A DNA stretch of 64,000 nucleotides, from the NCBI RefSeq assembly GCF_014195535.1, contig NZ_JACIBY010000004.1, forward strand, positions 188,522 through 252,521, given 5' to 3'. Made by a program: the position numbers and the translations under genes. Under the pieces are notes generated by a model, which did not search any database, had not been told where the DNA came from, and saw only the letters and a program-made list of their open reading frames with translations. This document shows, one piece after another, positions 1 to 64,000 of this stretch (position 1 is the first letter of the stretch; every line of letters begins with the position of its first letter). Origin of the DNA: Runella defluvii (GTDB lineage: Bacteria > Bacteroidota > Bacteroidia > Cytophagales > Spirosomataceae).

Positions 1-1
1 A

Positions 2-3000
2 AATAGTGTTTCTTCTCATGGAGGGACAATATTCTTTAACGCAGGAAGTTCAGCTTCGACTTTGGAGTATGTTTCGATTGACAGTATGGGAGACATATGG
101 GCTTCAGGTAAGGCTGTTGAAATAAATGCAGAGGGGGTTCGTATTGAGAAATCTACAATAAGTAACAGTGAGGCAACGGGAATTTATAATAATGCCAGTT
201 CTTTGACGATTACTGACTCGAATATCTTTGGAAACTTAACGGGGATTTACAATAATAACGGTAAGCCGACACTTCAGGATAATAAAATTTATAGCAATGT
301 AAATTTTGGAATTAATAATAATGGTAAAGAAACCATTGATGCCCGAAACACCTACTGGGGAACACCCACGGGACCTCTGCACCCAACGCTTAACCCTAAT
401 GGGAAAGGAAACAAAGTATCAGATAGAGTGCTATTTTCACCATGGATTGAGCAAATAACCCAAGTAGATCAAACCATCACTTTTACAGAAATTCCAAATA
501 AATATGTGGATGACACGCTGACCTTGACGGCAACCGCTACATCCGCACTACCAGTAAGCTTTTCGATTGTTACCCAACCCGTTTCGGGGGTAGCATTACT
601 CTCTGGAAATACGATTACTTTTCTTGGTACGGTTGGTCAAGTAACTGTGACAGCAAGCCAGCCTGGTAATCAATTCTTCAAATCGGCACAATTACAGCGT
701 ACGTTTACAGTTTCGAAACGTAATCAGAGTATTACCTTTAATGCTATCTCTGCTAAATCATTAGAAGATGCACCGTTTAGTTTGAAGGCAATAGCAACAT
801 CAGGCTTGGCGGTTAGTTTTAGCGTAGTCTCTGGACCTGCCACATTGAACGGCAATACTCTCACACTTACTGCGGTAGGTACAGTCGTTGTTGAGGCACG
901 GCAAACTGGAGATAAAGTGTATAACCCAGCGCCTTCAGTTAGACAAAGTTTTGTGGTAGTTGAGAGTTTGAAAAAGCCAGATTTACAGATTTCACAAGTA
1001 AAGCTCGTTTCTGACAAAGTACAAGCAGGTGATGATGTCAACTATCAGGTATCCATTAAAAATACTGGGGGGACAACTGCTCCTAGCGGAACATTACTTC
1101 GGGGGTATCTGTCATCAGATAACGTCATTGATGAATCTGATATACTATTTTCTATAGACACACTTAGTGATGCCCTCCCTGCCGATCAGACAAAAATACT
1201 CACTAAATCAGTGAAAGCTCCTAGCAAACTGGGGTCGTTTAACCTGTTGTTTTGGGTGAATCCTAACGCAACGCTGGGCGAGCTCCTGTTCACCAACAAT
1301 ATATCAGCACCAGTCCGCATCACGATAGAACCGAGCTATACAGCTACGGCCTCAGTAGGTCCGACGTATTTTCTGCAAGGTAGTAATATTCCTGTCATAG
1401 GTTCGGCCACTAAATCGAATGGTTCGGCTGTGGCGAACGTTCCTGTGGAGGTGTACATAATTACGAAAGGAATTAGAAGAACTGTATTAGACACAACAGA
1501 TGCGTCTGGTAAGTTTTCGACCTCGTTTGTACCGCTGTCAACAGAATCCGGTCACTATATTGTCGGAGCCGCTTTTCCTGGCTTAAATCAGACAACCGAA
1601 CAGGATAAGTTTGATATTCTGGGAGTTCGCATTAATAAGGGGAATAACATTCTTTTTACAGTTACCCAAAATCAAACCCTGAGTGGTTCTCTGCCAGTAG
1701 AAAATTTGAGTGGTAAGAGCCTGACCAACTTTACACTGGCTCCTATCACCTTGCCAATTGGAGCTACAGTTGAGTTCTCGGTGCTGCCAAATTTAGCTGG
1801 TAACGCATCAGCTACAATTGGTTACTCGATTAAAGGTTCTGTGCTGACAAACGGAAATAATTGCGAAGAGATTAGTTTTCAGGCAAAATCAGAAGAGGGT
1901 GTTATCCAGAAGATAAATACCTATTACTACTGCCGGGCAGCCAATGCTGATATTATAGCCGATATATCGCACATTCAGGCCAATGTTTCGCAGTCCGTAG
2001 GGGAACGCCGAATCGAAGTGAAATTGATTAACAGAGGTCAAGCAGCAACGGGTGCTATTACAATCAATCTGCCTGACGTAAAATGGCTGACAAGCGTTAC
2101 ACCCAAGACATTGCCTTCATTGGTACCAGGAGATACAACTGTTGCCGTATTTAACTTTTTGGCCTTGACTGAAGTGCCTGTTAATAATCTTATTAAAGGA
2201 ACCATTGGAATCAACGCAGCTAATGGGAACTCGCTCTCTATTCCCTTCACTTTTCAGAAAGTTTCACAAGCGACAGGAACGGCGAGAATTGTGGTTACCA
2301 ACCAATATACATACAACACAAATAACGGCAATGGGCCAAAAGTAAAGGATGCGGTTGTTAAAATTACGAACTACTTCACTGGTGAAGTGTATGTGAACGG
2401 GAAGACCTCAGAAGACGGAGTTTTTACAAAAGCAGATCTACCAGAAGGAAAACATCGTATTACCGTAGAAAAAGAAAAACATTTACCGTACGAAGCTATC
2501 ATTGAAATCAACCCTGGAGCGATAACAGAATCAACCGTATTTCTGAATTATCAGGCTATAACTTTTAGCTGGAATGTAGTGCCTACAACCGTACAGGATG
2601 AATACGAAACCGTGCTTGAGGCCAAATTTGAAACCAACGTTCCAATGCCAGTAGTGACGATAGAAATGCCTAAAACAATGCCTCAACTTTCAGAGGGGCA
2701 ATCGTATCAGTTTATGGTTACACTCACAAATCATGGACTTATCACGGCTCTGGAAGTGGCGTTGAATTTGCCTACAACAGATAGCGAATACGAATTTATA
2801 ACTAATTATACTCCCGCTGATTTGCCAGCTAAAAATAGTATTCAAATTCCAGTCATCATGCGTAGGCGAAGTGGAGTAGAGGGCGGACGTTTAAGTGCTA
2901 CATCTGCTAATGCCCCTTGTACAGATTTTGTAGGTGCTTTATATTTTTATATCTGTGACTCGAAGGAATTGGGGCAAAATACTGGTGCTACTTTTAATTA

Positions 3001-6000
3001 CACAGGCCGATCATGTCCTGGAGGGGGATTTTGTTACGGTTGTTATCCATTAGGCGGCGGAGAAGCTGTTGGTGGAATTATTCCGATTTCATTTAAGCAG
3101 GAGAAAGTAAGTTGTGTGGCCTGTATTTCAGATATAGCCCAGGCTGTATTAGGCTGTATTCCAATAGATGTTCTTGCATTCGAATTAGTAGCTGAATATA
3201 CTGGCTTGCTAATATGTTATAGCGGCGAACTGATTGAGGCATCCAATACACAGGATTTGGATGCTTTTGGAAGAGGATTACAAAAATGTGCTATTGACGC
3301 AGCAGTGGAATTAAACTTAGGCCTGGCTATTAAGCAGATACCAAAAAGAATTGTAAAAAAATTGCCGATAATTAATCAGATCTTCTGTATAAAAGGAGTG
3401 TATGAGGCTATAGTAAGCTGTACTGGTATTAAAGGAAAAAGAGATGGAAGAATGAGAGCTAACGAATTACCCAATGCTGTTCTTAAAGAAGCTGCTGATA
3501 ATTTATTGGCTGTGATAAATGGGTATGAAGCAAACAGAAACTGGATGGCTGAATGCTATGGTGAGCTGATTGACCGGGAAAGTTGGCCTATTTTATTTAC
3601 TCTGGTTGTCAATCCTTTTTTTACCAAGCAGGAGCATATTCCTACAAATATTCAAAATGATATCATCGAATTAATGGCTGGATATGATATAAGCTCATCC
3701 GAACTCTCTGCATTTTTCACCCGATGGAACACTTCACTGGATGCTAAGTCAAAAAATATACTTGCACCTAATACTGATTACCCAAATATTATTAACTGGA
3801 ATAAGGTTAAAAATTACGTGGCTACTTTAATTCAGGCACATAATTATGCGGTTAAAAAACAATTTAAAACCATTGATGAGATGTACCTAGAATCAATAAA
3901 ATCTCTGAACGAAATCATCGATGGTGAACAAAAAGGTGTTTGTGCTTCAGTAACTGTTCAATTCAGTCAGCAACTGACGATGACACGGGAGGCTTTTGAA
4001 GGTACGCTGGAAATCTTCAACGGCCATCCGACGGATGCTATGGAGAAGATTTCTGTTGATATTCAAATCAAAGACGAAAATGGTGCACCTGCTAATGGGC
4101 TTTTTGAGATTCAGCCGCAAAACCCTGCCAGCCTTTCCGATATCGGTGCTGAACAGAAAGGTTCTCTCAAATTCCTGTTTATCCCGCAGGTCAACGCTGC
4201 ACCCCAAACATCAAAGGTGTATAAATTTGGCGGTTCTGTAAATTATTGGGATCCTTATGCACAAGCAATGGTAACGATGCCTTTAACTACAGTCCCCATA
4301 ACGGTTAACCCCAGTCCCAATCTGATGCTTCATTATTTTATGGAGCGAAATATATTGGGTGATGATGCTCTTACTTCTCAGGAGGTTGAGCCTTCTGTAC
4401 CTGCTGAGTTGGCAGTTATGATTGAAAATCAGGGTTACGGATATGCGCGCGACATGACCATATCATCGGCTCAACCGAAAATTGTTGAAAATGAGAAAGG
4501 TTTAGCTATAGATTTCAACCTAATCGGTTCTAACCTGCAAGGTAAACCAATGCAATTGGGGCTGACGAATATCAATTTTGGCACGATTGAACCTTTAAAG
4601 ACAAAAATCGGCCAGTGGTACTTTACAAGTTCACTACTTGGAAAATTCGTCAGTTACGATGCAAAGGTTCTTCACAAGAGCAGTTTTGGCAATCAGAATC
4701 TAAGCTTAGTGCAAGGTGTCAAACTCCATGAATTGACAAAAAGTATCCGATTGTATGGGGAACTTGAAGATGGGATAACCGACTTTCTTGTCAATGATGT
4801 TTTCGACGTCAATGACCGACCTGATATAATTTACTTCTCGCAGGGGAACAAAACAGCAAAAGTTAGCCAGGCTTCTAATGGAAGTTTCAATATCCCCATC
4901 TCGGGGCCGACGTACACCAATAAGTTGACAGTAACTCCATCAGAGGCTGGATTCAATTACATTAATCTACCTGATCCTGGGAACAAGCTTTATGAATTAG
5001 TTAGCGTTACCCGTAGTGATGGGCAGGTAATTCCTCTGAATAATGTATGGCTCACCTTTGTCACATTACCCGTTAGCCGTTCGCCGATTTATGAAAACAA
5101 ATTCCATATGGTAGATAACTTTGCTACAACTGCCGCTGTTACTTATACAATTGTTTGGAAACCGAAGGATAATGGCCCCAAAATTGATAGAATCGAAGGC
5201 GCTCCAACTCAGGTATCGTCAACACAGGTAAAGAATTTAAAGGTTTACTTTAATAAGAGAATTGATCCAGCAACCTTTACCTTTGAGGACCTAAATCTTT
5301 CCTTACAGGGTGGCTTCAATATCATCAATTCGTCTGTTGTCATTACCAGAATGGACTCTGTTTCTTTTAACATAGACCTTACAGCAATCACTACCGGAAA
5401 CGGGCTTTATGTATTTACTGCACAGGCTGCTAATGTTAAAGACATGTCCGGCGCTTCTGGAACGGGTGGCAAACAGGTAAGTTGGTCACAGTTTTTAACA
5501 GAGATGAGCATCCAGGGTCTGCAAAACAGCTACTGTAGCAATGCAACATCACAAGCTCTCGTTGGGGTACCTTCAGGTGGAATATTCACGGGGGCTGGCA
5601 TTACAGGAAATGTTTTTGACCCTACAAAGGCAGGTGTTGGTTCTCATGTCATTACTTACAGCAAAGATGGAAAGTCGGTTACGGCGAGCGTTACAGTTAA
5701 TCCTACACCGTCAGTTAGGATAAGTTCAAGCACAAACACACTGACTTGTGCAACGCCAACAGTTGAGTTAACGGCCAGCGGAGGTTTGAATTATCTTTTT
5801 GCAGGCCCAGGGATTGTTAAGCAAGGGGGGACGGATGGAAAAGCTGTTATCGATAAGGCTGGTACATATTCCGTCGAAGTAACTGATGCCAACGGCTGTA
5901 TAGCAAGTGCCAGTATAGTAATTACTGAAAATAACAGCACACCACGCACAAAAATTACCGTGCAGCCCGATAGTGGTTCAGTCGTTGCAGTCGGTGCTTC

Positions 6001-6487
6001 AGTCAGTATTTCGCTTTCGGCAACTGGTAGTAATCTTACTTATCAATGGACTAAAGATGGGGTTGTCGTGCCAGGGGCAAGTACTAGAGTGCTTAGTCTG
6101 ACAGGAGTTACGACCAGTCAAAGCGGTACCTATGTTTGTACAGTAAGTGGGGATTGTGGTAATGCCATTTCGCAGCCTTTCATTCTAACTGTAAAAGCCG
6201 ACCCCATTCTGTCTGTTCAATCAGGAAATACTCCCTTTCAGATAGAGCTTTATCCTAATCCTGCTACCAGTAATAGCGTTTGGATTAAGATTAGTGGTGC
6301 AGCGAAGCAATTGGTTCATTTACAGCTGATAGATTTGAAAGGTCGAATAGTTTGGGAGTATTACGTTAATGTAACTACAATGGAATATATCGAACAATTG
6401 GATATTAGTAATCTGTCGATGGGGATGCTACTGCTAAAGGCAAGTACAACAGGCCAAATTCAGACTAGAATCCTAATGAAGCCTTAA
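2..6487 (+). CDS. Giant T9SS-exported surface protein (5' end outside window)
   Basis: The frame is open from base 2, so the true start lies upstream; a TTG at 62 is only the first possible start inside the window. Numbering from 62: residues 1-125 are Asn/Gly-rich parallel beta-helix-like repeats; 140-300 hold two MBG-like all-beta repeats; 305-425 is a CARDB-type adhesion domain beginning KPDLQIS; about 950-1135 is a Cys-rich partly helical insert; 1823-1885 is PKD-like; 1962-2045 is an Ig-like domain with a WTKDG core and a GTYVCTV strand; 2059-2141 is a type A T9SS sorting domain starting FQIELYPNPA and ending in RILMKP. The sorting domain means export across the outer membrane and removal of the C-terminus at the surface. 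Substrate or partner is unknown. Function as a large adhesin or matrix protein is inference. Confidence 0.9.
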   Translation, partial: NSVSSHGGTIFFNAGSSASTLEYVSIDSMGDIWASGKAVEINAEGVRIEKSTISNSEATGIYNNASSLTITDSNIFGNLTGIYNNNGKPTLQDNKIYSNVNFGINNNGKETIDARNTYWGTPTGPLHPTLNPNGKGNKVSDRVLFSPWIEQITQVDQTITFTEIPNKYVDDTLTLTATATSALPVSFSIVTQPVSGVALLSGNTITFLGTVGQVTVTASQPGNQFFKSAQLQRTFTVSKRNQSITFNAISAKSLEDAPFSLKAIATSGLAVSFSVVSGPATLNGNTLTLTAVGTVVVEARQTGDKVYNPAPSVRQSFVVVESLKKPDLQISQVKLVSDKVQAGDDVNYQVSIKNTGGTTAPSGTLLRGYLSSDNVIDESDILFSIDTLSDALPADQTKILTKSVKAPSKLGSFNLLFWVNPNATLGELLFTNNISAPVRITIEPSYTATASVGPTYFLQGSNIPVIGSATKSNGSAVANVPVEVYIITKGIRRTVLDTTDASGKFSTSFVPLSTESGHYIVGAAFPGLNQTTEQDKFDILGVRINKGNNILFTVTQNQTLSGSLPVENLSGKSLTNFTLAPITLPIGATVEFSVLPNLAGNASATIGYSIKGSVLTNGNNCEEISFQAKSEEGVIQKINTYYYCRAANADIIADISHIQANVSQSVGERRIEVKLINRGQAATGAITINLPDVKWLTSVTPKTLPSLVPGDTTVAVFNFLALTEVPVNNLIKGTIGINAANGNSLSIPFTFQKVSQATGTARIVVTNQYTYNTNNGNGPKVKDAVVKITNYFTGEVYVNGKTSEDGVFTKADLPEGKHRITVEKEKHLPYEAIIEINPGAITESTVFLNYQAITFSWNVVPTTVQDEYETVLEAKFETNVPMPVVTIEMPKTMPQLSEGQSYQFMVTLTNHGLITALEVALNLPTTDSEYEFITNYTPADLPAKNSIQIPVIMRRRSGVEGGRLSATSANAPCTDFVGALYFYICDSKELGQNTGATFNYTGRSCPGGGFCYGCYPLGGGEAVGGIIPISFKQEKVSCVACISDIAQAVLGCIPIDVLAFELVAEYTGLLICYSGELIEASNTQDLDAFGRGLQKCAIDAAVELNLGLAIKQIPKRIVKKLPIINQIFCIKGVYEAIVSCTGIKGKRDGRMRANELPNAVLKEAADNLLAVINGYEANRNWMAECYGELIDRESWPILFTLVVNPFFTKQEHIPTNIQNDIIELMAGYDISSSELSAFFTRWNTSLDAKSKNILAPNTDYPNIINWNKVKNYVATLIQAHNYAVKKQFKTIDEMYLESIKSLNEIIDGEQKGVCASVTVQFSQQLTMTREAFEGTLEIFNGHPTDAMEKISVDIQIKDENGAPANGLFEIQPQNPASLSDIGAEQKGSLKFLFIPQVNAAPQTSKVYKFGGSVNYWDPYAQAMVTMPLTTVPITVNPSPNLMLHYFMERNILGDDALTSQEVEPSVPAELAVMIENQGYGYARDMTISSAQPKIVENEKGLAIDFNLIGSNLQGKPMQLGLTNINFGTIEPLKTKIGQWYFTSSLLGKFVSYDAKVLHKSSFGNQNLSLVQGVKLHELTKSIRLYGELEDGITDFLVNDVFDVNDRPDIIYFSQGNKTAKVSQASNGSFNIPISGPTYTNKLTVTPSEAGFNYINLPDPGNKLYELVSVTRSDGQVIPLNNVWLTFVTLPVSRSPIYENKFHMVDNFATTAAVTYTIVWKPKDNGPKIDRIEGAPTQVSSTQVKNLKVYFNKRIDPATFTFEDLNLSLQGGFNIINSSVVITRMDSVSFNIDLTAITTGNGLYVFTAQAANVKDMSGASGTGGKQVSWSQFLTEMSIQGLQNSYCSNATSQALVGVPSGGIFTGAGITGNVFDPTKAGVGSHVITYSKDGKSVTASVTVNPTPSVRISSSTNTLTCATPTVELTASGGLNYLFAGPGIVKQGGTDGKAVIDKAGTYSVEVTDANGCIASASIVITENNSTPRTKITVQPDSGSVVAVGASVSISLSATGSNLTYQWTKDGVVVPGASTRVLSLTGVTTSQSGTYVCTVSGDCGNAISQPFILTVKADPILSVQSGNTPFQIELYPNPATSNSVWIKISGAAKQLVHLQLIDLKGRIVWEYYVNVTTMEYIEQLDISNLSMGMLLLKASTTGQIQTRILMKP

Positions 6488-6613
6488 ATAGTTTTGTCTG
6501 CGCTACTAGGATGGGAACATTTCTGTTGTCAACTGAAGTTTTTTGCTCAATTGTTTGATAGAAAATGATGTATTTGATGTGTTGGCTTGTTGCCTATTTT
6601 GAAATACTTGCGT

Positions 6614-6676
6614 ATGCCGAATATGAGCCTATTCTGAAAAATAGTTTTCAGAATAGGCTCATATTCGGCATTTTTT
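6614..6676 (+). terminator. Rho-independent terminator of the giant surface gene
   Basis: Arms 6614-6640 and 6645-6671 are perfectly complementary over 27 bp with a 4-base loop (ATAG), followed by T6. It lies 127 bp after the stop at 6487. The T-run is only on the plus-strand side, so it serves the upstream gene and not the convergent NlpC/P60 gene. Confidence 0.88.
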
Positions 6677-6753
6677 AAAGTTGTTTTACCGAAAATCATA
6701 TTTTAAAATGTAAATAACCTACTATTAACACGTTTTAAAATACTAGTATGTTT

Positions 6754-7302
6754 TCAAAACGGCCGCATGGCCTTCACAAAACGATTTTTGAAGTACTTAG
6801 AAAAGAGGTTGTCTTCGCGGACACCTTTGGACGACGAAGCGTGAATGAATAGAATGTCGTTTTTGCCGCGCACTTCGGTTACAATGCCCACGTGCGAAAC
6901 GTAGCCCGCTTTGCCCGCGTCGGGTACGTAGAAAATCCAGTCGCCAGGACGGATGTCGTGTACTTCCTCGACTTCGGTGCCAAATTCAGCTTGCTGCCAC
7001 GAAATGCGCGGAACTTTGAGGCCCACTTCGGTATAAACCGAGCAAATCAATCCTGAGCAATCGATGCCGCCTCGGTCGTTACCGCCACTGCGGTAGGGCG
7101 TGCCCGTATAAGCACGAGCACTGCGTACAATGTCGCGCACGTAATTTTGGTAAGCACCTTTGGGTTTGGTCAGTAGGGGACGTTTGGTAGCGGGCGTTTT
7201 TGTGGTAGTTCTAGCAGGAGGAGGCGATGACTTGAACACGGCACAAGCGCTCACCAACAAACCAAAAAAAACGATTGAAAGTATGCCTACAAAACGCGTC
7301 AT
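6754..7302 (-). CDS. NlpC/P60-family (C40) peptidoglycan endopeptidase lipoprotein
   Basis: 182 residues. The N-terminus is a lipoprotein signal with lipobox LVSAC (Cys20), then a Pro/Thr/Lys-rich linker to about residue 50. The catalytic NlpC/P60 domain fills 55-182: DCSG gives the nucleophile Cys82, HVGI gives His137, and His154 in IHAS is the third polar residue. The family cleaves the D-gamma-Glu to diaminopimelate bond of peptidoglycan stem peptides. An outer-membrane-anchored position facing the periplasm fits a Spr/NlpC-type role in wall growth or turnover. It is a single gene whose 3' end faces the giant surface gene. Confidence 0.9.
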   Translation of the reverse strand: MTRFVGILSIVFFGLLVSACAVFKSSPPPARTTTKTPATKRPLLTKPKGAYQNYVRDIVRSARAYTGTPYRSGGNDRGGIDCSGLICSVYTEVGLKVPRISWQQAEFGTEVEEVHDIRPGDWIFYVPDAGKAGYVSHVGIVTEVRGKNDILFIHASSSKGVREDNLFSKYFKNRFVKAMRPF

Positions 7303-7384
7303 TCCGTACTGGGTTAGGATTTACAAAAATAACGTAAGAATAAATGAAATAGCGTGAAGATGGGGGAATTAATCAAAACCAATC

Positions 7385-7762
7385 CTAGCTAATATCCGTC
7401 AGGGCGATGATTTTGTCGTTTTTAAATTGGAAAATAGAGCGGCCTTCCAGCTGAATTCGGTCGTCTTTTTTGAGTCCCATTGGCAAATCCATGGCTAAAA
7501 CGGCTTCGTAATCTACCTCGATTTCACAAAGGTCGTTTTCGTGTTTGAACGACGTGATGGTTTGGCAACGTTCTGAAAAATAGCCTTTTGACTGCTCCGC
7601 TTGCTGGCGAATGGCCTCTTTGCCTTCTAAATGAAGGTTGACTTCGCCATTGGCAATGTTCTCAAACTGTACATTTTCGTCGAGGTGAGCCAACATGCCT
7701 TCTACGTCAAATCGGTTGTAGGCTTCGACGTACGCTTGTATGATTTGTTCGCGTTCTTGCAT
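7385..7762 (-). CDS. SnoaL-like / NTF2-fold protein
   Basis: 125 residues with the usual NTF2-like layout: an N-terminal helix pair (QIIQAYVEAYNRFDVEGML), the HLDENVQFENI strand, a GKEAIRQQ helix and a curved sheet ending GRSIFQFKNDKIIALTD. This is the SnoaL_2 type of small cone-shaped fold, used as a binding pocket or small enzyme; no specific reaction can be assigned. The DinB-like gene lies 28 bp upstream on the same strand, so the two are probably co-transcribed, as are the alpha/beta hydrolase before them. Confidence 0.8.
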   Translation of the reverse strand: MQEREQIIQAYVEAYNRFDVEGMLAHLDENVQFENIANGEVNLHLEGKEAIRQQAEQSKGYFSERCQTITSFKHENDLCEIEVDYEAVLAMDLPMGLKKDDRIQLEGRSIFQFKNDKIIALTDIS

Positions 7763-7790
7763 AGAAATTAGGGGTAATATGAGTGCAATT

Positions 7791-8354
7791 TTACGTTTTT
7801 TTCAAAATTTCGTCCGTAAAATGGGCACGTAGTTTTGGTTGGGAGAATTTTTCTTGGTTAAAATCACTCGATTTTCCGCGCGGTACCGAAAGGGAAGTCC
7901 ACTGCGTAGCAAGCATTTTACCGATAAATACCAGTTGGCCCACGTGGTAAGGATAATGCGCCAATTGCCGATGAATGGCTTCCGTTACGGTATGGCCTTG
8001 GTTACGGATGTAAATAATTCTAGTGAGGTCGTCAGAACTCAGAGCATCAAGGGCTTGGAAAAGACAGGTCCAGCCTTCTTCCCATTGCTCAAGTACTTCT
8101 TGGCGGGTGGTGGCATCGTTGATAAATTCAGCATCGCGGTTACGGCTTTCCTTTTCCCCATCAGTGGTCAAAAAATCGGTCCAACGCGAAAGCATGTTGC
8201 CCCAGAGGTGTTTTACAATGGTGGCTATGCTGTTACTTTCTTCGTTGTAGCTCCAAAACAGCTGTTCATCGCTGAGTTGTTGCATGGTTTTATCGCCCAG
8301 CAGTTTATAGTATTCAAATTGCTTGCGAGTACTTTCAATAAAATCGTTTTGCAT
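7791..8354 (-). CDS. DinB-like / DUF1572 four-helix protein
   Basis: 187 residues from the ATG at 8354. A longer in-frame ATG at 8429 would overlap the upstream hydrolase gene by 32 bp and adds a sequence without family resemblance, so the shorter start is preferred. The protein begins MQNDFIESTRKQFEYYK and carries the three spaced His of the DinB-like metal site (HLWGNM near residue 44, HRQLAHYPYHVGQLV near 132-146). DinB/YfiT-like proteins are helical bundles that bind Ni/Zn, many of them thiol-dependent S-transferases; DUF1572 members have no proven reaction. Confidence 0.8.
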   Translation of the reverse strand: MQNDFIESTRKQFEYYKLLGDKTMQQLSDEQLFWSYNEESNSIATIVKHLWGNMLSRWTDFLTTDGEKESRNRDAEFINDATTRQEVLEQWEEGWTCLFQALDALSSDDLTRIIYIRNQGHTVTEAIHRQLAHYPYHVGQLVFIGKMLATQWTSLSVPRGKSSDFNQEKFSQPKLRAHFTDEILKKT

Positions 8355-8397
8355 GGTAGAAAGAGGGTTTATCAAACGTGATTCGATAAAAATAATG

Positions 8398-9333
8398 CTA
8401 TTTCTGTTTTTTAATACCTTGTTTTTCAAACCATTTGGTGCATTCTAGGAAGAAAGACTGAGGTTGTTCTACAAACGGGAAATGTCCTGCGTCTTTAATG
8501 ATTACTTCGGTCGATTGAGGAATCTGTTTGGCAATACGATCCGATTGAGAAATTTTGTCGCAAATAAAATCATCGTCTCCTACAACGACGAAAGTGGGGG
8601 CGTTGATAGAGGAAAGTTTCGGAAAAAGATACTCCGTTCCAAAATTGGCGGTTTGGGTATATTTGTCCACTTGGTCGTTAAAACTGCCCGCTTTTTTGAT
8701 AAAAGCCTCTATGTTTTTTTCGTCGTGAAAATAAAATGGAATAATAAACTTCATAGCTTGGGTAAGCGTCATAGTGGGGTCGTAGTTCATAAGCACCTTG
8801 ACTCCTGCTTCAAAATAGGGTTTTTCCTTACGTTTTAATATGGCTTTTTGAATTTCAGCTTCGTACAAGCTGTCCCGACCCGCCAAAGCACCAATGGCAA
8901 CAATGCCATTAACATTGTTGGGGTGGCTAATACCGTACGAAAGCACCTGAAACCCACCCATTGAATGGCCTGAAAGCCACACTTTGGGCTGATTGAGGTA
9001 GTGCCTTAGGGCATCCATGTCCTCCATAAAAAACGAGGTAGTGTATTGCTTGGGGTCTTCGGGGCCTTTGGATTGTCCACTATGGCGGGTGTCGTAATAA
9101 ACCATGGTAAAGTACTGCTCAAACGGATGAAAATAGTTTTTGAGGTACTCCATCGAAGCACCCCAGCCTGGGGTTGGGAAGAGCATAACGGGGCCTTTTC
9201 CTGCCACATAGTAGTGCAGGGTAGTTCCATTCACAGTAGCAAAGTGGCTTCCTGGCGATAAGCGATTTTGAGCGTAGCTTAGGTGAGCTATGAATAAACA
9301 AAAAACGAGTTTGGTGTAACGTGTAAGTGACAT
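8398..9333 (-). CDS. Secreted alpha/beta hydrolase
   Basis: 311 residues. A signal peptide ends near SYAQ (residue 22), suggesting periplasmic export. The catalytic triad is readable: Ser124 in GHSMGG, an Asp in the GDDDFICD stretch and His284 in DAGHFPF. An oxyanion-loop GWG follows the LFPTP strand, and the cap resembles the proline-iminopeptidase/epoxide-hydrolase branch. The substrate is unknown. It is the first gene of a likely three-gene minus-strand run with the DinB-like and SnoaL-like genes downstream. Confidence 0.85.
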   Translation of the reverse strand: MSLTRYTKLVFCLFIAHLSYAQNRLSPGSHFATVNGTTLHYYVAGKGPVMLFPTPGWGASMEYLKNYFHPFEQYFTMVYYDTRHSGQSKGPEDPKQYTTSFFMEDMDALRHYLNQPKVWLSGHSMGGFQVLSYGISHPNNVNGIVAIGALAGRDSLYEAEIQKAILKRKEKPYFEAGVKVLMNYDPTMTLTQAMKFIIPFYFHDEKNIEAFIKKAGSFNDQVDKYTQTANFGTEYLFPKLSSINAPTFVVVGDDDFICDKISQSDRIAKQIPQSTEVIIKDAGHFPFVEQPQSFFLECTKWFEKQGIKKQK

Positions 9334-9398
9334 GAGTGGTTAAAGAATGTGTTGACCCAAAAATAACCAATTTTTGATAAGATTCTTCGACGTAGTTT

Positions 9399-10985
9399 CT
9401 AAAGTAAAATAAATCGCTCAACCCGTATTTGTTCCAAAAAATGCGCGTCGTGCGAAACCACGAGGAGCGTCCCTTGGTATTCATTGATGGCAGCAGTTAA
9501 GATGTCAATGTTTTGAATATCAAGGTTATTGGTGGGCTCGTCTAGCACAATCAGGTCAGGAGCTTGGCTTCCAATTGTGAGGCAACACAGCATCAAGCGC
9601 ATTCGCTCGCCGCCGCTCAACGCACCGCAAGGCTTGTCCCAGGTTTCTTTGTCAAACAAAAACCGATGCAAGCGTATCTTGATTTCGTGTTCTTGCAGCG
9701 CCGCGCTGTTGGCCTGTTGAGCTTGCTGCAAAACGCTTAAACGCGGGTCAATCAACGAATAATCTTGGTCGATATATACCGCTTGCCCCGCCGCTCGATG
9801 CAAGGCGCCTGCCGACGGTTGGAGCGATCCCAACAGGAGTTTAATCAAGGTGGTTTTCCCCGAGCCATTCAATCCTTTCAACGCAATGCGCTCACCGCTA
9901 GTGATTTGGAAGTTTAAACTTTCCAGCCAAAGTGACTTGTGACCATAGTTGAAATTGAGTTGGTCGGCCGCAAACAAGATTTTTCCTTTGTGCAAAAAAG
10001 AGTTGTTAAACCCAAACTTCATCTTGTCGATGTCGGGAAGGGACGAGCGGAGGTCGCGTAATTCTTGGGCCAGGCCGTCAATTTTTTCACCATGAACACT
10101 TTTTAGCTTTGAGGTACTGTTTTCGGCATTGTTTCTCAGGGTATTCATCATAATACGCGCCACGCCCGCTTTTTCTTGCTTTTGTTTTCCGCGCGCGTCC
10201 AGTTTTTGTTGGCGTTCCAGCGTTTCACGTTCCTTTTCTTTGGCTTTCCGAAGCGCTTTTTCGCGGCTTTGAACGTCGTGTTGGAGGGCATTCGACTGGA
10301 TTTCTTTTTGTTCGGCGTAAAAATCATAATTGCCTCCATAGACGGTAATCCCTCGCTTTCCAAGTTCGCAGACGGTATCAAGTAAATTGAGTAAGGTGCG
10401 GTCGTGGCTGACGACGATGAGCGTTTTGGAGGTGGATTCCATAAAGCCGTAGAGCAACTGCCGCGCCGCCGTATCTAGGTGATTACTAGGCTCATCGAGC
10501 AAGATAAAGTCTGGGTTATGAATGTCGATTCCTGCTAAAAATACCTTTGTTTTTTGGCCACCACTCAAAGTTGCTAACGGTTCTGTAAGGTCAATTTCGG
10601 TGAGCTGCCAATAGGCAAATGCTTCTTGAATCCGTTCTTCTAGCGTCCAATCGTCATCTAGTACAAGAAGGTTTTCTTCCGTGACGTTGCCTGCCAATAT
10701 TTCTTGCAAAGCAGTTAGTTTCTGGGCTACTCCAAGTGCCTCCGCGACCGTCAGGTGGTTGAATTGACCTACTACTTGTGGTATATAATAGGGGGTTGCT
10801 TGCACCATCCGTTGACCAGTAGAAGGGGATAATTCACCCGCAATGATTTTCAACAACGTCGATTTCCCTGAGCCATTGTTGCCAATTAATGCGATTTTTT
10901 CGTGGGTATTTACGGTCAAATGAAGCTCATCAAACAACCGTGATTTGTTGGGATGTGTATAGGAAATATTCTGGAGAATCAGCAT
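9399..10985 (-). CDS. ABC-F family ATPase (ribosome-associated type)
   Basis: 528 residues from the ATG at 10985, which is preceded by a purine-rich AAAGAAAG and gives the standard start MLILQNISY. The frame stays open back to 11135, but those 50 residues have no family match. Two ATPase cassettes are seen: Walker A GNNGSGKST with signature LSGGQ, and Walker A GLNGSGKTT with signature LSGGE, each followed by a LLDEPSNHLD or VLDEPTNNLD Walker B. A charged coiled-coil linker (about residues 215-310) separates them, and there are no membrane segments. This is the ABC-F layout, which acts on the ribosome E site as a translation factor or as antibiotic target protection. Which of the two applies here cannot be told from sequence. 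Confidence 0.9.
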   Translation of the reverse strand: MLILQNISYTHPNKSRLFDELHLTVNTHEKIALIGNNGSGKSTLLKIIAGELSPSTGQRMVQATPYYIPQVVGQFNHLTVAEALGVAQKLTALQEILAGNVTEENLLVLDDDWTLEERIQEAFAYWQLTEIDLTEPLATLSGGQKTKVFLAGIDIHNPDFILLDEPSNHLDTAARQLLYGFMESTSKTLIVVSHDRTLLNLLDTVCELGKRGITVYGGNYDFYAEQKEIQSNALQHDVQSREKALRKAKEKERETLERQQKLDARGKQKQEKAGVARIMMNTLRNNAENSTSKLKSVHGEKIDGLAQELRDLRSSLPDIDKMKFGFNNSFLHKGKILFAADQLNFNYGHKSLWLESLNFQITSGERIALKGLNGSGKTTLIKLLLGSLQPSAGALHRAAGQAVYIDQDYSLIDPRLSVLQQAQQANSAALQEHEIKIRLHRFLFDKETWDKPCGALSGGERMRLMLCCLTIGSQAPDLIVLDEPTNNLDIQNIDILTAAINEYQGTLLVVSHDAHFLEQIRVERFILL

Positions 10986-11008
10986 GATTTCTTTCTTTAG
11001 GAGTGAAT

Positions 11009-11038
11009 AAAAAAGCACGTGCCGCCGCATCGCGACGG
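11009..11038 (-). promoter_or_regulatory. Possible leader hairpin before the ABC-F gene
   Basis: On the minus strand a 7-bp GC-rich stem (11032-11038 with 11022-11028, one G-T pair, 3-base loop) is followed after 7 bases by T6 (11014-11009), 23 bases before the ABC-F start codon. Antibiotic-induced ABC-F genes often have attenuators of this kind. The gap between stem and T-run is longer than in a classic terminator, so the call is tentative. Confidence 0.3.
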
Positions 11039-11156
11039 GGCTATTTATTGAATCGGAAAGAAAGTGAATCTCACATGGAAGTAATAAATTGGACGCAGAG
11101 AGGCTGGTGTATCTGACGCCGAAATGATGCAACAAAGGTAAGGGGAATTTTACTAT

Positions 11157-11717
11157 TTAGGAAGATATCTCAATTTTTTGCCGCCAAACCGCCATCACAT
11201 AACACCGCGAGTGTGGTTCATTGGGGTTTAATTCAATAAATTCTTTTTGGGTCAAAATCGCGCGATTGTAATCACGGAGAAGTCCGCGTTCATTAAAATC
11301 GTCTGGCATGAGCGTGCTTGCCATTCCCGTACAATTGGTTAAAGTACTGATTGAGTAGGCGTCATCCAGTAGGTCATAACCTATAAATTCAAAGCCATCG
11401 AGCGGTACTTGATGGCAAGCTTCGGTAGGTTCTTTTACGACTGCAATTAGTTGATAGTGAATAGATTTGGTACGCTGAAGTACGTAGTCAATGGAGCTAT
11501 AAAAGCCAGTCAACCAGACGCCATCGCAAACAATATATGTCCAGTCCTCACTGCTTTTGTAGTCTGGTTCGACGACAGAGGGGTTGAGCAACGCGTCCAA
11601 AGAAACCATTTCTTTCAAATGATGTAACCCGTACCAAGCCGCATAGTCATCCCATGAATGTCCATGAGCGTGGTACTGAGGCGTAAAGGGTGCAATGGCG
11701 TTGTACCAAAAAGTCAT
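11157..11717 (-). CDS. Hypothetical protein, 186 residues
   Basis: No family recognised. The protein is soluble, with no signal peptide or membrane segment, and rich in Trp, Tyr and Asp (MTFWYNAIAPFTPQYHAHG at the start; the C-terminus reads CYVMAVWRQKIEISS). An N-terminal HAHGHSW cluster could bind metal, but this is only suggested by composition. A plausible start at 11717 has no competing ATG nearby. It stands alone between the ABC-F gene and the DUF4269 gene, both on the same strand with gaps of 171 and 93 bp. Confidence 0.65.
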   Translation of the reverse strand: MTFWYNAIAPFTPQYHAHGHSWDDYAAWYGLHHLKEMVSLDALLNPSVVEPDYKSSEDWTYIVCDGVWLTGFYSSIDYVLQRTKSIHYQLIAVVKEPTEACHQVPLDGFEFIGYDLLDDAYSISTLTNCTGMASTLMPDDFNERGLLRDYNRAILTQKEFIELNPNEPHSRCYVMAVWRQKIEISS

Positions 11718-11810
11718 AAGAATGTTTGTTTACAAACGATAGTCGAAAAACAATCTTACAAGGATAACAAGAAGGCCAAAGACTTTCCAAGTCTGTACTT
11801 TTTGGTAAGC

Positions 11811-12326
11811 CTAAACCTCCAACGTAAGGAGCGCTAAGTAGGGGTCGCCTTCCAGACCCAAGGCCAGGGCAAAGGCAGGCTCGGTCTTGTATCCTTGTCG
11901 CTTCAACGAAACAATCTGCTGCCGAAAAGCTTCGCCGTGCTGAGCGAGGAGTTTGTCTTCAACCAGCATATGGCGGTAGGCGTTTTGAGTTTTTGGGGGA
12001 ATGTTTTGGCCAAATACCTCAATTTCAACCCCATCGACTATAAAATGTGCAACGACGGCTTGATGAGCGGGATTTTCCCAAAAAGTAAAATTGGGGTAAT
12101 GGCCAAACAATGAATGGAGCGTTGCTGCAAAATCGCTTTTGTCTGACCACTGACAAATGATGTCAAGGTCGCTGCTTTCGATGTCAATATTGATAGGAAT
12201 CGTACCAACCAACACAGGCGAAAATGGCGCGAGTTGCGTCAAAATTCGGTGGTTGGTCAGTACGTCGTAGGCGCGTTGTTGTCGCTCGTTTCCCGTTTTT
12301 AAATAGTCTATGGTGTCAAATTTCAT
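11811..12326 (-). CDS. DUF4269 protein (nucleotidyltransferase-like)
   Basis: 171 residues. The central part has LVGTIPINIDIESSDLDIIC followed by VEIEVFGQ, an arrangement like the DxD motif and third acidic strand of minimal nucleotidyltransferases (IESSDLDII supplies the Asp pair, EIEVFG the later acid). The remaining helical C-terminal half (HMLVEDKLLAQHG, LKRQGYKTEPAFA) is typical of DUF4269. No reaction is established. Its start overlaps the end of the pirin gene by 11 bp, so it is the last gene of a DoxX-pirin-DUF4269 operon. Confidence 0.8.
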   Translation of the reverse strand: MKFDTIDYLKTGNERQQRAYDVLTNHRILTQLAPFSPVLVGTIPINIDIESSDLDIICQWSDKSDFAATLHSLFGHYPNFTFWENPAHQAVVAHFIVDGVEIEVFGQNIPPKTQNAYRHMLVEDKLLAQHGEAFRQQIVSLKRQGYKTEPAFALALGLEGDPYLALLTLEV

Positions 12327-13143
12327 TCAAATGAGGCATTTTACCTTGACGGTATTCGCGGTACAGTCGTACAATGTCTTCCTGCGTATCGCCAATAAAT
12401 GGCCCGTGGCTGACGATGGGAGCTTGGTGAGGCTGTCCTGCGTATAGGACAAAACGAGCGCCCTGTTTGGTACTTTGAACATGGAGTTCGCTTTCCGTTT
12501 CGTTCAATGAATCCAGCCATCCGACTTGGCCTTTTTCTAACTGGCGACCGCCAACGGTTACACTTCCCTCAAGAACGTAAACAAATCCGTTGTAGTGTGC
12601 AGGAATCGGTTGGGTTACTTCCGAGGTGGCATTGAGCTGGAAATCGACCAAAGTAAAAGGGGTGTGGTTGCGCAAGGGCGAGGTGAGGCCGTGGCTACTG
12701 CCACTATATACCCGAATCGTACCTTGCTCGTTTTGGAGCGTAGGTACATTTTCGAGGGTTAATTTTTGCCAAGAAGGTTCTATCCAGCGTTTTTCGGGCG
12801 GCAAGACCAACCACAATTGCAAAATCCGCAGCGTGGTTTGCGCCGTAATCTCTTCGGTGTGAACAATTCCTTTCCCTGCCGTCATGAGTTCGAGGCTTCC
12901 TTTTTGCCATTCTTTATCATTTCCATCAACAACAAAAGTGACGGTTTCAAAACCCGCGTGAGGATGCGCCCCTCCTACGGGTGGGCCGCCAGGTAAGTTG
13001 AGCTGATCGTCCATGAGTAAAAAAAACGGGTCGGTTTGGGGGAAATGCTGCCCGTCAATGAGTGCCGCAGCGGCGTGCCCTTTTCCTAAAAAACCTTGGT
13101 GGAATTTGGGGGTAAAAGCAAATTTAATGGTACGTTGGTTCAT
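12316..13143 (-). CDS. Pirin family protein
   Basis: 275 residues, a double-cupin pirin of typical length. The N-terminal cupin shows the metal-ligand motifs HPHAGFETVTFV and GKGIVHTEE; the C-terminal cupin includes HYNGFVYVLEGSV and ends with the family-typical region GPFIGDTQEDIVRLYREYRQGKMP. Bacterial pirins are Fe-dependent, some with quercetin 2,3-dioxygenase activity, others regulatory. It lies 21 bp after the DoxX gene and overlaps DUF4269, within an operon divergent from a HxlR regulator, which suggests induction by quinone- or flavonoid-like compounds (inference). Confidence 0.9.
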   Translation of the reverse strand: MNQRTIKFAFTPKFHQGFLGKGHAAAALIDGQHFPQTDPFFLLMDDQLNLPGGPPVGGAHPHAGFETVTFVVDGNDKEWQKGSLELMTAGKGIVHTEEITAQTTLRILQLWLVLPPEKRWIEPSWQKLTLENVPTLQNEQGTIRVYSGSSHGLTSPLRNHTPFTLVDFQLNATSEVTQPIPAHYNGFVYVLEGSVTVGGRQLEKGQVGWLDSLNETESELHVQSTKQGARFVLYAGQPHQAPIVSHGPFIGDTQEDIVRLYREYRQGKMPHLNEI

Positions 13144-13164
13144 AGCTGTAGTTGATTGAAATAC

Positions 13165-13548
13165 TTAATGCGTTGTTAAATTAGGCGAAAATACGCGTTG
13201 GAGCAAATCGGGGAAACGCACCGCAATTGTAATCCAGAGAACGACCTGCACGCCGATGGCCATACCGACAGGTTGCTGGTGTTGGAGGTGCGTTGCGATG
13301 GCGCCGCCCATGTAGGCGATGAGAAAGAAAGCTCCGATGATGGCCGTTCGTGGAACAAGAAACAATATCAATGACGTAATTTCTACCAATCCGATGAGAC
13401 GGTACGTATGGGCATTAATGCCAATGGCGCTTGCTTGGGCGATGGCGGCTTCGTTTTGGCTAATTTTTAAGAATGCACTAAACGCAAATAATAGCCCTAA
13501 AACAGCGGTTAACGCCCAGCCCGTAATTTTAATTGATTTGGATGACAT
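13165..13548 (-). CDS. DoxX-like membrane protein
   Basis: 127 residues from the ATG at 13548 (MSSKSIKITGW). The frame runs back to 13653, but that extension would cross the HxlR gene start and the operator, so it is rejected. Four hydrophobic helices fit the DoxX/DoxD-like fold: about residues 9-27, 47-65, 68-86 and 95-112, with the Phe-Lys of SAFLKIS after helix 1 and HLQHQQPVG in the loop before helix 4. DoxX-like proteins are small inner-membrane proteins tied to quinone or oxidative stress handling. First gene of the operon driven from the 13549-13634 divergent region. Confidence 0.82.
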   Translation of the reverse strand: MSSKSIKITGWALTAVLGLLFAFSAFLKISQNEAAIAQASAIGINAHTYRLIGLVEITSLILFLVPRTAIIGAFFLIAYMGGAIATHLQHQQPVGMAIGVQVVLWITIAVRFPDLLQRVFSPNLTTH

Positions 13549-13598
13549 GGTTTTTAAATTTTTGATTTCGGGGCAAAGTTCTTTTAAAATGCTATACA

Positions 13599-13643
13599 TT
13601 TGTAACCTGTTACAAAAAGGATACCGATTACAAAATGGATACC
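13599..13643. promoter_or_regulatory. HxlR operator: perfect palindrome plus direct repeats
   Basis: TTTGTAACCTGTTACAAA (13599-13616) is a perfect 8+2+8 palindrome midway between the divergent DoxX and HxlR starts. The right arm also begins a 16-base direct repeat, TTACAAAAAGGATACC (13610-13625), whose second copy TTACAAAATGGATACC (13628-13643) differs at one base, lies 18 bp on (about two helical turns) and covers the HxlR start codon at 13635. The arrangement fits binding by the HxlR dimer with autoregulation. Confidence 0.7.
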
Positions 13644-13976
13644 ATACACACAAAAGAAGCCTGTCAAAAGTCGATTTTGGCCATTCGAGATACGTTGGAT
13701 GTGGTAGGGGGAAAGTGGAAACTTATTTTGCTGACCATTCTAATGACGGGGCCGCGGAGGTTTAGAGAACTGTCGCGGGAGGCGGGGATTTCGCCGAGAA
13801 TATTGTCGAAGGAGTTGCAAGAACTAGAGATGAACGAGTTGGTCAACCGTACTGTCCAAAACACAAAACCGATTACGGTGGAGTATTCGCTTACGCCTTA
13901 CAGCGAAAGCCTGAATGACGTATTGAGTTCGATGCAGCATTGGGGCGTCGAACATCGGAGGAAGATGATTCGCTAA
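13635..13976 (+). CDS. HxlR-family winged-helix regulator
   Basis: 113 residues. The HxlR signature is clear: a Cys near the N-terminus (KEACQKSI, Cys10), VVGGKWKLIL, the recognition region RFRELSREAGISPRILSKEL and the wing with VEYSLTPYSESL. In relatives such as YodB and QorR the N-terminal Cys senses quinones and electrophiles, and the repressor controls divergent detoxification genes. Here the divergent operon is DoxX-pirin-DUF4269, and the operator at 13599-13643 overlaps its own start codon. The sensing of quinones is inferred from the family and the conserved Cys. Confidence 0.9.
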   Translation: MDTIHTKEACQKSILAIRDTLDVVGGKWKLILLTILMTGPRRFRELSREAGISPRILSKELQELEMNELVNRTVQNTKPITVEYSLTPYSESLNDVLSSMQHWGVEHRRKMIR

Positions 13977-13994
13977 AAAGCTGGGGGTAGCTTT

Positions 13995-14198
13995 TTACAA
14001 TTTAGTGACAATGTTGGTAGCCGATTCGTAGTCCGAATCGAGTACCAACAGTTTAATATTGCCTCTCGGGCGACAAAAAGTAGAACTTGAGCCCATGTTT
14101 GGGTCTTTTAGAATGGCTTTGATTTTTACGCTTTCCAAAAGTTTTTTGGCCATTTGGCATTGTATCCAAGTTCCGCTGTAGATTTCGATAAATTCCAT
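13995..14198 (-). CDS. DUF2007 small signal-transducing-like protein
   Basis: 67 residues, beginning MEFIEIYSGTWIQCQMAKKL and ending in LLVLDSDYESATNIVTKL. The pattern (short beta strand, helix containing xxAKKLLES, strand, then VxxxDxExA near the C-terminus) is that of DUF2007, a ferredoxin-like-fold family annotated as putative signal-transducing. No function is proven. It converges on the HxlR gene with an 18-bp gap. Confidence 0.75.
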   Translation of the reverse strand: MEFIEIYSGTWIQCQMAKKLLESVKIKAILKDPNMGSSSTFCRPRGNIKLLVLDSDYESATNIVTKL

Positions 14199-14265
14199 TG
14201 CCTTTCGATAGATAAACCTTACAAAAGTACTAAAGAGGTATATGTCGAATAACTACTTTTTATCC

Positions 14266-14655
14266 CTATTCAGTAATTTCAATAAGATTGTTTTCTGGAT
14301 CTAAAATCACACTTTCATAATAACCATCTCCAGTCATTCTTGGTTCTCCAACTACCTGAAATTCATTTTCTTGTAGCTTTTTAGTTAGCTTGTCCACTTG
14401 CTCTTTACTTCCGACCGAAATAGCCAAATGTATAATTCCTAATCGTTGATTTTCAACTGTTTGGGATATGTTGTTTACTTCAGGCTTGTGCATCAATTCG
14501 AGGCGTGCTCCTTGCTCGAAAGACAAAAAATACGATTGAAAATTTTTGGTTGGATTGTGGTATTTGGCGCTAGAAATGGCACCAAAATAAGTTTCGTAAA
14601 AAGCCCTCATTTGTTCGAGGTTTTGTACCCAAATGGCAATGTGTTCGATTTTCAT
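14266..14655 (-). CDS. VOC-superfamily glyoxalase/bleomycin-resistance-type protein
   Basis: 129 residues from the ATG at 14655 (MKIEHIAIWVQNLEQMRAF), which gives the standard VOC N-terminus; an in-frame start 30 bases earlier adds only a non-homologous tail. Metal ligands are His5 of the first strand, Glu near LELMHKP and His in IIHLAISVG, plus the last Glu in NLIEITE, as in glyoxalase I-like enzymes. The substrate is unknown. It is divergent from the MFS gene across an 86-bp AT-rich spacer. Confidence 0.85.
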   Translation of the reverse strand: MKIEHIAIWVQNLEQMRAFYETYFGAISSAKYHNPTKNFQSYFLSFEQGARLELMHKPEVNNISQTVENQRLGIIHLAISVGSKEQVDKLTKKLQENEFQVVGEPRMTGDGYYESVILDPENNLIEITE

Positions 14656-14741
14656 AGAGTTTGTTTTTTTTGCAATATTTTGCAAATTTGCTTATAATTG
14701 CAAAATAATTGAAGTTTTCTACCAAAAAATCTCGTACAAAC

Positions 14742-15923
14742 ATGAATTTCCGCGACGATGCCATCGAATTAGATCTGAAAAAAGCACGATTTGCCCTCAA
14801 AGCCATTTTTCTGGTGTGCGGTATTGGGATTTCGAGTTGGGCGCCAATGGTTCCTTATACCAAAGACCGACTTGGCCTCGACGACGGTAGGATGGGGGTT
14901 TTGTTGTTGTTTTTAGGCGCAGGGGCAATTATCCTGATGCCGATTTCGGGTTGGCTGATTTCCAAAATAGGCTCCCTAAAAACGATGATTGGTTCTGCCA
15001 TCGTGATGTCGGTGGCGTTGCCGCTGCTGTTGCTTATGGATTCTTCGGTGGCCATGGCGGCCATGCTTTTCGTGTTTGGGGCAGGTCTTGGTAGCATCGA
15101 TGTCGCCATGAATGCACACGGGGTTCAGATTCAAAATTTGTCGGAAAAACCCATCATGTCGTCTATCCACGGCTTTTTTAGCGTAGGGGGACTGGTAGGG
15201 CCGCTGGCCATTGGGCTATTGATAAAGTTGGGTATAACGCCGTTGATGGCGGCCATTTCTGTATCAGGATTAATGATGTTGATTGTACTTACCCAGTTTC
15301 GTTTTTTGATGGATGCCGCTACCGAAGTGAAAGTCAATCGCCGATTTGCGCCTGAAAAAAGCGAAGAAAGCTCAGGAGGTGCTTCTTGGCTGAATGCCCA
15401 AGTGCTTTTTTTGGGAGCGATGTGTTTTGCGGTGTTTTTGGCCGAAGGAGCCATGCTCGACTGGAGCGCCATTTTTCTCCGCGACAACCGAGGGGTAGAG
15501 GAGGCATTGTCGGGAGTAGGCTACGCGGCGTTTTCAGTTGCCATGGCGGTCATGCGTTTGGTGGGCGATAAAGTAGTTTCAAAATTAGATACCAAAACGG
15601 TAGTGTCGGGAGGAGCGTTTGTGGGTGTCGCAGGTTTTGCCCTCATTGTCGGAACACCTTGGCTTATTGGCGCTTTTGTAGGGTTTGTTTTGGTGGGAAT
15701 TGGCGCGGCCAACATCGTCCCTGTGTTTTTCAGCGAAGGTGGACGACTCAAAAATGTACCAAGTTCGGTCGCCCTTGCGGCCATTACGAGCATGGGTTAC
15801 GCTGGTCAATTGGCAGGCCCAGCTATTTTAGGGTTCATCGCGCAACAAACGTCCTTGTCGATAGCATTCGGTTTCACGGGCTTTTTGCTGCTGTTAGTAG
15901 CCATAGCGTATGGCAGGAAGTAG
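14742..15923 (+). CDS. MFS transporter (YbjJ-like)
   Basis: 393 residues from the ATG at 14742; an upstream in-frame ATG at 14709 adds 11 polar residues and is less likely. Twelve hydrophobic segments are evident, with the loop motif KIGSLKTMIGS after helix 2, GLGSIDVAMNAHGVQI in helix 4 and SIHGFFSVGGLVGP in helix 5, all hallmarks of the YbjJ/FucP-like MFS branch. The central loop RFAPEKSEESSGG separates the two six-helix halves. The substrate is not predictable. The downstream DeoR-type gene may be its regulator, though the repeats at 15933-16063 lie between. Confidence 0.88.
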   Translation: MNFRDDAIELDLKKARFALKAIFLVCGIGISSWAPMVPYTKDRLGLDDGRMGVLLLFLGAGAIILMPISGWLISKIGSLKTMIGSAIVMSVALPLLLLMDSSVAMAAMLFVFGAGLGSIDVAMNAHGVQIQNLSEKPIMSSIHGFFSVGGLVGPLAIGLLIKLGITPLMAAISVSGLMMLIVLTQFRFLMDAATEVKVNRRFAPEKSEESSGGASWLNAQVLFLGAMCFAVFLAEGAMLDWSAIFLRDNRGVEEALSGVGYAAFSVAMAVMRLVGDKVVSKLDTKTVVSGGAFVGVAGFALIVGTPWLIGAFVGFVLVGIGAANIVPVFFSEGGRLKNVPSSVALAAITSMGYAGQLAGPAILGFIAQQTSLSIAFGFTGFLLLLVAIAYGRK

Positions 15924-15932
15924 CCGTGCTGA

Positions 15933-16063
15933 GGGTTGCTCACAACCCGATTTTTGCCCGTGCAAAGGGTTGCTCACAACCCGATTTTGCCCGTGTTGAG
16001 GGTTGCTCACAACCCGATTTAACGCACGCCAATATTGGAAAAGGGGCGGGTTGTGAGCAACCC
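15933..16063. repeat. REP-like palindromic repeats, three direct and one inverted
   Basis: The 16-mer GGGTTGCTCACAACCC occurs at 15933-15948, 15967-15982 and 16000-16015, and as its reverse complement at 16048-16063. Each copy is itself a hairpin (GGGTTG / CAACCC, 4-base loop). The direct copies sit in 33-34-bp units ending CGATTT(TT)GCCC. They fill the space between the MFS stop and the DeoR start. Confidence 0.85.
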
Positions 16064-16109
16064 GCTTCACGTTTGGCTTCACGTTTGAAAATATAAAAAA
16101 CCTCAAAAA

Positions 16110-16859
16110 ATGTTAAAAGAGGAGCGTTTTGACCATATTTTGAAAGTCATAAAAGCGACCAATAAAGCTTCGTTTGAAGAGTTGGCGTTGAGTTTGAACG
16201 TCTCAGAAGATACTGTCCGTCGAGACATTGAAGTACTTGCAAAGAGTGGATTGCTAGTGAAAGTAAGAGGCGGAGCCATTAGCCCTTCGGCGAGCCCGCT
16301 TTCGTTTCAAGACCGCGCGGATATGTTTCCCGACGCTAAAAAAGTAATTGCGCTCAAAGCCCAACAACAGCTCTTGGGAGCTAAAACCGTGTTTATAGAC
16401 GGAGGTACGACCATGCTGGCGTTTGTTTCAAGTATTCCGATTGATGCCAGTTTTCGGCTGATAACCAATAACATAGCCTTACTTTCGCTGTTGTCGGCGC
16501 ACCATGGAATCGAAGTGATTGTATTGGGGGGAAATTATAACCGAAGTACGCAAACCAACGTAGGAGTTCAAACGTGCCTCGAAGCCCAAAAGTACCAAGC
16601 CGATGTGTATTTTATGGGAGCGTGTTCGATAGACAGTCGAATCGGAATCACCGCCTCTATCCAAGACGAGGGAGAAGTAAAGAAAATCCTGATGGCATCG
16701 GCCCGCAAGACGATTGTGTTGAGCAACAAAGAAAAGCTCGAAACCGTCGATTTTTTTAAGGTATGCGAACTTTCGGCTATCGACACGCTTATCACTGATT
16801 TACCCAGCAACGACCCCGCACTCGACAACTACCGAAAATTTGATATTGAGATTTTGTAA
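16110..16859 (+). CDS. DeoR/GlpR-family transcriptional regulator
   Basis: 249 residues, full length for the family. The N-terminal HTH_DeoR (residues 4-57) reads ERFDHILKVIKATNKASFEE, then LNVSEDTVRRDIEVLAKSG with the family VRRDI motif, followed by a wing KVRGGAI. The C-terminal sugar-phosphate sensor domain has IDGGTTM, TNNIA, VIVLGGNYN and the SxxRIGITA stretch that binds phosphosugars. It probably represses a sugar or polyol pathway; the MFS gene upstream is the nearest candidate target. Confidence 0.9.
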   Translation: MLKEERFDHILKVIKATNKASFEELALSLNVSEDTVRRDIEVLAKSGLLVKVRGGAISPSASPLSFQDRADMFPDAKKVIALKAQQQLLGAKTVFIDGGTTMLAFVSSIPIDASFRLITNNIALLSLLSAHHGIEVIVLGGNYNRSTQTNVGVQTCLEAQKYQADVYFMGACSIDSRIGITASIQDEGEVKKILMASARKTIVLSNKEKLETVDFFKVCELSAIDTLITDLPSNDPALDNYRKFDIEIL

Positions 16860-16871
16860 ACAGAAGGCTGC

Positions 16872-17192
16872 TTACGTTTGTTGGTTTTGTATGGTTTGTA
16901 ATAACGTATCAAGCTGGCTGAAACGCGTTTCCCAAATCTCCCTAAACTGCTCAAGCCATTTGTCGATTTCTTTCATTCGTTCTAGCTCAAGCGTATAGTA
17001 AATCTCGCGTCCTTTGTGTTCTTGTTTCACCAATTCACACTCGGTCAGGATGCGTAAGTGCTTCGAAACGGCCTGACGTGTGGTGTCAAAATGCTCCGCA
17101 ATCGAATTGGGGGTCATCGACTGCAACGCAATCAACGCAATAATCGCCCGTCTGGTAGGGTCAGCAATGGCCTGAAACACGTCTCTTCTCAT
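16872..17192 (-). CDS. ArsR-family winged-helix regulator
   Basis: 106 residues. It begins MRRDVFQAIADPTRRAIIAL and continues MTPNSIAEHFDTTRQAVSKHLRIL, the helix-turn-helix of the ArsR group that usually precedes an AHSA1/SRPBCC gene. No Cys-pair metal motif is present. Typical partners (an SRPBCC protein or DoxX) are missing next to it, so it is an orphan here. Its stop lies 12 bp from the convergent DeoR stop. Confidence 0.87.
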   Translation of the reverse strand: MRRDVFQAIADPTRRAIIALIALQSMTPNSIAEHFDTTRQAVSKHLRILTECELVKQEHKGREIYYTLELERMKEIDKWLEQFREIWETRFSQLDTLLQTIQNQQT

Positions 17193-17326
17193 TGTTGTTT
17201 TTTATTTATGAAGCCAATTGGTTGCAAATGTAGGCGCAGCTTTTTGGTTTCGCAAGTTCTTTTTGTAAATTTTTTGGTTTTGGGGTTATCGTCCGAAGGT
17301 TTAATCCGTGTGAATCTGTTAAATCA

Positions 17327-17373
17327 GTGTCATCAGTGTGCTAAAATCGTCGATAATAGCATACTGATGACAC
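17327..17373. repeat. Long imperfect hairpin between ArsR and secreted-protein genes
   Basis: 17327-17343 pairs with 17357-17373 over 17 bp with one G-T mismatch and a 13-base loop. The flanking text (CCGTGTGAATCTGTTAAATC) is a quasi-repeat of the same words. It ends 1 bp before the stop codon of the minus-strand gene at 17375, but has no T-run, so it resembles a dispersed palindromic repeat that may double as an mRNA 3' stabiliser. Confidence 0.6.
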
Positions 17374-17374
17374 C

Positions 17375-18973
17375 TTATTCATCCTCGTAGCCATGATACA
17401 AATACAACGCTCCGTACGTCCAATTAGGACCTTCGAGCCTAGGAAAATTGAAGCGATCCATCATCAACGCCACGTACCGAAAAGGGTATCCTTCGGGCAG
17501 TTCAACGACGTTGGGCCACACCCTCGTACCCGAAGTAGCGTCCCACGGGGGTAAATCCATTTGTAGGGTACCTATTTTTTGGAGTGTAGGATAGGAGTAA
17601 ATAAATAGTTGCCGTTCCTGACTTCCCGAAAAACAATAACGTTCGTTTCCAATTTTCTGAATAGACGTTCCCGTCGAATTGTGCTGAACGGGGCCTGCAA
17701 TGCGCCGATAGCCTTTGTTCCACTCATCCGATTCGAGCATAATGGCCTTGTAACCGTTTTGGTTTTCGCAGGTGAGCATCCGCCACTTACGGGCTGTGGA
17801 ATCAAAAACAACGTGCGGGTCTTCGATGTCGCCCACGAGGCCAAACGGCGTGGCTTTCATCACCGAAAACCCAAACCGAGGGTCGCGTTGGCTTTCGATG
17901 GCCAACAATTGTTTTTTCTCTTCGGGCTTGGCGTAGGCACTAAATCCCGTCGTCAGTCCTCGCCAACTCTTTTCTTTTCGGTCGTAAAACAAGTGAGACG
18001 CCACCTCATTGCGGAGCAAACCGTCGTTTCGGTCAAATACAATCACGCCTTCCAATCGGAGGTCGAAGGTGGTGGGGTCGAGGCTAAATACCCCCTGAAC
18101 GTGATGGGGCAAGGCGCGTCCTCGGATTGTCATGGTGTACCAAAGCCGCCCCTTGTCCAAGAGCGGACTGCCATCTTCGTAGGTGATGGCGCGGATGTCG
18201 GCCAGCCCCATGCCGCTACTAAGCACCGATTCCACTTTGTGAATAAGCACTTCTCCTCTCTGAAGCCTCACGTACAAGCGAGCTTGGAACGAATGAAGGT
18301 ATTTTTTGTGGCGTAAATCTAGGATTTGACCAAAATCAAACTGCCCGATTGGGCGTGGTAAATCACCGTTTTCCAGGAAAAGCGTTAGGCCACTGCCGAG
18401 CATTTGGAGGATGATTTTGCCTTTTATTTGGGTGTTTTTGCTGTTTTTTGTGGCAATGGAAGACTCCGTAACTACCTGTGCGTTTTTTACTATTTTTTGG
18501 CGTACGTCTAGCAATTGTTCGTCCTTAAAAACCAATTTAACCACAAACTGCTCGCTTTGGGACGCATCCGTAAACTCAAAACCCATCTCACCTTGGCCTT
18601 GGCAGCGGGCGAGGTCAAGGATATAGGTAGCAAACGGATTGAAGCCGCCAAACCAAATAGACGTTTGTGTTTCGGACGTTGATTGAATGGATAATTGTTG
18701 GGAAAGCACGTTCACTTCCGCAGGCGTTGGTAAAGCATGGCGGACGGGATACATGGCCGATAAGCCGATGATTTCGCGGGGGTGCAGGGCGGCCAACGGT
18801 AGTTGCTGCGTTTCATCAAAAATAAACCGACGAACACCTTGCCGAACAAAGTTGATTTTTTCGGGGGTAACTGGCGATTGGGCCGTTAGTTTGCCGAACG
18901 AAACAAGCACCAGTACAAAAAAGAAAGGCCGATTAATTAATGATTTCACCTTTGTTGTTGTCCAATTTATCAC
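17375..18973 (-). CDS. Secreted protein of unknown function, 532 residues
   Basis: No family firmly recognised. The N-terminus has a signal peptide (INRPFFFVLVLVSFG, cleavage near TAQS). The first half is beta-rich with a WFGGFNPFATY segment; the second half has blade-like repeats such as DIEDPHVVFDSTARKWRML, RRIAGPVQHNSTGTSI and TSGTRVWPNVVELPEG, which recall five-bladed GH43/GH32-type propellers without letting me name catalytic acids. The ATG at 18973 overlaps the Arr gene end by 41 bp; a GTG at 18949 with AAAGG just before it would shorten the overlap to 17 bp. Translation is probably coupled to the Arr fusion gene. Confidence 0.7.
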   Translation of the reverse strand: MINWTTTKVKSLINRPFFFVLVLVSFGKLTAQSPVTPEKINFVRQGVRRFIFDETQQLPLAALHPREIIGLSAMYPVRHALPTPAEVNVLSQQLSIQSTSETQTSIWFGGFNPFATYILDLARCQGQGEMGFEFTDASQSEQFVVKLVFKDEQLLDVRQKIVKNAQVVTESSIATKNSKNTQIKGKIILQMLGSGLTLFLENGDLPRPIGQFDFGQILDLRHKKYLHSFQARLYVRLQRGEVLIHKVESVLSSGMGLADIRAITYEDGSPLLDKGRLWYTMTIRGRALPHHVQGVFSLDPTTFDLRLEGVIVFDRNDGLLRNEVASHLFYDRKEKSWRGLTTGFSAYAKPEEKKQLLAIESQRDPRFGFSVMKATPFGLVGDIEDPHVVFDSTARKWRMLTCENQNGYKAIMLESDEWNKGYRRIAGPVQHNSTGTSIQKIGNERYCFSGSQERQLFIYSYPTLQKIGTLQMDLPPWDATSGTRVWPNVVELPEGYPFRYVALMMDRFNFPRLEGPNWTYGALYLYHGYEDE

Positions 18974-19676
18974 GAAATGTTTGAATCGCCTGTGGCGTTT
19001 GTTTGCCCCATTCGGTTACTTCTCCTACAATTTTTAAAGGTGCTTGTGAGCGATAAGAACGAGTTAGATTGCCTGGGAATTTTTTATCAGTGAGGTTCGG
19101 GTCATGCTCAAAACTACCCGTAGGCTCAATGATATACACGCGTTCGGGGCCATCGCCTTTGGCCAATGCTGCCGCAAGACCTGCACCGCTGACCAGCGCC
19201 GTGAAATAAATATGATTCATTACCAGTTCAGATTGGTAGTTGGAAAGACCACCTGCTATCAACAAATCACCCAGTTGCAAATCAGCTTTTGTACCATGGT
19301 AAAAAGGGCCTTTGTCAGAAGGAGCTGCTCCATATAAAGTACTTAGTTCGTGATTCTTTTTGGCGTTTTCCACATCATCCAAGTCGTCATAGCACGCCGA
19401 AATTTGGGAATACAAAGTGGGGAGTGCGCTTTTAGTAGCTTCATTGTCAGCCTTTAAAGCATGTTCTAACGCAATGGTTAGCCAGTGTAAGCGGCCAGCG
19501 ACGGTAGGTTGATGTCGAGCTACGTAATAGGCAGCAAGAAACTTTTCAAACTCATTGGTAGCTTCCTCCCAGCCTTGTCGAAATAGGTGATTGGCTTCTT
19601 CGGGATTGCCCTTGGCCTCCATTTCCATTCCTTGAAGGCAGCGTTTCACAATAGTGTTGAAAGGTGAAAATTCCAT
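18933..19676 (-). CDS. arr: Rifampin ADP-ribosyltransferase (Arr) with N-terminal TPR-like helical domain
   Basis: 247 residues. The C-terminal 125 residues are Arr: FYHGTKADLQLGDLL (His127), NHIYFTA, VYIIEPTGSFEHDPNLTDKK with the conserved Asp192, then FPGNLTRSYR and VGEVTEW. Arr uses NAD+ to ADP-ribosylate the 23-hydroxyl of rifamycins and inactivate them. Known stand-alone Arr proteins are about 140 residues; here an extra domain of about 118 residues, rich in helix and TPR-like (AKGNPEEANHLFRQGWEEAT, ALEHALKADNEAT), comes first. The cupin gene is 3 bp upstream and the secreted 532-residue gene overlaps downstream. Rifamycin activity is inferred from conserved residues. Confidence 0.85.
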   Translation of the reverse strand: MEFSPFNTIVKRCLQGMEMEAKGNPEEANHLFRQGWEEATNEFEKFLAAYYVARHQPTVAGRLHWLTIALEHALKADNEATKSALPTLYSQISACYDDLDDVENAKKNHELSTLYGAAPSDKGPFYHGTKADLQLGDLLIAGGLSNYQSELVMNHIYFTALVSGAGLAAALAKGDGPERVYIIEPTGSFEHDPNLTDKKFPGNLTRSYRSQAPLKIVGEVTEWGKQTPQAIQTFRDKLDNNKGEIIN

Positions 19677-19679
19677 TTG

Positions 19680-20030
19680 CTAGTTTTGGGGGTTTAAATC
19701 GATTCTATCGCCGTGGGCTTTGGGTTCGGAGATGACTAAGAAGTGAAGGTCAGTAGCGCCTTCGTTTTTGATTTTGTGCTTTTTGTTGGCTTCTACATGA
19801 CAACCTTCGTTGGTGTTTACTACAAAAACTTCGTTTTCGATTTCAAATGTGGCTTGTCCTTCCAAAATAAAGAAAAATTGCTGCGCTTTTTGATGGTAAT
19901 GCAAGGCTTCAGACGTATGGGGTGGCATTCGTTCTTGAATGATACTCAGTGAGTTGGTTTTTAACAAATGCCAACCGTCGCAGTTTTGTCCCCAAGTATA
20001 ATGTTCGGAGGAGTCTTTACTTCTTTTCAT
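19680..20030 (-). CDS. Single-domain cupin protein
   Basis: 116 residues with both cupin motifs: SEALHYHQKAQQFFFILEG (His pair and Glu-like ligand position) and EGCHVEANKKHKIKNEG. It is compact, cytoplasmic, with no fused DNA-binding domain. Such proteins bind a metal and a small ligand, but the reaction cannot be read. Its stop is 3 bp before the Arr gene start, so the two are co-transcribed; whether the cupin alters the same compound as Arr is speculation. Confidence 0.85.
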   Translation of the reverse strand: MKRSKDSSEHYTWGQNCDGWHLLKTNSLSIIQERMPPHTSEALHYHQKAQQFFFILEGQATFEIENEVFVVNTNEGCHVEANKKHKIKNEGATDLHFLVISEPKAHGDRIDLNPQN

Positions 20031-20071
20031 GGATGACTGAAAAATAAACTTTAGAGGATGGTCTGTGTATG

Positions 20072-20353
20072 TTAGTTTTTCTTAAAAAGTTGCTCGCCAA
20101 ACATCTCGGTTTTGAAGAGACCAATGGTGTCTCTGGTATGGCCTTCTCCGAACGATTGGGCGACAATCGTTTCGTTGCCCACTTTTAAAACTAGCGAATC
20201 GCGGAAGCTATTTTGGGGAACAACATACTTGTTTTTTTGGGTAAAAGATTTATAAACTACTTTGGCTTTGAAGCGAGGTTTTTTTTGGGCGCTGGCGTAG
20301 AAAAATGAGCAGGCAAAGAGTAAGAATAACAATGGCTTTAATAGGCTTTTCAT
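20072..20353 (-). CDS. Small exported protein of unknown function
   Basis: 93 residues. A clear signal peptide (MKSLLKPLLFLLFACSFFYA, cleavage after ASA) leaves a mature protein of about 70 residues, basic and beta-prone (KAKVVYKSFTQKNKYVV). No family recognised. It sits 12 bp downstream of the SDR gene stop on the same strand, so it likely shares that transcript. Confidence 0.65.
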   Translation of the reverse strand: MKSLLKPLLFLLFACSFFYASAQKKPRFKAKVVYKSFTQKNKYVVPQNSFRDSLVLKVGNETIVAQSFGEGHTRDTIGLFKTEMFGEQLFKKN

Positions 20354-20365
20354 TGGTGCTGTGGT

Positions 20366-21103
20366 TTATAGTCCGTTTTTCATGATGTTATCGGCAAGCT
20401 TTGGCAAAAATCGGTGGATGCGCCGTAGCCATTTGGTCTTGCCGATGTAACTCTCAAATTTACCGGCCTTGAAATTACGCAAAAATTCATCGGTTAATTC
20501 CTTGGCCGTGATTTTTGATTTTCCGCGCCCTGCGGTCATGGGCGTGTCTATCAAAGCAGGAATGATTTCGAAAACCTTGATGCTCGTTTCTTCCAACTGA
20601 TACCGTAGAGTTTTGCTAAAACTGTGAAGGGCGGCTTTCGTAGCACAATATACCGAGGCCGATTTTTTGGGAGAAATGAATAATCCACTACTTACATTGA
20701 TAACGGCGCTGTTTGGGTTTTTGAGTAGCAATGGAAGCAATAAACCAGTCAATTGGAGGGGGGCTGTGAGGTTGGCTGACACTTCGTAGTCGATTTTGTA
20801 CGTAAGATTAGGTTCATCTATAAAATGGTAATTGTACTGAACGGCGGCATTGTTGACCAAAACGTTCAGGTCGGGGTGCTGCTGCTCGATAAACAATACC
20901 AAATCGTCCAAGGAACGCTTGTCGGTGAGGTCGCCCACAAAAATGTCGATGTCGGGGTACGTGGCTTGTATTTCTTCCAATTTTTCTTGGTTGCGGCCAG
21001 TGATAATGACTTTGTTGTTGAGGGTCAGAAAACGGGTGGCTAAAGCAAGCCCAATTCCCGAAGAACCGCCCGTGATTAAGATGGTGTTTCCAGAAGTATT
21101 CAT
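20366..21103 (-). CDS. Short-chain dehydrogenase/reductase (DltE-like)
   Basis: 245 residues. The Rossmann cofactor motif TGGSSGIG is at residues 11-18, NNAA at about 87, the catalytic Ser in INVSSG and YCATK supplies Tyr-x-x-x-Lys. The Arg after the second strand (TGRNQEKL) suggests NADP(H). The subgroup is like DltE/YciK-type oxidoreductases; the substrate is unknown. A Crp-type regulator gene lies 81 bp upstream on the same strand, one of several regulator plus SDR pairs in this window. Confidence 0.88.
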   Translation of the reverse strand: MNTSGNTILITGGSSGIGLALATRFLTLNNKVIITGRNQEKLEEIQATYPDIDIFVGDLTDKRSLDDLVLFIEQQHPDLNVLVNNAAVQYNYHFIDEPNLTYKIDYEVSANLTAPLQLTGLLLPLLLKNPNSAVINVSSGLFISPKKSASVYCATKAALHSFSKTLRYQLEETSIKVFEIIPALIDTPMTAGRGKSKITAKELTDEFLRNFKAGKFESYIGKTKWLRRIHRFLPKLADNIMKNGL

Positions 21104-21184
21104 TGGATGTAAAATGATTAGTAAGATGACGTCACAAAGCTGCGGAATACCTCATCCTTTTTCATTTACATAGGTTGATAAATG

Positions 21185-21760
21185 CTACTTGCCCGCCATT
21201 TTTCGCCGTATTCGACTGAGCTGCGTAGGGGTAATTCCCAAGTAAGAAGCGATGTGGTACTGGGGGATTTGTTGTTCCAACTGCGGAAACTCCTTCTTGA
21301 ATAGTTGGTAACGCTTGTCGGCGTCCAGCAGTACGATTTCGATTTCCCGTTGTTCTTTTTGCACAAAAAATTGCTCGGCCAATATCCTTGCTCCGCGTTC
21401 GATGTCGGGGCACGTAGGGTAGAGGTGCTGAATGTCTCTAAACGACGCCACCTGAAGGGTACAGTCGGTAAGGGCTTGTTGGATAATTTGGTTGGGGCGA
21501 CCCGTGATGAGCGATGCGTAGCCACCCACGAAGCAAGGATTTACAAAAAAGTGTTTGTTATACTCGACAGCTTCGGCATTTCGGTAAAACGCCCGAAGGA
21601 TACCTTTTTCCAAAAAACCGATTTCTTTGGCCACCTGCCCATCATCAATGAAATACGCTCCTTTTTGCAATGTTTTGGGGGTAAACAACGCCGCAAATCG
21701 CTCCCAACTCTCAGGCGATACAGGAGTGAGTCGCTGGAAGAATGTTTTTAACTCGGTCAT
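21185..21760 (-). CDS. Crp/Fnr-family transcriptional regulator
   Basis: 191 residues. An N-terminal cyclic-nucleotide-type beta roll (KGAYFIDDGQVAKEIGFLEKG) is followed by a C-helix and a HTH read as YHIASYLGITPTQLSRIRR, the usual Bacteroidota Crp arrangement. The cAMP-contact residues of E. coli CRP are not conserved, so the ligand is unknown. It precedes the SDR gene on the same strand and probably governs it. Confidence 0.86.
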   Translation of the reverse strand: MTELKTFFQRLTPVSPESWERFAALFTPKTLQKGAYFIDDGQVAKEIGFLEKGILRAFYRNAEAVEYNKHFFVNPCFVGGYASLITGRPNQIIQQALTDCTLQVASFRDIQHLYPTCPDIERGARILAEQFFVQKEQREIEIVLLDADKRYQLFKKEFPQLEQQIPQYHIASYLGITPTQLSRIRRKMAGK

Positions 21761-21817
21761 GGAAGTGGGTTTCCAAAATGCTTTTTGTGTAAACTATTAT
21801 CAATAGATTTCACGGCT

Positions 21818-22008
21818 TAATACCTTGTTTGAAAAGTAATATGATATTTTTTATCCCGCAGATAAACGCAGATTAAAATTCAACGCGGATTGGCGCAGAT
21901 AAGCTCATTAGCCGAATTAATCACCCAAAATCTGCGGTTATCTGCGGTTTTAGAATCAGCGTAAATCTGCGGGTAAATTATAAAGAAACTTAATAAACAA
22001 CGTACTAA
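21818..22008 (+). repeat. MITE-like inverted repeat, copy A
   Basis: A ~190-bp element matching copy B (25801-25992) in inverted orientation with no mismatch I can find over the inner ~170 bases. Its ends form imperfect terminal inverted repeats (TACCTTGTTT and, read from the other side, TACGTTGTTT), flanked by TAA on each side. Inside, CCCGCAGAT...ATCTGCGGG arms and repeated ATCTGCGG words make nested hairpins. No coding capacity. The right end overlaps the stop codon of the DUF998 gene. Confidence 0.85.
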
Positions 22009-22619
22009 ATAATCGCCGAATTTGTTCTAAAGTCCTCTTTATTAGTAAAATACTCAAATCCGAGCACGAGTAGCATGGAGTAGATTAAGGTTACTTTCTG
22101 CATAATCGCCAATAAACCCCAATCGCCAAAGCCGTATAGAAACAAGGTGTAATAAAAGATACCCATACAAAGAATGCAGCCAAATTTAAAGAAATGTAGC
22201 TTCGTTTTTAGGCTAAAAACTGTTATGTAAAACAGCCCAAGCAAAGATGACGTACTGGAGAGGGTTACCATAACGTCGTGCAACGGGGTGGCAATGAGGA
22301 AGTTGAAGAGGATGTCGCTGAAGCCAACAATCGTTAAGACCAATGAGGCGTGTTTGTTAGACATCTTTTTGGCCATATTGATAAAAAATAGACCAAAGCC
22401 CACGGAATTAAAAGCTATGCCAATGGTCGCCCAGACTCTCGACGGGTTTTCGGCGCCATTGAGGGCTTTGGGTTGAAATAAATTGCTGATGAAATTTTGA
22501 GTCCAGTCGAATCCCACGGAGTTTTTGTCGTGCAGGGATCCGCCAGGATAAAGATAAGCACCCGTACAAATGAAGCCTACCGAAAGAAGAAGGCACATTA
22601 AAACCAAGTGTTTCTTCAT
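22005..22619 (-). CDS. DUF998 family membrane protein
   Basis: 204 residues with six hydrophobic helices. The first loop has the family pattern LYPGGSLHDKNSVGFDW and LFQPKALNGAENPSR, and helix 2 is IGIAFNSVGFGLFF. DUF998 proteins are integral membrane proteins of unknown role (frataxin/Fet4-like annotations are not reliable). Its start overlaps the DUF1003 gene stop by 4 bp, so translation is coupled. The stop codon lies inside the end of MITE copy A, meaning that the last residues may have been altered by the insertion. Confidence 0.8.
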   Translation of the reverse strand: MKKHLVLMCLLLSVGFICTGAYLYPGGSLHDKNSVGFDWTQNFISNLFQPKALNGAENPSRVWATIGIAFNSVGFGLFFINMAKKMSNKHASLVLTIVGFSDILFNFLIATPLHDVMVTLSSTSSLLGLFYITVFSLKTKLHFFKFGCILCMGIFYYTLFLYGFGDWGLLAIMQKVTLIYSMLLVLGFEYFTNKEDFRTNSAII

Positions 22620-23086
22620 TTTTTTGTTTCAAAAGCCTCCAGCCTGTTTAATATCTGAAGAATAAGGTCATTCTGATTTTCCAAATGTTTCAGAATCGCC
22701 TCAATTTCACTTTCTGCTTTTTTATTGATGGAAAAATCTTGTTCAGCCCTAAGTTCAGAATGCTTCGACTGCAAGTTTTGCCCAACCATAATAAGGGGCA
22801 TAAGAAAAATCTGAACCATGTTGGAGATAAACAACCACAAAACAAAAGCTGGGTACGGGTCAAACCGCAAGGTGGTGGGAGCGAGGGTGTTCCAGCCAAG
22901 CCATAAGGCTGTCCAGCAGAAGATTATGAGAAAAAATCCCATACTCCCGACATGGTCAGTAATCCACAAAGCAGCCTTGTCGAGGGTAGAAAGCTTTTCT
23001 TTATGCTTCAGATTGACGTTATAAATAGGGTGGTAGTTGTTCTTGATTTCCTTAACGGATTGAATATCTTGATGTTTCATGGGCAA
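22616..23086 (-). CDS. DUF1003 family membrane protein
   Basis: 156 residues. After a 45-residue polar start come two membrane helices: DHVGSMGFFLIIFCWTALWL and PYPAFVLWLFISNMVQIFLMPLI. FDPYP between them and the MPLIMVGQN exit are DUF1003 hallmarks. The C-terminal third is a charged coiled coil with heptads (SEIEAILKHLENQNDLILQI). No biochemical function is known. It forms a coupled pair with the DUF998 gene. Confidence 0.85.
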   Translation of the reverse strand: MPMKHQDIQSVKEIKNNYHPIYNVNLKHKEKLSTLDKAALWITDHVGSMGFFLIIFCWTALWLGWNTLAPTTLRFDPYPAFVLWLFISNMVQIFLMPLIMVGQNLQSKHSELRAEQDFSINKKAESEIEAILKHLENQNDLILQILNRLEAFETKK

Positions 23087-23104
23087 ATCATGGTAAGTGT
23101 CGGA

Positions 23105-23464
23105 CTACATTTTTGACGTGCTTCGGGCGTTGTTTTCGCTTACTCTGAATTTTACAATCCTTTCCATGAGTTGGTAGGGCATAGGTTGGTCAAGCGGAAA
23201 TTGCACTGACCCTTTTCCTTGCTTATACGTTGAAAGCTCGGCTTGAAATTCGTCGTGCCCCGATGGCGTTGCATAAAATCCGATGTGGTTTTTAAATGCT
23301 GCAAAATAAACCAATGGTTTTTTGTGTGTCTTGTAAGCAGGCATTCCGTACGCAAACGATTCCTCTGCTTCGGGGGCATTGTCCTTTATCAATGTTCTAA
23401 TGTTTCTCAAGATTTCCTGCACATTGTCGGGAAACTGCTGCATGTATGTTTCGATTTCGTTCAT
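23105..23464 (-). CDS. DUF1801 / YdhG-like protein
   Basis: 119 residues. The family pattern is evident: DNVQEILRNIRTLIKDNAPEA, then EESFAYGMPAYK, PLVYFAAFKNHIGFYATP and a C-terminal GSVQFPLDQPMP segment. DUF1801 proteins, which include the so-called iron chaperone YdhG/Fra, have a small alpha/beta fold; the ligand is uncertain. It is first in a likely operon with DUF1003 and DUF998, 18 bp upstream of DUF1003. Confidence 0.85.
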   Translation of the reverse strand: MNEIETYMQQFPDNVQEILRNIRTLIKDNAPEAEESFAYGMPAYKTHKKPLVYFAAFKNHIGFYATPSGHDEFQAELSTYKQGKGSVQFPLDQPMPYQLMERIVKFRVSENNARSTSKM

Positions 23465-23567
23465 TTTATTTATTATGTTATTATTTGCTGGATTTTAGTT
23501 GGTTATTTTCTGATAGCGCAAGTGCGGCCGCTTGTGTCATCGAAGTGAGAAAGCTATATCAAAACAA

Positions 23568-23615
23568 CTACAAAAGCAAAAAAGCAGGCCAAAACCTGCT
23601 TTTAGAGTAGCGCTA
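23568..23615 (-). terminator. Terminator hairpin derived from the IS91-type end sequence
   Basis: AAAAGCAGG (23580-23588) pairs with CCTGCTTTT (23595-23603) across a 6-base loop; on the minus strand it is followed by a T-run, so it ends the dehydrogenase transcript. The 41-base text CAAAAGCAAAAAAGCAGG...CCTGCTTTTAGAGTAG closely matches the same part of the IS91-type relic at 39227-39267, so the terminator seems to be a co-opted mobile-element fragment. Confidence 0.65.
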
Positions 23616-23616
23616 T

Positions 23617-24531
23617 TCAGTCACTTATTTTGAGTACGACATTCCCCTTTTTTCGTCCTTCGTCAACATACCTATGTGCTTCTATTATTTCAGCCATTTG
23701 AAAAGTCTTGTCAATTGTCGCCTTAAAAGCTCCTTTTTCAAATAGCTCTTTTAACAGCTCTAATTGTTGTATTGTGTCGGAAGCATATTCATTTACACTC
23801 TTATAAATTCCGTTTTCGTTTAAGAGTGTCGCACATTTTTTTCGATTGAATGCCCCAACGGCATCAAAAATTACATCAAACTTTTCGGCTCGATTAGTAA
23901 AATCTTCTTTGTCGTATAAAATGATGTTTGTAACGCCTAGTTCGCCAACAAGTTTTTGCCCTCTGGAACTGCAAACAGCAGTTATATCAGCCTGATAATG
24001 TTTGGCTATCTGGATGGCTGCCGTTCCTACTGAACCTGTTGCGCCGATAATCAGGATTTTTTTGGTTGGCTTTTCGGCAATTTTTGCTTTTTCTAGAAAA
24101 TAAATGGCTGTATGTCCACCAAAAACGATGGCTGCGGCTTCTTCGTAGGTAGCATTTTTAGGCATTTTAAGTACATGGCTGTGCTGGTCAACGGCTATAT
24201 ATTCGGCATGAGTTCCCAATTTAAACCCCCTCATCCCGAATACGTTATCACCAACTTTAAATTTGGAAACCTTGTCTCCAACCGCTTCAACAATACCCGA
24301 AAAAGTTGTTCCCAAAATCGGTTGTCTAGGTTTTGAAATACCTAAAACCAGCCGCATGATGACCTTCATAAATCCCTTTACACGAAGGCTTCTTACCCTA
24401 GCATCGCCAGAGTTGACGGTAGTAGCAACTATTTTGACAAGAATTTGGCGGCCTTTAGGTATTGGTTTGGCAACCTCCTGAAGTTGTAAAACCTCAGGAG
24501 GGCCATATTGGGGGCAGATTACAGCTTTCAT
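23617..24531 (-). CDS. MDR-family NAD(P)-dependent oxidoreductase
   Basis: 304 residues from the ATG at 24531 (MKAVICPQYGPPEVL), the normal MDR start; the longer frame to 24567 has a hydrophobic non-family tail. Catalytic domain: VNSGDARVR, GTTFSGIVEAVG and VGDNVFGM; the nucleotide-binding motif IIGATGSVGTAAIQIAKHY follows, then IFDAVGAF. The catalytic-zinc ligands of alcohol dehydrogenase are absent, so it is of the quinone-oxidoreductase (QOR) type. Substrate unknown. Confidence 0.87.
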   Translation of the reverse strand: MKAVICPQYGPPEVLQLQEVAKPIPKGRQILVKIVATTVNSGDARVRSLRVKGFMKVIMRLVLGISKPRQPILGTTFSGIVEAVGDKVSKFKVGDNVFGMRGFKLGTHAEYIAVDQHSHVLKMPKNATYEEAAAIVFGGHTAIYFLEKAKIAEKPTKKILIIGATGSVGTAAIQIAKHYQADITAVCSSRGQKLVGELGVTNIILYDKEDFTNRAEKFDVIFDAVGAFNRKKCATLLNENGIYKSVNEYASDTIQQLELLKELFEKGAFKATIDKTFQMAEIIEAHRYVDEGRKKGNVVLKISD

Positions 24532-24544
24532 TTGTTTTTTAACA

Positions 24545-25177
24545 TTAAAAATTAAAACCAAAATCAAACCCAGGTTGAATAAAGTAGTTATTCCATTTTT
24601 GTTCTACTGCCTTAAAAGATGCAGGAACATTGGTTCTTATAGGCCAATAGCTAATTCCGATAGCTGGTTCAAAAAAGAAACGGTTTTTAAAAAACTTAAA
24701 CTGGTACCCCAAATAAGAGTCCACATACAACGTGTAGCCATTTCCAATTTTTTTCCCATTCTTATCCATGTATTTTTCAAAAGCATTCAATGCTTGAACA
24801 GACACATAAGCTCCCTTCCACCAAAACCGCTGATAGCCTATGGTAGGTGCCAGTATGCGAGCATGGCCAGGGTAGTTTTCTCCTGGGGCATCAAATGACG
24901 ATGAACTAAAAGGGATACCTATTGGCCAGGAATAAATGGAGCGTTTGAATCGAAAGGAAATAATATCTTTGGGGGTTATTCGATAGCCAACATTCAATTG
25001 GAAATACTCAGGGTTATTTGTTTTATCAAAATTACCCAATAACCACAAAGTGCTGCCAACCCACCATTTTTTATACGTGCTGTCTTTTTTGGCATCTTGT
25101 GCACTCATCGGCAAACTGCTTGCCAACATTAAGGTAAGTCCAATCCATAAAATCTTCTTTTGCATCTCTGTTTTCAT
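24545..25177 (-). CDS. Predicted outer-membrane beta-barrel protein
   Basis: 210 residues. A signal peptide (ILWIGLTLMLASSLPMSAQ) is followed by alternating aromatic/polar strands, e.g. YFQLNVGYRITPKDIISFRF, GYTLYVDSYLGYQFKFFKN, RFFFEPAIGISYWP, and a C-terminus ending FDFGFNF, with the terminal Phe of outer-membrane barrels. Length suggests an eight-strand barrel. No family named. It lies 14 bp upstream of the oxidoreductase, probably in one transcript; the link in function is unclear. Confidence 0.75.
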   Translation of the reverse strand: MKTEMQKKILWIGLTLMLASSLPMSAQDAKKDSTYKKWWVGSTLWLLGNFDKTNNPEYFQLNVGYRITPKDIISFRFKRSIYSWPIGIPFSSSSFDAPGENYPGHARILAPTIGYQRFWWKGAYVSVQALNAFEKYMDKNGKKIGNGYTLYVDSYLGYQFKFFKNRFFFEPAIGISYWPIRTNVPASFKAVEQKWNNYFIQPGFDFGFNF

Positions 25178-25290
25178 TCATGTTAAACGATGCTGCAAAG
25201 GTAGATTGGGGAAATGTCTGACCTCGTTCACTTAAGTTAAGAAATGCACCTTTTCGGTGTAGAAAGCTATGTTTAATCAAAGTTTTGGGC

Positions 25291-25345
25291 GCTTCATGGC
25301 TTTGCTTTCACAGACTACGAAGGCTTTGTTATTGGGGGGCGTTGC
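25291..25345 (+). repeat. Relic of the IS91-type terminal sequence
   Basis: GCTTCATGGCTTTGCTTTCA followed by CAGACTACGAAGGCTTTGTTATT matches the end text of the relics at 27757-27795 and 39371-39425 (CTTCATGGCTTGGC..TTCGGC.ACCACGAA..C). Only this end piece is present, without transposase code. Confidence 0.6.
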
Positions 25346-25381
25346 TTTTGATTGACGGTAATGTCAAAATTGTTTCCATTC

Positions 25382-25756
25382 TTATAAGATGCAACCAATT
25401 TCCCAAATGTGTCCAAATGGGTCTTTCAGTTTTCCTATTCTCCAATCATCTTCAGTTGTCATTGGACAAATTTCTGTTGCACCGAACTTTAGTGCATTTT
25501 TGAATAATTCGTCAGCATTTTTAGTTTGTAGTATTATTCTAACTGGGCTACTTGAATTCTGGTCGGGGCTTAGATTACCATTGTTCGGTTCTTCGTCGCC
25601 AACATAAAATTCTGCTTTGTCAATTTCAATTACCGATGACAGTTTTTTGTCTGGCATTTCAAATCTTTGTTTTTCAATGGCCCCAAAAGCAGAAATATAA
25701 AATTCGACAGCTTTTTTTCCATTGTTTACTGTCAAAAAAGGCTTCACTGTTGTCAT
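25382..25756 (-). CDS. VOC-superfamily (PhnB-like) protein
   Basis: 124 residues from the ATG at 25756 (MTTVKPFLTVNNGKKAVEFY), the regular PhnB-type start; the ATG at 25771 adds five residues. Features are AFGAIEKQRFEMPDKKLSS, a glyoxalase-like FYVGDEEPN and the C-terminal LKDPFGHIWEIGCIL, with ligand-like His and Glu. The family includes antibiotic-binding and dioxygenase-like members; the ligand is unknown. MITE copy B begins 45 bp upstream. Confidence 0.85.
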   Translation of the reverse strand: MTTVKPFLTVNNGKKAVEFYISAFGAIEKQRFEMPDKKLSSVIEIDKAEFYVGDEEPNNGNLSPDQNSSSPVRIILQTKNADELFKNALKFGATEICPMTTEDDWRIGKLKDPFGHIWEIGCIL

Positions 25757-25800
25757 GTAATTATCTTTCATGAAAAAATTGTTTTTAGGTTTTGTTATCT

Positions 25801-25992
25801 TAAATACGTTGTTTATTAAGTTTCTTTATAATTTACCCGCAGATTTACGCTGATTCTAAAACCGCAGATAACCGCAGATTTTGGGTGATTAATTCGGCTA
25901 ATGAGCTTATCTGCGCCAATCCGCGTTGAATTTTAATCTGCGTTTATCTGCGGGATAAAAAATATCATATTACTTTTCAAACAAAGTATTAA
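25801..25992 (-). repeat. MITE-like inverted repeat, copy B
   Basis: Inverted copy of the element at 21818-22008. Ends read ATACGTTGTTT on the left and, in reverse complement, ATACTTTGTTT on the right, both flanked by TAA, which would fit a 3-bp TNA-type target duplication as made by some IS5-related transposases (family inference). It lies between the VOC gene and the HxlR gene, and bounds a 3.8-kb segment together with copy A. Confidence 0.85.
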
Positions 25993-26013
25993 ATGCTACT
26001 CGGGGTGGTAGTT

Positions 26014-26382
26014 TTATTTTTTATCACAGTAGCCTTTGTTATCTGTTTTCATATTTTCTCGCCCCCAGTTGTACATACTGTCAATGATGGGGAGCAACGT
26101 TTTACCATAGTCAGTGATGGTATATTCTACCCTTGGTGGAATTTCTGGAAAAATTATCCTTTCAATGATTCCATCGGTTTCCAATTCTCTTAGCTGGTTC
26201 GTCAACGTTTGCTTACTTATTTCAGTAATATTTTTAAGTAAAATACTATAGCGGTTTCTGTCTGTTCTTATCATGTGAAGAATACTTGGTTTCCATTTCC
26301 CACCAATAATATTCATACAATACACCACAGGACAATTCCCTGGTGTAAACTCTTTTGTCTTTCTAACGGCCGTATTTTTCAT
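26014..26382 (-). CDS. HxlR-family winged-helix regulator
   Basis: 122 residues. The Cys near the start (NCPVVYCMNIIGGKWKPSIL) is followed by the HTH LLKNITEISKQTLTNQLREL and the wing PPRVEYTITDYGKTL. It belongs to the HxlR group that often controls a neighbouring oxidoreductase; it is divergent from the QOR-type gene at 26483 across a 100-bp spacer. Redox or quinone sensing is inferred from the family. Confidence 0.9.
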   Translation of the reverse strand: MKNTAVRKTKEFTPGNCPVVYCMNIIGGKWKPSILHMIRTDRNRYSILLKNITEISKQTLTNQLRELETDGIIERIIFPEIPPRVEYTITDYGKTLLPIIDSMYNWGRENMKTDNKGYCDKK

Positions 26383-26400
26383 TAGTCTATTATTTTAGCC

Positions 26401-26453
26401 TATGTACATATTTTTTGTTTATACAGATTATTTAGGCAAAGGTAATAAATTTG
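26401..26453. promoter_or_regulatory. Divergent HxlR/QOR control region
   Basis: A perfect palindrome TATGTACATA (26401-26410) lies 18 bp from the HxlR start. A Bacteroidota -7 element TAAATTTG (26446-26453) points toward the QOR gene, 29 bp before its ATG; no well-spaced -33 TTTG was found. The palindrome is a candidate HxlR site. Confidence 0.35.
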
Positions 26454-26482
26454 CCCCGTTAGTACTTTAAACAGTTTTTATA

Positions 26483-27406
26483 ATGAAAGCAATACAATAC
26501 CAAACTTTTGGGGCATCAGATGTGATAGCGTTTAGCGAAGTTGCTCAACCAGAAATCAAAACGCAAGACGATATTTTAATTCAGGTAAAAGCCGCGAGTA
26601 TCAACCCCTTAGATCTCAAAATTCGTATGGGATATATGCAACAAATATATCCTATTCAATTGCCATTTATCCCTGGACTGGATGCTGCGGGCATTGTGGT
26701 GGCCGTGGGCGATAAGGTGCAGAATTTTAAAGTAGGCGACGAAGTAATGGCCGTAACTATGGCGAATGCGTATGCCGAATTTGTCGTTGTGCATCAGCAA
26801 TTTGTTTCTCACAAGCCGAGTAATCTATCTTTTGAAGAAGCGGCCTCTTTGGCGGTAAACATCGGCACCGCAGAAAATATATTGTTTACTGAAGGGAAAT
26901 TGGAAAAAGGCCAAAAAGTGTTTATACAGGGAGCGGCTGGTGCAGTAGGTGCTACGATGGTGCAATTAGCAAAAAACCAGGGCCTTTATGTGTATGCCAC
27001 CGCATCAGGAAAAGGTGTGGAAATGGTGAAAGAATTAGGGGCCGATGAAGTTTTTGATTATAAAACAACGGATATAATTGCACAAAATATTGAAGTAGAT
27101 TTGGTAGCTGATTGTGCTGGAGGACAATCACAAGCCCAATTGTTTGAGTTGCTTAAAAAAGGGGGGAAATTATTGAGTATTGCAGGAATGCCCTCACCAG
27201 AACTAGCCCAGCAACATGGCGTAGAAGCCCGATTTGTATCTGCAAACCTCATGGCTAAAAATCTAGAAAATGGATTGCAGCTTGTGAAAGAAGGTAAAAT
27301 TAAACCCGTTGTTACCAAAACCTTTCCATTGGAAGCAGCAGCACAAGCCCAAGATTTTCTCGCGGCAGGTGGCGTGAATGGTAAAGTAGTTTTGACGGTA
27401 AACTAA
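26483..27406 (+). CDS. QOR-type NADPH:quinone oxidoreductase (zinc-free MDR)
   Basis: 307 residues. MDR features in order: SINPLDLKIRMGY, LDAAGIVVAVGDKV, VGDEVMAVT, then the Rossmann motif VFIQGAAGAVGATMVQLAKN (AAGAVG binds NADPH), ATASGKGVEMVKELGADEVF and the C-terminal GGVNGKVVLTVN. No catalytic zinc ligands are present. The family reduces quinones or enones with NADPH. It is divergently paired with a HxlR regulator, so it is probably induced by electrophiles. Confidence 0.9.
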   Translation: MKAIQYQTFGASDVIAFSEVAQPEIKTQDDILIQVKAASINPLDLKIRMGYMQQIYPIQLPFIPGLDAAGIVVAVGDKVQNFKVGDEVMAVTMANAYAEFVVVHQQFVSHKPSNLSFEEAASLAVNIGTAENILFTEGKLEKGQKVFIQGAAGAVGATMVQLAKNQGLYVYATASGKGVEMVKELGADEVFDYKTTDIIAQNIEVDLVADCAGGQSQAQLFELLKKGGKLLSIAGMPSPELAQQHGVEARFVSANLMAKNLENGLQLVKEGKIKPVVTKTFPLEAAAQAQDFLAAGGVNGKVVLTVN

Positions 27407-27464
27407 TTAAGATACTGTTGGGGCGTGGCAAAATACGGCTGAATGATTCCATACAGTCCCTTCG

Positions 27465-27795
27465 TCAGGTTCCGTACATGGTCATTTGCTCCCCCAAAGC
27501 TCCCGCCCCGTTAGTTAACGGAATGGGCAGGGGGGGCACTACCCCCAACCCAAACCCATGCAAACAACCAACAAACAGCTATAAAAGAAAAAAAGCAGGC
27601 CCAAGCCTGCTGTGAAACCAGACCGCTGGTGCGGTAGTTGCCAGCTCGACGACTGGGGCGGTACTCCTCAACTCCGTAACAAAAGTAAAAGGTTTGGTGA
27701 GTACTCAACGACAGGCTGGTCGCCCGAGTTTCGTTCAATATCGAGCGCTTTCGGGAGCTTCATGGCTTGGCTTTCGGCTACCACGGAACGGCGGT
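27465..27795 (+). mobile_element. IS91-family 3' end relic
   Basis: 27457-27513 encodes a C-terminal transposase remnant (FVRFRTW...PPKLPPR then TAG) that lines up with FVRIRHASYMG...QSIRPVS of the relic at 39090. After it come GTTAGTTAACGGAATGGGCA, a GCAGG...CCTGC hairpin (27592-27611), GGTTTGGTGAGTACTC and the end text CTTCATGGCTTGGCTTTCGG, in the same order and spacing (within about 30 bp) as at 39150-39420. The rest of the element is missing. No other coding sequence was seen between 27407 and 27800. Confidence 0.75.
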
Positions 27796-27800
27796 GGTTT

Positions 27801-28136
27801 TTACATCAAGTTGGCTTTGGCTTTTGCAAGTTTTCCGTCTTTGAAAGTGAAATCAAACATTCCACCGATTTTTCCCTCTGGAAATTCGCCTGTAAATTCA
27901 ACTTCAATATGCGCTTTGTTGTCACTAATGATTTCTAATTTGACAAGTCGGGTTTGTGTCTTGTAGCCAATGAAATAGCTCTCAAAATAATTCTTTATGC
28001 CTGAATGCCCTTTAAAAACTTGCCCTACTGATGGGTCGTCAAGTACCGCATTTTTGTGCCATTTGTCCAAATACTTTTCCGTGTAGTAAGCATTGCTAAC
28101 AGCAAGCCAATCCTCTAGAAATAATTTAATGTCCAT
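27801..28136 (-). CDS. SnoaL-like / NTF2-fold protein
   Basis: 111 residues, beginning MDIKLFLEDWLAVSNAYYTE and continuing with WHKNAVLDDPSVGQVFKGHS, then a beta sheet including AHIEVEFTGEFPEGKIGGMF. It fits the SnoaL-like polyketide-cyclase group; no reaction can be named. It is followed immediately by the IS91-type end relic, and preceded by the MazG-like gene (1-bp gap), indicating co-transcription. Confidence 0.8.
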   Translation of the reverse strand: MDIKLFLEDWLAVSNAYYTEKYLDKWHKNAVLDDPSVGQVFKGHSGIKNYFESYFIGYKTQTRLVKLEIISDNKAHIEVEFTGEFPEGKIGGMFDFTFKDGKLAKAKANLM

Positions 28137-28137
28137 T

Positions 28138-28449
28138 TTATTTTAATAATTTTTCCGTTTTCGTTAGAAAGTTTTCTACTGCTTTTTCAATGTCAATATC
28201 CATTCTATCGGCTAAAACAGTCAGCCACCAAATACATTCACCTAATTTATGTTCAAGTTCAGTGTCTGTATTATTGGCGGGCCAACGTTTTTGTTGCGAC
28301 ATTGTGTGGCGACCAACCAAAGCAGCATCGGTTAAAAATGCCAACGCATCTTCTTCCACCGTCCATTCGCTACCGTGATGTTGTTTTTCTAATTGATGAT
28401 AGGTTGCTCTAATTTTCTTTGAGCGTTCAATAACTTGTTTGATATCCAT
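28138..28449 (-). CDS. MazG-like nucleotide pyrophosphohydrolase-type protein
   Basis: 103 residues, all helical. KLGECIWWLTVLADRMDID resembles the MazG/dCTPase helix that carries the ExxD metal ligands, and DALAFLTDAALVGRHTMSQQ may be the first ligand helix. The full EExxE-x12-ExxD set is not complete by eye, so catalysis is uncertain. It lies between the AraC gene (6-bp gap) and the SnoaL-like gene in a tightly packed run. Confidence 0.6.
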   Translation of the reverse strand: MDIKQVIERSKKIRATYHQLEKQHHGSEWTVEEDALAFLTDAALVGRHTMSQQKRWPANNTDTELEHKLGECIWWLTVLADRMDIDIEKAVENFLTKTEKLLK

Positions 28450-28455
28450 TTCTTT

Positions 28456-29373
28456 TTAATTGAAGGATTGTTTAAATGCTATCGGGGTGAGACTAGTTTT
28501 CTTCTTAAATAATCTGTTGAACGATTGTGGCTGTTCAAACCCTAATTGATAGGCTATTTCTGAAACAGATAAACTGGTAGCTGTTAAATACTCTTTTGCT
28601 TTTTCAATCAACTTACCATGTATATGTTGTTGTGCATTTTGCCCTGTAAGTGAACGAAGTAAATCACTTAAATAACGTGGAGAAACATTTAATTGCTCTG
28701 CTAAATATTCAACGGTTGGTAATCCGTTATTTATTGTTTCTTCCTTATCAAAATACTCGTTTAAAAGTGCCTCCATTTTTGTAAGTAAATCGTTGTTTAC
28801 TGTTTTTCGGGTAATGAACTGACGTTTGTAAAAACGATTGCTGTAATTGAGTAAAACTTCTATTTGTGAAACCATAACGTCCTGACTAAAATCGTCAATC
28901 GTGCTATTCAGCTCCTCTTTTATGTTTTCAAAAACTGAAAAGATGATTTGCTTTTCCTTGTCCGATAAAAACAAGGCTTCGTTTACTGAATATGAAAAAA
29001 AACCAAAGTTTTTGATTTTGGTGCCTAGCTGATAATTTCGAATAAAATCAGGGTGGAAAAGCAACGTATAACCTGAATAGTCCTTTTCTTCTTCATTACT
29101 TGAAATAACCTGGTTGGGGGAAATAAAAGACAAGCCTCCTTCATCAAAATCGTAATAATTTTGTCCGTATTTTATCTTTCCCGTTAGGCTTTTCTTGTAA
29201 GAGATTTTATAAAAATCCAACAACAAGGCGTTGGGTAATTCCTCATAAGGTGTTTTTATATCGGCATAATTTACCAAACTCACCAACGGATGTAAAGGTT
29301 TGGGAAAGCCTAAAGCCTTGTGCAATGCCGAAATTGAATTGAATTTTTGTATTGTACTGTCGTCTTTTTTCAT
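28456..29373 (-). CDS. AraC-family transcriptional regulator
   Basis: 305 residues from the ATG at 29373 (MKKDDSTIQKF); an ATG seven codons upstream is also possible. The N-terminal cupin-type sensor (about 20-185) includes SYKKSLTGKIKYGQNYYDFD; the C-terminal double HTH has VEYLAEQLNVSPRYLSDLLR and VSEIAYQLGFEQPQSFNRLF. It is a paralogue of the AraC gene at 30461. It lies 13 bp downstream of the SDR gene on the same strand, and probably regulates it. Confidence 0.9.
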   Translation of the reverse strand: MKKDDSTIQKFNSISALHKALGFPKPLHPLVSLVNYADIKTPYEELPNALLLDFYKISYKKSLTGKIKYGQNYYDFDEGGLSFISPNQVISSNEEEKDYSGYTLLFHPDFIRNYQLGTKIKNFGFFSYSVNEALFLSDKEKQIIFSVFENIKEELNSTIDDFSQDVMVSQIEVLLNYSNRFYKRQFITRKTVNNDLLTKMEALLNEYFDKEETINNGLPTVEYLAEQLNVSPRYLSDLLRSLTGQNAQQHIHGKLIEKAKEYLTATSLSVSEIAYQLGFEQPQSFNRLFKKKTSLTPIAFKQSFN

Positions 29374-29406
29374 TGTTTCAAAGTTACAAAACACGTTAGG
29401 AGGTCT

Positions 29407-30213
29407 TTAATAAATAAACATTTCCTGAATTTTCCTGTATTGGGCTTCTGCTCCAATTTTTTCTCTTTCAGAGTAAAGTGATATTGCGTCTTTACCTGCT
29501 ATGTAACGCAACTGCTCTTTGTTGTCGTTTGCCGCTTCATAAATTACCGAAGCAACATGTTCCGCTGTTGCAAACTGGCTTATTCTTTCGGCACTGTAAC
29601 CTTCACTTACTTTTGCCATTAATGTTTGATAGGCTTCATGGTGGCCACCGTCTAACGAACGCCCTGCAAAATCAGTTTGTATTCCGCCCGGTGCAATTGT
29701 TTTTACTTTTACTCCGAAATGTGCAAGGTCGTAAGCCAAACTTTCAGAAAAGCCGTCAATGGCAAATTTGGTGGCTGAATAAACCGAACAAGTTGGATAG
29801 CCAATCAGTCCGAACATGGAGGTAACGTTGATGAACGTTCCATTTCTCTTTTCACGGAAGTGAGGGATAAATGCCTTAGTTACTCGGATAACGCCTAACA
29901 GGTTTGTGTCGATTTGTCGAGTAATTTGTTCATCTGTCAATGCTTCTATTACACCGATTAAGCCGTAACCAGCATTGTTCAATACGACATCAACAGTATA
30001 TTGTTGTATAACTTTTTGAACGGTGTCTTCAATTTGTGCATTGTCAGTAACGTCCAATTTTAAAATGGTCACATTTTCAAGTTTTGCCAATTCCGTCTCA
30101 TTCTCAGGTTTTCGCATCGTAGCGATTACATTCCAGCCTTTTGATTGAAATAATTTAGCAGTTGATTTTCCGAGCCCTGCCGATGCCCCAGTAATAAAAA
30201 TGGTCTTTTGCAT
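29407..30213 (-). CDS. Short-chain dehydrogenase/reductase
   Basis: 268 residues. Cofactor motif TGASAGLG at 7-14, NNAGYG near 84, Ser in NVTSMFGL, and YSATK as the Tyr-Lys pair at about 155-159. GGIQTDFAGRSL after the catalytic loop is typical of classical SDRs acting on ketones or aldehydes. ATMRKPENETEL after strand 2 favours NADP(H). It is the first gene of an SDR-AraC-MazG-SnoaL run. Confidence 0.9.
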   Translation of the reverse strand: MQKTIFITGASAGLGKSTAKLFQSKGWNVIATMRKPENETELAKLENVTILKLDVTDNAQIEDTVQKVIQQYTVDVVLNNAGYGLIGVIEALTDEQITRQIDTNLLGVIRVTKAFIPHFREKRNGTFINVTSMFGLIGYPTCSVYSATKFAIDGFSESLAYDLAHFGVKVKTIAPGGIQTDFAGRSLDGGHHEAYQTLMAKVSEGYSAERISQFATAEHVASVIYEAANDNKEQLRYIAGKDAISLYSEREKIGAEAQYRKIQEMFIY

Positions 30214-30460
30214 ATTTTTTGTTTTAAAATTTATGATGCAAAAGTGGGCAGAAGTTGAAACCTGTATGTTGCCAAACTGAGTTAGGTTGTAGCCAAAATG
30301 ACACTAGTATTTTTTAGTGGGTAATTGTCTTTCTGTTGTTAGTATGGTCGCTCTACCATTGCCGCCTTAAAGTTTCATCGCCCCCCAAATGTTGAAGTTT
30401 ATACGTCAGTCCCATTGCGACAAAACCCTGCTAGCCGTAGTGCATTGCCCGTCAACACTA

Positions 30461-31369
30461 TCAATTAAATGATTTTCTAAACTCCAAAGGCGAAAGGTTT
30501 GTCTTTGTCTTAAATAGTTTATTGAACGATTGTGAGTGCTCAAAGCCTAATTCATACGCAATTTCGCTGATGGAAAGGTCGGTTGTCGATAATTTTTCTT
30601 TCGCCTTTTCAATCAGCTTTTCGTGAATGTGTTGCTGCGTGCTTTGTCCAGTGAGCGTTCTTAATAAACTTCCTAAATAACTTGACGAGACATTTAATTG
30701 CTCCGCAACGTAGCGTACTGTCGGCAGACCCTTCGAAATCAAATCTTCGCTGTGAAAATAATCCGAAAGCAATTTCTCCAAACGTTCTAAAACCTGATGG
30801 TTGGATTTCTCTCGTGTAATAAACTGGCGATTGTAAAATCGTTCGCTGTATCTCAACAAATTTTCAATGTGCGTAATGATGATTTGTTTGCTAAACTTGT
30901 CGATGTTGCTTTGGTATTCCTGCTGGATATTTTCAATAATTCCGTTGATTGTTTTTTCTTCTTTTTCAGATAACCACAATGCTTCGTTTGCCGAGTAATC
31001 AAAAAAGTCGTATTGCTTGATTGACTTGGCAAGCTGGGTGTTCCAAAAAAAATCGGGATGAATGAGCAACAACCAGCCCGATTGAGTAGGTGCTTCTTTG
31101 TCACTTGTTGATAGACTAAAAACCTGACCAGGCGACATAAAAAACATAACACCTCTGTCAAAATCATACTCCTGTTGTCCGTATTTGAGGCTAATATTGG
31201 TGCTACGTTTAATGCAAATTGAATAAAAGTCAATGACTACACTCGTCACGTTATTTTCGGCTGGTACGCTTGCCAAATCCACCACACTTATCAATGGGTG
31301 TAAGGGCTCTCCAAAAACCCGAAGGCGGTGATATTCGCTTATTGATTTTACTTTTTTGCTTTCTTTCAT
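30461..31369 (-). CDS. AraC-family transcriptional regulator (paralogue)
   Basis: 302 residues. Same architecture as 28456-29373, with RVFGEPLHPLISVVDLASV against FPKPLHPLVSLVNYADI, and near-identical C-terminal HTHs (VRYVAEQLNVSSSYLGSLLR; ISEIAYELGFEHSQSFNKLF). The two are clearly related by duplication or joint transfer. Its start overlaps the luciferase-like gene stop by 4 bp, so it is translationally coupled to that gene and to the SDR before it. Confidence 0.9.
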   Translation of the reverse strand: MKESKKVKSISEYHRLRVFGEPLHPLISVVDLASVPAENNVTSVVIDFYSICIKRSTNISLKYGQQEYDFDRGVMFFMSPGQVFSLSTSDKEAPTQSGWLLLIHPDFFWNTQLAKSIKQYDFFDYSANEALWLSEKEEKTINGIIENIQQEYQSNIDKFSKQIIITHIENLLRYSERFYNRQFITREKSNHQVLERLEKLLSDYFHSEDLISKGLPTVRYVAEQLNVSSSYLGSLLRTLTGQSTQQHIHEKLIEKAKEKLSTTDLSISEIAYELGFEHSQSFNKLFKTKTNLSPLEFRKSFN

Positions 31370-31761
31370 CCCTGTTTCAACGTAATTGATGATAAGCTTT
31401 TGGGAAGTTTAGCCCATTCAGTTTCAAATAAGCTATGAGGAATTGCACCATTTTTACTTGCTTTGAGTAGATATGAAAAACGCAACAGAGATAAGGCAAA
31501 TGGAATTTTGTCTTCGCTCGATACAATGTATGTAACTGCAACTTTATGTATATACAAGTGTTTTTGCACGATGTTCCTTTGCAGCAATTGAGAAGTTATA
31601 GTTTCCCCAAAGACAATATCCAAAGTTCCGTCATCATGTATATGCCCAAACTCTTTATTTTGAACAAAAAACGCTCTCGATACAAAATCGCCGTTTTCTG
31701 CACTTGTTTTATTCCATTGCAAAATTACGTTTTCTATTTCGGTTGGTATTTTAGATTTCAT
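31366..31761 (-). CDS. Luciferase-domain-like (DUF5519) protein
   Basis: 131 residues from the ATG at 31761 (MKSKIPTEIENVI); the ATG at 31797 would overlap the SDR gene by 20 bp and adds no homology. The core FGHIHDDGTLDIVFGE, then HLYIHKVAVTYIVSSEDKIP and ALSLLRFSYLL, follows the pattern ElGHiH..G.lDl...H...WvtY of the DUF5519 family, named from fungal-type luciferase regions but of unknown enzymology. It sits between an SDR gene and an AraC gene in one operon. Confidence 0.65.
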   Translation of the reverse strand: MKSKIPTEIENVILQWNKTSAENGDFVSRAFFVQNKEFGHIHDDGTLDIVFGETITSQLLQRNIVQKHLYIHKVAVTYIVSSEDKIPFALSLLRFSYLLKASKNGAIPHSLFETEWAKLPKSLSSITLKQG

Positions 31762-31777
31762 TTTTAAAATATTTCTA

Positions 31778-32422
31778 TCAATACTGAATTTCAACATCGC
31801 TTCGGTTTACATACATTTCCCAAAATTTAGCTGCCAATATTTTTGGTGAATGTGTCGGACTGTCGGGCCGAATGGAATTATTTACTGTCAATGTACCCAC
31901 ATAAATATTGTCTTTTTTGAGTACTTCGTTCAATTGAAAAGCAAGATTTCGCAACGCGGCTTTTGTTATTGATAATGAACCTACCTGAACGTTGGGATGA
32001 AGAGAAAGCCCGCCACCAGTAAACAAAATGGCGCCGTTGGCTGCTTTTAATTGTGGATGCAAGGTTTTCACACAATGAAAAGCATTCGCAACCGACATGT
32101 TAAAATCATCGGTTAGGTCGGTGGCATTTTCGTCAATGATGTTTTTGAATTTCATTGCAGCTGCATTGTACAACAGTACCTCTACACCTCCGATTTTTGC
32201 GGTCAATTGAATAAGCGCATTTTCTAGCTGCAATGTGTCATAAGCATCTGCAACGGCATATTCGGCAATGACACCTTTTGCTTTAAAATCTTCAACTTGA
32301 GCTTTTAGTTTTTCTTCGTTTCTGCTTATCAATCCGATGGAGAAATTATTTTCTGCAAATTTTTCAGCAATAGCCAAACTTAAATTAGGCCCTGCGCCTA
32401 CGATGATGATGTTCTTGTTCAT
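31778..32422 (-). CDS. Short-chain dehydrogenase/reductase, atypical active site
   Basis: 214 residues from the ATG at 32422 (MNKNIIIVGAGPNLSLAIAE); an earlier ATG at 32449 adds a basic tail. The cofactor motif VGAGPNLSLA departs from TGxxxGxG, LYNAAAMKFK stands at the NNAG position, and the catalytic Tyr position is replaced (VQVGSLSITKAALR keeps only the Lys). Such divergent SDRs may be inactive as classical reductases or use another mechanism. It leads the SDR/luciferase-like/AraC operon. Confidence 0.85.
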   Translation of the reverse strand: MNKNIIIVGAGPNLSLAIAEKFAENNFSIGLISRNEEKLKAQVEDFKAKGVIAEYAVADAYDTLQLENALIQLTAKIGGVEVLLYNAAAMKFKNIIDENATDLTDDFNMSVANAFHCVKTLHPQLKAANGAILFTGGGLSLHPNVQVGSLSITKAALRNLAFQLNEVLKKDNIYVGTLTVNNSIRPDSPTHSPKILAAKFWEMYVNRSDVEIQY

Positions 32423-32644
32423 TGTTTTTCTGTTTTTTTGTTGATGCAAAATTGCAACGACTTCAAAAAACAGATGTAGTCAAAACGACTGATGTTGTAG
32501 CCTAAATGAAATAATGGATGGGTTTGGGTCTTTCAGTTCGGGTATTACCGAAGGCGGCGATTTTTTGCACCACACTTAAACAGTAATCCCAATGCTCAAA
32601 CCTACCCGCTGTCTGCTGAAAAATAAAAAGAGGTGAAGGAAAAA

Positions 32645-33214
32645 TTAACGGATATTTTTCCTAATTCTGCTCAACGAAGATTGGGTAACCCCCAAGTAGG
32701 ATGCTAAATAGGAAAGCGGAATACGATTTACAAGTTGTGGGTATTTCTCCATAAACTCCAAGTAGCGAGTAGAGGCATCCTCCGAAACCAAGGGACTTCT
32801 TCTTTCTATCTTTTGTATTAATGATTTTTTGACGATTTTGTTTACAATACTTTCCCAACCAACAATGGTATTGGCGATGTCTTCCCAATTTTGTTTGGTA
32901 AACACAATTAGTTTGCAGTCCGTAACCGCTTGCACATATCCTGAAGAGGGAATTTTGTTATCAAAACTGTCTAAGTCCACAACAAAATTGTTTTCGTCTA
33001 TAAAATACTTGGTAATTTCTTCGCCTTTGTTGTTATAATAGCAAACCCGAAGAATGCCGTCTAAAACGAACCCAACTTGTTTTGCAATTTTGCCTGCTTC
33101 TGAAAAATAATCTTCTTTGCGAAGTACTAACTCCGTTGACTTACTTGAAATGAAGTCAATTTGCTGTTTGTTTAAATTTCCGAATTGCAATAAATAATTG
33201 ATCAATGCTTCCAT
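32645..33214 (-). CDS. Crp/Fnr-family transcriptional regulator
   Basis: 189 residues with the beta-roll (LRKEDYFSEAGKIAKQVGFV, DGILRVCYYNNKGEEITKYF) and a HTH LSYLASYLGVTQSSLSRIRK at the C-terminus. The ligand is unknown. Its start is 5 bp from the stop of the SDR gene on the same strand, so it is encoded behind that enzyme. It resembles the Crp gene at 21185, which is also next to an SDR. Confidence 0.88.
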   Translation of the reverse strand: MEALINYLLQFGNLNKQQIDFISSKSTELVLRKEDYFSEAGKIAKQVGFVLDGILRVCYYNNKGEEITKYFIDENNFVVDLDSFDNKIPSSGYVQAVTDCKLIVFTKQNWEDIANTIVGWESIVNKIVKKSLIQKIERRSPLVSEDASTRYLEFMEKYPQLVNRIPLSYLASYLGVTQSSLSRIRKNIR

Positions 33215-33218
33215 CGTT

Positions 33219-34031
33219 TTATTTCATTTGGCTCATTATCAGTTTGTCAAATAGTTTATCGGAGAGAATTTTTCTGAAAAATAACATCATTTTTGCTCCC
33301 GAAGCACCAACATACCTTGTTTTCGGATGATTTGATTCAATGCCTTGTTTGATCAATTCAGCAATGACAATTGGGTCGGCAGCATCTTTTTCTACTGCCG
33401 CATACATATTGATCACGCCTTTTGCCAAAGAACTGTAGGCCGTATTGCCCGAAACTCTTGACATGTATTCAGTTCCAAGCCCTGTCATTTCTGATTTTGT
33501 GCCGCCAGGTTCAATGACTATTACGTCAATTCCGAACGACTTTACTTCTTTGCGAAGTGCATCACTCAATCCTTCAATAGCAAATTTGCTTGCGTGATAC
33601 CATACGCCCATTGGCAAGGTTACTTTACCGCCAACCGACGAAATGTTTACGATTTTTCCGTAATTGTTTTTTCGCATAGTGGGCAATACCAATTGGATTA
33701 AACGTGCGACACCAAAAACGTTTACTTCCAACTGATATTTTGCGTCGGACATTGGCATATCTTCCAACGCACCGTAATATCCCGAACCTGCATTGTTGAT
33801 TAAAACGTTAATACTTCCTGCTTCTTTCAAAATTTGTTCAACACAAGCAACAAGGCTTTCTTCTTTAGTAACGTCCAAAGAAATTGGTTTTATGCCGTGT
33901 GTTTTTAAGTCTTGCATTTTCTCTGTTCTGCGTGCTGCACCGTAAACGTTGTAACCGTTTTGTGCCAAATAAATTGCTGTTGCTTTTCCAATTCCTGCCG
34001 AAGCACCTGTTATTAAAACCGTCTTTGCCAT
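33219..34031 (-). CDS. Short-chain dehydrogenase/reductase
   Basis: 270 residues from the ATG at 34031 (MAKTVLITGASAGIGKATAI). TGASAGIG is the cofactor motif, INNAGSGYYG the NNAG, NISSVGGK supplies Ser, and YHASKFAIEG the Tyr and Lys. YGAARRTEKMQDL suggests NADP(H). VIEPGGTKSEMTGLG is typical of oxidoreductases acting on small carbonyls. The in-frame extension to 34073 is not supported. Forms a pair with the Crp gene downstream. Confidence 0.9.
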   Translation of the reverse strand: MAKTVLITGASAGIGKATAIYLAQNGYNVYGAARRTEKMQDLKTHGIKPISLDVTKEESLVACVEQILKEAGSINVLINNAGSGYYGALEDMPMSDAKYQLEVNVFGVARLIQLVLPTMRKNNYGKIVNISSVGGKVTLPMGVWYHASKFAIEGLSDALRKEVKSFGIDVIVIEPGGTKSEMTGLGTEYMSRVSGNTAYSSLAKGVINMYAAVEKDAADPIVIAELIKQGIESNHPKTRYVGASGAKMMLFFRKILSDKLFDKLIMSQMK

Positions 34032-34398
34032 TATTTTATTTTTTACATTATTGATGGTGCAAAATTGGCTCAATAGAAAATGGAACTATTTGTCATTTGG
34101 CAAAAAGTGAGTTTTGTGGGGGCGTCCTGTCTTACCACCAACGTTCGAGGCATGTCACAGGGCTGGATTGTTGCTGTGTCCGCCCAGCAACTGAAGCCGA
34201 TTAGAATTACTGAAGTTGAAGCTAACAACTAAATGCCAAATAGAATTCGGTCAAGCCCGATAGTAGCCGAAAGTAGTAAAGCTGCCGATTGTTATTCCGT
34301 CTGCCCGCCATAGGGACAAACCCATGTTGAACAAAACCTTCGGTAGCTATAATCGGACAAAGGGGTTAATTATAAGAGCAATGTAAGCTTAAACTATA
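34032..34398. other. Intergenic accessory region with dyad words
   Basis: No gene was found between the SDR start and the hydrolase stop. The minus strand reads CAACATGGGTTTGTCCCTAT then GGCGGGCAGACGGAATAACA and CGGCAGCTTTACTAC, followed by GTTAGCTTCAACTTC. Such imperfect dyads next to GTTAG words recall the recombination sites around mobile single genes in environmental Bacteroidota, but no exact core site pair could be defined. Confidence 0.3.
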
Positions 34399-35340
34399 TC
34401 ATGGCAAAAACGCTTGTATGTCTTGCGTCCATTCGCTTTTATATTTTGTCAAGTAGTTTTCGTGTCCTGCTTCTTGATAAATTTTTAATGTTTTATGTCC
34501 GCCTAAGTTATTGAATAGTTGGTCAATTTCTTCTCTGCTTACTTTTTCGTCTTTTGCTCCATAAAGTAAAAGAGTGGGGCAATTTATTTTCTTGGCGTAT
34601 TCTGTCGGGTTGTGTCCAAATGCCCAAAACCCGTTTTGTAGGCCACCCCAAAAAACCAAAAGGCCTGCCATTGGAAATGTCGGCGCATTCATCGTTTCAA
34701 ACCTTGCACAAACTGTCTTATACATAGAACCGAATGGACATTCAATGATGATTCCTTTTGGTTTAATGCCAAAGCTGCTAACAGCTTTCATTGTCGCAAC
34801 AGAGCCCATTGAGGTTCCAAATAAGTAAATGTTTTGTTCTCCTTTTTCGGTCAAGTAGTCAAAACACGTTTTAACTTGTTCTGCTTCCAAAAATCCGATG
34901 GTCGTTTGGTGGCCTTCTGAACCACCTGAACCCATAAAGTCAACAATAAAAGTGTTAAAACCAAGCCCAAGGAAAATGTCTGACTTGTCAATCATTGAAG
35001 ATTTATTTTCACCAAAACCGTGAAAAAGTATCACTGTCCCCTTCGCATTTTTTGTCTTGATACTCCAACATTCGATCTCTCTGTTGCTTTTGAGCCTGAT
35101 TGTTTCAAAGTCGCCAGTCGGAGTGGTTACGTTTTCGGGTCTTGGATTACTAACACCCAAAATTAAAGTGTTAATTTTCTGTCCTGTTGATAGCTTTTTC
35201 GGGTCTTTGGTTTTTTCAATTTTACTGTCAGCAAAGTGAGTGAACTTGTATGAATGAAAAATCGCAACAATGTTCATCAAAACGAAAATTGCCGTCAAAG
35301 CCCAAAGGCTACGTGTTATCCATTTTCTATTTTTTGTCAA
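34399..35340 (-). CDS. Membrane-anchored alpha/beta hydrolase
   Basis: 313 residues. An N-terminal membrane helix (SLWALTAIFVLMNIVAIF) anchors a hydrolase domain: VILFHGFGENKSS, the nucleophile Ser in FGTSMGSVAT, an Asp in YGAKDEKVS and a His in EAGHENYLTK. The layout is the BAAT/DLH or thermophilic-esterase-like serine hydrolase type (peptidase S9-like). The substrate is unknown. The gene stands alone, flanked by long non-coding stretches on both sides. Confidence 0.87.
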   Translation of the reverse strand: MTKNRKWITRSLWALTAIFVLMNIVAIFHSYKFTHFADSKIEKTKDPKKLSTGQKINTLILGVSNPRPENVTTPTGDFETIRLKSNREIECWSIKTKNAKGTVILFHGFGENKSSMIDKSDIFLGLGFNTFIVDFMGSGGSEGHQTTIGFLEAEQVKTCFDYLTEKGEQNIYLFGTSMGSVATMKAVSSFGIKPKGIIIECPFGSMYKTVCARFETMNAPTFPMAGLLVFWGGLQNGFWAFGHNPTEYAKKINCPTLLLYGAKDEKVSREEIDQLFNNLGGHKTLKIYQEAGHENYLTKYKSEWTQDIQAFLP

Positions 35341-35522
35341 GTCGTAATTTGTTTTAGTGTCTGTCTTTTAGGGTTGCCGTTAATGGATACAGCTTGCAAC
35401 AGTGGTGGAAGTTAGCACTAAACTTCTACAGAAGCAATTCCCTGTAAATAAAAACCAAATTGCCAAAAATGCACAACACCCGCCTGTACAGCAAACCGTT
35501 TTTATTGCCATTGGTCTTACGG

Positions 35523-35694
35523 TTAGTTTTTAAATTTCCACTCCCATACTTCTCCGTCTTCTGGGTCAATAACAACACCAACAAATTCATAACTATTTTT
35601 CTTCAAAACTTTTGTCGATGCATTTTCTTCCATAAGAGTTCTTGCCGTTACCCGTCCACGGTAAATTGTCTTCACTTGATGTTTGAAGTTTTAT
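35523..35694 (-). pseudogene. GNAT acetyltransferase C-terminal fragment
   Basis: The minus strand from about 35655 to the TAA at 35523-35525 reads VTARTLMEENASTKVLKKNS then YEFVGVVIDPEDGEVWEWKF, which is the final motif A/B part of a RimJ-type GNAT (ENxxSxxVLKKxGFxFVG). It is open only back to a stop near 35694, with no start or acetyl-CoA loop. The N-terminal two thirds are missing. The surrounding 35341-36027 region otherwise has no gene except the MITE and terminator listed. Confidence 0.65.
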
Positions 35695-35848
35695 CATTTT
35701 CAAGCTTGCCGTCTTAACTATGGCCTTGTCTTTGAAAATCGCAGGCTCTTTTTGTGTGTCTTTATGCAATGACTGCTAACGGACGAGTATTGAAGAAGTG
35801 GGGGAACTTGAAAAACGTTTGCTCGAATTAAGCACAGCAGTAAAATAG

Positions 35849-35966
35849 AACGGCGTTGTTGCATGAATTGAGTAATATATTGAATATCAATTAGTTGTAA
35901 AATGATAAAATTTTTATAAATACCTGATATTCAATTGTTTAAAAATATTCACGCAACAAAGCCGTT
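35849..35966. mobile_element. 118-bp MITE-like element with 20-bp terminal inverted repeats
   Basis: Left end AACGGCGTTGTTGCATGAAT and right end (reverse complement of 35947-35966) AACGGCTTTGTTGCGTGAAT match at 18 of 20 bases. A second inverted word, TTGAATATCA, lies inside near both arms. Interior is AT-rich without code. Ends resemble those of IS5/IS6-type elements by general form; no target duplication is clear. Confidence 0.7.
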
Positions 35967-35988
35967 GGAAAATAAAAAAGCAAAAATA

Positions 35989-36018
35989 GGACTCTCTCAT
36001 TTTACAAAGAGAAAGTCC
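35989..36018 (-). terminator. Terminator of the MarR-aldolase-transporter operon
   Basis: GGACTCTCTC and GAGAAAGTCC form a stem with two internal mismatches around a 10-base loop; on the minus strand TATTTTTGCTTTTTT follows. It lies 10 bp after the transporter stop. Confidence 0.65.
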
Positions 36019-36027
36019 CTGATTAGG

Positions 36028-37098
36028 CTATTCTTTATTTCGCCACCAATTTGCTAAGGATGTTCCTTCAATTGTAATCCAAGGAATCGAAATTACCGCC
36101 GCTAAGCCAACAGTAGCAACTTTACCCATTTGCAAAGCAAGAACTGAGGCAAGTGTCGAGTTTTGAGTACCTACTTCCAATGAAATTGTTCGACATGTGG
36201 CCTCATCAAGACCTGTCAATCGTCCGCTCCAATAACCAAATAAGTAGCCGGTAGTATGGTGAATCATACAAGCCAAAAAGAGTAAAGGGCCTGTATTAAG
36301 TAAATTATCTCGACCAGATGATACAATTAAGAGAACTATCAACAGCATACCTAACATTGATAAAGTTGGCATGATTGATTGCAACCAAGAAACCCCGTTC
36401 CGAATTAATTTATTGACAACCAGCCCTAATATCACAGGAACTATAATAATTTCGAGAACGTGAAGCACCATTTTCATTAAATCAATTTCTATTAGTTGCC
36501 CAGCCAATATTTTCATTAAAAGAGGAGTCATCAGGGGAGCAATCAAAGTAGAAACTGTGGCAATTGTAATTGATAATGGTAAGTTTGCCTTAGCTATAAA
36601 AGCCATTACATTGGACGTAACCCCCGAAGGTACACAGCCAACTAGGATAAAACCTGCTGCTATTTCGGGTGGAAAACCAAAACTTTTTGCAATAATTACA
36701 CCTACCATTGGCATAATTGTAAAATGACTTACCAAACCAATTATTACTGCTTTTGGTGTTTTTACTACCCCTTCAAAATCCTTCAAACTCATTTCAGTTC
36801 CCATGGAAAACATTATAATTTGAAGTAAAGGCACTACCAAAGTGTTCAGTTTAAAATCTCCAACTTTTTGAAAATATTGTGGATAAAACATACCTAAAGC
36901 TACCACTGCAAATGTCCACGAAATAAACGTGGTTTGTTTAAGCTTAGAGTTATTCATTCCTCCAATGGCAAAACAAACCAAAGAGGCAATGATATAAGGA
37001 CCAATATCTCCTCTGTTATTACCCAAAATCAATATACTTAGGGCAATAAGTCCCAAAATGAAGGAGCAAACGAGCAATAGCCTGAATAAATTTTTCAT
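36028..37098 (-). CDS. Bile acid:sodium symporter (BASS) family transporter
   Basis: 356 residues from the ATG at 37098 (MKNLFRLLLVCSFILG); the in-frame extension to 37155 is soluble and unlike the family. Nine to ten membrane helices. FSMGTEMSLKDFEGV, GFILVGCVPSGVTSNVMAFI and EVGTQNSTLASVLALQMG are the hallmark BASS segments, with the crossed-helix motifs that bind sodium. The substrate is an organic acid anion, not further defined. It is the last gene of an operon with a class II aldolase-type protein and a MarR regulator, suggesting uptake of the aldolase-pathway substrate. Confidence 0.87.
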   Translation of the reverse strand: MKNLFRLLLVCSFILGLIALSILILGNNRGDIGPYIIASLVCFAIGGMNNSKLKQTTFISWTFAVVALGMFYPQYFQKVGDFKLNTLVVPLLQIIMFSMGTEMSLKDFEGVVKTPKAVIIGLVSHFTIMPMVGVIIAKSFGFPPEIAAGFILVGCVPSGVTSNVMAFIAKANLPLSITIATVSTLIAPLMTPLLMKILAGQLIEIDLMKMVLHVLEIIIVPVILGLVVNKLIRNGVSWLQSIMPTLSMLGMLLIVLLIVSSGRDNLLNTGPLLFLACMIHHTTGYLFGYWSGRLTGLDEATCRTISLEVGTQNSTLASVLALQMGKVATVGLAAVISIPWITIEGTSLANWWRNKE

Positions 37099-37173
37099 TT
37101 GAAAACAATGATATACTTTCAAGGTAATTGTGTTACCCCTAGCATTTTGAGTCAATAAGGATTAAATGAATAA

Positions 37174-37971
37174 TTATTCGTACAGATTTGGAATAAGTCG
37201 TTCGATTTTTTGCAGAAGTGTATGAAAACTGAACATTCCAGCAAGCGGATAACCAGTATCTCGACGCACTTGAAGAGCTGTTTCGCTATCAATTTTTATG
37301 GTTGGTGTATTCGTTGATTCAGCTAATATTTGAGCTTGACAACTGCGTTCCATTGTTACAAACCACCAGACAGCTTCTTCTACGCTTTGCCCAACTGTAA
37401 TAAGTCCATGGTTTTGGAGAATGGCTGCTTTATTTTTACCTAATGCCTGTGCAATCCTTGCACCTTCATCTAATTCACCTGCAACACCTCCAAACTCAGT
37501 ATAAATGGCATGGTCTTCAAAAAATGCACAGGCGTCTTGAGTAATGGGATCTAAGGTCTTACCCAAACAAGAAAAAGCTTTACCATAAACAGAGTGGGCA
37601 TGTGCGGCCGCAATAACATCTGGACGAGCTTTGTGTACATTAGAGTGTATGGCAAATGCTGCTTTATTAACCGAATATTTACCTTCTATTACTTGCCCCG
37701 AATGATTAACCAATATCAAATCCGACAATTTAACACTCCCGAACTCTATACCAAAAGGATTTACCCAAAAATGGTCGGTATGCTCGGGATCACGAGCCGT
37801 TATGTGTCCTGCAACTCCTTCATTAAAGCCAAATTTGTCAAAAATCCGGAACGATGCTATAAGCATTTTCTTGCGGTGTTCACGTGCATCTTCCATAGAA
37901 TCAAATTCCAAACGAAGTGGAATGCCTTGGGGCATAGGTATTTGAGGAGGTAGGCTTGACTTTTCCATCAT
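37174..37971 (-). CDS. Class II aldolase/adducin family protein
   Basis: 265 residues. Metal-binding residues are visible: AHAHSVYGKAFS (HxH), and His in LQNHGLITVG, with Glu in the FNEGVAGHITAR segment. DHFWVNPFGIEFG is the substrate-loop region. The family includes L-fuculose-phosphate aldolase and the ring-hydroxyl-acid decarboxylases; without a clear sugar-phosphate set a decarboxylase or dehydratase is also possible. It sits 2 bp after the MarR stop and 75 bp before the BASS transporter start. Confidence 0.87.
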   Translation of the reverse strand: MMEKSSLPPQIPMPQGIPLRLEFDSMEDAREHRKKMLIASFRIFDKFGFNEGVAGHITARDPEHTDHFWVNPFGIEFGSVKLSDLILVNHSGQVIEGKYSVNKAAFAIHSNVHKARPDVIAAAHAHSVYGKAFSCLGKTLDPITQDACAFFEDHAIYTEFGGVAGELDEGARIAQALGKNKAAILQNHGLITVGQSVEEAVWWFVTMERSCQAQILAESTNTPTIKIDSETALQVRRDTGYPLAGMFSFHTLLQKIERLIPNLYE

Positions 37972-37973
37972 TT

Positions 37974-38405
37974 TTAGTTTTTACAGTTGTTAATTATTTT
38001 ATCAAGTTGAGTCTTTAAATTATTTATTTCTTCTAAATTAAAATCTGTTAATGCCTTTGCTCTATTTTCAATCACAATCGGGTAAATTTTTTCAATAATT
38101 TTATTTCCCTCTTCCGTAATATCCAAGACAAACTTTCTTCTGTCGTTGTTGTTAATTGTGCGTTGTATATACTTTTTTTGGGATAATAATTCAATTATTC
38201 TGGTAATAGATGCAAAGTCCTTGAATACCAGCTCTGCAATCTGATTTTGTGAAAGATTTTTATTCTCCTGCAAGGTTTTTAACACTAACCATTGGTCAAT
38301 CGTAATATCATAGCCATTTTTTAAGATTTGGTTTTGAGCATATTTTCGATAGACCTTAATTGACTTTTCTAAGGTGTAAAAAATTATTTCGTCTATTTTT
38401 TCCAT
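37974..38405 (-). CDS. MarR-family transcriptional regulator
   Basis: 143 residues. Winged-helix core LQENKNLSQNQIAELVFKDF, then ASITRIIELLSQKKYIQRTI and the basic wing DRRKFVLDITEEG, followed by the dimerisation helices. It is first in the MarR-aldolase-BASS operon, an arrangement expected of an aromatic- or hydroxy-acid-responsive repressor acting on its own operon. Confidence 0.9.
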   Translation of the reverse strand: MEKIDEIIFYTLEKSIKVYRKYAQNQILKNGYDITIDQWLVLKTLQENKNLSQNQIAELVFKDFASITRIIELLSQKKYIQRTINNNDRRKFVLDITEEGNKIIEKIYPIVIENRAKALTDFNLEEINNLKTQLDKIINNCKN

Positions 38406-38630
38406 GTCGAGTCATTTATTTGATGCAAATATAATTGATATATCAATTAAAATGCAAAAAAACATTAAAATATAATTTTGGGTCAAAATGGAATTAGATA
38501 GCATTAACAATAACTCAGCTTTCGAAAATTTCAAACGCATAGTCCACTGCGACATTTTCAATGCGTGGTGAACGTCACACGGTATTTGCTCAAATTTCAC
38601 TCTGTAAAATACTTCTGTTTGCTTTTTAAC

Positions 38631-39156
38631 GGGGTCACCTTATCACTTCATCCACACCTACACTGTATCATTCCAGGCGGAGGTGTGGATGCCAAGGGTA
38701 ATTGGCACAACTTGCGGTCAGATGGTAAGTTTTTGTTTGCAGTAAAAGCCATGAGCAAGGTGTTTAGAGCCAAGTATGTAGCTGAGCTGCGCAAAAAATT
38801 GGAGATTGACAAAGCCCTTAGAGAGGAGCTGTTTGCCAAAAATTGGATTGTGTATGCCAAGCGACCATTTGGTTCTGCGAAGTCAGTGGTGGAATATCTG
38901 GTCGGACCGCCGATGCGGCAGATACACCCATAAAGTATCCATTAGCAACCATCGCATCCAGCAGGTGGATGAGGAATGTGTTACTTTTTCGTACAAAGAT
39001 TACCGCCAAAATGGTCTTAAAAAGTCCATGTGTTTGAGCCATGCGGAGTTTATCAGGCGTTTTGCTCAGCATATATTGCCCAAACGCTTCGTTAGAATAC
39101 GACACGCCTCATACATGGGCGTTAGCCAACCCCAAAGCATCCGTCCTGTTAGTTAA
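38631..39156 (+). pseudogene. IS91-family transposase, truncated and frameshifted
   Basis: 38631-38900 encodes GVTLSLHPHLHCIIPGGGVD, then GNWHNLRSDGKFLFAVKAM and WIVYAKRPFGSAKSVVEYL, the HxH-containing middle of Y2-type IS91/IS801 transposases. Near 38900 the frame changes: GRYTHKVSISNHRIQQVDEE, FSYKDYRQNGLKKS and FVRIRHASYMG follow in another frame to a TAA at 39154. The zinc-finger N-terminus is missing. The frame shift and truncation make it non-functional. Confidence 0.85.
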
Positions 39157-39425
39157 CGAGATGGGCAGGGGGATTTATGCTCTAACACTAACAAAAACCT
39201 ATAAAAATGGTGCCTAAACAGCCGTAAAAGCAAAAAGCAGGTCAAAAACCTGCTTTGAAAGTAGTGGCACCTTCGATGATAACTCCATAATAAAAGGAAA
39301 AGGGTTTGGTGAGCTCTCACCGCCAGGCTAGCCGCCCGCCCGAGCTTCGTTCAATCCCGAACGCATTCGGGACTTCATGGCTTGGCCTTCGGCCACCACG
39401 AAAGCTTAGTTATTACAGGCTGGCG
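39157..39425 (+). mobile_element. IS91-type terminal region
   Basis: Directly after the transposase remnant come GTTAGTTAACGAGATGGGCA, a GCAGG..CCTGC hairpin (39234-39258), GGTTTGGTGAGCTCTCACC and CTTCATGGCTTGGCCTTCGG with a GGCTTGGCCTTCGGCCACC hairpin. The same block occurs at 27500-27795, with part copies at 23568 and 25291. The final hairpin fits the ter/ori end type of IS91 elements. From 39426 to 39549 nothing more than an AT-rich leader of the methylase gene was seen. Confidence 0.65.
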
Positions 39426-39549
39426 TTCTTGTCTTTCGTGTTTGTTATGTTTTTACAGTAGTATATTTTATATGGTTTTCATATTTATTCGTAAAAAATC
39501 TTAACTTTTTTTATTGTAGGCTTGATGATTTTAAGTATCTTTGTCGAAG

Positions 39550-41262
39550 ATGATAACCAAAGAGCAAATAAAAAATACTGGAGCGACCTTTACACCGAAA
39601 GAACTTGCAGTTTTTTTGGCTGAAAGAATTGCGTTGTATGCTCAGCTAAAAAATAACCGTGTTCTTGACCCTGCTTGTGGAGAAGGGGAATTATTGATTG
39701 CAATGGGCGAAGTCCTGAATGAAAAAGCATTTGACTTTTCGCTAACTGGTTATGACGCTAATGAACAATATTTGAGTTTTGCCAAAGACCGTTTATTTTG
39801 TTTTGGAAAGGATAAATCTGATTTAGTTCACGAAGATTTTTTACTATCTGTTGATGTGTCGAGTGCACAAAATACTCCGTCATTATTTGATGAATGTACA
39901 TCTTCTGTTAATAATTCATTTGATATTGTAATTGCCAATCCTCCTTATGTTCGCACTCAAATTTTAGGAACTGAACAAGCTCAAAGTCTTGCCCGAAAAT
40001 TTAATTTGAAAGGTAGAGTTGATTTGTACTATCCGTTTCTAATGGCAATGACTGAAAGTTTGAAAGAAGGCGGATTACTTGGTGTAATAACTTCCAATCG
40101 TTACCTATCAACTAAAAGTGGCGAAAGCGTAAGAAAGTATTTGTCTGAAAATTATGAAATTTTGGAATTGATAGACTTAGGCGATACGAAATTGTTTGAG
40201 GCAGCTGTTTTGCCCGCAATCTTTATCGGGAAAAAGAAGAAACAAAAATCAGCTTCATCTGCAAATTTTATTAAGATTTACGAAGAACTTAACGGTTACA
40301 AAGAGAATTTGATTTCTGTGGAATCCGTTTATGATGTTTTAAAAAATAATCAGTCGGGTTACTTTGTAACTGCAAGCGGAAAACGTTATAAAAAATCATC
40401 AGGAGCATTAAAATACAAAGTTGGCTCAACAACTTGTTGGGAAATGTTATCAAACAATGAATCGGGGTGGATTGCAAAGATTGATAAGGCTACAAAAAAC
40501 AGGGTAGAAGATTTTTTTAAGGTAAAAGTTGGAATAAAATCGACTGCGGATAAAGTATTCATCAGCGATAAATGGGAAGAATTAAACGGAACAAAACCCG
40601 AAGATGAACTTTTGAAAGAGTTGATTTCACAAGAAAACATTGAACCGTGGAACGCAACGGATAATTTTGAATTGAAAGTCCTTTATCCTCACATTTCAGT
40701 AAATGGCGAAAAGCAAACGGTCGATATTGAAAAATACCCAAAAGCAAAAAAATATTTCACACAACACGAAGAAAAATTAAAAGGAAGAAAATATCTGATT
40801 GATGCTGGTCGGCAATGGTTTGAATTGTGGGTTCCGCATCGTCCCGACCAATGGAAATATCCTAAACTTGTTTTTCCTGACATAAGTTTAAAGCCTCGTT
40901 TTTACTTTGATAATGGCGGAAAAATTGTGAATGGAAATTGCTATTGGATTGTAGCAACAAAAGAATCTGATGTCGAAAAACTTTTCTTGATTCAAGGAGT
41001 TGCCAATTCAAAACTAATGACAAAATACCACGATTTGGTGTTTAACAACAAATTATATTCGGGTAGAAGAAGATATTTTACTCAATATGTAGAGAAATAC
41101 CCGTTACCCGATTTTAATTCAGAAGTTGCAAAAGAAATAATTGTTATCGTCAAAGAGTTAAATCATTCTAACGATAAAGCAGTCATTTCTGATTTGGAAA
41201 ATCAGTTAGAAATTGCTGTTGCCAAATCGTTTGGAGTTGAACCTGTTTTTACTTTGGATTAA
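39550..41262 (+). CDS. Type II N6-adenine DNA methyltransferase (Eco57I/TaqI-like)
   Basis: 570 residues from the ATG at 39550 (MITKEQIKNTGATFTPKELA); the TTG at 39541 adds three residues. The AdoMet motif DPACGEGELL is at 40-49, FTPKELAVFLAERI forms the lead helix, and NPPYV at 130-134 is the catalytic motif of gamma-class adenine methylases. The C-terminal half (GWIAKIDKATKNRVEDFF onward) is the TaqI-like specificity domain. It faces the endonuclease gene, with stops overlapping by 14 bp. Recognition sequence unknown. Confidence 0.92.
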   Translation: MITKEQIKNTGATFTPKELAVFLAERIALYAQLKNNRVLDPACGEGELLIAMGEVLNEKAFDFSLTGYDANEQYLSFAKDRLFCFGKDKSDLVHEDFLLSVDVSSAQNTPSLFDECTSSVNNSFDIVIANPPYVRTQILGTEQAQSLARKFNLKGRVDLYYPFLMAMTESLKEGGLLGVITSNRYLSTKSGESVRKYLSENYEILELIDLGDTKLFEAAVLPAIFIGKKKKQKSASSANFIKIYEELNGYKENLISVESVYDVLKNNQSGYFVTASGKRYKKSSGALKYKVGSTTCWEMLSNNESGWIAKIDKATKNRVEDFFKVKVGIKSTADKVFISDKWEELNGTKPEDELLKELISQENIEPWNATDNFELKVLYPHISVNGEKQTVDIEKYPKAKKYFTQHEEKLKGRKYLIDAGRQWFELWVPHRPDQWKYPKLVFPDISLKPRFYFDNGGKIVNGNCYWIVATKESDVEKLFLIQGVANSKLMTKYHDLVFNNKLYSGRRRYFTQYVEKYPLPDFNSEVAKEIIVIVKELNHSNDKAVISDLENQLEIAVAKSFGVEPVFTLD

Positions 41263-42367
41263 AAACGGATTTTCCATTTTGACTTTCAAAAAACGACATT
41301 GCTATCGCTCGCTGGCATTTGTAACTTTCTGCACTCACATAAGAAAACAATTCCCCTAATTTCTCGCCTGGCGAAAGTATAATTCCCTCGATTATTTCCG
41401 TTTTTGGGTTTGTCAATGCTATCAAATAACGGACATCAAAAGTTGTCAAGCCTGAATCCTCAATAACAATTTCCTCTTTTTCTGGTGAAAATTTACCCAA
41501 ATCAACGGTTGGACTATCTTGAACTTTCACTTCCAAAAGTTGATTCCGAATATCAGGAAAAGCTCCATACAAAAGGTCGTTTTCATTTACTTCGTAGCCT
41601 AACAATTCAATAACTTTCTTTTCTAATGCTTGTCCTCTATTTTTGGTAGCCGCTGCATCTAATTTGAAACCAATTAGTTTTTCAGCAACCATTTTCTTCA
41701 ATAAACTAATAGAAAACAAATTTTGAATACTCGGTTCTTCTACCATTCCCGATTTTGGTGGTTCGTAATCGTGTCGAATTTGATAAGAGAGTTTTTTAGA
41801 ATCTGGGAATGAAAGGATTTTATCTTCTCGTTCGTAAATTTCTTTTCTTACTTTACCTGAAATTAAAAGTTGGTGTTTAATTGTAGGCTTACCAAACTTG
41901 CCAAATTTCTGTTCAATGTATTGAGGAGTAAGAATAATAACCGAAGCAATTTTGTTGTTTTCAGTATCAATTCTAACAAAAACAAAACGGACATCAGTAC
42001 ATTTCAGACTTTCGCCCGATTCGTATTTTACCAATAATGTTTCCGTTGCTGGAATTCTATTCCAAACTTGCAGATTGTATGATGTTCCACTTGTAACGAT
42101 ATATGTGTCAATAAATTCACGAGCAATTTTAGGAACGCCTTTCGCTTTTGGCGGTACAATTTCAAATTGTCCTTGTTCGGCTAATTCGGGTAATGAATGT
42201 TTTTCTAAAGTCGAAGCGATCAGTTTACGAATATTTGAGCCGTCTGTTCTCGTTTTACTTGTTAATGTGAATGGTTGTCTAACTAATTCAGAAAAGTATT
42301 CTGCTAATGTTTCTGATTTAGTCAGCATTGCAACTGACTTTGGTGGAATTTTAAAATTTTTATTCAT
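41249..42367 (-). CDS. Type II restriction endonuclease, PD-(D/E)XK
   Basis: 372 residues. The catalytic core PD272-x6-E279-V-K281 (GAFPDIRNQLLEVKVQD) is preceded by the helix GQALEKKVIELLG. The N-terminal 200 residues are likely DNA-recognition sequence. Identification rests on the core and on position: convergent with an adenine methylase and 4-bp overlapped by a C gene. The overlap with the controller means R is co-translated with C, typical for delayed expression. Family name not assigned. Confidence 0.8.
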   Translation of the reverse strand: MNKNFKIPPKSVAMLTKSETLAEYFSELVRQPFTLTSKTRTDGSNIRKLIASTLEKHSLPELAEQGQFEIVPPKAKGVPKIAREFIDTYIVTSGTSYNLQVWNRIPATETLLVKYESGESLKCTDVRFVFVRIDTENNKIASVIILTPQYIEQKFGKFGKPTIKHQLLISGKVRKEIYEREDKILSFPDSKKLSYQIRHDYEPPKSGMVEEPSIQNLFSISLLKKMVAEKLIGFKLDAAATKNRGQALEKKVIELLGYEVNENDLLYGAFPDIRNQLLEVKVQDSPTVDLGKFSPEKEEIVIEDSGLTTFDVRYLIALTNPKTEIIEGIILSPGEKLGELFSYVSAESYKCQRAIAMSFFESQNGKSVFNPK

Positions 42368-42603
42368 TCTTCAATATTTAATAAAACGGGGACTTTTGTT
42401 TTTAAGGCTTTTGCGATTTTTCGTAGATTGATGACGGAGATATTCCTTTCGCCTCTTTCAACAGAACCGATATATGTTCTGTCAAGCTCGCATTCAAAAG
42501 CTAATTTTTCTTGAGATAAGTCGGCTTCGGTACGAAGCTCTCGTATTTGGTTTCCTATTCGTTCTAAATAGGCTTTTTCATCTTTAGAATATGTTGTAGC
42601 CAT
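42364..42603 (-). CDS. Restriction-modification controller (C) protein
   Basis: 79 residues, the usual C-protein length. The HTH reads TEADLSQEKLAFECELDRTYIGSVERGERN (first 20 of the motif are enough to place it), with SVERGERNISVI after the recognition helix. C proteins bind a C-box and activate their own and the R gene while the host is being methylated. The start lies 38 bp after the C-box; the stop overlaps the R start by 4 bp. Confidence 0.9.
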   Translation of the reverse strand: MATTYSKDEKAYLERIGNQIRELRTEADLSQEKLAFECELDRTYIGSVERGERNISVINLRKIAKALKTKVPVLLNIEE

Positions 42604-42640
42604 TTCCTGTTATTTGGGTACAAATAACTGAAATAGATGT

Positions 42641-42665
42641 AAATAAGTCCACGGACTATGAGTAT
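42641..42665 (-). promoter_or_regulatory. C-box of the restriction-modification system
   Basis: On the minus strand it reads ACTCATAGTC then CGTG then GACTTATTTA. This is the known C-box layout (half-site, CGTG spacer, half-site) as in the Esp1396I/AhdI type (recalled consensus TATAGTCCGTG). It sits 38 bp upstream of the C gene start, where C activates CR transcription. Confidence 0.75.
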
Positions 42666-42998
42666 CAAAAAGAAGATATATAAAATAGATTGTTTTGAAA
42701 CTTTTTGGGAGGAAAGATTGGTCAGGTTACAGCGAAACTGTCTTTTTTTACCGTGAATGTTGAGGTTGTCAGGGTCATCCTACGCTTGCCTGTAACTCTC
42801 AAATATACGAAAGTTTTGTAGTAGTTTTTGTATTTATTTGACTTTTGTCAAGATTACATTGTACTTATGATGTAGTACTTTATGTATTGTTGTTGACTTT
42901 TTCAAAGACTAAATTGAACTTTTCTTGTCGTACTTTGTGTGTTGTTGAATACCTGTAAGGTTAAACCAAATGTAAAAAATGGTTTTCAAAAAGCCAAA
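42666..42998. other. Non-coding stretch between R-M system and integrase fragment
   Basis: No gene was seen. It contains a TTACAG ... CTGTAA inverted word pair (about 42727 and 42792) and two similar direct repeats, GTACTTTATGTATTGTTGTT (42875-42894) and GTACTTTGTGTGTTGTTG (42930-42947). These could be remains of an integration site, but nothing more specific can be claimed. Confidence 0.35.
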
Positions 42999-43247
42999 TT
43001 ACTCCTCCTTTTTTAAATTTAAAGCGTCAAATGGGCTTTTGATGTTTTCGATTGTACGCTTACTCACGTGCGTATAACGCAATGTAGTTTTGAGGTCGTT
43101 ATGCCCTAACAGTTCTTGAATCAGTTTGGTATCGGTACCTGCCTCGTGCAAGTGAGTAGCATGGGGTATAAAGTGGCATTGTTTAAACCTCACATACTGG
43201 TTGTTGTATAAGATGTTTTGAGTAAAAATAGGAAGCATCAAGTACAT
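42999..43247 (-). pseudogene. Tyrosine recombinase (integrase) C-terminal fragment
   Basis: [20 protein letters not shown] and then [17 protein letters not shown] are the last catalytic part of a XerC/D-type integrase, with the second His and the nucleophilic Tyr. Upstream homology stops near 43180: the HxxR motif is lost (HFIPHATHL instead of the usual HTLRHSFATHL), and the rest of the protein is missing. The open frame to 43247 is unrelated. It marks an old mobile element near the R-M system. Confidence 0.8.
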
Positions 43248-43305
43248 TTAACACCTTCTTTCTCCTACCTTCGCAGCAGATTTTATCAGTAAACTTTGAG
43301 CACGT

Positions 43306-46300
43306 ATGCAAAGCGTTCGTTCTACTTCTCAACCCATCAGAATCGTCACGGCGGCGAGTCTCTTTGATGGCCACGATGCCGCCATCAACATCATGCGCCG
43401 CCTCATGCAAGCCTCTGGGGCGGAAGTGATTCACTTGGGACATAATCGTTCGGTACAGGAGATTGTGGAGTGTGCCATCCAAGAAGACGCGCACGGCATC
43501 GCCATCACCAGCTACCAAGGGGGGCACGTGGAGTTTTTTAAGTACATGTACGACCTTCTGCAAGAACAAGGGGCAGGACATATCAAGATTTTTGGAGGTG
43601 GAGGGGGGACTATTTTACCCTCCGAAATCGCCGAGCTGCACGCCTACGGCATCACCCGCCTCTATTCGCCCGACGATGGCCGTGCTATGGGGTTACAGGG
43701 AATGATTGATGATTTGTTAAAGAACTGCGATTTTCCCTTGGTTGATAGTCAACAGTCCATAGCCCATGGAATAAAAATAACTAAAAACCAACAGATTGCC
43801 AGAGCTATTACTGAAGCCGAATATTCCCTCCATTCTTCCTTTTTTCTCACTCCAGACTCCTCGCTTCTGACTCCTGTTTTGGGTATCACTGGTACGGGAG
43901 GGGCAGGAAAATCGTCGTTGGTGGACGAACTCATCCGACGATTTTTGCTCGATTTTGAAGATAAAACGTTGGCTGTTATTTCGGTAGATCCCTCCAAACG
44001 CAAAACGGGTGGGGCTTTGCTCGGCGACCGCATTCGGATGAACTCCCTGCACCCCGACATCGCCAAAGGACGGGTCTATATGCGTTCGCTAGCTACGCGC
44101 CAATCCAATTTGTCGCTGAGTCGGCACGTACAAGATGCCATTGATATTTGCAAAGCGGCTCATTTTGACCTAATTATCGTTGAAACTTCGGGCATTGGCC
44201 AGTCCGATACCGAAATTACCGAACATTCCGACGTCTCGCTGTACGTGATGACGGCGGAGTACGGCGCGGCTACGCAGTTGGAAAAAATCGACATGCTCGA
44301 TTTCGCCGACCTCATTGCCATCAATAAATTCGACAAACGTGGCTCGCTCGACGCCCTGCGCGACGTGCGCAAACAATACCGCCGCAATCATAACCTCTGG
44401 GATGTCCCCGACGACCAACTTCCCATCTTTGGCACCATGGCCAGTCAGTTCAACGACGAAGGTATGAACACGCTCTATGCCAAGGTGTTGGAGTTGCTGG
44501 AGGGCAAGGGGCAAGGAGCAAGGGGCGAAGGGCAAGGGGCAAAGGGTAGAGTGGAAAGTGCAAATGGGCAAGAGGCGAGTGGTAAAGGGCAATGGGTAAA
44601 GGGGGATAGAAAAAGCAAAAATTCGTCATTCGTCACTCGTCCCTCGTCATTCGGCATCATTCCCTCCGACCGCGTGCGGTATTTGGCCGAAATTGTGGAA
44701 AATGCCCGTGCGTATGAGCAGTTTGTCAACGACCAATGCGCCATTGCGCGGCAGTTGTACCAGTTGGACGGTACGCTCAAAACGTTGTCAACGCTTCCAA
44801 ATTTTGACAAATTGGAAGATTTTAAAGCCATCTATGGCGATTTGGAAGCTCGTTTGCATTATGACTGCAAACGCTTACTCGAACAGTGGCCCGAAACGGT
44901 CAAAAAATACCGCGCTGAAAAGTACCAGTTCAAAGTCCGTGACCGTATCATCGAACAAGACCTGTGGCACGAAACCCTTTCGCACCTCAAAATCCCCAAA
45001 ATAGCCTTGCCCAAGTACCACGATTGGGGCGATATTTTACGGTGGTTGCTGACCGAAAACGTCCCTGGCGAATACCCCTATACGTCGGGTGTGTTTCCGC
45101 TCAAACGTGAGGGCGAAGATCCTACGCGGATGTTTGCGGGAGAAGGTGGCCCCGAACGCACCAACCGCCGTTTCCATTACGTCTCCAAAGGGATGCCCGC
45201 CAAACGCCTGTCCACGGCCTTCGATTCGGTGACGCTCTACGGCGAGGATCCCGACCTACGCCCCGACATTTACGGGAAAGTAGGGAACTCAGGCGTGAGT
45301 GTCTGCACCCTCGATGATGCCAAAAAACTATACAGTGGCTTTGACCTCTGCGACCCCAACACCTCGGTGTCGATGACCATCAACGGCCCCGCACCTATTG
45401 TCTTGGCGTTTTTCCTAAATGCGGCCATTGATCAGCAGTGTGAGAAGTACCTGCAAAACCCCACCCTCGGTCCCTCCCCTGTAGGGAGGGAGGTAATAGG
45501 GGAACAAAAATCCCCCTCGCCTGAAAGGAGAGGGGCTAGGGGTGAGGTTGCCTACCAAGGTGAGGTTCCCGAAGGCAACAACGGCCTCGGGTTGGCGCTC
45601 CTCGGCGCGACGGGCGACCAAGTGCTGCCTACCGACGTCTATCAAAGAATCAAAGCCGATACCCTGCGTCAAGTACGCGGAACGGTACAAGCTGACATTT
45701 TGAAAGAAGACCAAGCGCAGAACACTTGCATCTTTAGCACCGAGTTTGCGCTCAAACTGATGGGCGACATTCAGCAGTATTTTATTGAAAATCAAGTTCG
45801 AAATTTCTATTCGGTGTCGATTTCGGGTTACCACATTGCGGAGGCGGGAGCTAATCCTATTTCGCAGCTGGCGTTTACATTGTCCAATGGTTTTACCTTT
45901 GTGGAATACTACCTCAGTCGTGGTATGCACATCGACGATTTTGCGCCTAACTTGTCGTTTTTCTTCTCCAACGGAATGGACCCTGAATACACCGTTTTGG
46001 GGCGCGTAGCGCGGCGGATTTGGGCCAAAGCCATGAAAAACAAGTACAAAGGCAACGACCGTAGTCAAAAACTCAAGTACCACATTCAGACGTCGGGGCG
46101 GAGTTTGCACGCGCAAGAGATAGCATTCAACGACATTCGAACGACCTTGCAAGCGTTGTTGGCGATTTATGACAACTGCAACTCGTTGCACACCAACGCC
46201 TACGACGAGGCCATCACGACTCCTACGGAAGAAAGCGTGCGTCGGGCGATGGCGATACAATTGATTATCAACCGCGAGTTTGGGTTGACCAAAAACGAAA

Positions 46301-46776
46301 ACCCACTGCAAGGAGCGTTTATTGTAGAAGAATTGACTGACTTGGTAGAGGAAGCCGTTTACCAAGAGTTTTTGAGCATCAACGAACGTGGGGGAGTGTT
46401 GGGGGCGATGGAACGCATGTACCAACGCAGCAAAATACAAGAGGAGTCGATGTACTACGAAATGCAGAAGCACACGGGGGCGTTGCCGATTATCGGGGTT
46501 AATACATTTTTGGACGAAAAAGGCTCTCCCACGACACTCCCCGCTGAAATCATCCGCTCGACCGACGACGAAAAACAATACGCCGTTGCGTCGAGAAAAG
46601 CGTTTCAGCAGCGCAACGAAGCCCAAGCCAAGGCCGCATTGGCGACGCTACAACAAGTGGCGTTGCAAGGCGGTAATTTGTTTGAATGCTTAATGGAGAC
46701 GGTGAAAGTATGCACGCTCGGCCAAATTTCGGCGGCCTTGTACCAAGTAGGAGGCCAGTACCGCCGAAATATGTGA
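43306..46776 (+). CDS. icmF: Fused isobutyryl-CoA mutase (IcmF)
   Basis: 1,156 residues. Order: B12-binding domain ([16 protein letters not shown] supplies the DxHxxG-like His, about 12-140), P-loop G-protein chaperone (GTGGAGKSS at 196-204, [12 protein letters not shown]), then the substrate-binding mutase TIM barrel ([20 protein letters not shown] onward; [20 protein letters not shown]). IcmF isomerises isobutyryl-CoA and n-butyryl-CoA with adenosylcobalamin and carries its own GTPase chaperone. Three linkers contain simple repeat-derived sequence: 146-190, 400-449 and 721-747. Promoter element TACCTTCG at 43266-43273 is near-consensus. Confidence 0.95.
43741..43875 (+). repeat. Repeat-derived insertion in icmF linker 1
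   Basis: GATAGTCAACAGTCCATAGC near 43744 and a C/T-rich TCACTCCAGACTCCTCGCTT then CTGACTCCT run (43847-43875) lie exactly between the B12-binding domain and the P-loop. Frame is kept. Confidence 0.6.
44503..44655 (+). repeat. Tandem GGGCAAGG-type repeats in icmF linker 2
   Basis: Repeated GGGCAAGGGGCAAGGAGCAA, GGGCGAAGGG and AAAGGGTA words, then TCGTCATTCGTCACTCGTCC, encode a Gly/Lys/Gln-rich linker ([16 protein letters not shown]) between the G domain and the mutase half. Frame is kept through the block. Confidence 0.75.
45466..45545 (+). repeat. Palindromic repeats inside icmF linker 3
   Basis: TCCCTCCC CTGTA GGGAGGGA (45471-45491) is a perfect 8-bp stem, followed by CCCCTC ... GAGGGG (near 45512-45534). 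The encoded [20 protein letters not shown] stretch takes the place of the normal linker before [13 protein letters not shown]. Confidence 0.75.
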
Positions 46777-46789
46777 TGTTGGAACATGA

Positions 46790-49700
46790 TTAAAACTTCA
46801 CCCCCGAAAACTTGCCGTTGTTTCGTCGCCAAATGGAGTTGTCGTTGGCGTTGATTTCACCGTCTAAGTTGAAGTCGCTGAGTTTGTAGAGCCCAAATTT
46901 GCCGTTTTCGTTGAGCCAAATTGAAGCATCGTTGGCATTCACTTCGGCAAAAGACGTTTTATAGGAATCGGCAGCAAAAAGACAGAAAACACTGCCAACT
47001 TGCAACTGCCCCGACGCGGGAAGCCCCGCAGGCACGTACGATTGGCGTTTGGTGAAGTCATAGCTAATTGTATTGTTTACGACGGCTACAGCATCGTGCG
47101 ATACCGCGCCGATGTGGTTGCGGTGTTCGATGGCCACAAACAATGTTTGGGTAGGATTAACGACGGGACAAGCCCCCGTGGTTTGTACAGTACCGTCTTT
47201 AAAAAGCAGCCCCGAGGTCTTAAAGATAGTCGAACTTGCTTCTTCGGGCGACGTCCGTAGCGAAACCAATACCCAGTCAACGACATCAGGGGAATAGATT
47301 TCAGAGCCTTCGCTGCCAGGATAATTCCAAGGTGCATTTTTGTAGGGCTGACCAGCTGCGGTTTTGGTTGCCAAGGCATCCTTAGGCGTTTGCCCTGGCA
47401 ATAATCCAAGTTGGTTGAGCTTGGTGTGCATGGTGGTTCCATTCATGGCACCTTCCAACAATACTTTGGTTTCGATACAAGCCGTTACTTGAGACGGCGG
47501 GCTTACCAGTACCGTAATCAACGAGCGGTCGCTTTCGCAGCCGTTTACGGTTTGGGTTACATAATAAGATGTACTTCCTATGGAGGTCGTAGAAGGGGTG
47601 GGAGCCGTCAAATTGCCCGTTCCACCAGTGGATGAACTGTACCATTTTAAGGAGCTACCAGTGGCACTCAGGGATGAGGGTGCTTGTCCTTGGGTATAAC
47701 TGACCGAACCAGAAACCGTAGGCGGAGCAGGTTTGGCTTTGATGGTGACGGGTATCATGGCACGGCTACTTTCGCACGAATTAACGGTTTGACTGACGTA
47801 ATACGCAACCGTGCGCGCTGTGGCCGACGAAGGGCTAGGGGCAGTACTACTGGCCGTTCCGCCTACTGCAATGTCGTACCATTTTAGGTTTGAGCCAGTG
47901 GCGCTAAGTGGGTTGGTTGCATCGCCCTGACAATAGCTTGGTGGATTAACCACCTCTGGAAGGCTAGGTTTACTGCGAATGGTCACCATCACTTGCGTAC
48001 GGTTGCTTTCGCATCCGCTGATGGTTTGTGAAACAAAATAGCTCAAAATGTTGGGACTTGCAGTGGAAGGTGTAGGAGCCGTAGTGCTGCTTTCACCTCC
48101 CGTTGAAGAAGTGTACCACAACAAATCATTTCCAACCGCCGTGAGAGGTGATGCCGTTTGGCCTTGACAATACTCAACGTTAGACGCGCTAGGAGCAGTG
48201 GTTTTGGTGCCTACATTGACCTTGATTTCGGCGCGATTACTCTCGCAACCATTGAGGGTTTGGCTGACAAAATAAGAATTTGTTCCAACAGTACTTGTCG
48301 ATGGAATGGGAGCCCCTGAGGAGCCAGTACCTCCTGTGGCTACAGTGTACCACAACAAGGCCGTTCCGCTCGCCGAAAGTTGCAGTGCCGTCTGGCCTTG
48401 GCAGTAATTGAGACTGGCTACCGTGTGCGGAATATCTGGTCGGTTTTTGACATTTACGTTGATTTGAGTACGACTGCTTTCGCAGCCATTCACGGTTTGG
48501 GAAACAAAATAGCTGGTCAACGTAGCGGCGGAAGTTGAAGGGGTAGGGGCATTGGTTACGCCTGTTCCTCCAAAAGGTGCCGTGTACCATTTTAGGTTTG
48601 AGCCATTGGCCGTAAGGGCTGATGCCGTTTGGCCTTGGCAGTATTCGATGGACGTGGTAGCCGTAGGTGCTGTGGCTTGGCTCGCCACTATTACGTCGAT
48701 TTGCGCCCGTGTACTTTCACAATTATTGATGGTTTGGGTAACGTAGTACGACGTTGTGCCCGCGCTGCTCGTTGCTGGGGTAGGAGCGGAGGTGTTGCCA
48801 GTGCCGCCCGTTGCTTGGGTGTACCATTTTAGGCTTACGCCACCTGCGGAAAGGGCAGAAGCGGTTTGCCCAATACAATAATTGACAGGTGAACTCACGG
48901 TTGGTTTTGTCACCGAGGCACAATCGGCGGGTTCGTTGGCCAAGGCACCCACGCGTGGAATGTTGGCATCGAGCCAGCTGAGGCGTTGTTCTGTCCAGTT
49001 TTTAAACCAATCAATTTCTTCTTGGTAGGTATTTCCCCAGTAGTAATTGGGCCAAATCCATTCTCCCAACAGTGGCCAACGCTGAAAATTACGCACTTGA
49101 GACTCGCCAAGGAGCGCCACGTTTTGGTTCACAAAGCTGCTAATGTTGCTGTTGGTCCATTGATTTTGTCGAAGTTGCTGCCAGCGTTCACGGACTTTGA
49201 GGCAAAACTCACGGTCTTGAAGCAAACGTGCCCACCAAGTAGGAGTTTGCTTATCGTCTTGGGGACAAAACTCTCGCACAAAATCATACGCCCAGTGATT
49301 GGTTTCCCAGCCTTTGCAATAATTAGCGTTGCCGTATGAGTGGTCATAATCCCAAGCTGGCCCCATCTTAATTTTAGAATCGCGGCTATCGCGGTCTTTG
49401 TAGAAAAAAACACTTAGGCGGTAAGCATCAATGTTGTAGGTGAGTTCGGTAAGCAAAAAATAATCTACAAAGGTATTGACGTCAATGTACTTGGCATATC
49501 CATTGGTCGGGTCTTTAAAATTGGGGCCGTTGAGGGTATGCTCAAAATTGGTAAAGTGGTTTTTGATGTATTCAAATTGCGCGGTGGTAATATCATCTTT
49601 CTTGGGGTATTCAAGCATGATGTTGATTTCCATCAGGTTGTTGGCAGGATAAGGCGATTTCCAGTAAGCGTCGGCACTGCCCGTATTTTTATCTACTTTC

Positions 49701-50317
49701 AGGATGTAGCCTCCCGTAAGGGCATCGCCTGAATTATCAGCGGGTTTGAGTGAGGCAATGTTGACCCGATTCGCATCCCGTTTTATTTTTTCCATCAATA
49801 TATAAACGCCTTTATAATCGCCATCAATCACCAACTCAACAAACTTGGTACGCGTAGCATACATCCCCATTTGGTTCGACAAGTGGTACGTCAGTACGTC
49901 GCGCATGAGGGTTTTGTCGGTGTAGCTGGCATTCAGAATCCAGTCGCTTTCTTTGGGCATTCCCAACAAAGAGACCTTGAGGTCGTCGCCTGTTTCGGTA
50001 CGGGTTTCAAAACCGTAGGGTTTTTTGGGAAAAAATTGGGAAGATGAGCCACGGTGCTCAATCCCTACCGTTCCGTTGAAATTATTGAAAGGGTCGGGTT
50101 GGTTATTATTGGCAGGGTTTCGGTAATAATTTCGATTCCCTGGCCCATTGTCAATAATGCCCATTTTGACGTTTACCTTGGGGTTATCGGCAATCGTTTG
50201 CCCTTCGGTCGAAACAACAATAATGGGGAGATTGGAAGATGTAAATGTTTGACCAAAGATATTGGAAAATGAGCCAATTATCAGAAAAAGTATTCCAAAT
50301 GTGTAGAATTTAGGCAT
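46790..50317 (-). CDS. Secreted CotH-kinase-like protein with six Ig-like repeats
   Basis: 1,175 residues. Signal peptide (FYTFGILFLIIGSFSNIFGQ), then a CotH domain about 28-455: GTVGIEHRGSSSQFFPKKPY, VSLLGMPKESDWILNASYTD, VELVIDGDYKGVYILMEKI and MGPAWDYDHSYGN. Six ~78-residue repeats follow (YCQGQTASAL...LKWYT...GGTG...TSYYVSQTVNGCES), of the Bacteroidota Ig-like type. The C-terminus has a dockerin-like FNLDGEINANDNSIWRRNNG pair rather than a standard T9SS tail. CotH homologues can phosphorylate proteins; catalysis here is not shown. It converges on icmF with a 13-bp gap. Confidence 0.9.
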   Translation of the reverse strand: MPKFYTFGILFLIIGSFSNIFGQTFTSSNLPIIVVSTEGQTIADNPKVNVKMGIIDNGPGNRNYYRNPANNNQPDPFNNFNGTVGIEHRGSSSQFFPKKPYGFETRTETGDDLKVSLLGMPKESDWILNASYTDKTLMRDVLTYHLSNQMGMYATRTKFVELVIDGDYKGVYILMEKIKRDANRVNIASLKPADNSGDALTGGYILKVDKNTGSADAYWKSPYPANNLMEINIMLEYPKKDDITTAQFEYIKNHFTNFEHTLNGPNFKDPTNGYAKYIDVNTFVDYFLLTELTYNIDAYRLSVFFYKDRDSRDSKIKMGPAWDYDHSYGNANYCKGWETNHWAYDFVREFCPQDDKQTPTWWARLLQDREFCLKVRERWQQLRQNQWTNSNISSFVNQNVALLGESQVRNFQRWPLLGEWIWPNYYWGNTYQEEIDWFKNWTEQRLSWLDANIPRVGALANEPADCASVTKPTVSSPVNYCIGQTASALSAGGVSLKWYTQATGGTGNTSAPTPATSSAGTTSYYVTQTINNCESTRAQIDVIVASQATAPTATTSIEYCQGQTASALTANGSNLKWYTAPFGGTGVTNAPTPSTSAATLTSYFVSQTVNGCESSRTQINVNVKNRPDIPHTVASLNYCQGQTALQLSASGTALLWYTVATGGTGSSGAPIPSTSTVGTNSYFVSQTLNGCESNRAEIKVNVGTKTTAPSASNVEYCQGQTASPLTAVGNDLLWYTSSTGGESSTTAPTPSTASPNILSYFVSQTISGCESNRTQVMVTIRSKPSLPEVVNPPSYCQGDATNPLSATGSNLKWYDIAVGGTASSTAPSPSSATARTVAYYVSQTVNSCESSRAMIPVTIKAKPAPPTVSGSVSYTQGQAPSSLSATGSSLKWYSSSTGGTGNLTAPTPSTTSIGSTSYYVTQTVNGCESDRSLITVLVSPPSQVTACIETKVLLEGAMNGTTMHTKLNQLGLLPGQTPKDALATKTAAGQPYKNAPWNYPGSEGSEIYSPDVVDWVLVSLRTSPEEASSTIFKTSGLLFKDGTVQTTGACPVVNPTQTLFVAIEHRNHIGAVSHDAVAVVNNTISYDFTKRQSYVPAGLPASGQLQVGSVFCLFAADSYKTSFAEVNANDASIWLNENGKFGLYKLSDFNLDGEINANDNSIWRRNNGKFSGVKF
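47500..48915 (-). repeat. Six tandem ~236-bp coding repeats in the CotH gene
   Basis: Each unit encodes YCxGQ..S.L.A.G..L.WY...GGT....P.PSTS.....SYFVSQT.NGCES.R. Units differ at many sites, so they are old duplications under selection. The unit nearest the C-terminus replaces the first Cys by Thr (SYTQGQ). Confidence 0.9.
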
Positions 50318-50391
50318 GGTCGCTGAGTGATCTGATTTGCTATTTTAGCTCTTGAACAAAAACCGTACCACTTTCGCGTTTTAGAATTTTG

Positions 50392-50399
50392 TACCTTTG
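50392..50399 (+). promoter_or_regulatory. -7 promoter element of rbfA
   Basis: TACCTTTG matches TANNTTTG. Transcription would start about 50405, next to the in-frame ATG at 50408, which makes the ATG at 50438 the better start. No spaced TTTG (-33) was found. Confidence 0.5.
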
Positions 50400-50437
50400 C
50401 AAAAAAGATGGAAAGTACGTTCCATCGACCTATATGT

Positions 50438-50821
50438 ATGGAATCGAAAAGACAACAAAAAGTGGCGCGTCAAATCCAAAAAGATTTGAGCGATATATTT
50501 CAAAAAGAAGGCCGTTCGTGGTTTGACAATGCCTTTATTACAGTGACCGTCGTGCGTATGTCGCCTGATTTGAGTGTTGCAAGGGTGTATTTGAGTTTTT
50601 TGGCTGCCAAAAACAAAGGATTATTGCTCGAACAAATCCAAGAACGCCACAAATCCATTCGTCAGCTGTTAGGAACGAAAATTCGCCACCAACTTCGCAT
50701 TGTACCTGAGTTACACTATTACCTGGATGACACTGCCGAGTATGCTGCCAAGATGGACTCACTCTTTGCGGGACTGACTATTCCACCGCCTGTTGATGGC
50801 GAAACACCTGACAACGAATAA
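50438..50821 (+). CDS. rbfA: Ribosome-binding factor A
   Basis: 127 residues from the ATG at 50438 (MESKRQQKVARQIQKDLSDI), the standard start; an ATG at 50408 would begin only 3 bases after the predicted transcript start. KH-type fold with FITVTVVRMSPDLSVARVYL and LHYYLDDTAEYAAKMD at the C-terminal helix. RbfA binds the 30S subunit near helix 1 of 16S rRNA and is needed for late 30S maturation. Confidence 0.93.
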   Translation: MESKRQQKVARQIQKDLSDIFQKEGRSWFDNAFITVTVVRMSPDLSVARVYLSFLAAKNKGLLLEQIQERHKSIRQLLGTKIRHQLRIVPELHYYLDDTAEYAAKMDSLFAGLTIPPPVDGETPDNE

Positions 50822-50890
50822 TATACTATTTGTGTTGGCCGCTCTTCACTGACCACTAACCGCTGTTTTGTTTTTTAACCCAACCAAAAA

Positions 50891-51964
50891 ATGACTTTAG
50901 AAGACATCCGTCGAGAAATTGATGCCATTGATGATCAATTACTTATTCTCCTCAATCAACGAATGCAGTGGGTGCATAAGGTAGGAGAATTAAAACGAGC
51001 TACTAAGACGGTGATTTATCGCCCCGAACGCGAAAAATCAATTTTGGATAGGCTTAACAAACAAAACAAAGGGATGCTGACGCCCGAGGCAATCGAGGCG
51101 ATTTATCTGGAGATTTTTGCCACGGCTAGAAATATTGAATTGCCCGAACGAATTGCCTATTTGGGACCCGAAGGAAGCTTTACCCACCAAGCGGCCGAAA
51201 GTCGTTTTGGTGGAATGAGTGAGTACATGACCCTTCCAACGATTAAATCGGTGTTTGAGGCTGTGGATACAGGGCGGGCAAAGTTTGGGGTAATTCCCAT
51301 CGAAAATAACCAAGAAGGGATTGTGTATGAGACGGTTGATTTGCTCAATGAAACCAATATTAGTATAGCTGCTGAGCTCAAAATTCCTGTGCATTTTGCC
51401 CTTGCCACAGAATGCGAAAATCCTTCTAAAATCAAGCGTATTTACTCAAAAGACATTGCTTTTCGCCAGTGTCGTGGGTTTTTAAACAAGTATTTTGAAC
51501 AAACGCAGCCCGAAGAAATTCAGGTAGAATCGACATCGAAAGCGGCTAAATTGGCTTCCGAAGACCCCGAAAGCGCGGCTATTTGCTCCGTGATTGCGGC
51601 ACGTTTGTTTAGTTTACCTGTACTTTTTGATAACATCGAAGATAACAGTAACAACCGCACTCGCTTTTTTATTTTGGCCAAAGATTTTATCAATCAGCCG
51701 AGTGAAAATGATAAAACGACAATCATTGCACGTTTGCCTGATACCGAGAAACCTGGGGTGTTGGCGGGCTTTCTTCAAGATTTTAAACGAGCGAATATCA
51801 ACTTAACCAAAATCGAAAGCCGCCCCTACAAAGGAAGCGAGGATTTTAATTTTTGGTTTTTTATTGAATTAGAAGGGTATTTCAAGGACGAGAATGTACA
51901 GAAAGTGTTTAAAAAACACCGCAGTTATATCAAATTACTTGGTAGCTACGTTAAGAACACGTAA
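50891..51964 (+). CDS. pheA: Bifunctional chorismate mutase / prephenate dehydratase
   Basis: 357 residues. AroQ-type chorismate mutase at 1-80 (DIRREIDAIDDQLLILLNQR, with RPEREKSIL), prephenate dehydratase at 88-270 (IAYLGPEGSFTHQAAESRFG, FGVIPIENNQEG, NRTRFFIL) and a C-terminal ACT domain with the Phe-sensing ESRPYKG motif. It makes phenylpyruvate for phenylalanine. The ESRP signature suggests feedback inhibition by Phe. The next gene csaA starts 13 bp after its stop. Confidence 0.95.
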   Translation: MTLEDIRREIDAIDDQLLILLNQRMQWVHKVGELKRATKTVIYRPEREKSILDRLNKQNKGMLTPEAIEAIYLEIFATARNIELPERIAYLGPEGSFTHQAAESRFGGMSEYMTLPTIKSVFEAVDTGRAKFGVIPIENNQEGIVYETVDLLNETNISIAAELKIPVHFALATECENPSKIKRIYSKDIAFRQCRGFLNKYFEQTQPEEIQVESTSKAAKLASEDPESAAICSVIAARLFSLPVLFDNIEDNSNNRTRFFILAKDFINQPSENDKTTIIARLPDTEKPGVLAGFLQDFKRANINLTKIESRPYKGSEDFNFWFFIELEGYFKDENVQKVFKKHRSYIKLLGSYVKNT

Positions 51965-51976
51965 AAAATAGCGACA

Positions 51977-52312
51977 ATGGATATTTCGTGGCAAGAGTTT
52001 GAAAAAGTGGAACTTCGCGCAGGAACAATTGTGCAGGTGGAAGACTTTCAAAAAGCGCGGAAACCAGCCTACAAAATTTGGGTTGATTTAGGAGTCGAAA
52101 TCGGGACAAAGCGCAGTTCGGCGCAGGTAACGAAGCTTTATTCAAAAGAAGAACTGCTAGGTCGCCAAGTGATTTGTGTGACCAACTTTCCCCCAAAACA
52201 AGTGGCCGATTTTATGTCGGAAGTACTCGTGACGGGATTTGTGCTGCCCGATGGCGAAGTGGTGCTGTCTCAGCCCGAGCGCCCCGTCCCCAATGGAGCC
52301 CGTTTGGCCTAA
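51977..52312 (+). CDS. csaA: CsaA-type tRNA-binding-domain protein
   Basis: 111 residues, an OB-fold EMAP/tRNA-bind domain: FEKVELRAGTIVQVEDFQKA, WVDLGVEIGTKRSSAQVTKL, CVTNFPPKQVADFMSEVL. The family acts as a dimeric chaperone or tRNA-binding protein, called CsaA from its effect on secretion. It is 13 bp after pheA and 17 bp before the GH20 fragment. Confidence 0.9.
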   Translation: MDISWQEFEKVELRAGTIVQVEDFQKARKPAYKIWVDLGVEIGTKRSSAQVTKLYSKEELLGRQVICVTNFPPKQVADFMSEVLVTGFVLPDGEVVLSQPERPVPNGARLA

Positions 52313-52328
52313 TTCAAGAACGAAAAAG

Positions 52329-52811
52329 GTGAAAAAAGTTTGCTTGTATCTGTGGTTAAGCGTAGCAAGTTGGGGGGCAGCCTTGGCGCAGTCAACCTAC
52401 CCGATTGTTCCCAAACCAGCGCATTTAGTGCCTAAAAATGGCCATTTTATTTTCCCCAAAACTTTGCTGATTGCCGTCACTAGCACCGACCCGCACTTGC
52501 GCCACTTCGCAGAAGAGTTTGCGCAAACCATTGGGCTGGTGTCGGGGCATGATACGCGCGTGTTTGCGGGCAATTTTCGCGTCAAAGAAGGCATCAATCT
52601 TGTACCAGGCAAAGACCTGAAATTAGGCCATAAAGGCTACTTTTTGGATATTTCACCCCAGCGTATCGTCATTACAGCCGAGCAGCCGCAAGGATTTGCT
52701 GCGGGTATCCACGCCCTGAAGCAACTCATGCCACAGGCCATTATGGGTGCCCAGCGCGTACAAGGAGTTGACTGGAAAATACCCTGTTGTTACATCGAAG
52801 ACCAACCTTAA
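52329..52811 (+). pseudogene. Truncated GH20 beta-N-acetylhexosaminidase (N-terminal domain only)
   Basis: 160 residues from a GTG at 52329. A signal peptide (CLYLWLSVASWGAALAQS) is followed by the GH20b beta-alpha fold (YPIVPKPAHLVPKNGHFIFP; GYFLDISPQRIVITAEQPQG; GIHALKQLMPQ). It stops at CCYIEDQP, where a complete enzyme continues as RFSYRG and the catalytic (beta/alpha)8 barrel. No barrel sequence follows; the DUF4403 gene starts 40 bp on. It cannot be a hydrolase in this form. Confidence 0.75.
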
Positions 52812-52850
52812 TTTAACCCAAAATAACGCGTGCTTTTGCACCTAACTGCC

Positions 52851-54284
52851 ATGCTACAAAAACAGCCATTTGTCACCTGTTTTCGCCTTTCAAAGTCGTT
52901 GCTTTTTTTACCCGTAGTTTGTTTTTTAGTATTAACGGGGTGTCAGCCATCCACCACCACGCAGCCCAAAGCACCTACTGAATCGTATAAACACACGAAC
53001 ATGGATATTCAGAGTGAAAAACATAGATCGACGGTTCACGTTCCCATCGAATTGTCGATTGCCGAACTGACGCGCCACCTCAATACACAAGTGCAAGGTT
53101 TGATTTATGAAGATAACGACCGCCAAGAAGGGTTTAAAATAAAAGTGTGGAAACGGGCGCTCATCGTAGCGGAAGCCCGTGATTCGCTATTGTACTATAC
53201 TGTTCCGCTGAAAATTTGGGGAGAAAAATCGTACCAAGTTTTAGGAATTACGGGTGCACAAGCGACCGAATTTCAAATCAATCTCAAATTTATGACGCGT
53301 TTTGGCGTTGACCCCGACTGGAAAGTACGTTCTCAGACGGTATCTGCGGGGTTTGATTGGGTAACCAAGCCGAGTATCAAAGTGGCTAACATCGAAATCC
53401 CAATTACGGGCATCATCAGCCGTAAAATTTCCGAAAACCTTGAGACATTTTCCAAGGCCATTGATAAAAACATCCAAGAGAGCATCGAAGTAAAACCATA
53501 CGTAGTGCAGGCATGGAACCTCATCAGAGAGCCGCGCCAATTGTCGGAAGAATACCGTACTTGGCTGGTTGTTACTCCGACGGACATTTTAATGACACCG
53601 TTTCAAGTTGATAAAGGAAAAATTAGCACAAGTATCGGCATCAGGGGCTTTACCCAAACCCTTACGGGGGAAAAGCCAACCATCAAACCTGCGACCGAAA
53701 TTCCTAATTTGATGATTGTGAAAGATATTCCCAAAGGCTTTCAGATTGGGTTAATTGGGGTGGTTCCTTACGAGGAAGCGTCGAAGCTGGCAGCCACGCA
53801 ATTTGTAGGAAAACGGTTTGATTTTAAAGAAGGAAAATACAAAATTGAGGTGACGAGTGTTGATATTTATGGTCAGAACGATAAGCTGATTATCAAATCG
53901 GGGGTGAAAGGAAGTATCAATGGCGTCATTTATTTAAAAGGGATTCCGCATTATGATGCAGCGTCACGAACGTTATCGTTAAAAAATGTTGATTATGATT
54001 TAGACACCAAGAATGTGTTATTGAAAACGGCCAACTGGCTCTTACAAGGAAAATTTGCCAAACAGATAGAACAGCAGTTTGTGTTTTCGGTAGGTGATCA
54101 GGTGGATGAAGCGCAAAAAGCTATTCGCCAACAGCTTACCAATCGGAAAGTGGCCAAAGGAGTTGCATTTGGAGGGCGATTAGACCGTCTCGACCCTGAT
54201 CAAGTCTATCTAACACCGACCTCTTTGGTGGCATTAATTGTGGCAAAAGGACAGATTGATGTCAAAATAGACGGCTTATTGTAG
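52851..54284 (+). CDS. DUF4403 family lipoprotein
   Basis: 477 residues from the ATG at 52851; a GTG at 52830 is also in frame. The signal ends in lipobox VLTGC. The mature protein has two long beta/helix repeats of the DUF4403 (TULIP-like lipid-binding) type: ISRKISENLETFSKAIDKNI and LLKTANWLLQGKFAKQIEQQ are the amphipathic parts. It probably sits at the outer or inner membrane and handles a lipid. The function of the family is not established. Confidence 0.85.
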   Translation: MLQKQPFVTCFRLSKSLLFLPVVCFLVLTGCQPSTTTQPKAPTESYKHTNMDIQSEKHRSTVHVPIELSIAELTRHLNTQVQGLIYEDNDRQEGFKIKVWKRALIVAEARDSLLYYTVPLKIWGEKSYQVLGITGAQATEFQINLKFMTRFGVDPDWKVRSQTVSAGFDWVTKPSIKVANIEIPITGIISRKISENLETFSKAIDKNIQESIEVKPYVVQAWNLIREPRQLSEEYRTWLVVTPTDILMTPFQVDKGKISTSIGIRGFTQTLTGEKPTIKPATEIPNLMIVKDIPKGFQIGLIGVVPYEEASKLAATQFVGKRFDFKEGKYKIEVTSVDIYGQNDKLIIKSGVKGSINGVIYLKGIPHYDAASRTLSLKNVDYDLDTKNVLLKTANWLLQGKFAKQIEQQFVFSVGDQVDEAQKAIRQQLTNRKVAKGVAFGGRLDRLDPDQVYLTPTSLVALIVAKGQIDVKIDGLL

Positions 54285-54359
54285 GGTAAAAAGCGCCCCT
54301 ATTCATGGTATTTACGATTTTTTTCTTTTTATTTGATTTTTAAAGAGGCGAACTCTTTA

Positions 54360-54367
54360 TAGCTTTG
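54360..54367 (+). promoter_or_regulatory. -7 promoter element of rnpB
   Basis: TAGCTTTG fits TANNTTTG and lies 7-9 bases before the predicted 5' end of the RNase P RNA. A TTTG at 54332-54335 is spaced by 24 bp, longer than the usual 19. Confidence 0.5.
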
Positions 54368-54373
54368 TACCCG

Positions 54374-54787
54374 ATAGCGTTATCGAGGCCGTCTTATCGT
54401 TCTGCTCTCGCTTAGGTTGAAAGCAGGAAGGAAAGTCCGGACAGCGCAGAGTACCGTACTTCCTAACGGGAAGGCAAATAGTTGGCGACGGCTATTTGAC
54501 AGCAAGTGCAACAGAAAATAAACTACCGTTTCTGAATAAGAAATGGAAAAGGTGAAAAGGTGGAGTAAAAGCCCACCGCTCGGCTGGCGACAGACGGGGC
54601 ACGGTAAACCTTACGGGCTGAAAGACCAAATAAGTGTCGATTTTAGAGCTACTCGTTCTAATTCTCTTCGGAGGTGTCGGCATGGGTAGGTTGATAGATT
54701 TCAACGGCAACGTTGAAGCCAGATAAATGATAAGATTGTCAAGTTAAATTGATAAACAGAATCCGGCTTATAGGCCCGATTACGCTA
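54374..54787 (+). ncRNA. rnpB: RNase P RNA, type A
   Basis: P1 is AGCGTTATCGAGGCC (54376-54390) pairing with GGCCCGATTACGCT (54773-54786). P4 is formed by AGGAAAGTCCGGAC at 54427-54440 with ACAGAATCCGGCTTAT at 54757-54772, the two universally conserved parts. The middle has CRII/III-like GGTAAACC and the Bacteroidota form of the J regions. It is the catalytic RNA that removes tRNA 5' leaders. No T-run follows the 3' end closely, so it may be processed. Confidence 0.93.
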
Positions 54788-54839
54788 TTAAAAAAAAAGT
54801 TTTGTAATACTATTTTGCAGTAAACAACACTCATTGCCC

Positions 54840-56408
54840 ATGAAAAAAATTAATTTACTGTCCACTCTATTTTTGTTATCGTTGGCTGTAGCAAAGACCA
54901 ATGCGCAGTCGCCTAGCCCTAAAAGCGCGGGCTACGAAGGTCCAAACAAGTTAAATACATGGGCACTTACAATTACCCCGGCTCTTACCCAATTTTATGG
55001 GGATCTTCGTCAGTATGATTTTAAACTCGGCCCCGAAGAACATTTGACGGGTGGCCTTGGGCTTGCACTCCACAAGCAAGTAACGCCTATTTTTGGCGCT
55101 AGTCTCAATTTTTGGACTGGCAACCTGAATGGTTCAAAAGAGCGTATTTACAATGCCCATTTTGAAAGCAAAGGGTTTTTACAAACCACAATCAACGCCC
55201 ACGCAAACCTCAAGCCGATTTTGTTTGGATACAATAAGCTGAAACGCTGGAAGTGGGATGTGTATGCTGGGTATGGCTACATGTGGTTCAACTCGCGGGT
55301 GTATCGCTTAGGTACTGGCAAATCCGTTGAATTGATTCGTACCAATACCAACCGAAGCTCTAAAACAGCAGGTGAGTGGGAACGCGACGGTTCGACTTAT
55401 ACCCGTGAAATTGTTTTCCCAATCGGTTCGGCCATTCATTTTGAAGCATCTCCTCGAATCGACATTGGGTTAGACTTTACCCTCAATCACGTAAATACGG
55501 AGAAATTAGACGTAACTTACGGTGGCGGTGGTTCAGAACAATATCCTCGTCAAGATATTTGGTTGTTTAGAAAAGGCGACTCAAAATTAGACAAGTGGGG
55601 AAGCGTTGGCCTCTCTCTAACGTATAAAATAGGCAAGAATGCTGTGATGGCGAAAAAAGATGCCAAAGGAAACTGGGTGCATGACCCTGCCAAAGGCCGC
55701 TACCACTTGCGCTACACCAACCCATTGGATTTGATTGCGCCGCCGTATAATCCTACCATGAACGACGCGGACTCGATTGCTAAAGCAAATATGCCTAAGC
55801 CAGTTGATCCACGCTTGTTTACCGATACAGATGGTGATGGTGTCGCTGACTTGTTTGATAAAGAACCGAATACACCAGCCAACAGCATCGTGTCTGGAGG
55901 TGGGGTTGCGATGGATTTGGAAAAATACGTGAAAGACATCATTGCGAAAAATTTGCCTAAAGAAGAGTGCGAAGCGATGTTTGGTAATATTGAGTTTGAT
56001 ACTGATAAAGCCATCATCAAAGACCCTTCTCAGCAAATCTTGAAGCAAGTGATTGACCTCTTGAACGTGCGTCCAAACTGCCGCGCGGTGATTGTAGGCC
56101 ATACCGATGCCCGTGCGTCTGATAATTATAACTTCCAGTTGTCGAAGCGTCGGGTGGAAGCTGCTAAACGTTATTTGATTCGTAACGGTATGCAAGACCC
56201 AAGCCGCGTATTGGTAGAATACTACGGAGAGTTACGCCCAGTGTCAGATAATAAGTCAGTGGAAGGAATGAGCCGTAACCGTCGGGTAGAGATTCGTATT
56301 TTGCCAATGAACTCCATTCGTTCTTCTTATCCTGCAGGTTTCCGTACGGGTAAAAAGAAAGATCAAGAGCCTGGTAAAGTAGCCAAAGAGCCTAGAAAGA
56401 AGAAATAA
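54840..56408 (+). CDS. OmpA-family outer-membrane protein
   Basis: 522 residues from the ATG at 54840 (MKKINLLSTLFLLSL...); a TTG two codons upstream is also open. Signal peptide, then a ~300-residue N-terminal barrel-like region (FYGDLRQYDFKLGPEEH, GLGLALHKQVTPIFGASLNF), TSP3-like Ca-binding DTDGDGVADLFDKEPNTP, and a C-terminal OmpA domain that binds peptidoglycan (FDTDKAIIKDPSQQILKQV; ILVGHTDARASDNYN-type HTD; LSKRRVEAAKRYLI; MSRNRRVEI). It likely tethers the outer membrane to the wall. Confidence 0.92.
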   Translation: MKKINLLSTLFLLSLAVAKTNAQSPSPKSAGYEGPNKLNTWALTITPALTQFYGDLRQYDFKLGPEEHLTGGLGLALHKQVTPIFGASLNFWTGNLNGSKERIYNAHFESKGFLQTTINAHANLKPILFGYNKLKRWKWDVYAGYGYMWFNSRVYRLGTGKSVELIRTNTNRSSKTAGEWERDGSTYTREIVFPIGSAIHFEASPRIDIGLDFTLNHVNTEKLDVTYGGGGSEQYPRQDIWLFRKGDSKLDKWGSVGLSLTYKIGKNAVMAKKDAKGNWVHDPAKGRYHLRYTNPLDLIAPPYNPTMNDADSIAKANMPKPVDPRLFTDTDGDGVADLFDKEPNTPANSIVSGGGVAMDLEKYVKDIIAKNLPKEECEAMFGNIEFDTDKAIIKDPSQQILKQVIDLLNVRPNCRAVIVGHTDARASDNYNFQLSKRRVEAAKRYLIRNGMQDPSRVLVEYYGELRPVSDNKSVEGMSRNRRVEIRILPMNSIRSSYPAGFRTGKKKDQEPGKVAKEPRKKK

Positions 56409-56436
56409 TCGGTAACGATTCTTATAAAAATAACGG

Positions 56437-56475
56437 ATGGGCATTGCTTTTGAAGCAATGCCCATTTTGTTTTTT
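56437..56475 (+). terminator. Terminator of the OmpA-family gene
   Basis: ATGGGCATTGCTT pairs perfectly with AAGCAATGCCCAT (56437-56449, 56453-56465) around a 3-base loop, followed by TTTTGTTTTTT. The T-run also contains the -33 element of the next promoter. Confidence 0.9.
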
Positions 56476-56496
56476 AAGGAAAATCGCATACTTTTG
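56466..56496 (+). promoter_or_regulatory. Canonical Bacteroidota promoter of rpsP-rimM-trmD
   Basis: TTTG (56466-56469), spacer of exactly 19, TACTTTTG (56489-56496) matching TANNTTTG. It lies 57 bp upstream of the rpsP ATG and overlaps the tail of the preceding terminator. Confidence 0.85.
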
Positions 56497-56552
56497 CGCC
56501 CACGTTACACACGAAGGACGTGTTCCTTCATATAGTAAACTGAACAAAAACA

Positions 56553-57071
56553 ATGGTAAGAATTCGTTTAGCGCGTCGCGGACGCAAAAAAGGAGCAATG
56601 TACGACATCGTCGTAGCAGATGCTAAAGCACCACGTGATGGTCGTTTCATTGAAAAATTGGGTACGTACAACCCAATTGCTAACCCTGCAAAAGTTGTTT
56701 TGAACGTTGATAAGGCGGTAAAATGGCTTTTAAACGGTGCTCAACCTACAGATACAACTCGCGCGCTTTTGAGCCACGAAGGTGTAATGTTGCGTAAGCA
56801 CTTGCAAGTAGGGGTAAGAAAAGGGGCAATCACTCAAGAAGTTGCTGATGCTCGTTTTGAAGCTTGGAAACAAGAAAAAGCTTCACGTAATGATGCCAAA
56901 TCTGACGGCTTGACTCAAAAACAAGCAGACGAGAAATTGGCAAAACTAGATGCAGAACGCAAAGTGAATGAAGCACGTGCGGCCGCTATTGCAAAGAAAA
57001 ACGCAGTGGCAGTAGCAGAAGTTGAGGCAGCAGCCGAAGAGGCAGCCCCAGCCGAAGGAGCAGCTGAATAA
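56553..57071 (+). CDS. rpsP: 30S ribosomal protein S16
   Basis: 172 residues. The S16 core (residues 1-80) begins [20 protein letters not shown] and includes [13 protein letters not shown], binding 16S rRNA in the 30S body. The C-terminal 90 residues are a Lys/Ala/Glu-rich extension ([20 protein letters not shown]), common in Bacteroidota S16. First gene of the cluster with rimM and trmD. Confidence 0.96.
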
Positions 57072-57085
57072 TTTTCTCTTTTTAC

Positions 57086-57126
57086 AAATGGTATGGGTCT
57101 ATTCGTTTAGCCCCATACCATTTTTT
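57086..57126 (+). terminator. Attenuator-type terminator between rpsP and rimM
   Basis: AAATGGTATGGG (57086-57097) pairs with CCCATACCATTT (57112-57123), 14-base loop, then TTTG. It would let only part of the transcripts go on to rimM-trmD, fitting the much higher need for S16. Confidence 0.8.
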
Positions 57127-57140
57127 GTTTTTTAGACATC

Positions 57141-57713
57141 ATGCAGCACAACGATTGTTTTCAACTAGGGCACGTCACTCGTACCCATGGGACGAAGGGG
57201 GAGGTGGTTATCTTCTTAGACGTTGACTTTCCTGACGACTACGAGCAGATGGAGTCTGTCTTTGTCGAAATAAAAGGACAGTTAATTCCTTACTTTATCC
57301 AACAAATCAACATTCAACGGGGAAATAAAGCCATCGTGAAGTTTGAAGATATTCATTCCATCGAACAGGCTACTCCGCTGATTAATTGCCCACTATTCTT
57401 GCCAGAAGATACCCTTGATGAGCTGGATGGGTCGAAGTTTTACTACCACGAAATTGTTGGTTTTAGAATTATAGACGCTACTTTGGGCGCCTTAGGCTTG
57501 GTGACAACTGTCTATACCATGGCTACCCAAGACCTGATTGCGATGGAGTATCAGGGACAAGAAGTGCTCATTCCCGTCAATGATGACATTATCAAAGGCG
57601 TAAATCGCCAAGAAAAAGTGATGAATGTGAGCCTTCCCGAGGGTTTGGTGGATGTTTATACCGAAGGAACGAACGCCGTCGCTGATGACGATGATAGTGA
57701 AATAGAAGATTAG
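57141..57713 (+). CDS. rimM: 16S rRNA processing protein RimM
   Basis: 190 residues. The N-terminal RimM domain shows [20 protein letters not shown]; the PRC-barrel-like C-terminal domain includes [20 protein letters not shown], then [20 protein letters not shown] and [14 protein letters not shown]. It helps 30S maturation, acting near S19. Last residues DDDDSEIED are acidic. It lies between rpsP and trmD as in most bacteria. Confidence 0.95.
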
Positions 57714-57744
57714 TCGCCTACTAAAAGTTGTAAGAAATATACCT

Positions 57745-58419
57745 ATGCGCATTGACATCATCACTTGTTTGCCTCGTTTGTTAGACAGTTTTTTTGAACA
57801 CTCTATTTTGAAACGTGCCCAAGAGGGTGGGCATGTAGAGGTGGTTGTGCACGACCTGCGTGACTATAGTCTTAACAAACAACGCCAAGTGGATGATTAT
57901 GCGTTTGGAGGTGGCGCTGGAATGGTGCTCACCATCGAGCCCATTGCGCGCTGTATTCGAAAACTTCAGAGCGAACGCACCTACGATGAGGTGATTTACG
58001 TAACGCCAGATGGCGAGCGCCTCAACCAAAAAACATCAAACCGACTGTCGCTTACCGAAAATCTAATCATTCTTTGTGGGCACTACAAAGGGGTAGATGA
58101 GCGGGTGAGAACGCATTTTATTACCAAAGAAATTAGCATTGGAGATTATGTACTGTCGGGTGGCGAGTTGGCTGCCTGTGTCATTGCTGATTCAATTATT
58201 CGCCTTATTCCAGGGGTTTTAAACGACGAAACCTCCGCCCTTACCGATTCTTTTCAAGATAATTTATTGGCGCCCCCTGTTTATACGCGCCCTGCCGATT
58301 TTGAAGGCTGGAAAGTTCCCGACATTCTACTTTCGGGCCACGAAGCCAAAATCTCTGATTGGCGCTTTCAGCAATCGTTGGAACGCACTCAAGCGCGGCG
58401 CCCCGACCTTCTGCCTTAA
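57745..58419 (+). CDS. trmD: tRNA (guanine37-N1)-methyltransferase
   Basis: 224 residues, a SPOUT-class enzyme: [20 protein letters not shown], the [16 protein letters not shown] motif, [11 protein letters not shown], and the trefoil knot [17 protein letters not shown] and [20 protein letters not shown]. It methylates G37 of tRNA to prevent frameshifting. RimM stop is 31 bp before its start. Confidence 0.96.
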
Positions 58420-58693
58420 ATAAATGGCACAAAATTTGTGGACTGTACCTGTACATTCTATTTTGATACTTATACTTTTGGTGAAAATAAAGTATAATAT
58501 ATAACTTCTTGTATTTGAGGGTGTTGCCTCTGTCTTTCTCTTTTTGGTATAGTTTTTGTCCTAAAAATAGGGACGTTAAAGTGGTATAATGCCACCTGAA
58601 AGAAAACCATTTTTTTAGAAAAATTTTCTTTTGGTTGCTGTTATATAGCTTCATCGTGAGTGCTTTGTTTAACAGTACTTACTCTACTCTATT

Positions 58694-61600
58694 ATGTTGT
58701 TTCTTTACAAGCCCTATTTAAGGCTTCGCATTCATGCGTGCCTTGTTGCTCGTCGCTCTTCAAGAAATTTGAGTATTGGATGGATGTTGTCCGTACTTAT
58801 AAGCTCACTTCCTTTTTTCGCGACTGCGCAAAATCCACTTTCCAGTGTGGGGAAGTTTAATATTTTTACCCAAGGGAATGCTACATTGACAACCAACGAA
58901 AGTGAAGGCCCCGTCGCTATCGGGGGCAACTTGACCGTGGGAGGTAATTACCAAATAACGACGGTCAATGTGGGTGACTTGAAGGTAGGGAATATACCAA
59001 TTGGGCTTGTAGTAGGTGGTGGAGTGACGCTGACTTCTGGGCAGTTGCAAATGAATACCCAAGGATACGTTAAAATAGGGAATTGTACTGGTTTAACGGT
59101 TTGGTATAAAGATAATAACGACGCTTTTTCGCCAATACGTATCACCAAAAATACGGAAGGGTATGCTTCGCCAAGTAGCTGGATTCAAATTAATACGCAA
59201 GCGGACGGCTGGGCTGGATATGCCCAACCTAACCAAGTAAGCAGTACCAACAACCCCGTTTGTGAAACTACTTCTATCAATTTTGCATCTGCGTTTACTA
59301 CGCTAAAGGCCAATTCCTCGTCGCTTGCGCAATGCCAAGGGACGAATGTCGTAACGGAGAATGCTAATGGGGATGTTTTGACGAGTATTTCGGGACAAAA
59401 CCTATACTTAGATTTGCCTGCAAGTCCGATTGCTGGCAAGCCCCGTATTTGGAATGTATCGGGAGCGGATTTGAACGCCATCAATGAACTGAATTTACGC
59501 TTTACGCCTACGGCAAGTGAACCCCTCGTTATTAATGTATCGACGGGTACTTCCTTTACTTGGAATGTGAAAAACCAAAATGTGGGCGCGGCGATGAAGT
59601 ATATTATTTGGAACTTCCCTAGCGCAACAACGCTCAATATCGAAGGAAACGCAACCATTGAAGGGAGTATTCTAGCGCCTAATGCCGCTGTGGTGAAAAC
59701 GGCCAACCAATCAAATATTCAGGGACAATTGGTGGGGCAGTCTTTTGTGCATTCGGGAGGCGAAATGCACCATTACCCCTTTGAGGGAAATGTTGACTGC
59801 GGAGTTGTGACTTGTGTAAAGCCCAACGCAGGAAAAGATACAACAATTTGTGTGACGTCAATTCAGTTGAAAACACCAGCTTCGGACGAAGTTTGGGCGT
59901 TTCTTTCTTCAAATAATAACACTGCCGCCACCATTTTTACCACGGGCTTGGCTACTGGTTTGACGGTTTCGGGGCAATATAGATTTGTCCTTAGAAGACA
60001 ATCTGACGCCAACTGTAGCGATACCATCGTTGTGACCAAATCGAGCTTTTTGTTGCCAACCATTACCGATAAGTCGATTTGCCCAGGAGAAAACCTGACT
60101 TTTGGTTACCAAGGGCTGTCGAATGTCAGTTACTTATGGAGCACGGGCGCAACCTCAGCCACGATTACCGTAAGCCCTACCCAAACCACCGATTACCGTG
60201 TGGCAGTTACATCTTCATCAACGGGCTGTGTATTTAGAGATACGATTCAAGTGGCGGTTTCGCCCAAACCAAATGCGGGACAAGACATCACTGTTTGTGA
60301 AACTACGGCCAAGGTAGTGGCGGCAGGTACGGGTGAAACATGGTCGTTTTTGTCTTTCAACGACCCTAATAATAGTTCAAACACCGACGTCGCGACCATT
60401 GACGCACAGGGTAATATCGCAAGTTTGGATAAAAGAGGTTTCTATCGGTTTGTATTGACCAACAGCAGTGGTTGTACAGATACCATACGAGTTCAAAAAA
60501 CGACGGTCGTTGTGCCCGAAATCCAGCTGAATCCAATTTGTCCAGGCACTCAATTGACTTTTGGATATACCGATAGTACAAATTTCTCTTACGCTTGGAA
60601 TACGGGGGTAACCACTGCGCGCATTACGGTACAGCCTTTGGTGACAACCGATTATTACGTCACTGTCACGTCGTTGCAGACCCAATGTACAGGCAAAGAT
60701 ACAATCACCGTCACGGTGCTTCCTGCGCCAAAACTTACTTTGGTGTCGTCGGTTTGTTCGTCCGATACGTCAAAATATACGACCACTGTTACCGTTGACA
60801 ATGGGGCAGTCGTTACGTCAAACGCAGGTTTTGTCAGCGGAAGTGGCACGACCTTCACTGTCACAGTTGGAAGCGATACAACACAATACACCATCACGGC
60901 AACCCTAAACGGATGTCGGACTCGTCTCACGGTAAATAAACCCATTTGTAGTGCTAACTGCCCACCGATAGCAGCCCCTGTCGCATCCAGCGTAGCAATT
61001 TGTGTAGGCACAACAGCTACTTTAACAGCGTCCAATTGTGCGACGGGTACCGTGCCAAAATGGTACGATTCGGCGGCACTAACGACGGAGGTTGGCAGTG
61101 GGGTTAGCTTCACAACGCCTGTTTTGACACAGGCCCGCAATTATTACGTTGCTTGTGTTAGTTCAACAGCGTCCACTTGTAAAAGCACAGGAGTACAGGT
61201 TGGGGTAACAATGAAACCTTACCCTACTTTCAGTGGCGTTATTGCCAATTGTGCCGCGGGTAATTCAATATACTCAATTACCATTACTTCTACGGGTACT
61301 GTGACGGTAAGCTCACCGTCAGGAACTACCATCACGGGAACAGGAACTTATACCATTTCAAACGTAACCGCAGGGCAGAATCTGGTCTTGACTTCTACGT
61401 TGAATGGCTGTACAAAAGATACGACTATCATTGCTCCTAACTGTGCTTGTATTCCAACGACTCCGACGGCATTGGCGGCAAACGTGGGAATTTGTGAAGG
61501 AGTGGCTATTCCTACCCCGACTTTTACCGCATTGGTAGGTGCAAATACGACAGTAGATTGGTATAGTGCAGCCACTGGAGGAACGCTTTTAGCTTCTAAT

Positions 61601-63331
61601 ACGCTCACATTCAGTGTTACAGCGGTTGGTACTTATTATATGCAGGCCAAAAGCACAGCCTCAGGTTGTAACAATGAAGTAAACGGAGTACGCATTCCAG
61701 TGACGTTGGCCATTAGTCCTAAACCGACGTTTACGGTGCAAGCGAAAAACCCTATTTGCCAAGGTGGGACTGCTTTGAATAATGGAAGTGTGGCACTTAC
61801 GTCGGCTACAGTGGGTCAGTTCTTTGCTTTTAATACCACAGGAGCAGGAACCCTACCAACGGCAGCGTCGGAAGGTACTGAAATCAGCAGCTTACCCACG
61901 ACTATTGCCCAAAATATTGCCAATACAACTGCCTCAACTACCTATTATGTGCGGGTATTTAGCAACGAAGGTTGTTACAAAGACACCTCGGTGGTGGTAA
62001 ATCCTACCCCATGCGTGGGCAACTGCCCAACCATTACGGCGGTTGATGCTACCGATACACTTTGCTCGGGCTATTATGGTGAGGGTATAACAGTTCAGGT
62101 TTCAGATACCTCTAAAGTAGTGCGTTTTGTTTACTTTGCTTCTCAGCAAACGGGTACAAGCATGTATTCGGGCGGAACACTTATTCAAGAAGTAAAACCA
62201 CAAGGTTCGTTGGTAAGTGCGCCAAATGGTCTTCCTGGCCTACAATTGCCCGCCAATAACGGTACAGCTCCAATCAAATACTATGTCTATGCCATTTTGA
62301 GTACACCGCCAACGAATGTGCCAAATTGCCTGCCGTTTGCCGAAAAAGTATATACAATCCTGCCGTTGCCCAAGTTTGAGCTGGATTCGATTCCTGCTTG
62401 TACGGGAGATACGACTTACACGGTTACGCTCAAGATTCCGAGCCAAGGTACCTACACTGTCACAGTGGCTACTGGTGTAGCAAGCATCGGAAATGGCCCA
62501 ATTCCAGTAGGAATTACCCAGACGCTTACAGGCGTTGCGGGTGGAGGTCAAATGACCAGTTTGCAATTAAAAACAACGGGTGGTAACATCATTTTTGTAC
62601 AAGATGCCAATGGATGTGCAGCGGCGGCGGTAGCGCCTTCGCCATCATTTAAGCCATGCGAAGGGGCATACGACCTTGCGCTTAGTAAATCTATTGATAA
62701 AAAAGTGGCACGAATAGGGGATAACCTTACTTACACCATAAAGGTATGGAACGAGGGGCAGTCAACGGCTACCAATGTTTCGGTCAAAGATAGCCTAAAC
62801 GCAGGTGTTGAGTACGTCACTTATGCCTCTGCTACTGGAAATTATGACTTTAACAGCAAAACATGGACAATTGGCTCAATCGCGCCAGGAGATACGGCGG
62901 TGCTTTTATTGGTTGTCAAAGTAGTGGCACAAGGCGTGTGGTTTAATACCGCTGAGATATGTACCATGACTGAAAAAGACAAAGATTCAACACCCTGCAA
63001 TGGCAATACAGAAGAAGATGATATTGACAGTGAGTGTTTTACGGTGCCATTGGAGGTTTGTCTAGGTGATGCGATTCAAGCATCTATTCCTGAAAAATAC
63101 AAAAATGTACAATGGTTTAAAGATGGTGGACAAACGCCCGTGGCTACTGGAAATGCTATTCTTATCACAGAACCAGGTACTTATACCTTTACGGCCTCGT
63201 CAAATGCCTGCCCTGCCGATGGGTGTTGTCCCATCATTGTTGAAGCCAGCAACAACTGCTGTCCTGCTGATTTGTGCGTGCCATTCACGATTAAACAAAC
63301 CAAAAAAGGCGGTGTGCCCATCAAAAAGTAA
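58694..63331 (+). CDS. Large secreted choice-of-anchor A / DUF11 surface protein
   Basis: 1,545 residues. Signal (WMLSVLISSLPFFATAQ), choice-of-anchor A (collagen-binding-like) domain about 53-370 (FNIFTQGNATLTTNESEGPV, AIGGNLTVGGNYQ), then repeated Cys-Ig-like modules with DTTICVTSIQL, TYLWSTGATSATITVSP-type and NCPPIAAPVASS, and near 1330-1430 a DUF11 repeat domain (YDLALSKSIDKKVARIGDNL). The C-terminus ends CCPADLCVPFTIKQTKKGG without a type A T9SS tail, a form shared by Spirosomaceae surface proteins. Likely adhesion or matrix function. Preceding 58420-58693 holds no gene. Confidence 0.88.
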   Translation: MLFLYKPYLRLRIHACLVARRSSRNLSIGWMLSVLISSLPFFATAQNPLSSVGKFNIFTQGNATLTTNESEGPVAIGGNLTVGGNYQITTVNVGDLKVGNIPIGLVVGGGVTLTSGQLQMNTQGYVKIGNCTGLTVWYKDNNDAFSPIRITKNTEGYASPSSWIQINTQADGWAGYAQPNQVSSTNNPVCETTSINFASAFTTLKANSSSLAQCQGTNVVTENANGDVLTSISGQNLYLDLPASPIAGKPRIWNVSGADLNAINELNLRFTPTASEPLVINVSTGTSFTWNVKNQNVGAAMKYIIWNFPSATTLNIEGNATIEGSILAPNAAVVKTANQSNIQGQLVGQSFVHSGGEMHHYPFEGNVDCGVVTCVKPNAGKDTTICVTSIQLKTPASDEVWAFLSSNNNTAATIFTTGLATGLTVSGQYRFVLRRQSDANCSDTIVVTKSSFLLPTITDKSICPGENLTFGYQGLSNVSYLWSTGATSATITVSPTQTTDYRVAVTSSSTGCVFRDTIQVAVSPKPNAGQDITVCETTAKVVAAGTGETWSFLSFNDPNNSSNTDVATIDAQGNIASLDKRGFYRFVLTNSSGCTDTIRVQKTTVVVPEIQLNPICPGTQLTFGYTDSTNFSYAWNTGVTTARITVQPLVTTDYYVTVTSLQTQCTGKDTITVTVLPAPKLTLVSSVCSSDTSKYTTTVTVDNGAVVTSNAGFVSGSGTTFTVTVGSDTTQYTITATLNGCRTRLTVNKPICSANCPPIAAPVASSVAICVGTTATLTASNCATGTVPKWYDSAALTTEVGSGVSFTTPVLTQARNYYVACVSSTASTCKSTGVQVGVTMKPYPTFSGVIANCAAGNSIYSITITSTGTVTVSSPSGTTITGTGTYTISNVTAGQNLVLTSTLNGCTKDTTIIAPNCACIPTTPTALAANVGICEGVAIPTPTFTALVGANTTVDWYSAATGGTLLASNTLTFSVTAVGTYYMQAKSTASGCNNEVNGVRIPVTLAISPKPTFTVQAKNPICQGGTALNNGSVALTSATVGQFFAFNTTGAGTLPTAASEGTEISSLPTTIAQNIANTTASTTYYVRVFSNEGCYKDTSVVVNPTPCVGNCPTITAVDATDTLCSGYYGEGITVQVSDTSKVVRFVYFASQQTGTSMYSGGTLIQEVKPQGSLVSAPNGLPGLQLPANNGTAPIKYYVYAILSTPPTNVPNCLPFAEKVYTILPLPKFELDSIPACTGDTTYTVTLKIPSQGTYTVTVATGVASIGNGPIPVGITQTLTGVAGGGQMTSLQLKTTGGNIIFVQDANGCAAAAVAPSPSFKPCEGAYDLALSKSIDKKVARIGDNLTYTIKVWNEGQSTATNVSVKDSLNAGVEYVTYASATGNYDFNSKTWTIGSIAPGDTAVLLLVVKVVAQGVWFNTAEICTMTEKDKDSTPCNGNTEEDDIDSECFTVPLEVCLGDAIQASIPEKYKNVQWFKDGGQTPVATGNAILITEPGTYTFTASSNACPADGCCPIIVEASNNCCPADLCVPFTIKQTKKGGVPIKK

Positions 63332-63371
63332 TAAATCTACTGCTCTATAATACATCTAAATTTTACGCCCC

Positions 63372-64000
63372 ATGACTTCGTTTACAAGCAAATTTCGAGT
63401 CAAACCTAGGCAGATTTTCTCCACCCTGTTAAGCTCCAAGACCGTGTCTTGGTGGGTAGGAGTGTTGATGCTAGTTGTTGCTCATGCAGCCCTAGCCACC
63501 GATGTCGGTGGTCGTATTTACTGCGATAAAAGCGGTAATAATGCCTATAATGATGGTGAGGGATTGACAAGTATCCCCGTACGGGTTGTCAATAGCTCTA
63601 CTGGTGCCTTACTTGGTACAGCAACTACCAATTCATTGGGAAGTTATAATGTGGCTTCTATAGCCAATGGTACACCTGTCCGTATCGAATTTACGTATGC
63701 AGGCGTAAATTATACCAGAACAGGAACTTCGCCAACCTCCAGTCTTAACGCACAATTAACATGTACGGTAAACTGTAATTGCCCCAATAACGTACTTACC
63801 AATCCAAGTTTTGAAGGAGGCGTATCGGGTTGGAGTTTCAGTGGTGGAAATTTTTACAGTGGTACGGGTTACCAAGTGTGTGGCAACAATAACGCATATT
63901 TGGAAGCAACGTCTTCTAGCGCCCGTTTCTTCCAAAATGTTAACATTACGCCAGGAAGCACGGTATCATTGTCTATTTGGGCAGGTACGCACCGTCCAGA
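63372..64000 (+). CDS. SdrD-B-like surface protein, cut by window end
   Basis: ATG at 63372; 209 complete codons are visible and no stop before 64000. A signal peptide with a WWVGVLMLVVAHAALA core is followed by an SdrD B-like/CnaB domain (DVGGRIYCDKSGNNAYNDGE; SIPVRVVNSSTGALLGTATT) and, from about residue 137, a jelly-roll-like part (NCPNNVLTNPSFEGGVSGWS). It is probably in one operon with the gene at 58694, 40 bp upstream, forming a surface-protein pair. Confidence 0.8.
   Translation, partial: MTSFTSKFRVKPRQIFSTLLSSKTVSWWVGVLMLVVAHAALATDVGGRIYCDKSGNNAYNDGEGLTSIPVRVVNSSTGALLGTATTNSLGSYNVASIANGTPVRIEFTYAGVNYTRTGTSPTSSLNAQLTCTVNCNCPNNVLTNPSFEGGVSGWSFSGGNFYSGTGYQVCGNNNAYLEATSSSARFFQNVNITPGSTVSLSIWAGTHRP

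Follow-up and report, generated by a model that had tools for sequence, protein, structure and literature searches.

Two facing copies of a short repeat bracket a 3.8-kb gene block in the window, a 64,000-nucleotide stretch of Runella defluvii (contig NZ_JACIBY010000004.1). The repeat arms (21817–22009 and 25800–25992, 193 nt each) are inverted and 98% complementary, with base-by-base alignment placing mismatches at 3 of the 193 positions, two of which fall in the flanking target duplication, outside the element. The element proper, TAC...GTA, is 184 bp long. Copy 1 (TACCTTGTTT...AAACAACGTA) occupies 21821–22004 on the + strand, while copy 2, inverted relative to copy 1, occupies 25805–25988 on the − strand (184 bp). 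The original prediction had called for a full alignment of the two copies, which bears out their near-identity, with a single difference in 184 bases. The repeat stands far above chance, the best match elsewhere in the own genome having E=5.5e-93. Copy 1 adjoins a − strand gene (22005–22619), the stop codon of which lies at the MITE junction and the last residues of which are unlike those of its counterpart in the relative G010; this gene, first named DUF998, has no Pfam match at E 0.001. Copy 2 starts 34 bp upstream of the start of a VOC/glyoxalase-like gene (25382–25771, − strand).

The MITE carries terminal inverted repeats, TACNTTGTTT at both ends and imperfect further in, in agreement with the TAC-N-TTGTTT ends noted originally. 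The TAA recorded at the borders is present, but it is not a separate feature and belongs to the 5-bp target duplication. Copy 1 is flanked by CTTAA on the left (21816–21820) and CTAAA on the right (22005–22009), an inexact 4/5 match, while copy 2 has TTAAA on both sides (25800–25804 and 25989–25993, 5/5). There is no ORF of 60 aa or longer inside the element, and the longest open stretch in six frames is 40 residues. The own genome, of the genus group Runella, holds at least 12 dispersed copies (40 of 63 first-look candidates scored). The search of relatives that had been proposed found the element in G010, with at least four near-identical copies, and in G006, with at least five diverged ones (8 candidates scored in each). 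Any match at all occurs in 9 of 99 genomes, the own genome counted among the nine, and plasmids and phages gave no match at E 1e-5. The earlier description as “MITE-like” is borne out by every feature tested, namely small size without a transposase gene, terminal inverted repeats, target duplications with empty sites, multiple copies, and ends shared with IS elements.

Seven full-length own copies differ pairwise at 1–8 of 184 bases. The left window copy has one mismatch to a copy on contig 19 and likewise one to a G010 copy, such that near-identity is not peculiar to the window pair. Gene conversion between the two window copies, one of the explanations offered for their similarity, is therefore not needed. 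The other explanation, recent movement, is supported by this closeness and by the comparison of 12 own loci with four fetched G010 loci, which have no flanks in common. For two of the 12 own copies to lie within 4 kb of each other departs only slightly from expectation (with uniform placement, P is about 0.064).

Exact target duplications of 4–5 bp flank 16 of the 19 copies having both ends, and 12 of the 19 have an exact 5-bp duplication; the remaining 3 of the 19 show no exact duplication. In a control with mispaired flanks (5000 shuffles), exact 5-bp matches had a mean of 0.96 and a maximum of 6, and exact 4–5 bp matches a mean of 2.6 and a maximum of 8. For this count, the copy ends were placed by hand from the alignment of copies, and the truncated L012, the copy on G006:C17, and a partial G002 copy were excluded. 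The targets are mostly YT(N)AR, and some duplicated sites are without TA, such as TTGAT in a G010 copy and TTCAG in an own copy. The TA-dinucleotide duplication that marks an IS630-derived MITE was thus not found; comparison of flanks and of empty sites gives 4–5 bp.

G010 lacks a MITE at either window site and carries the gene block oriented as in the window. The empty site of copy 1 contains one CTTAA, and that of copy 2 contains one TTAAA followed by TGGTACTCG. When the sites of eight further own copies were sought in G010, G003, and G006, four (L004, L006, L008, and L009) were empty in G010, bringing the empty sites in this genome to 6 of the 10 own copies examined. The L008 site is also empty in G003, where the place of L006 is covered by a deletion spanning the site. 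The L005 site is equivocal, and L002, L007, and L011 have no contiguous match in the relatives searched. In G003, the block is again oriented as in the window; gene order there differs in part, because 20.5–21.7 kb of the window matches (68% identity) a place at the far side of 15.0–19.7 kb. The empty sites and shared block orientation in G010, together with a separate duplication for each copy, therefore identify the pair as two independent insertions. Judging from these sequences, the block would already have been arranged and oriented as it is now when the first MITE inserted. The two repeats thus very likely arose when a 184-bp non-autonomous MITE with IS630-like ends inserted twice, independently, with its transposase supplied in trans.

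The MITE ends are common to IS630-type IS elements of the relatives G005 and G006, neither of which was seen whole and intact. Within G006, the right ends of the MITE and the IS are identical at 28 of 32 positions, a score equaled in 0 of 20000 shuffles. Compared with the G005 IS, the right end of the window MITE agrees with the IS right end at 26/32 positions, whereas its left end matches that same IS right end at 24/32 and the IS left end at only 20/32. Because the left end of the window MITE is closer to the right end of the IS, derivation by simple deletion, end for end, is not shown. Of the 36 end comparisons, several are weak, the lowest at 14–16/32 (misplaced L208_b rows aside), and the smaller scores mean little, since the controls are single-base shuffles of AT-rich 32-mers over 36 pairs (the L208 rows, being out of register, were unused).

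Both ends of a longer repeat, TACACTGTTTTAAAAGT and TACCTTGTTTAATTAGT, lie at contig ends of G005. One of them contains a frame with a 74% match, over 38 residues, to the G006 transposase C-terminus (E 5e-18); the frame at the opposite end resembles the beginning of the G008 IS630 orfA (57% over 23 residues, E 1e-6). The IS630 fragment of G006 ends TACAGTGTTTAATTAGT. The transposases of G006 and G008 match NF033545 IS630 and PF13358, with the G008 orfA alone falling below the NF033545 cut-off. IS630-type copies with both ends are flanked by the 5-bp repeats CTAAA (L167, which coincides with L189) and TTTAA (L187), while the repeats at other IS loci with TAC ends match at 4/5 (L200) or 3/5 (L193). 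Seven IS loci of genus g5 lie at CTAG targets, where a 4-bp and a TA duplication read identically, and thus count for neither length.

A search for the end pattern in the own genome gave 12 matches, 3 of which were without a partner end; a reversed control gave 0–3 matches per genome. Neither the own genome (G000) nor G010 yielded a cognate transposase, a C-terminal DDE_3 piece on G000:C31 having been set aside, and it is on this basis that we infer trans action and the former presence of the transposase. A different mobile element probably lent the transposase that moved the MITE. In the proposed mechanism, an IS630-type transposase would recognize the MITE ends, which resemble those of the IS630 family (TACNNTGTTT...). 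It would come in trans from an IS that the own genome lacks, has lost, or carries in an unassembled part, and would insert the MITE at mostly YT(N)AR targets, duplicating 4–5 bp. No movement of the MITE was observed.

Cardinium belongs to the Cytophagales, the same order as Runella. Going by the available description, Cardinium cOegib harbors MITECca01, an approximately 240-bp bacterial MITE that likewise has ends resembling those of an IS but differs in that its parent is of the IS982 family, with intact copies in the genome (PMC9769881). Another parallel, again by description only, is BrickBuilt of Porphyromonas gingivalis, also a Bacteroidetes MITE with internal short repeats, in which the interior is a 23-nt minisatellite and the target duplications vary in length (PMC4596501). 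Correia/NEMIS and other bacterial repeats, described from other organisms, are similarly small, with terminal inverted repeats and target duplications (PMC2229807). In the part of the same source concerning RUP of Streptococcus pneumoniae, a 107-bp element repeated 108 times, the targets are described as containing TA (PMC2229807). Like RUP, which is paired with IS630-Spn1, the MITE is a short, non-coding, dispersed element with IS630-like ends and proposed trans mobilization; unlike RUP, it is 184 bp long, has at least 12 copies, makes 4–5 bp duplications, and folds as a hairpin inside, and its own genome yielded no cognate IS.

According to the available account, ISY100 and characterized IS630 elements, whose transposases are of the same family as the proposed driver, target TA and duplicate it on insertion, as seen in 34 of 39 ISY100 products in vitro (PMC2170065). 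In contrast, 4–5 bp are duplicated here, and some sites lack TA. This departure from the published rule would fit a transposase of another family that makes 4–5 bp duplications, with the IS630 likeness of the ends being convergent. Such an origin is unlikely, given the 28/32 end identity within G006 and the CTAAA and TTTAA repeats of the IS630-type elements themselves. The available portions of five papers (PMC2229807, PMC3852290, PMC2170065, PMC4596501, and PMC9769881) mention neither this element nor 4–5 bp duplications by IS630 elements, and a literature search found no paper joining Runella, transposase, and inverted repeat.

The interior of the element (21856–21973 in copy 1, equivalent to 25836–25954 in copy 2) forms a hairpin with CGCAGAT/ATCTGCG motifs. 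The entire MITE folds into a single hairpin (z about −6), and the genus holds a wider family of CGCAGAT hairpins, as might be expected if the repeats were kept for a hairpin function (transcript end, RNA, or protein site) and not as mobile elements. This is quite improbable, as the 12 own and four G010 loci compared have no flanks in common, no terminator-like site was found within the MITEs, and a double change occurs in 1 of 54 pairs, with a covariation term of +0.93 that gives no support among 12 mostly near-identical copies. A conserved RNA structure was rejected because the fold, although strong, comes without covariation and without an Rfam match at gathering thresholds over 19000–29000.

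The original prediction proposed that the block can be inverted through homologous recombination of the facing copies and so form a phase-variable segment; such a flip would alter the expression of flanking or contained genes. Two inverted 184-bp repeats with one mismatch are in principle long enough for RecA recombination, and low-frequency RecA inversion of the block between the copies may occur. A switch is nevertheless highly improbable and was rejected, since the block has one orientation in all three assemblies holding most of it (G000, the MITE-free G010, and G003). Furthermore, each copy is still flanked by both sides of its own duplication (by hand, 4/5 + 5/5 in the current order and 4/5 + 3/5 in the flipped order), an arrangement that would have been lost had an inversion between the copies become fixed. 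Ten proteins around the block gave no recombinase match, no TANNTTTG-type promoter box was found at 21700–22100 or 25700–26100 (− strand, that of the block genes), and sigma-70-type matches over 21700–26100 number 14, close to the chance mean of 11.2. Thus, the marks of an invertible segment, both orientations and a dedicated invertase or switched promoter, were not found. Each MITE does have one 9/12 sigma-70-type match at one of its ends. Delivery of the block by both MITEs as a composite transposon, suggested by the inverted copies of a single mobile element on its two sides, is barely credible and was rejected, as each copy has a different target duplication and the block occupies the same place in the MITE-free G010 locus. 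No joint function of the MITE pair is demonstrated, and nothing found suggests that the facing repeats form a genetic switch.

By description, IS630/Tc1/mariner transposases are specific for TA and duplicate 2 bp, and the 4–5 bp duplication length is the unusual point for an IS630-like element. With roughly even chances of being right, a broader reading holds that a Bacteroidota IS630 clade, seen in the family of Runella, departs from the TA rule. By making staggered 4–5 bp cuts at YT(N)AR, it would drive a genus-wide superfamily of CGCAGAT hairpin MITEs, also between species. If the 4–5 bp stagger is true, target choice and strand-transfer spacing would become directly comparable within one transposase family. 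At the locus itself, the false lead of a genetic switch is removed, and an insertion history can be read in its place. Since the own and fetched G010 loci have no common flanks, MITE copies may serve as strain markers.

Copy 1 of the MITE lies at 21821-22004 on the + strand and copy 2 at 25805-25988 on the - strand, each 184 bp long, with a 3.8-kb gene block between them. The near-identical, facing pair of the original prediction is confirmed by base-by-base comparison, in which the copies differ at one of 184 bases (three differences over the 193-base arms that include the flanks). The termini are imperfect inverted repeats of the TACCTTGTTT / TACGTTGTTT type. Each copy harbors six ATCTGCG/CGCAGAT motifs, and the window has 14 of these motifs in all, 12 of them within the two copies. 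The segment 21817-22009 folds into a single long hairpin on either strand (z = -6.0 and -5.6), while covariation is unsupported in an alignment of 12 copies (a double change at 1 of 54 pairs, term +0.93).

The pair represents two independent MITE insertions, ordinary in kind. Copy 1 is flanked by the target duplication CTTAA/CTAAA and copy 2 by TTAAA/TTAAA. The relative G010, which lacks both MITEs, reads CTTAACC at the copy 1 site, with a single CTTAA, and TTAAATGGTACTCG at the copy 2 site, with a single TTAAA. Clean empty sites are also found in G010 for four of eight further own copies tried; the targets are single TTAAA, TTTAA, and TTCAG, and TTAT in the 4-bp case. Among 19 both-ended copies (11 own, 4 from G010, and 4 from the relative G006), the left and right flanks share 5 identical bases in 12 and 4 or 5 in 16, compared to means of 0.96 and 2.6 (maxima 6 and 8) when left and right flanks are re-paired in 5000 shuffles. 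Most targets fit YT(N)AR, with T at position 2 in 17/19 left flanks and A at position 4 in 19/19. No flanks are common to the 12 own and 12 other loci compared, four of the latter being from G010. Adjoining the copy 2 empty site, G010 carries 147 bp with no window counterpart (L091, reverse complement, 9021-9168). At another own locus (L009, near base 1479), the copy sits, by eye, in the arm of a terminator-like hairpin (AAAAAGCGTTCAG...CTGAACGCTTTTT).

It had been proposed that the facing repeats render the bracketed block phase-variable, which is not borne out. A flip between the MITEs would join outer and inner flanks of different insertions; instead, the flanks pair as duplications, and the outer and inner flanks of the window copies adjoin each other in G010, so that there is no sign of inversion. 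G010 is collinear with window 16.4-27.8 kb in the same orientation, except for the absent 22.7-23.1 kb. In the relative G003, a single strand carries matches to 15.0-19.7 kb and 22.6-25.2 kb with the order kept, and this strand also has, at a different place, a match to 20.5-21.7 kb with 68% identity. None of the ten proteins encoded in 20.4-27.4 kb has a recombinase match (two have no match of any kind). Low-frequency inversion in a fraction of the cells may still occur. The segment absent from G010 (22695-23110), where the locus is collinear apart from this gap, comprises most of the DUF1003 gene, which is present in G003.

Between any two of seven own full-length (184-bp) copies there are 1-8 differences. 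A single base separates copy 1 from each of copy 2, a contig 19 copy, and one G010 copy; because copy 1 is equally near to the latter two, the likeness is a property of the family. MITE copies across the own genome and G010 are 98-99% alike, whereas G010 and the window have 88.8-90.4% identity in alignments left of 22.7 kb. This suggests that the family or its source came in or spread after the two genomes separated; alternatively, sequence constraint on the MITE could account for the difference. Measured per 200 bases, identity to G010 climbs from about 90% to 96.5-99.5% in window 24600-27400, where the barrel-protein, VOC, HxlR, and alcohol-dehydrogenase genes lie; this suggests that the stretch was recently recombined or transferred.

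The own assembly (8.0 Mb in 50 contigs) contains 12 MITE copies (eight whole, two split in two pieces by deletion, and two shorter) and 18 short matches to MITE parts, which are lower bounds with 40 of 63 candidates scored. Three own copies of 162, 149, and 147 bp (L009, L010, and L011) have internal deletions and retain both ends; their flanks match at 4/5 bases, 4 exactly, and 5 exactly, respectively. With eight candidates scored per genome, at least 9 of 99 genomes, the own one included, have a MITE match. Among these candidates, near-identical copies outside the own genome occur in G010 only, while those in G006 are diverged and a single one in the relative G002 is partial. A pattern derived from the element matches only on four contigs of one Runella sp. 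MAG, although records near the own genome were possibly excluded. Together with a transposase match on G002:C5 whose end coordinate equals that of one on the Runella slithyformis record NC_015704.1, this places the genus group as Runella. A broader family of hairpin-type repeats with CGCAGAT interiors and TACNNTGTTAGCTAAGTTTC / TACATTGTTAAGTAAATAG ends is seen in the relatives G005 and G008 (L034, L035, L041, L053 near base 1500), flanked by TTTAT and, by eye, TTTAG, CTAAG, and TTAG. Of 296 sampled phylum genomes, 27 contain ATCTGCGNNNATCTGCG (one control match); the own genome, one of the 27, has 34 sites, and many are present in several other genera.

Copy 1 lies at the 3' end of gene 22005-22619, whose stop codon is inside the duplication and whose last residues are ...NSAII, compared to ...NSEVKKL in G010. 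Copy 1 starts 61 bp upstream of the start of a cNMP-binding-like gene, and copy 2 starts 34 bp upstream of that of the VOC gene. No TANNTTTG box is found near the MITEs (- strand searched). Sigma-70-like matches (14 vs 11.2 expected) and terminator-like matches (4 vs 4.5) are near chance; each MITE has one of the former at one of its ends and none of the latter inside it. Altered expression of the neighbors is possible.

The candidate driver is an IS630-family element. A TACNNTGTTTNANNAGT scan of 13 genus genomes retrieves MITE ends, some isolated matches, and a series of G005 contig ends that are the two termini of one longer repeat. At one terminus, the frame aligns with the C-terminal end of the G006 transposase (74% over 38 residues); at the other, it aligns with the beginning of the G008 IS630 orfA (57% over 23 residues). 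Ends of G005 contigs C4, C6, C17, C23, C32, C36, and C38 fall inside this IS630-like element, which points to a multi-copy IS having interrupted the assembly. A G006 contig-end fragment has a right end of the same kind, and the 262 residues that it encodes match NF033545 (IS630 family transposase, NCBIfam) and Pfam DDE_3. In the first 32 bases, the right end of the G006 MITE agrees with the IS right ends of G006 and G005 at 28 and 26 positions, and that of the window MITE agrees with the IS right end of G005 at 26, each unequaled in 20000 shuffles. The window MITE left end agrees at 20/32 with the G005 IS left end (0.0017) and at 24/32 with its right end. No match to the G006 transposase is found in the own genome or G010 at E 1e-25; the DDE_3 matches on G000:C1 (own genome) and G010:C2 are flanked by inverted repeats other than those of the MITE, and own contig C31 has a short C-terminal DDE_3 piece. 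The MITE looks like an orphan in the own assembly, although its cognate IS may lie hidden in an assembly gap.

According to PMC2170065, IS630 and ISY100 insert into TA and duplicate TA. In contrast, the MITEs here duplicate 4-5 bp, in some cases where the target contains no TA. IS630-type elements with TAC at both ends are flanked by CTAAA/CTAAA in G004 and TTTAA/TTTAA in G172; among other TAC-ended elements, the flanks agree at 4/5 bases in one and 3/5 in a shortened one. For genus g5 elements in CTAG, the 4-bp and TA duplication models give the same sequence. These flanks, from few IS copies, suggest a putative IS630 subgroup with a longer stagger, and what merits follow-up is how long the duplications of the putative IS630 driver are.
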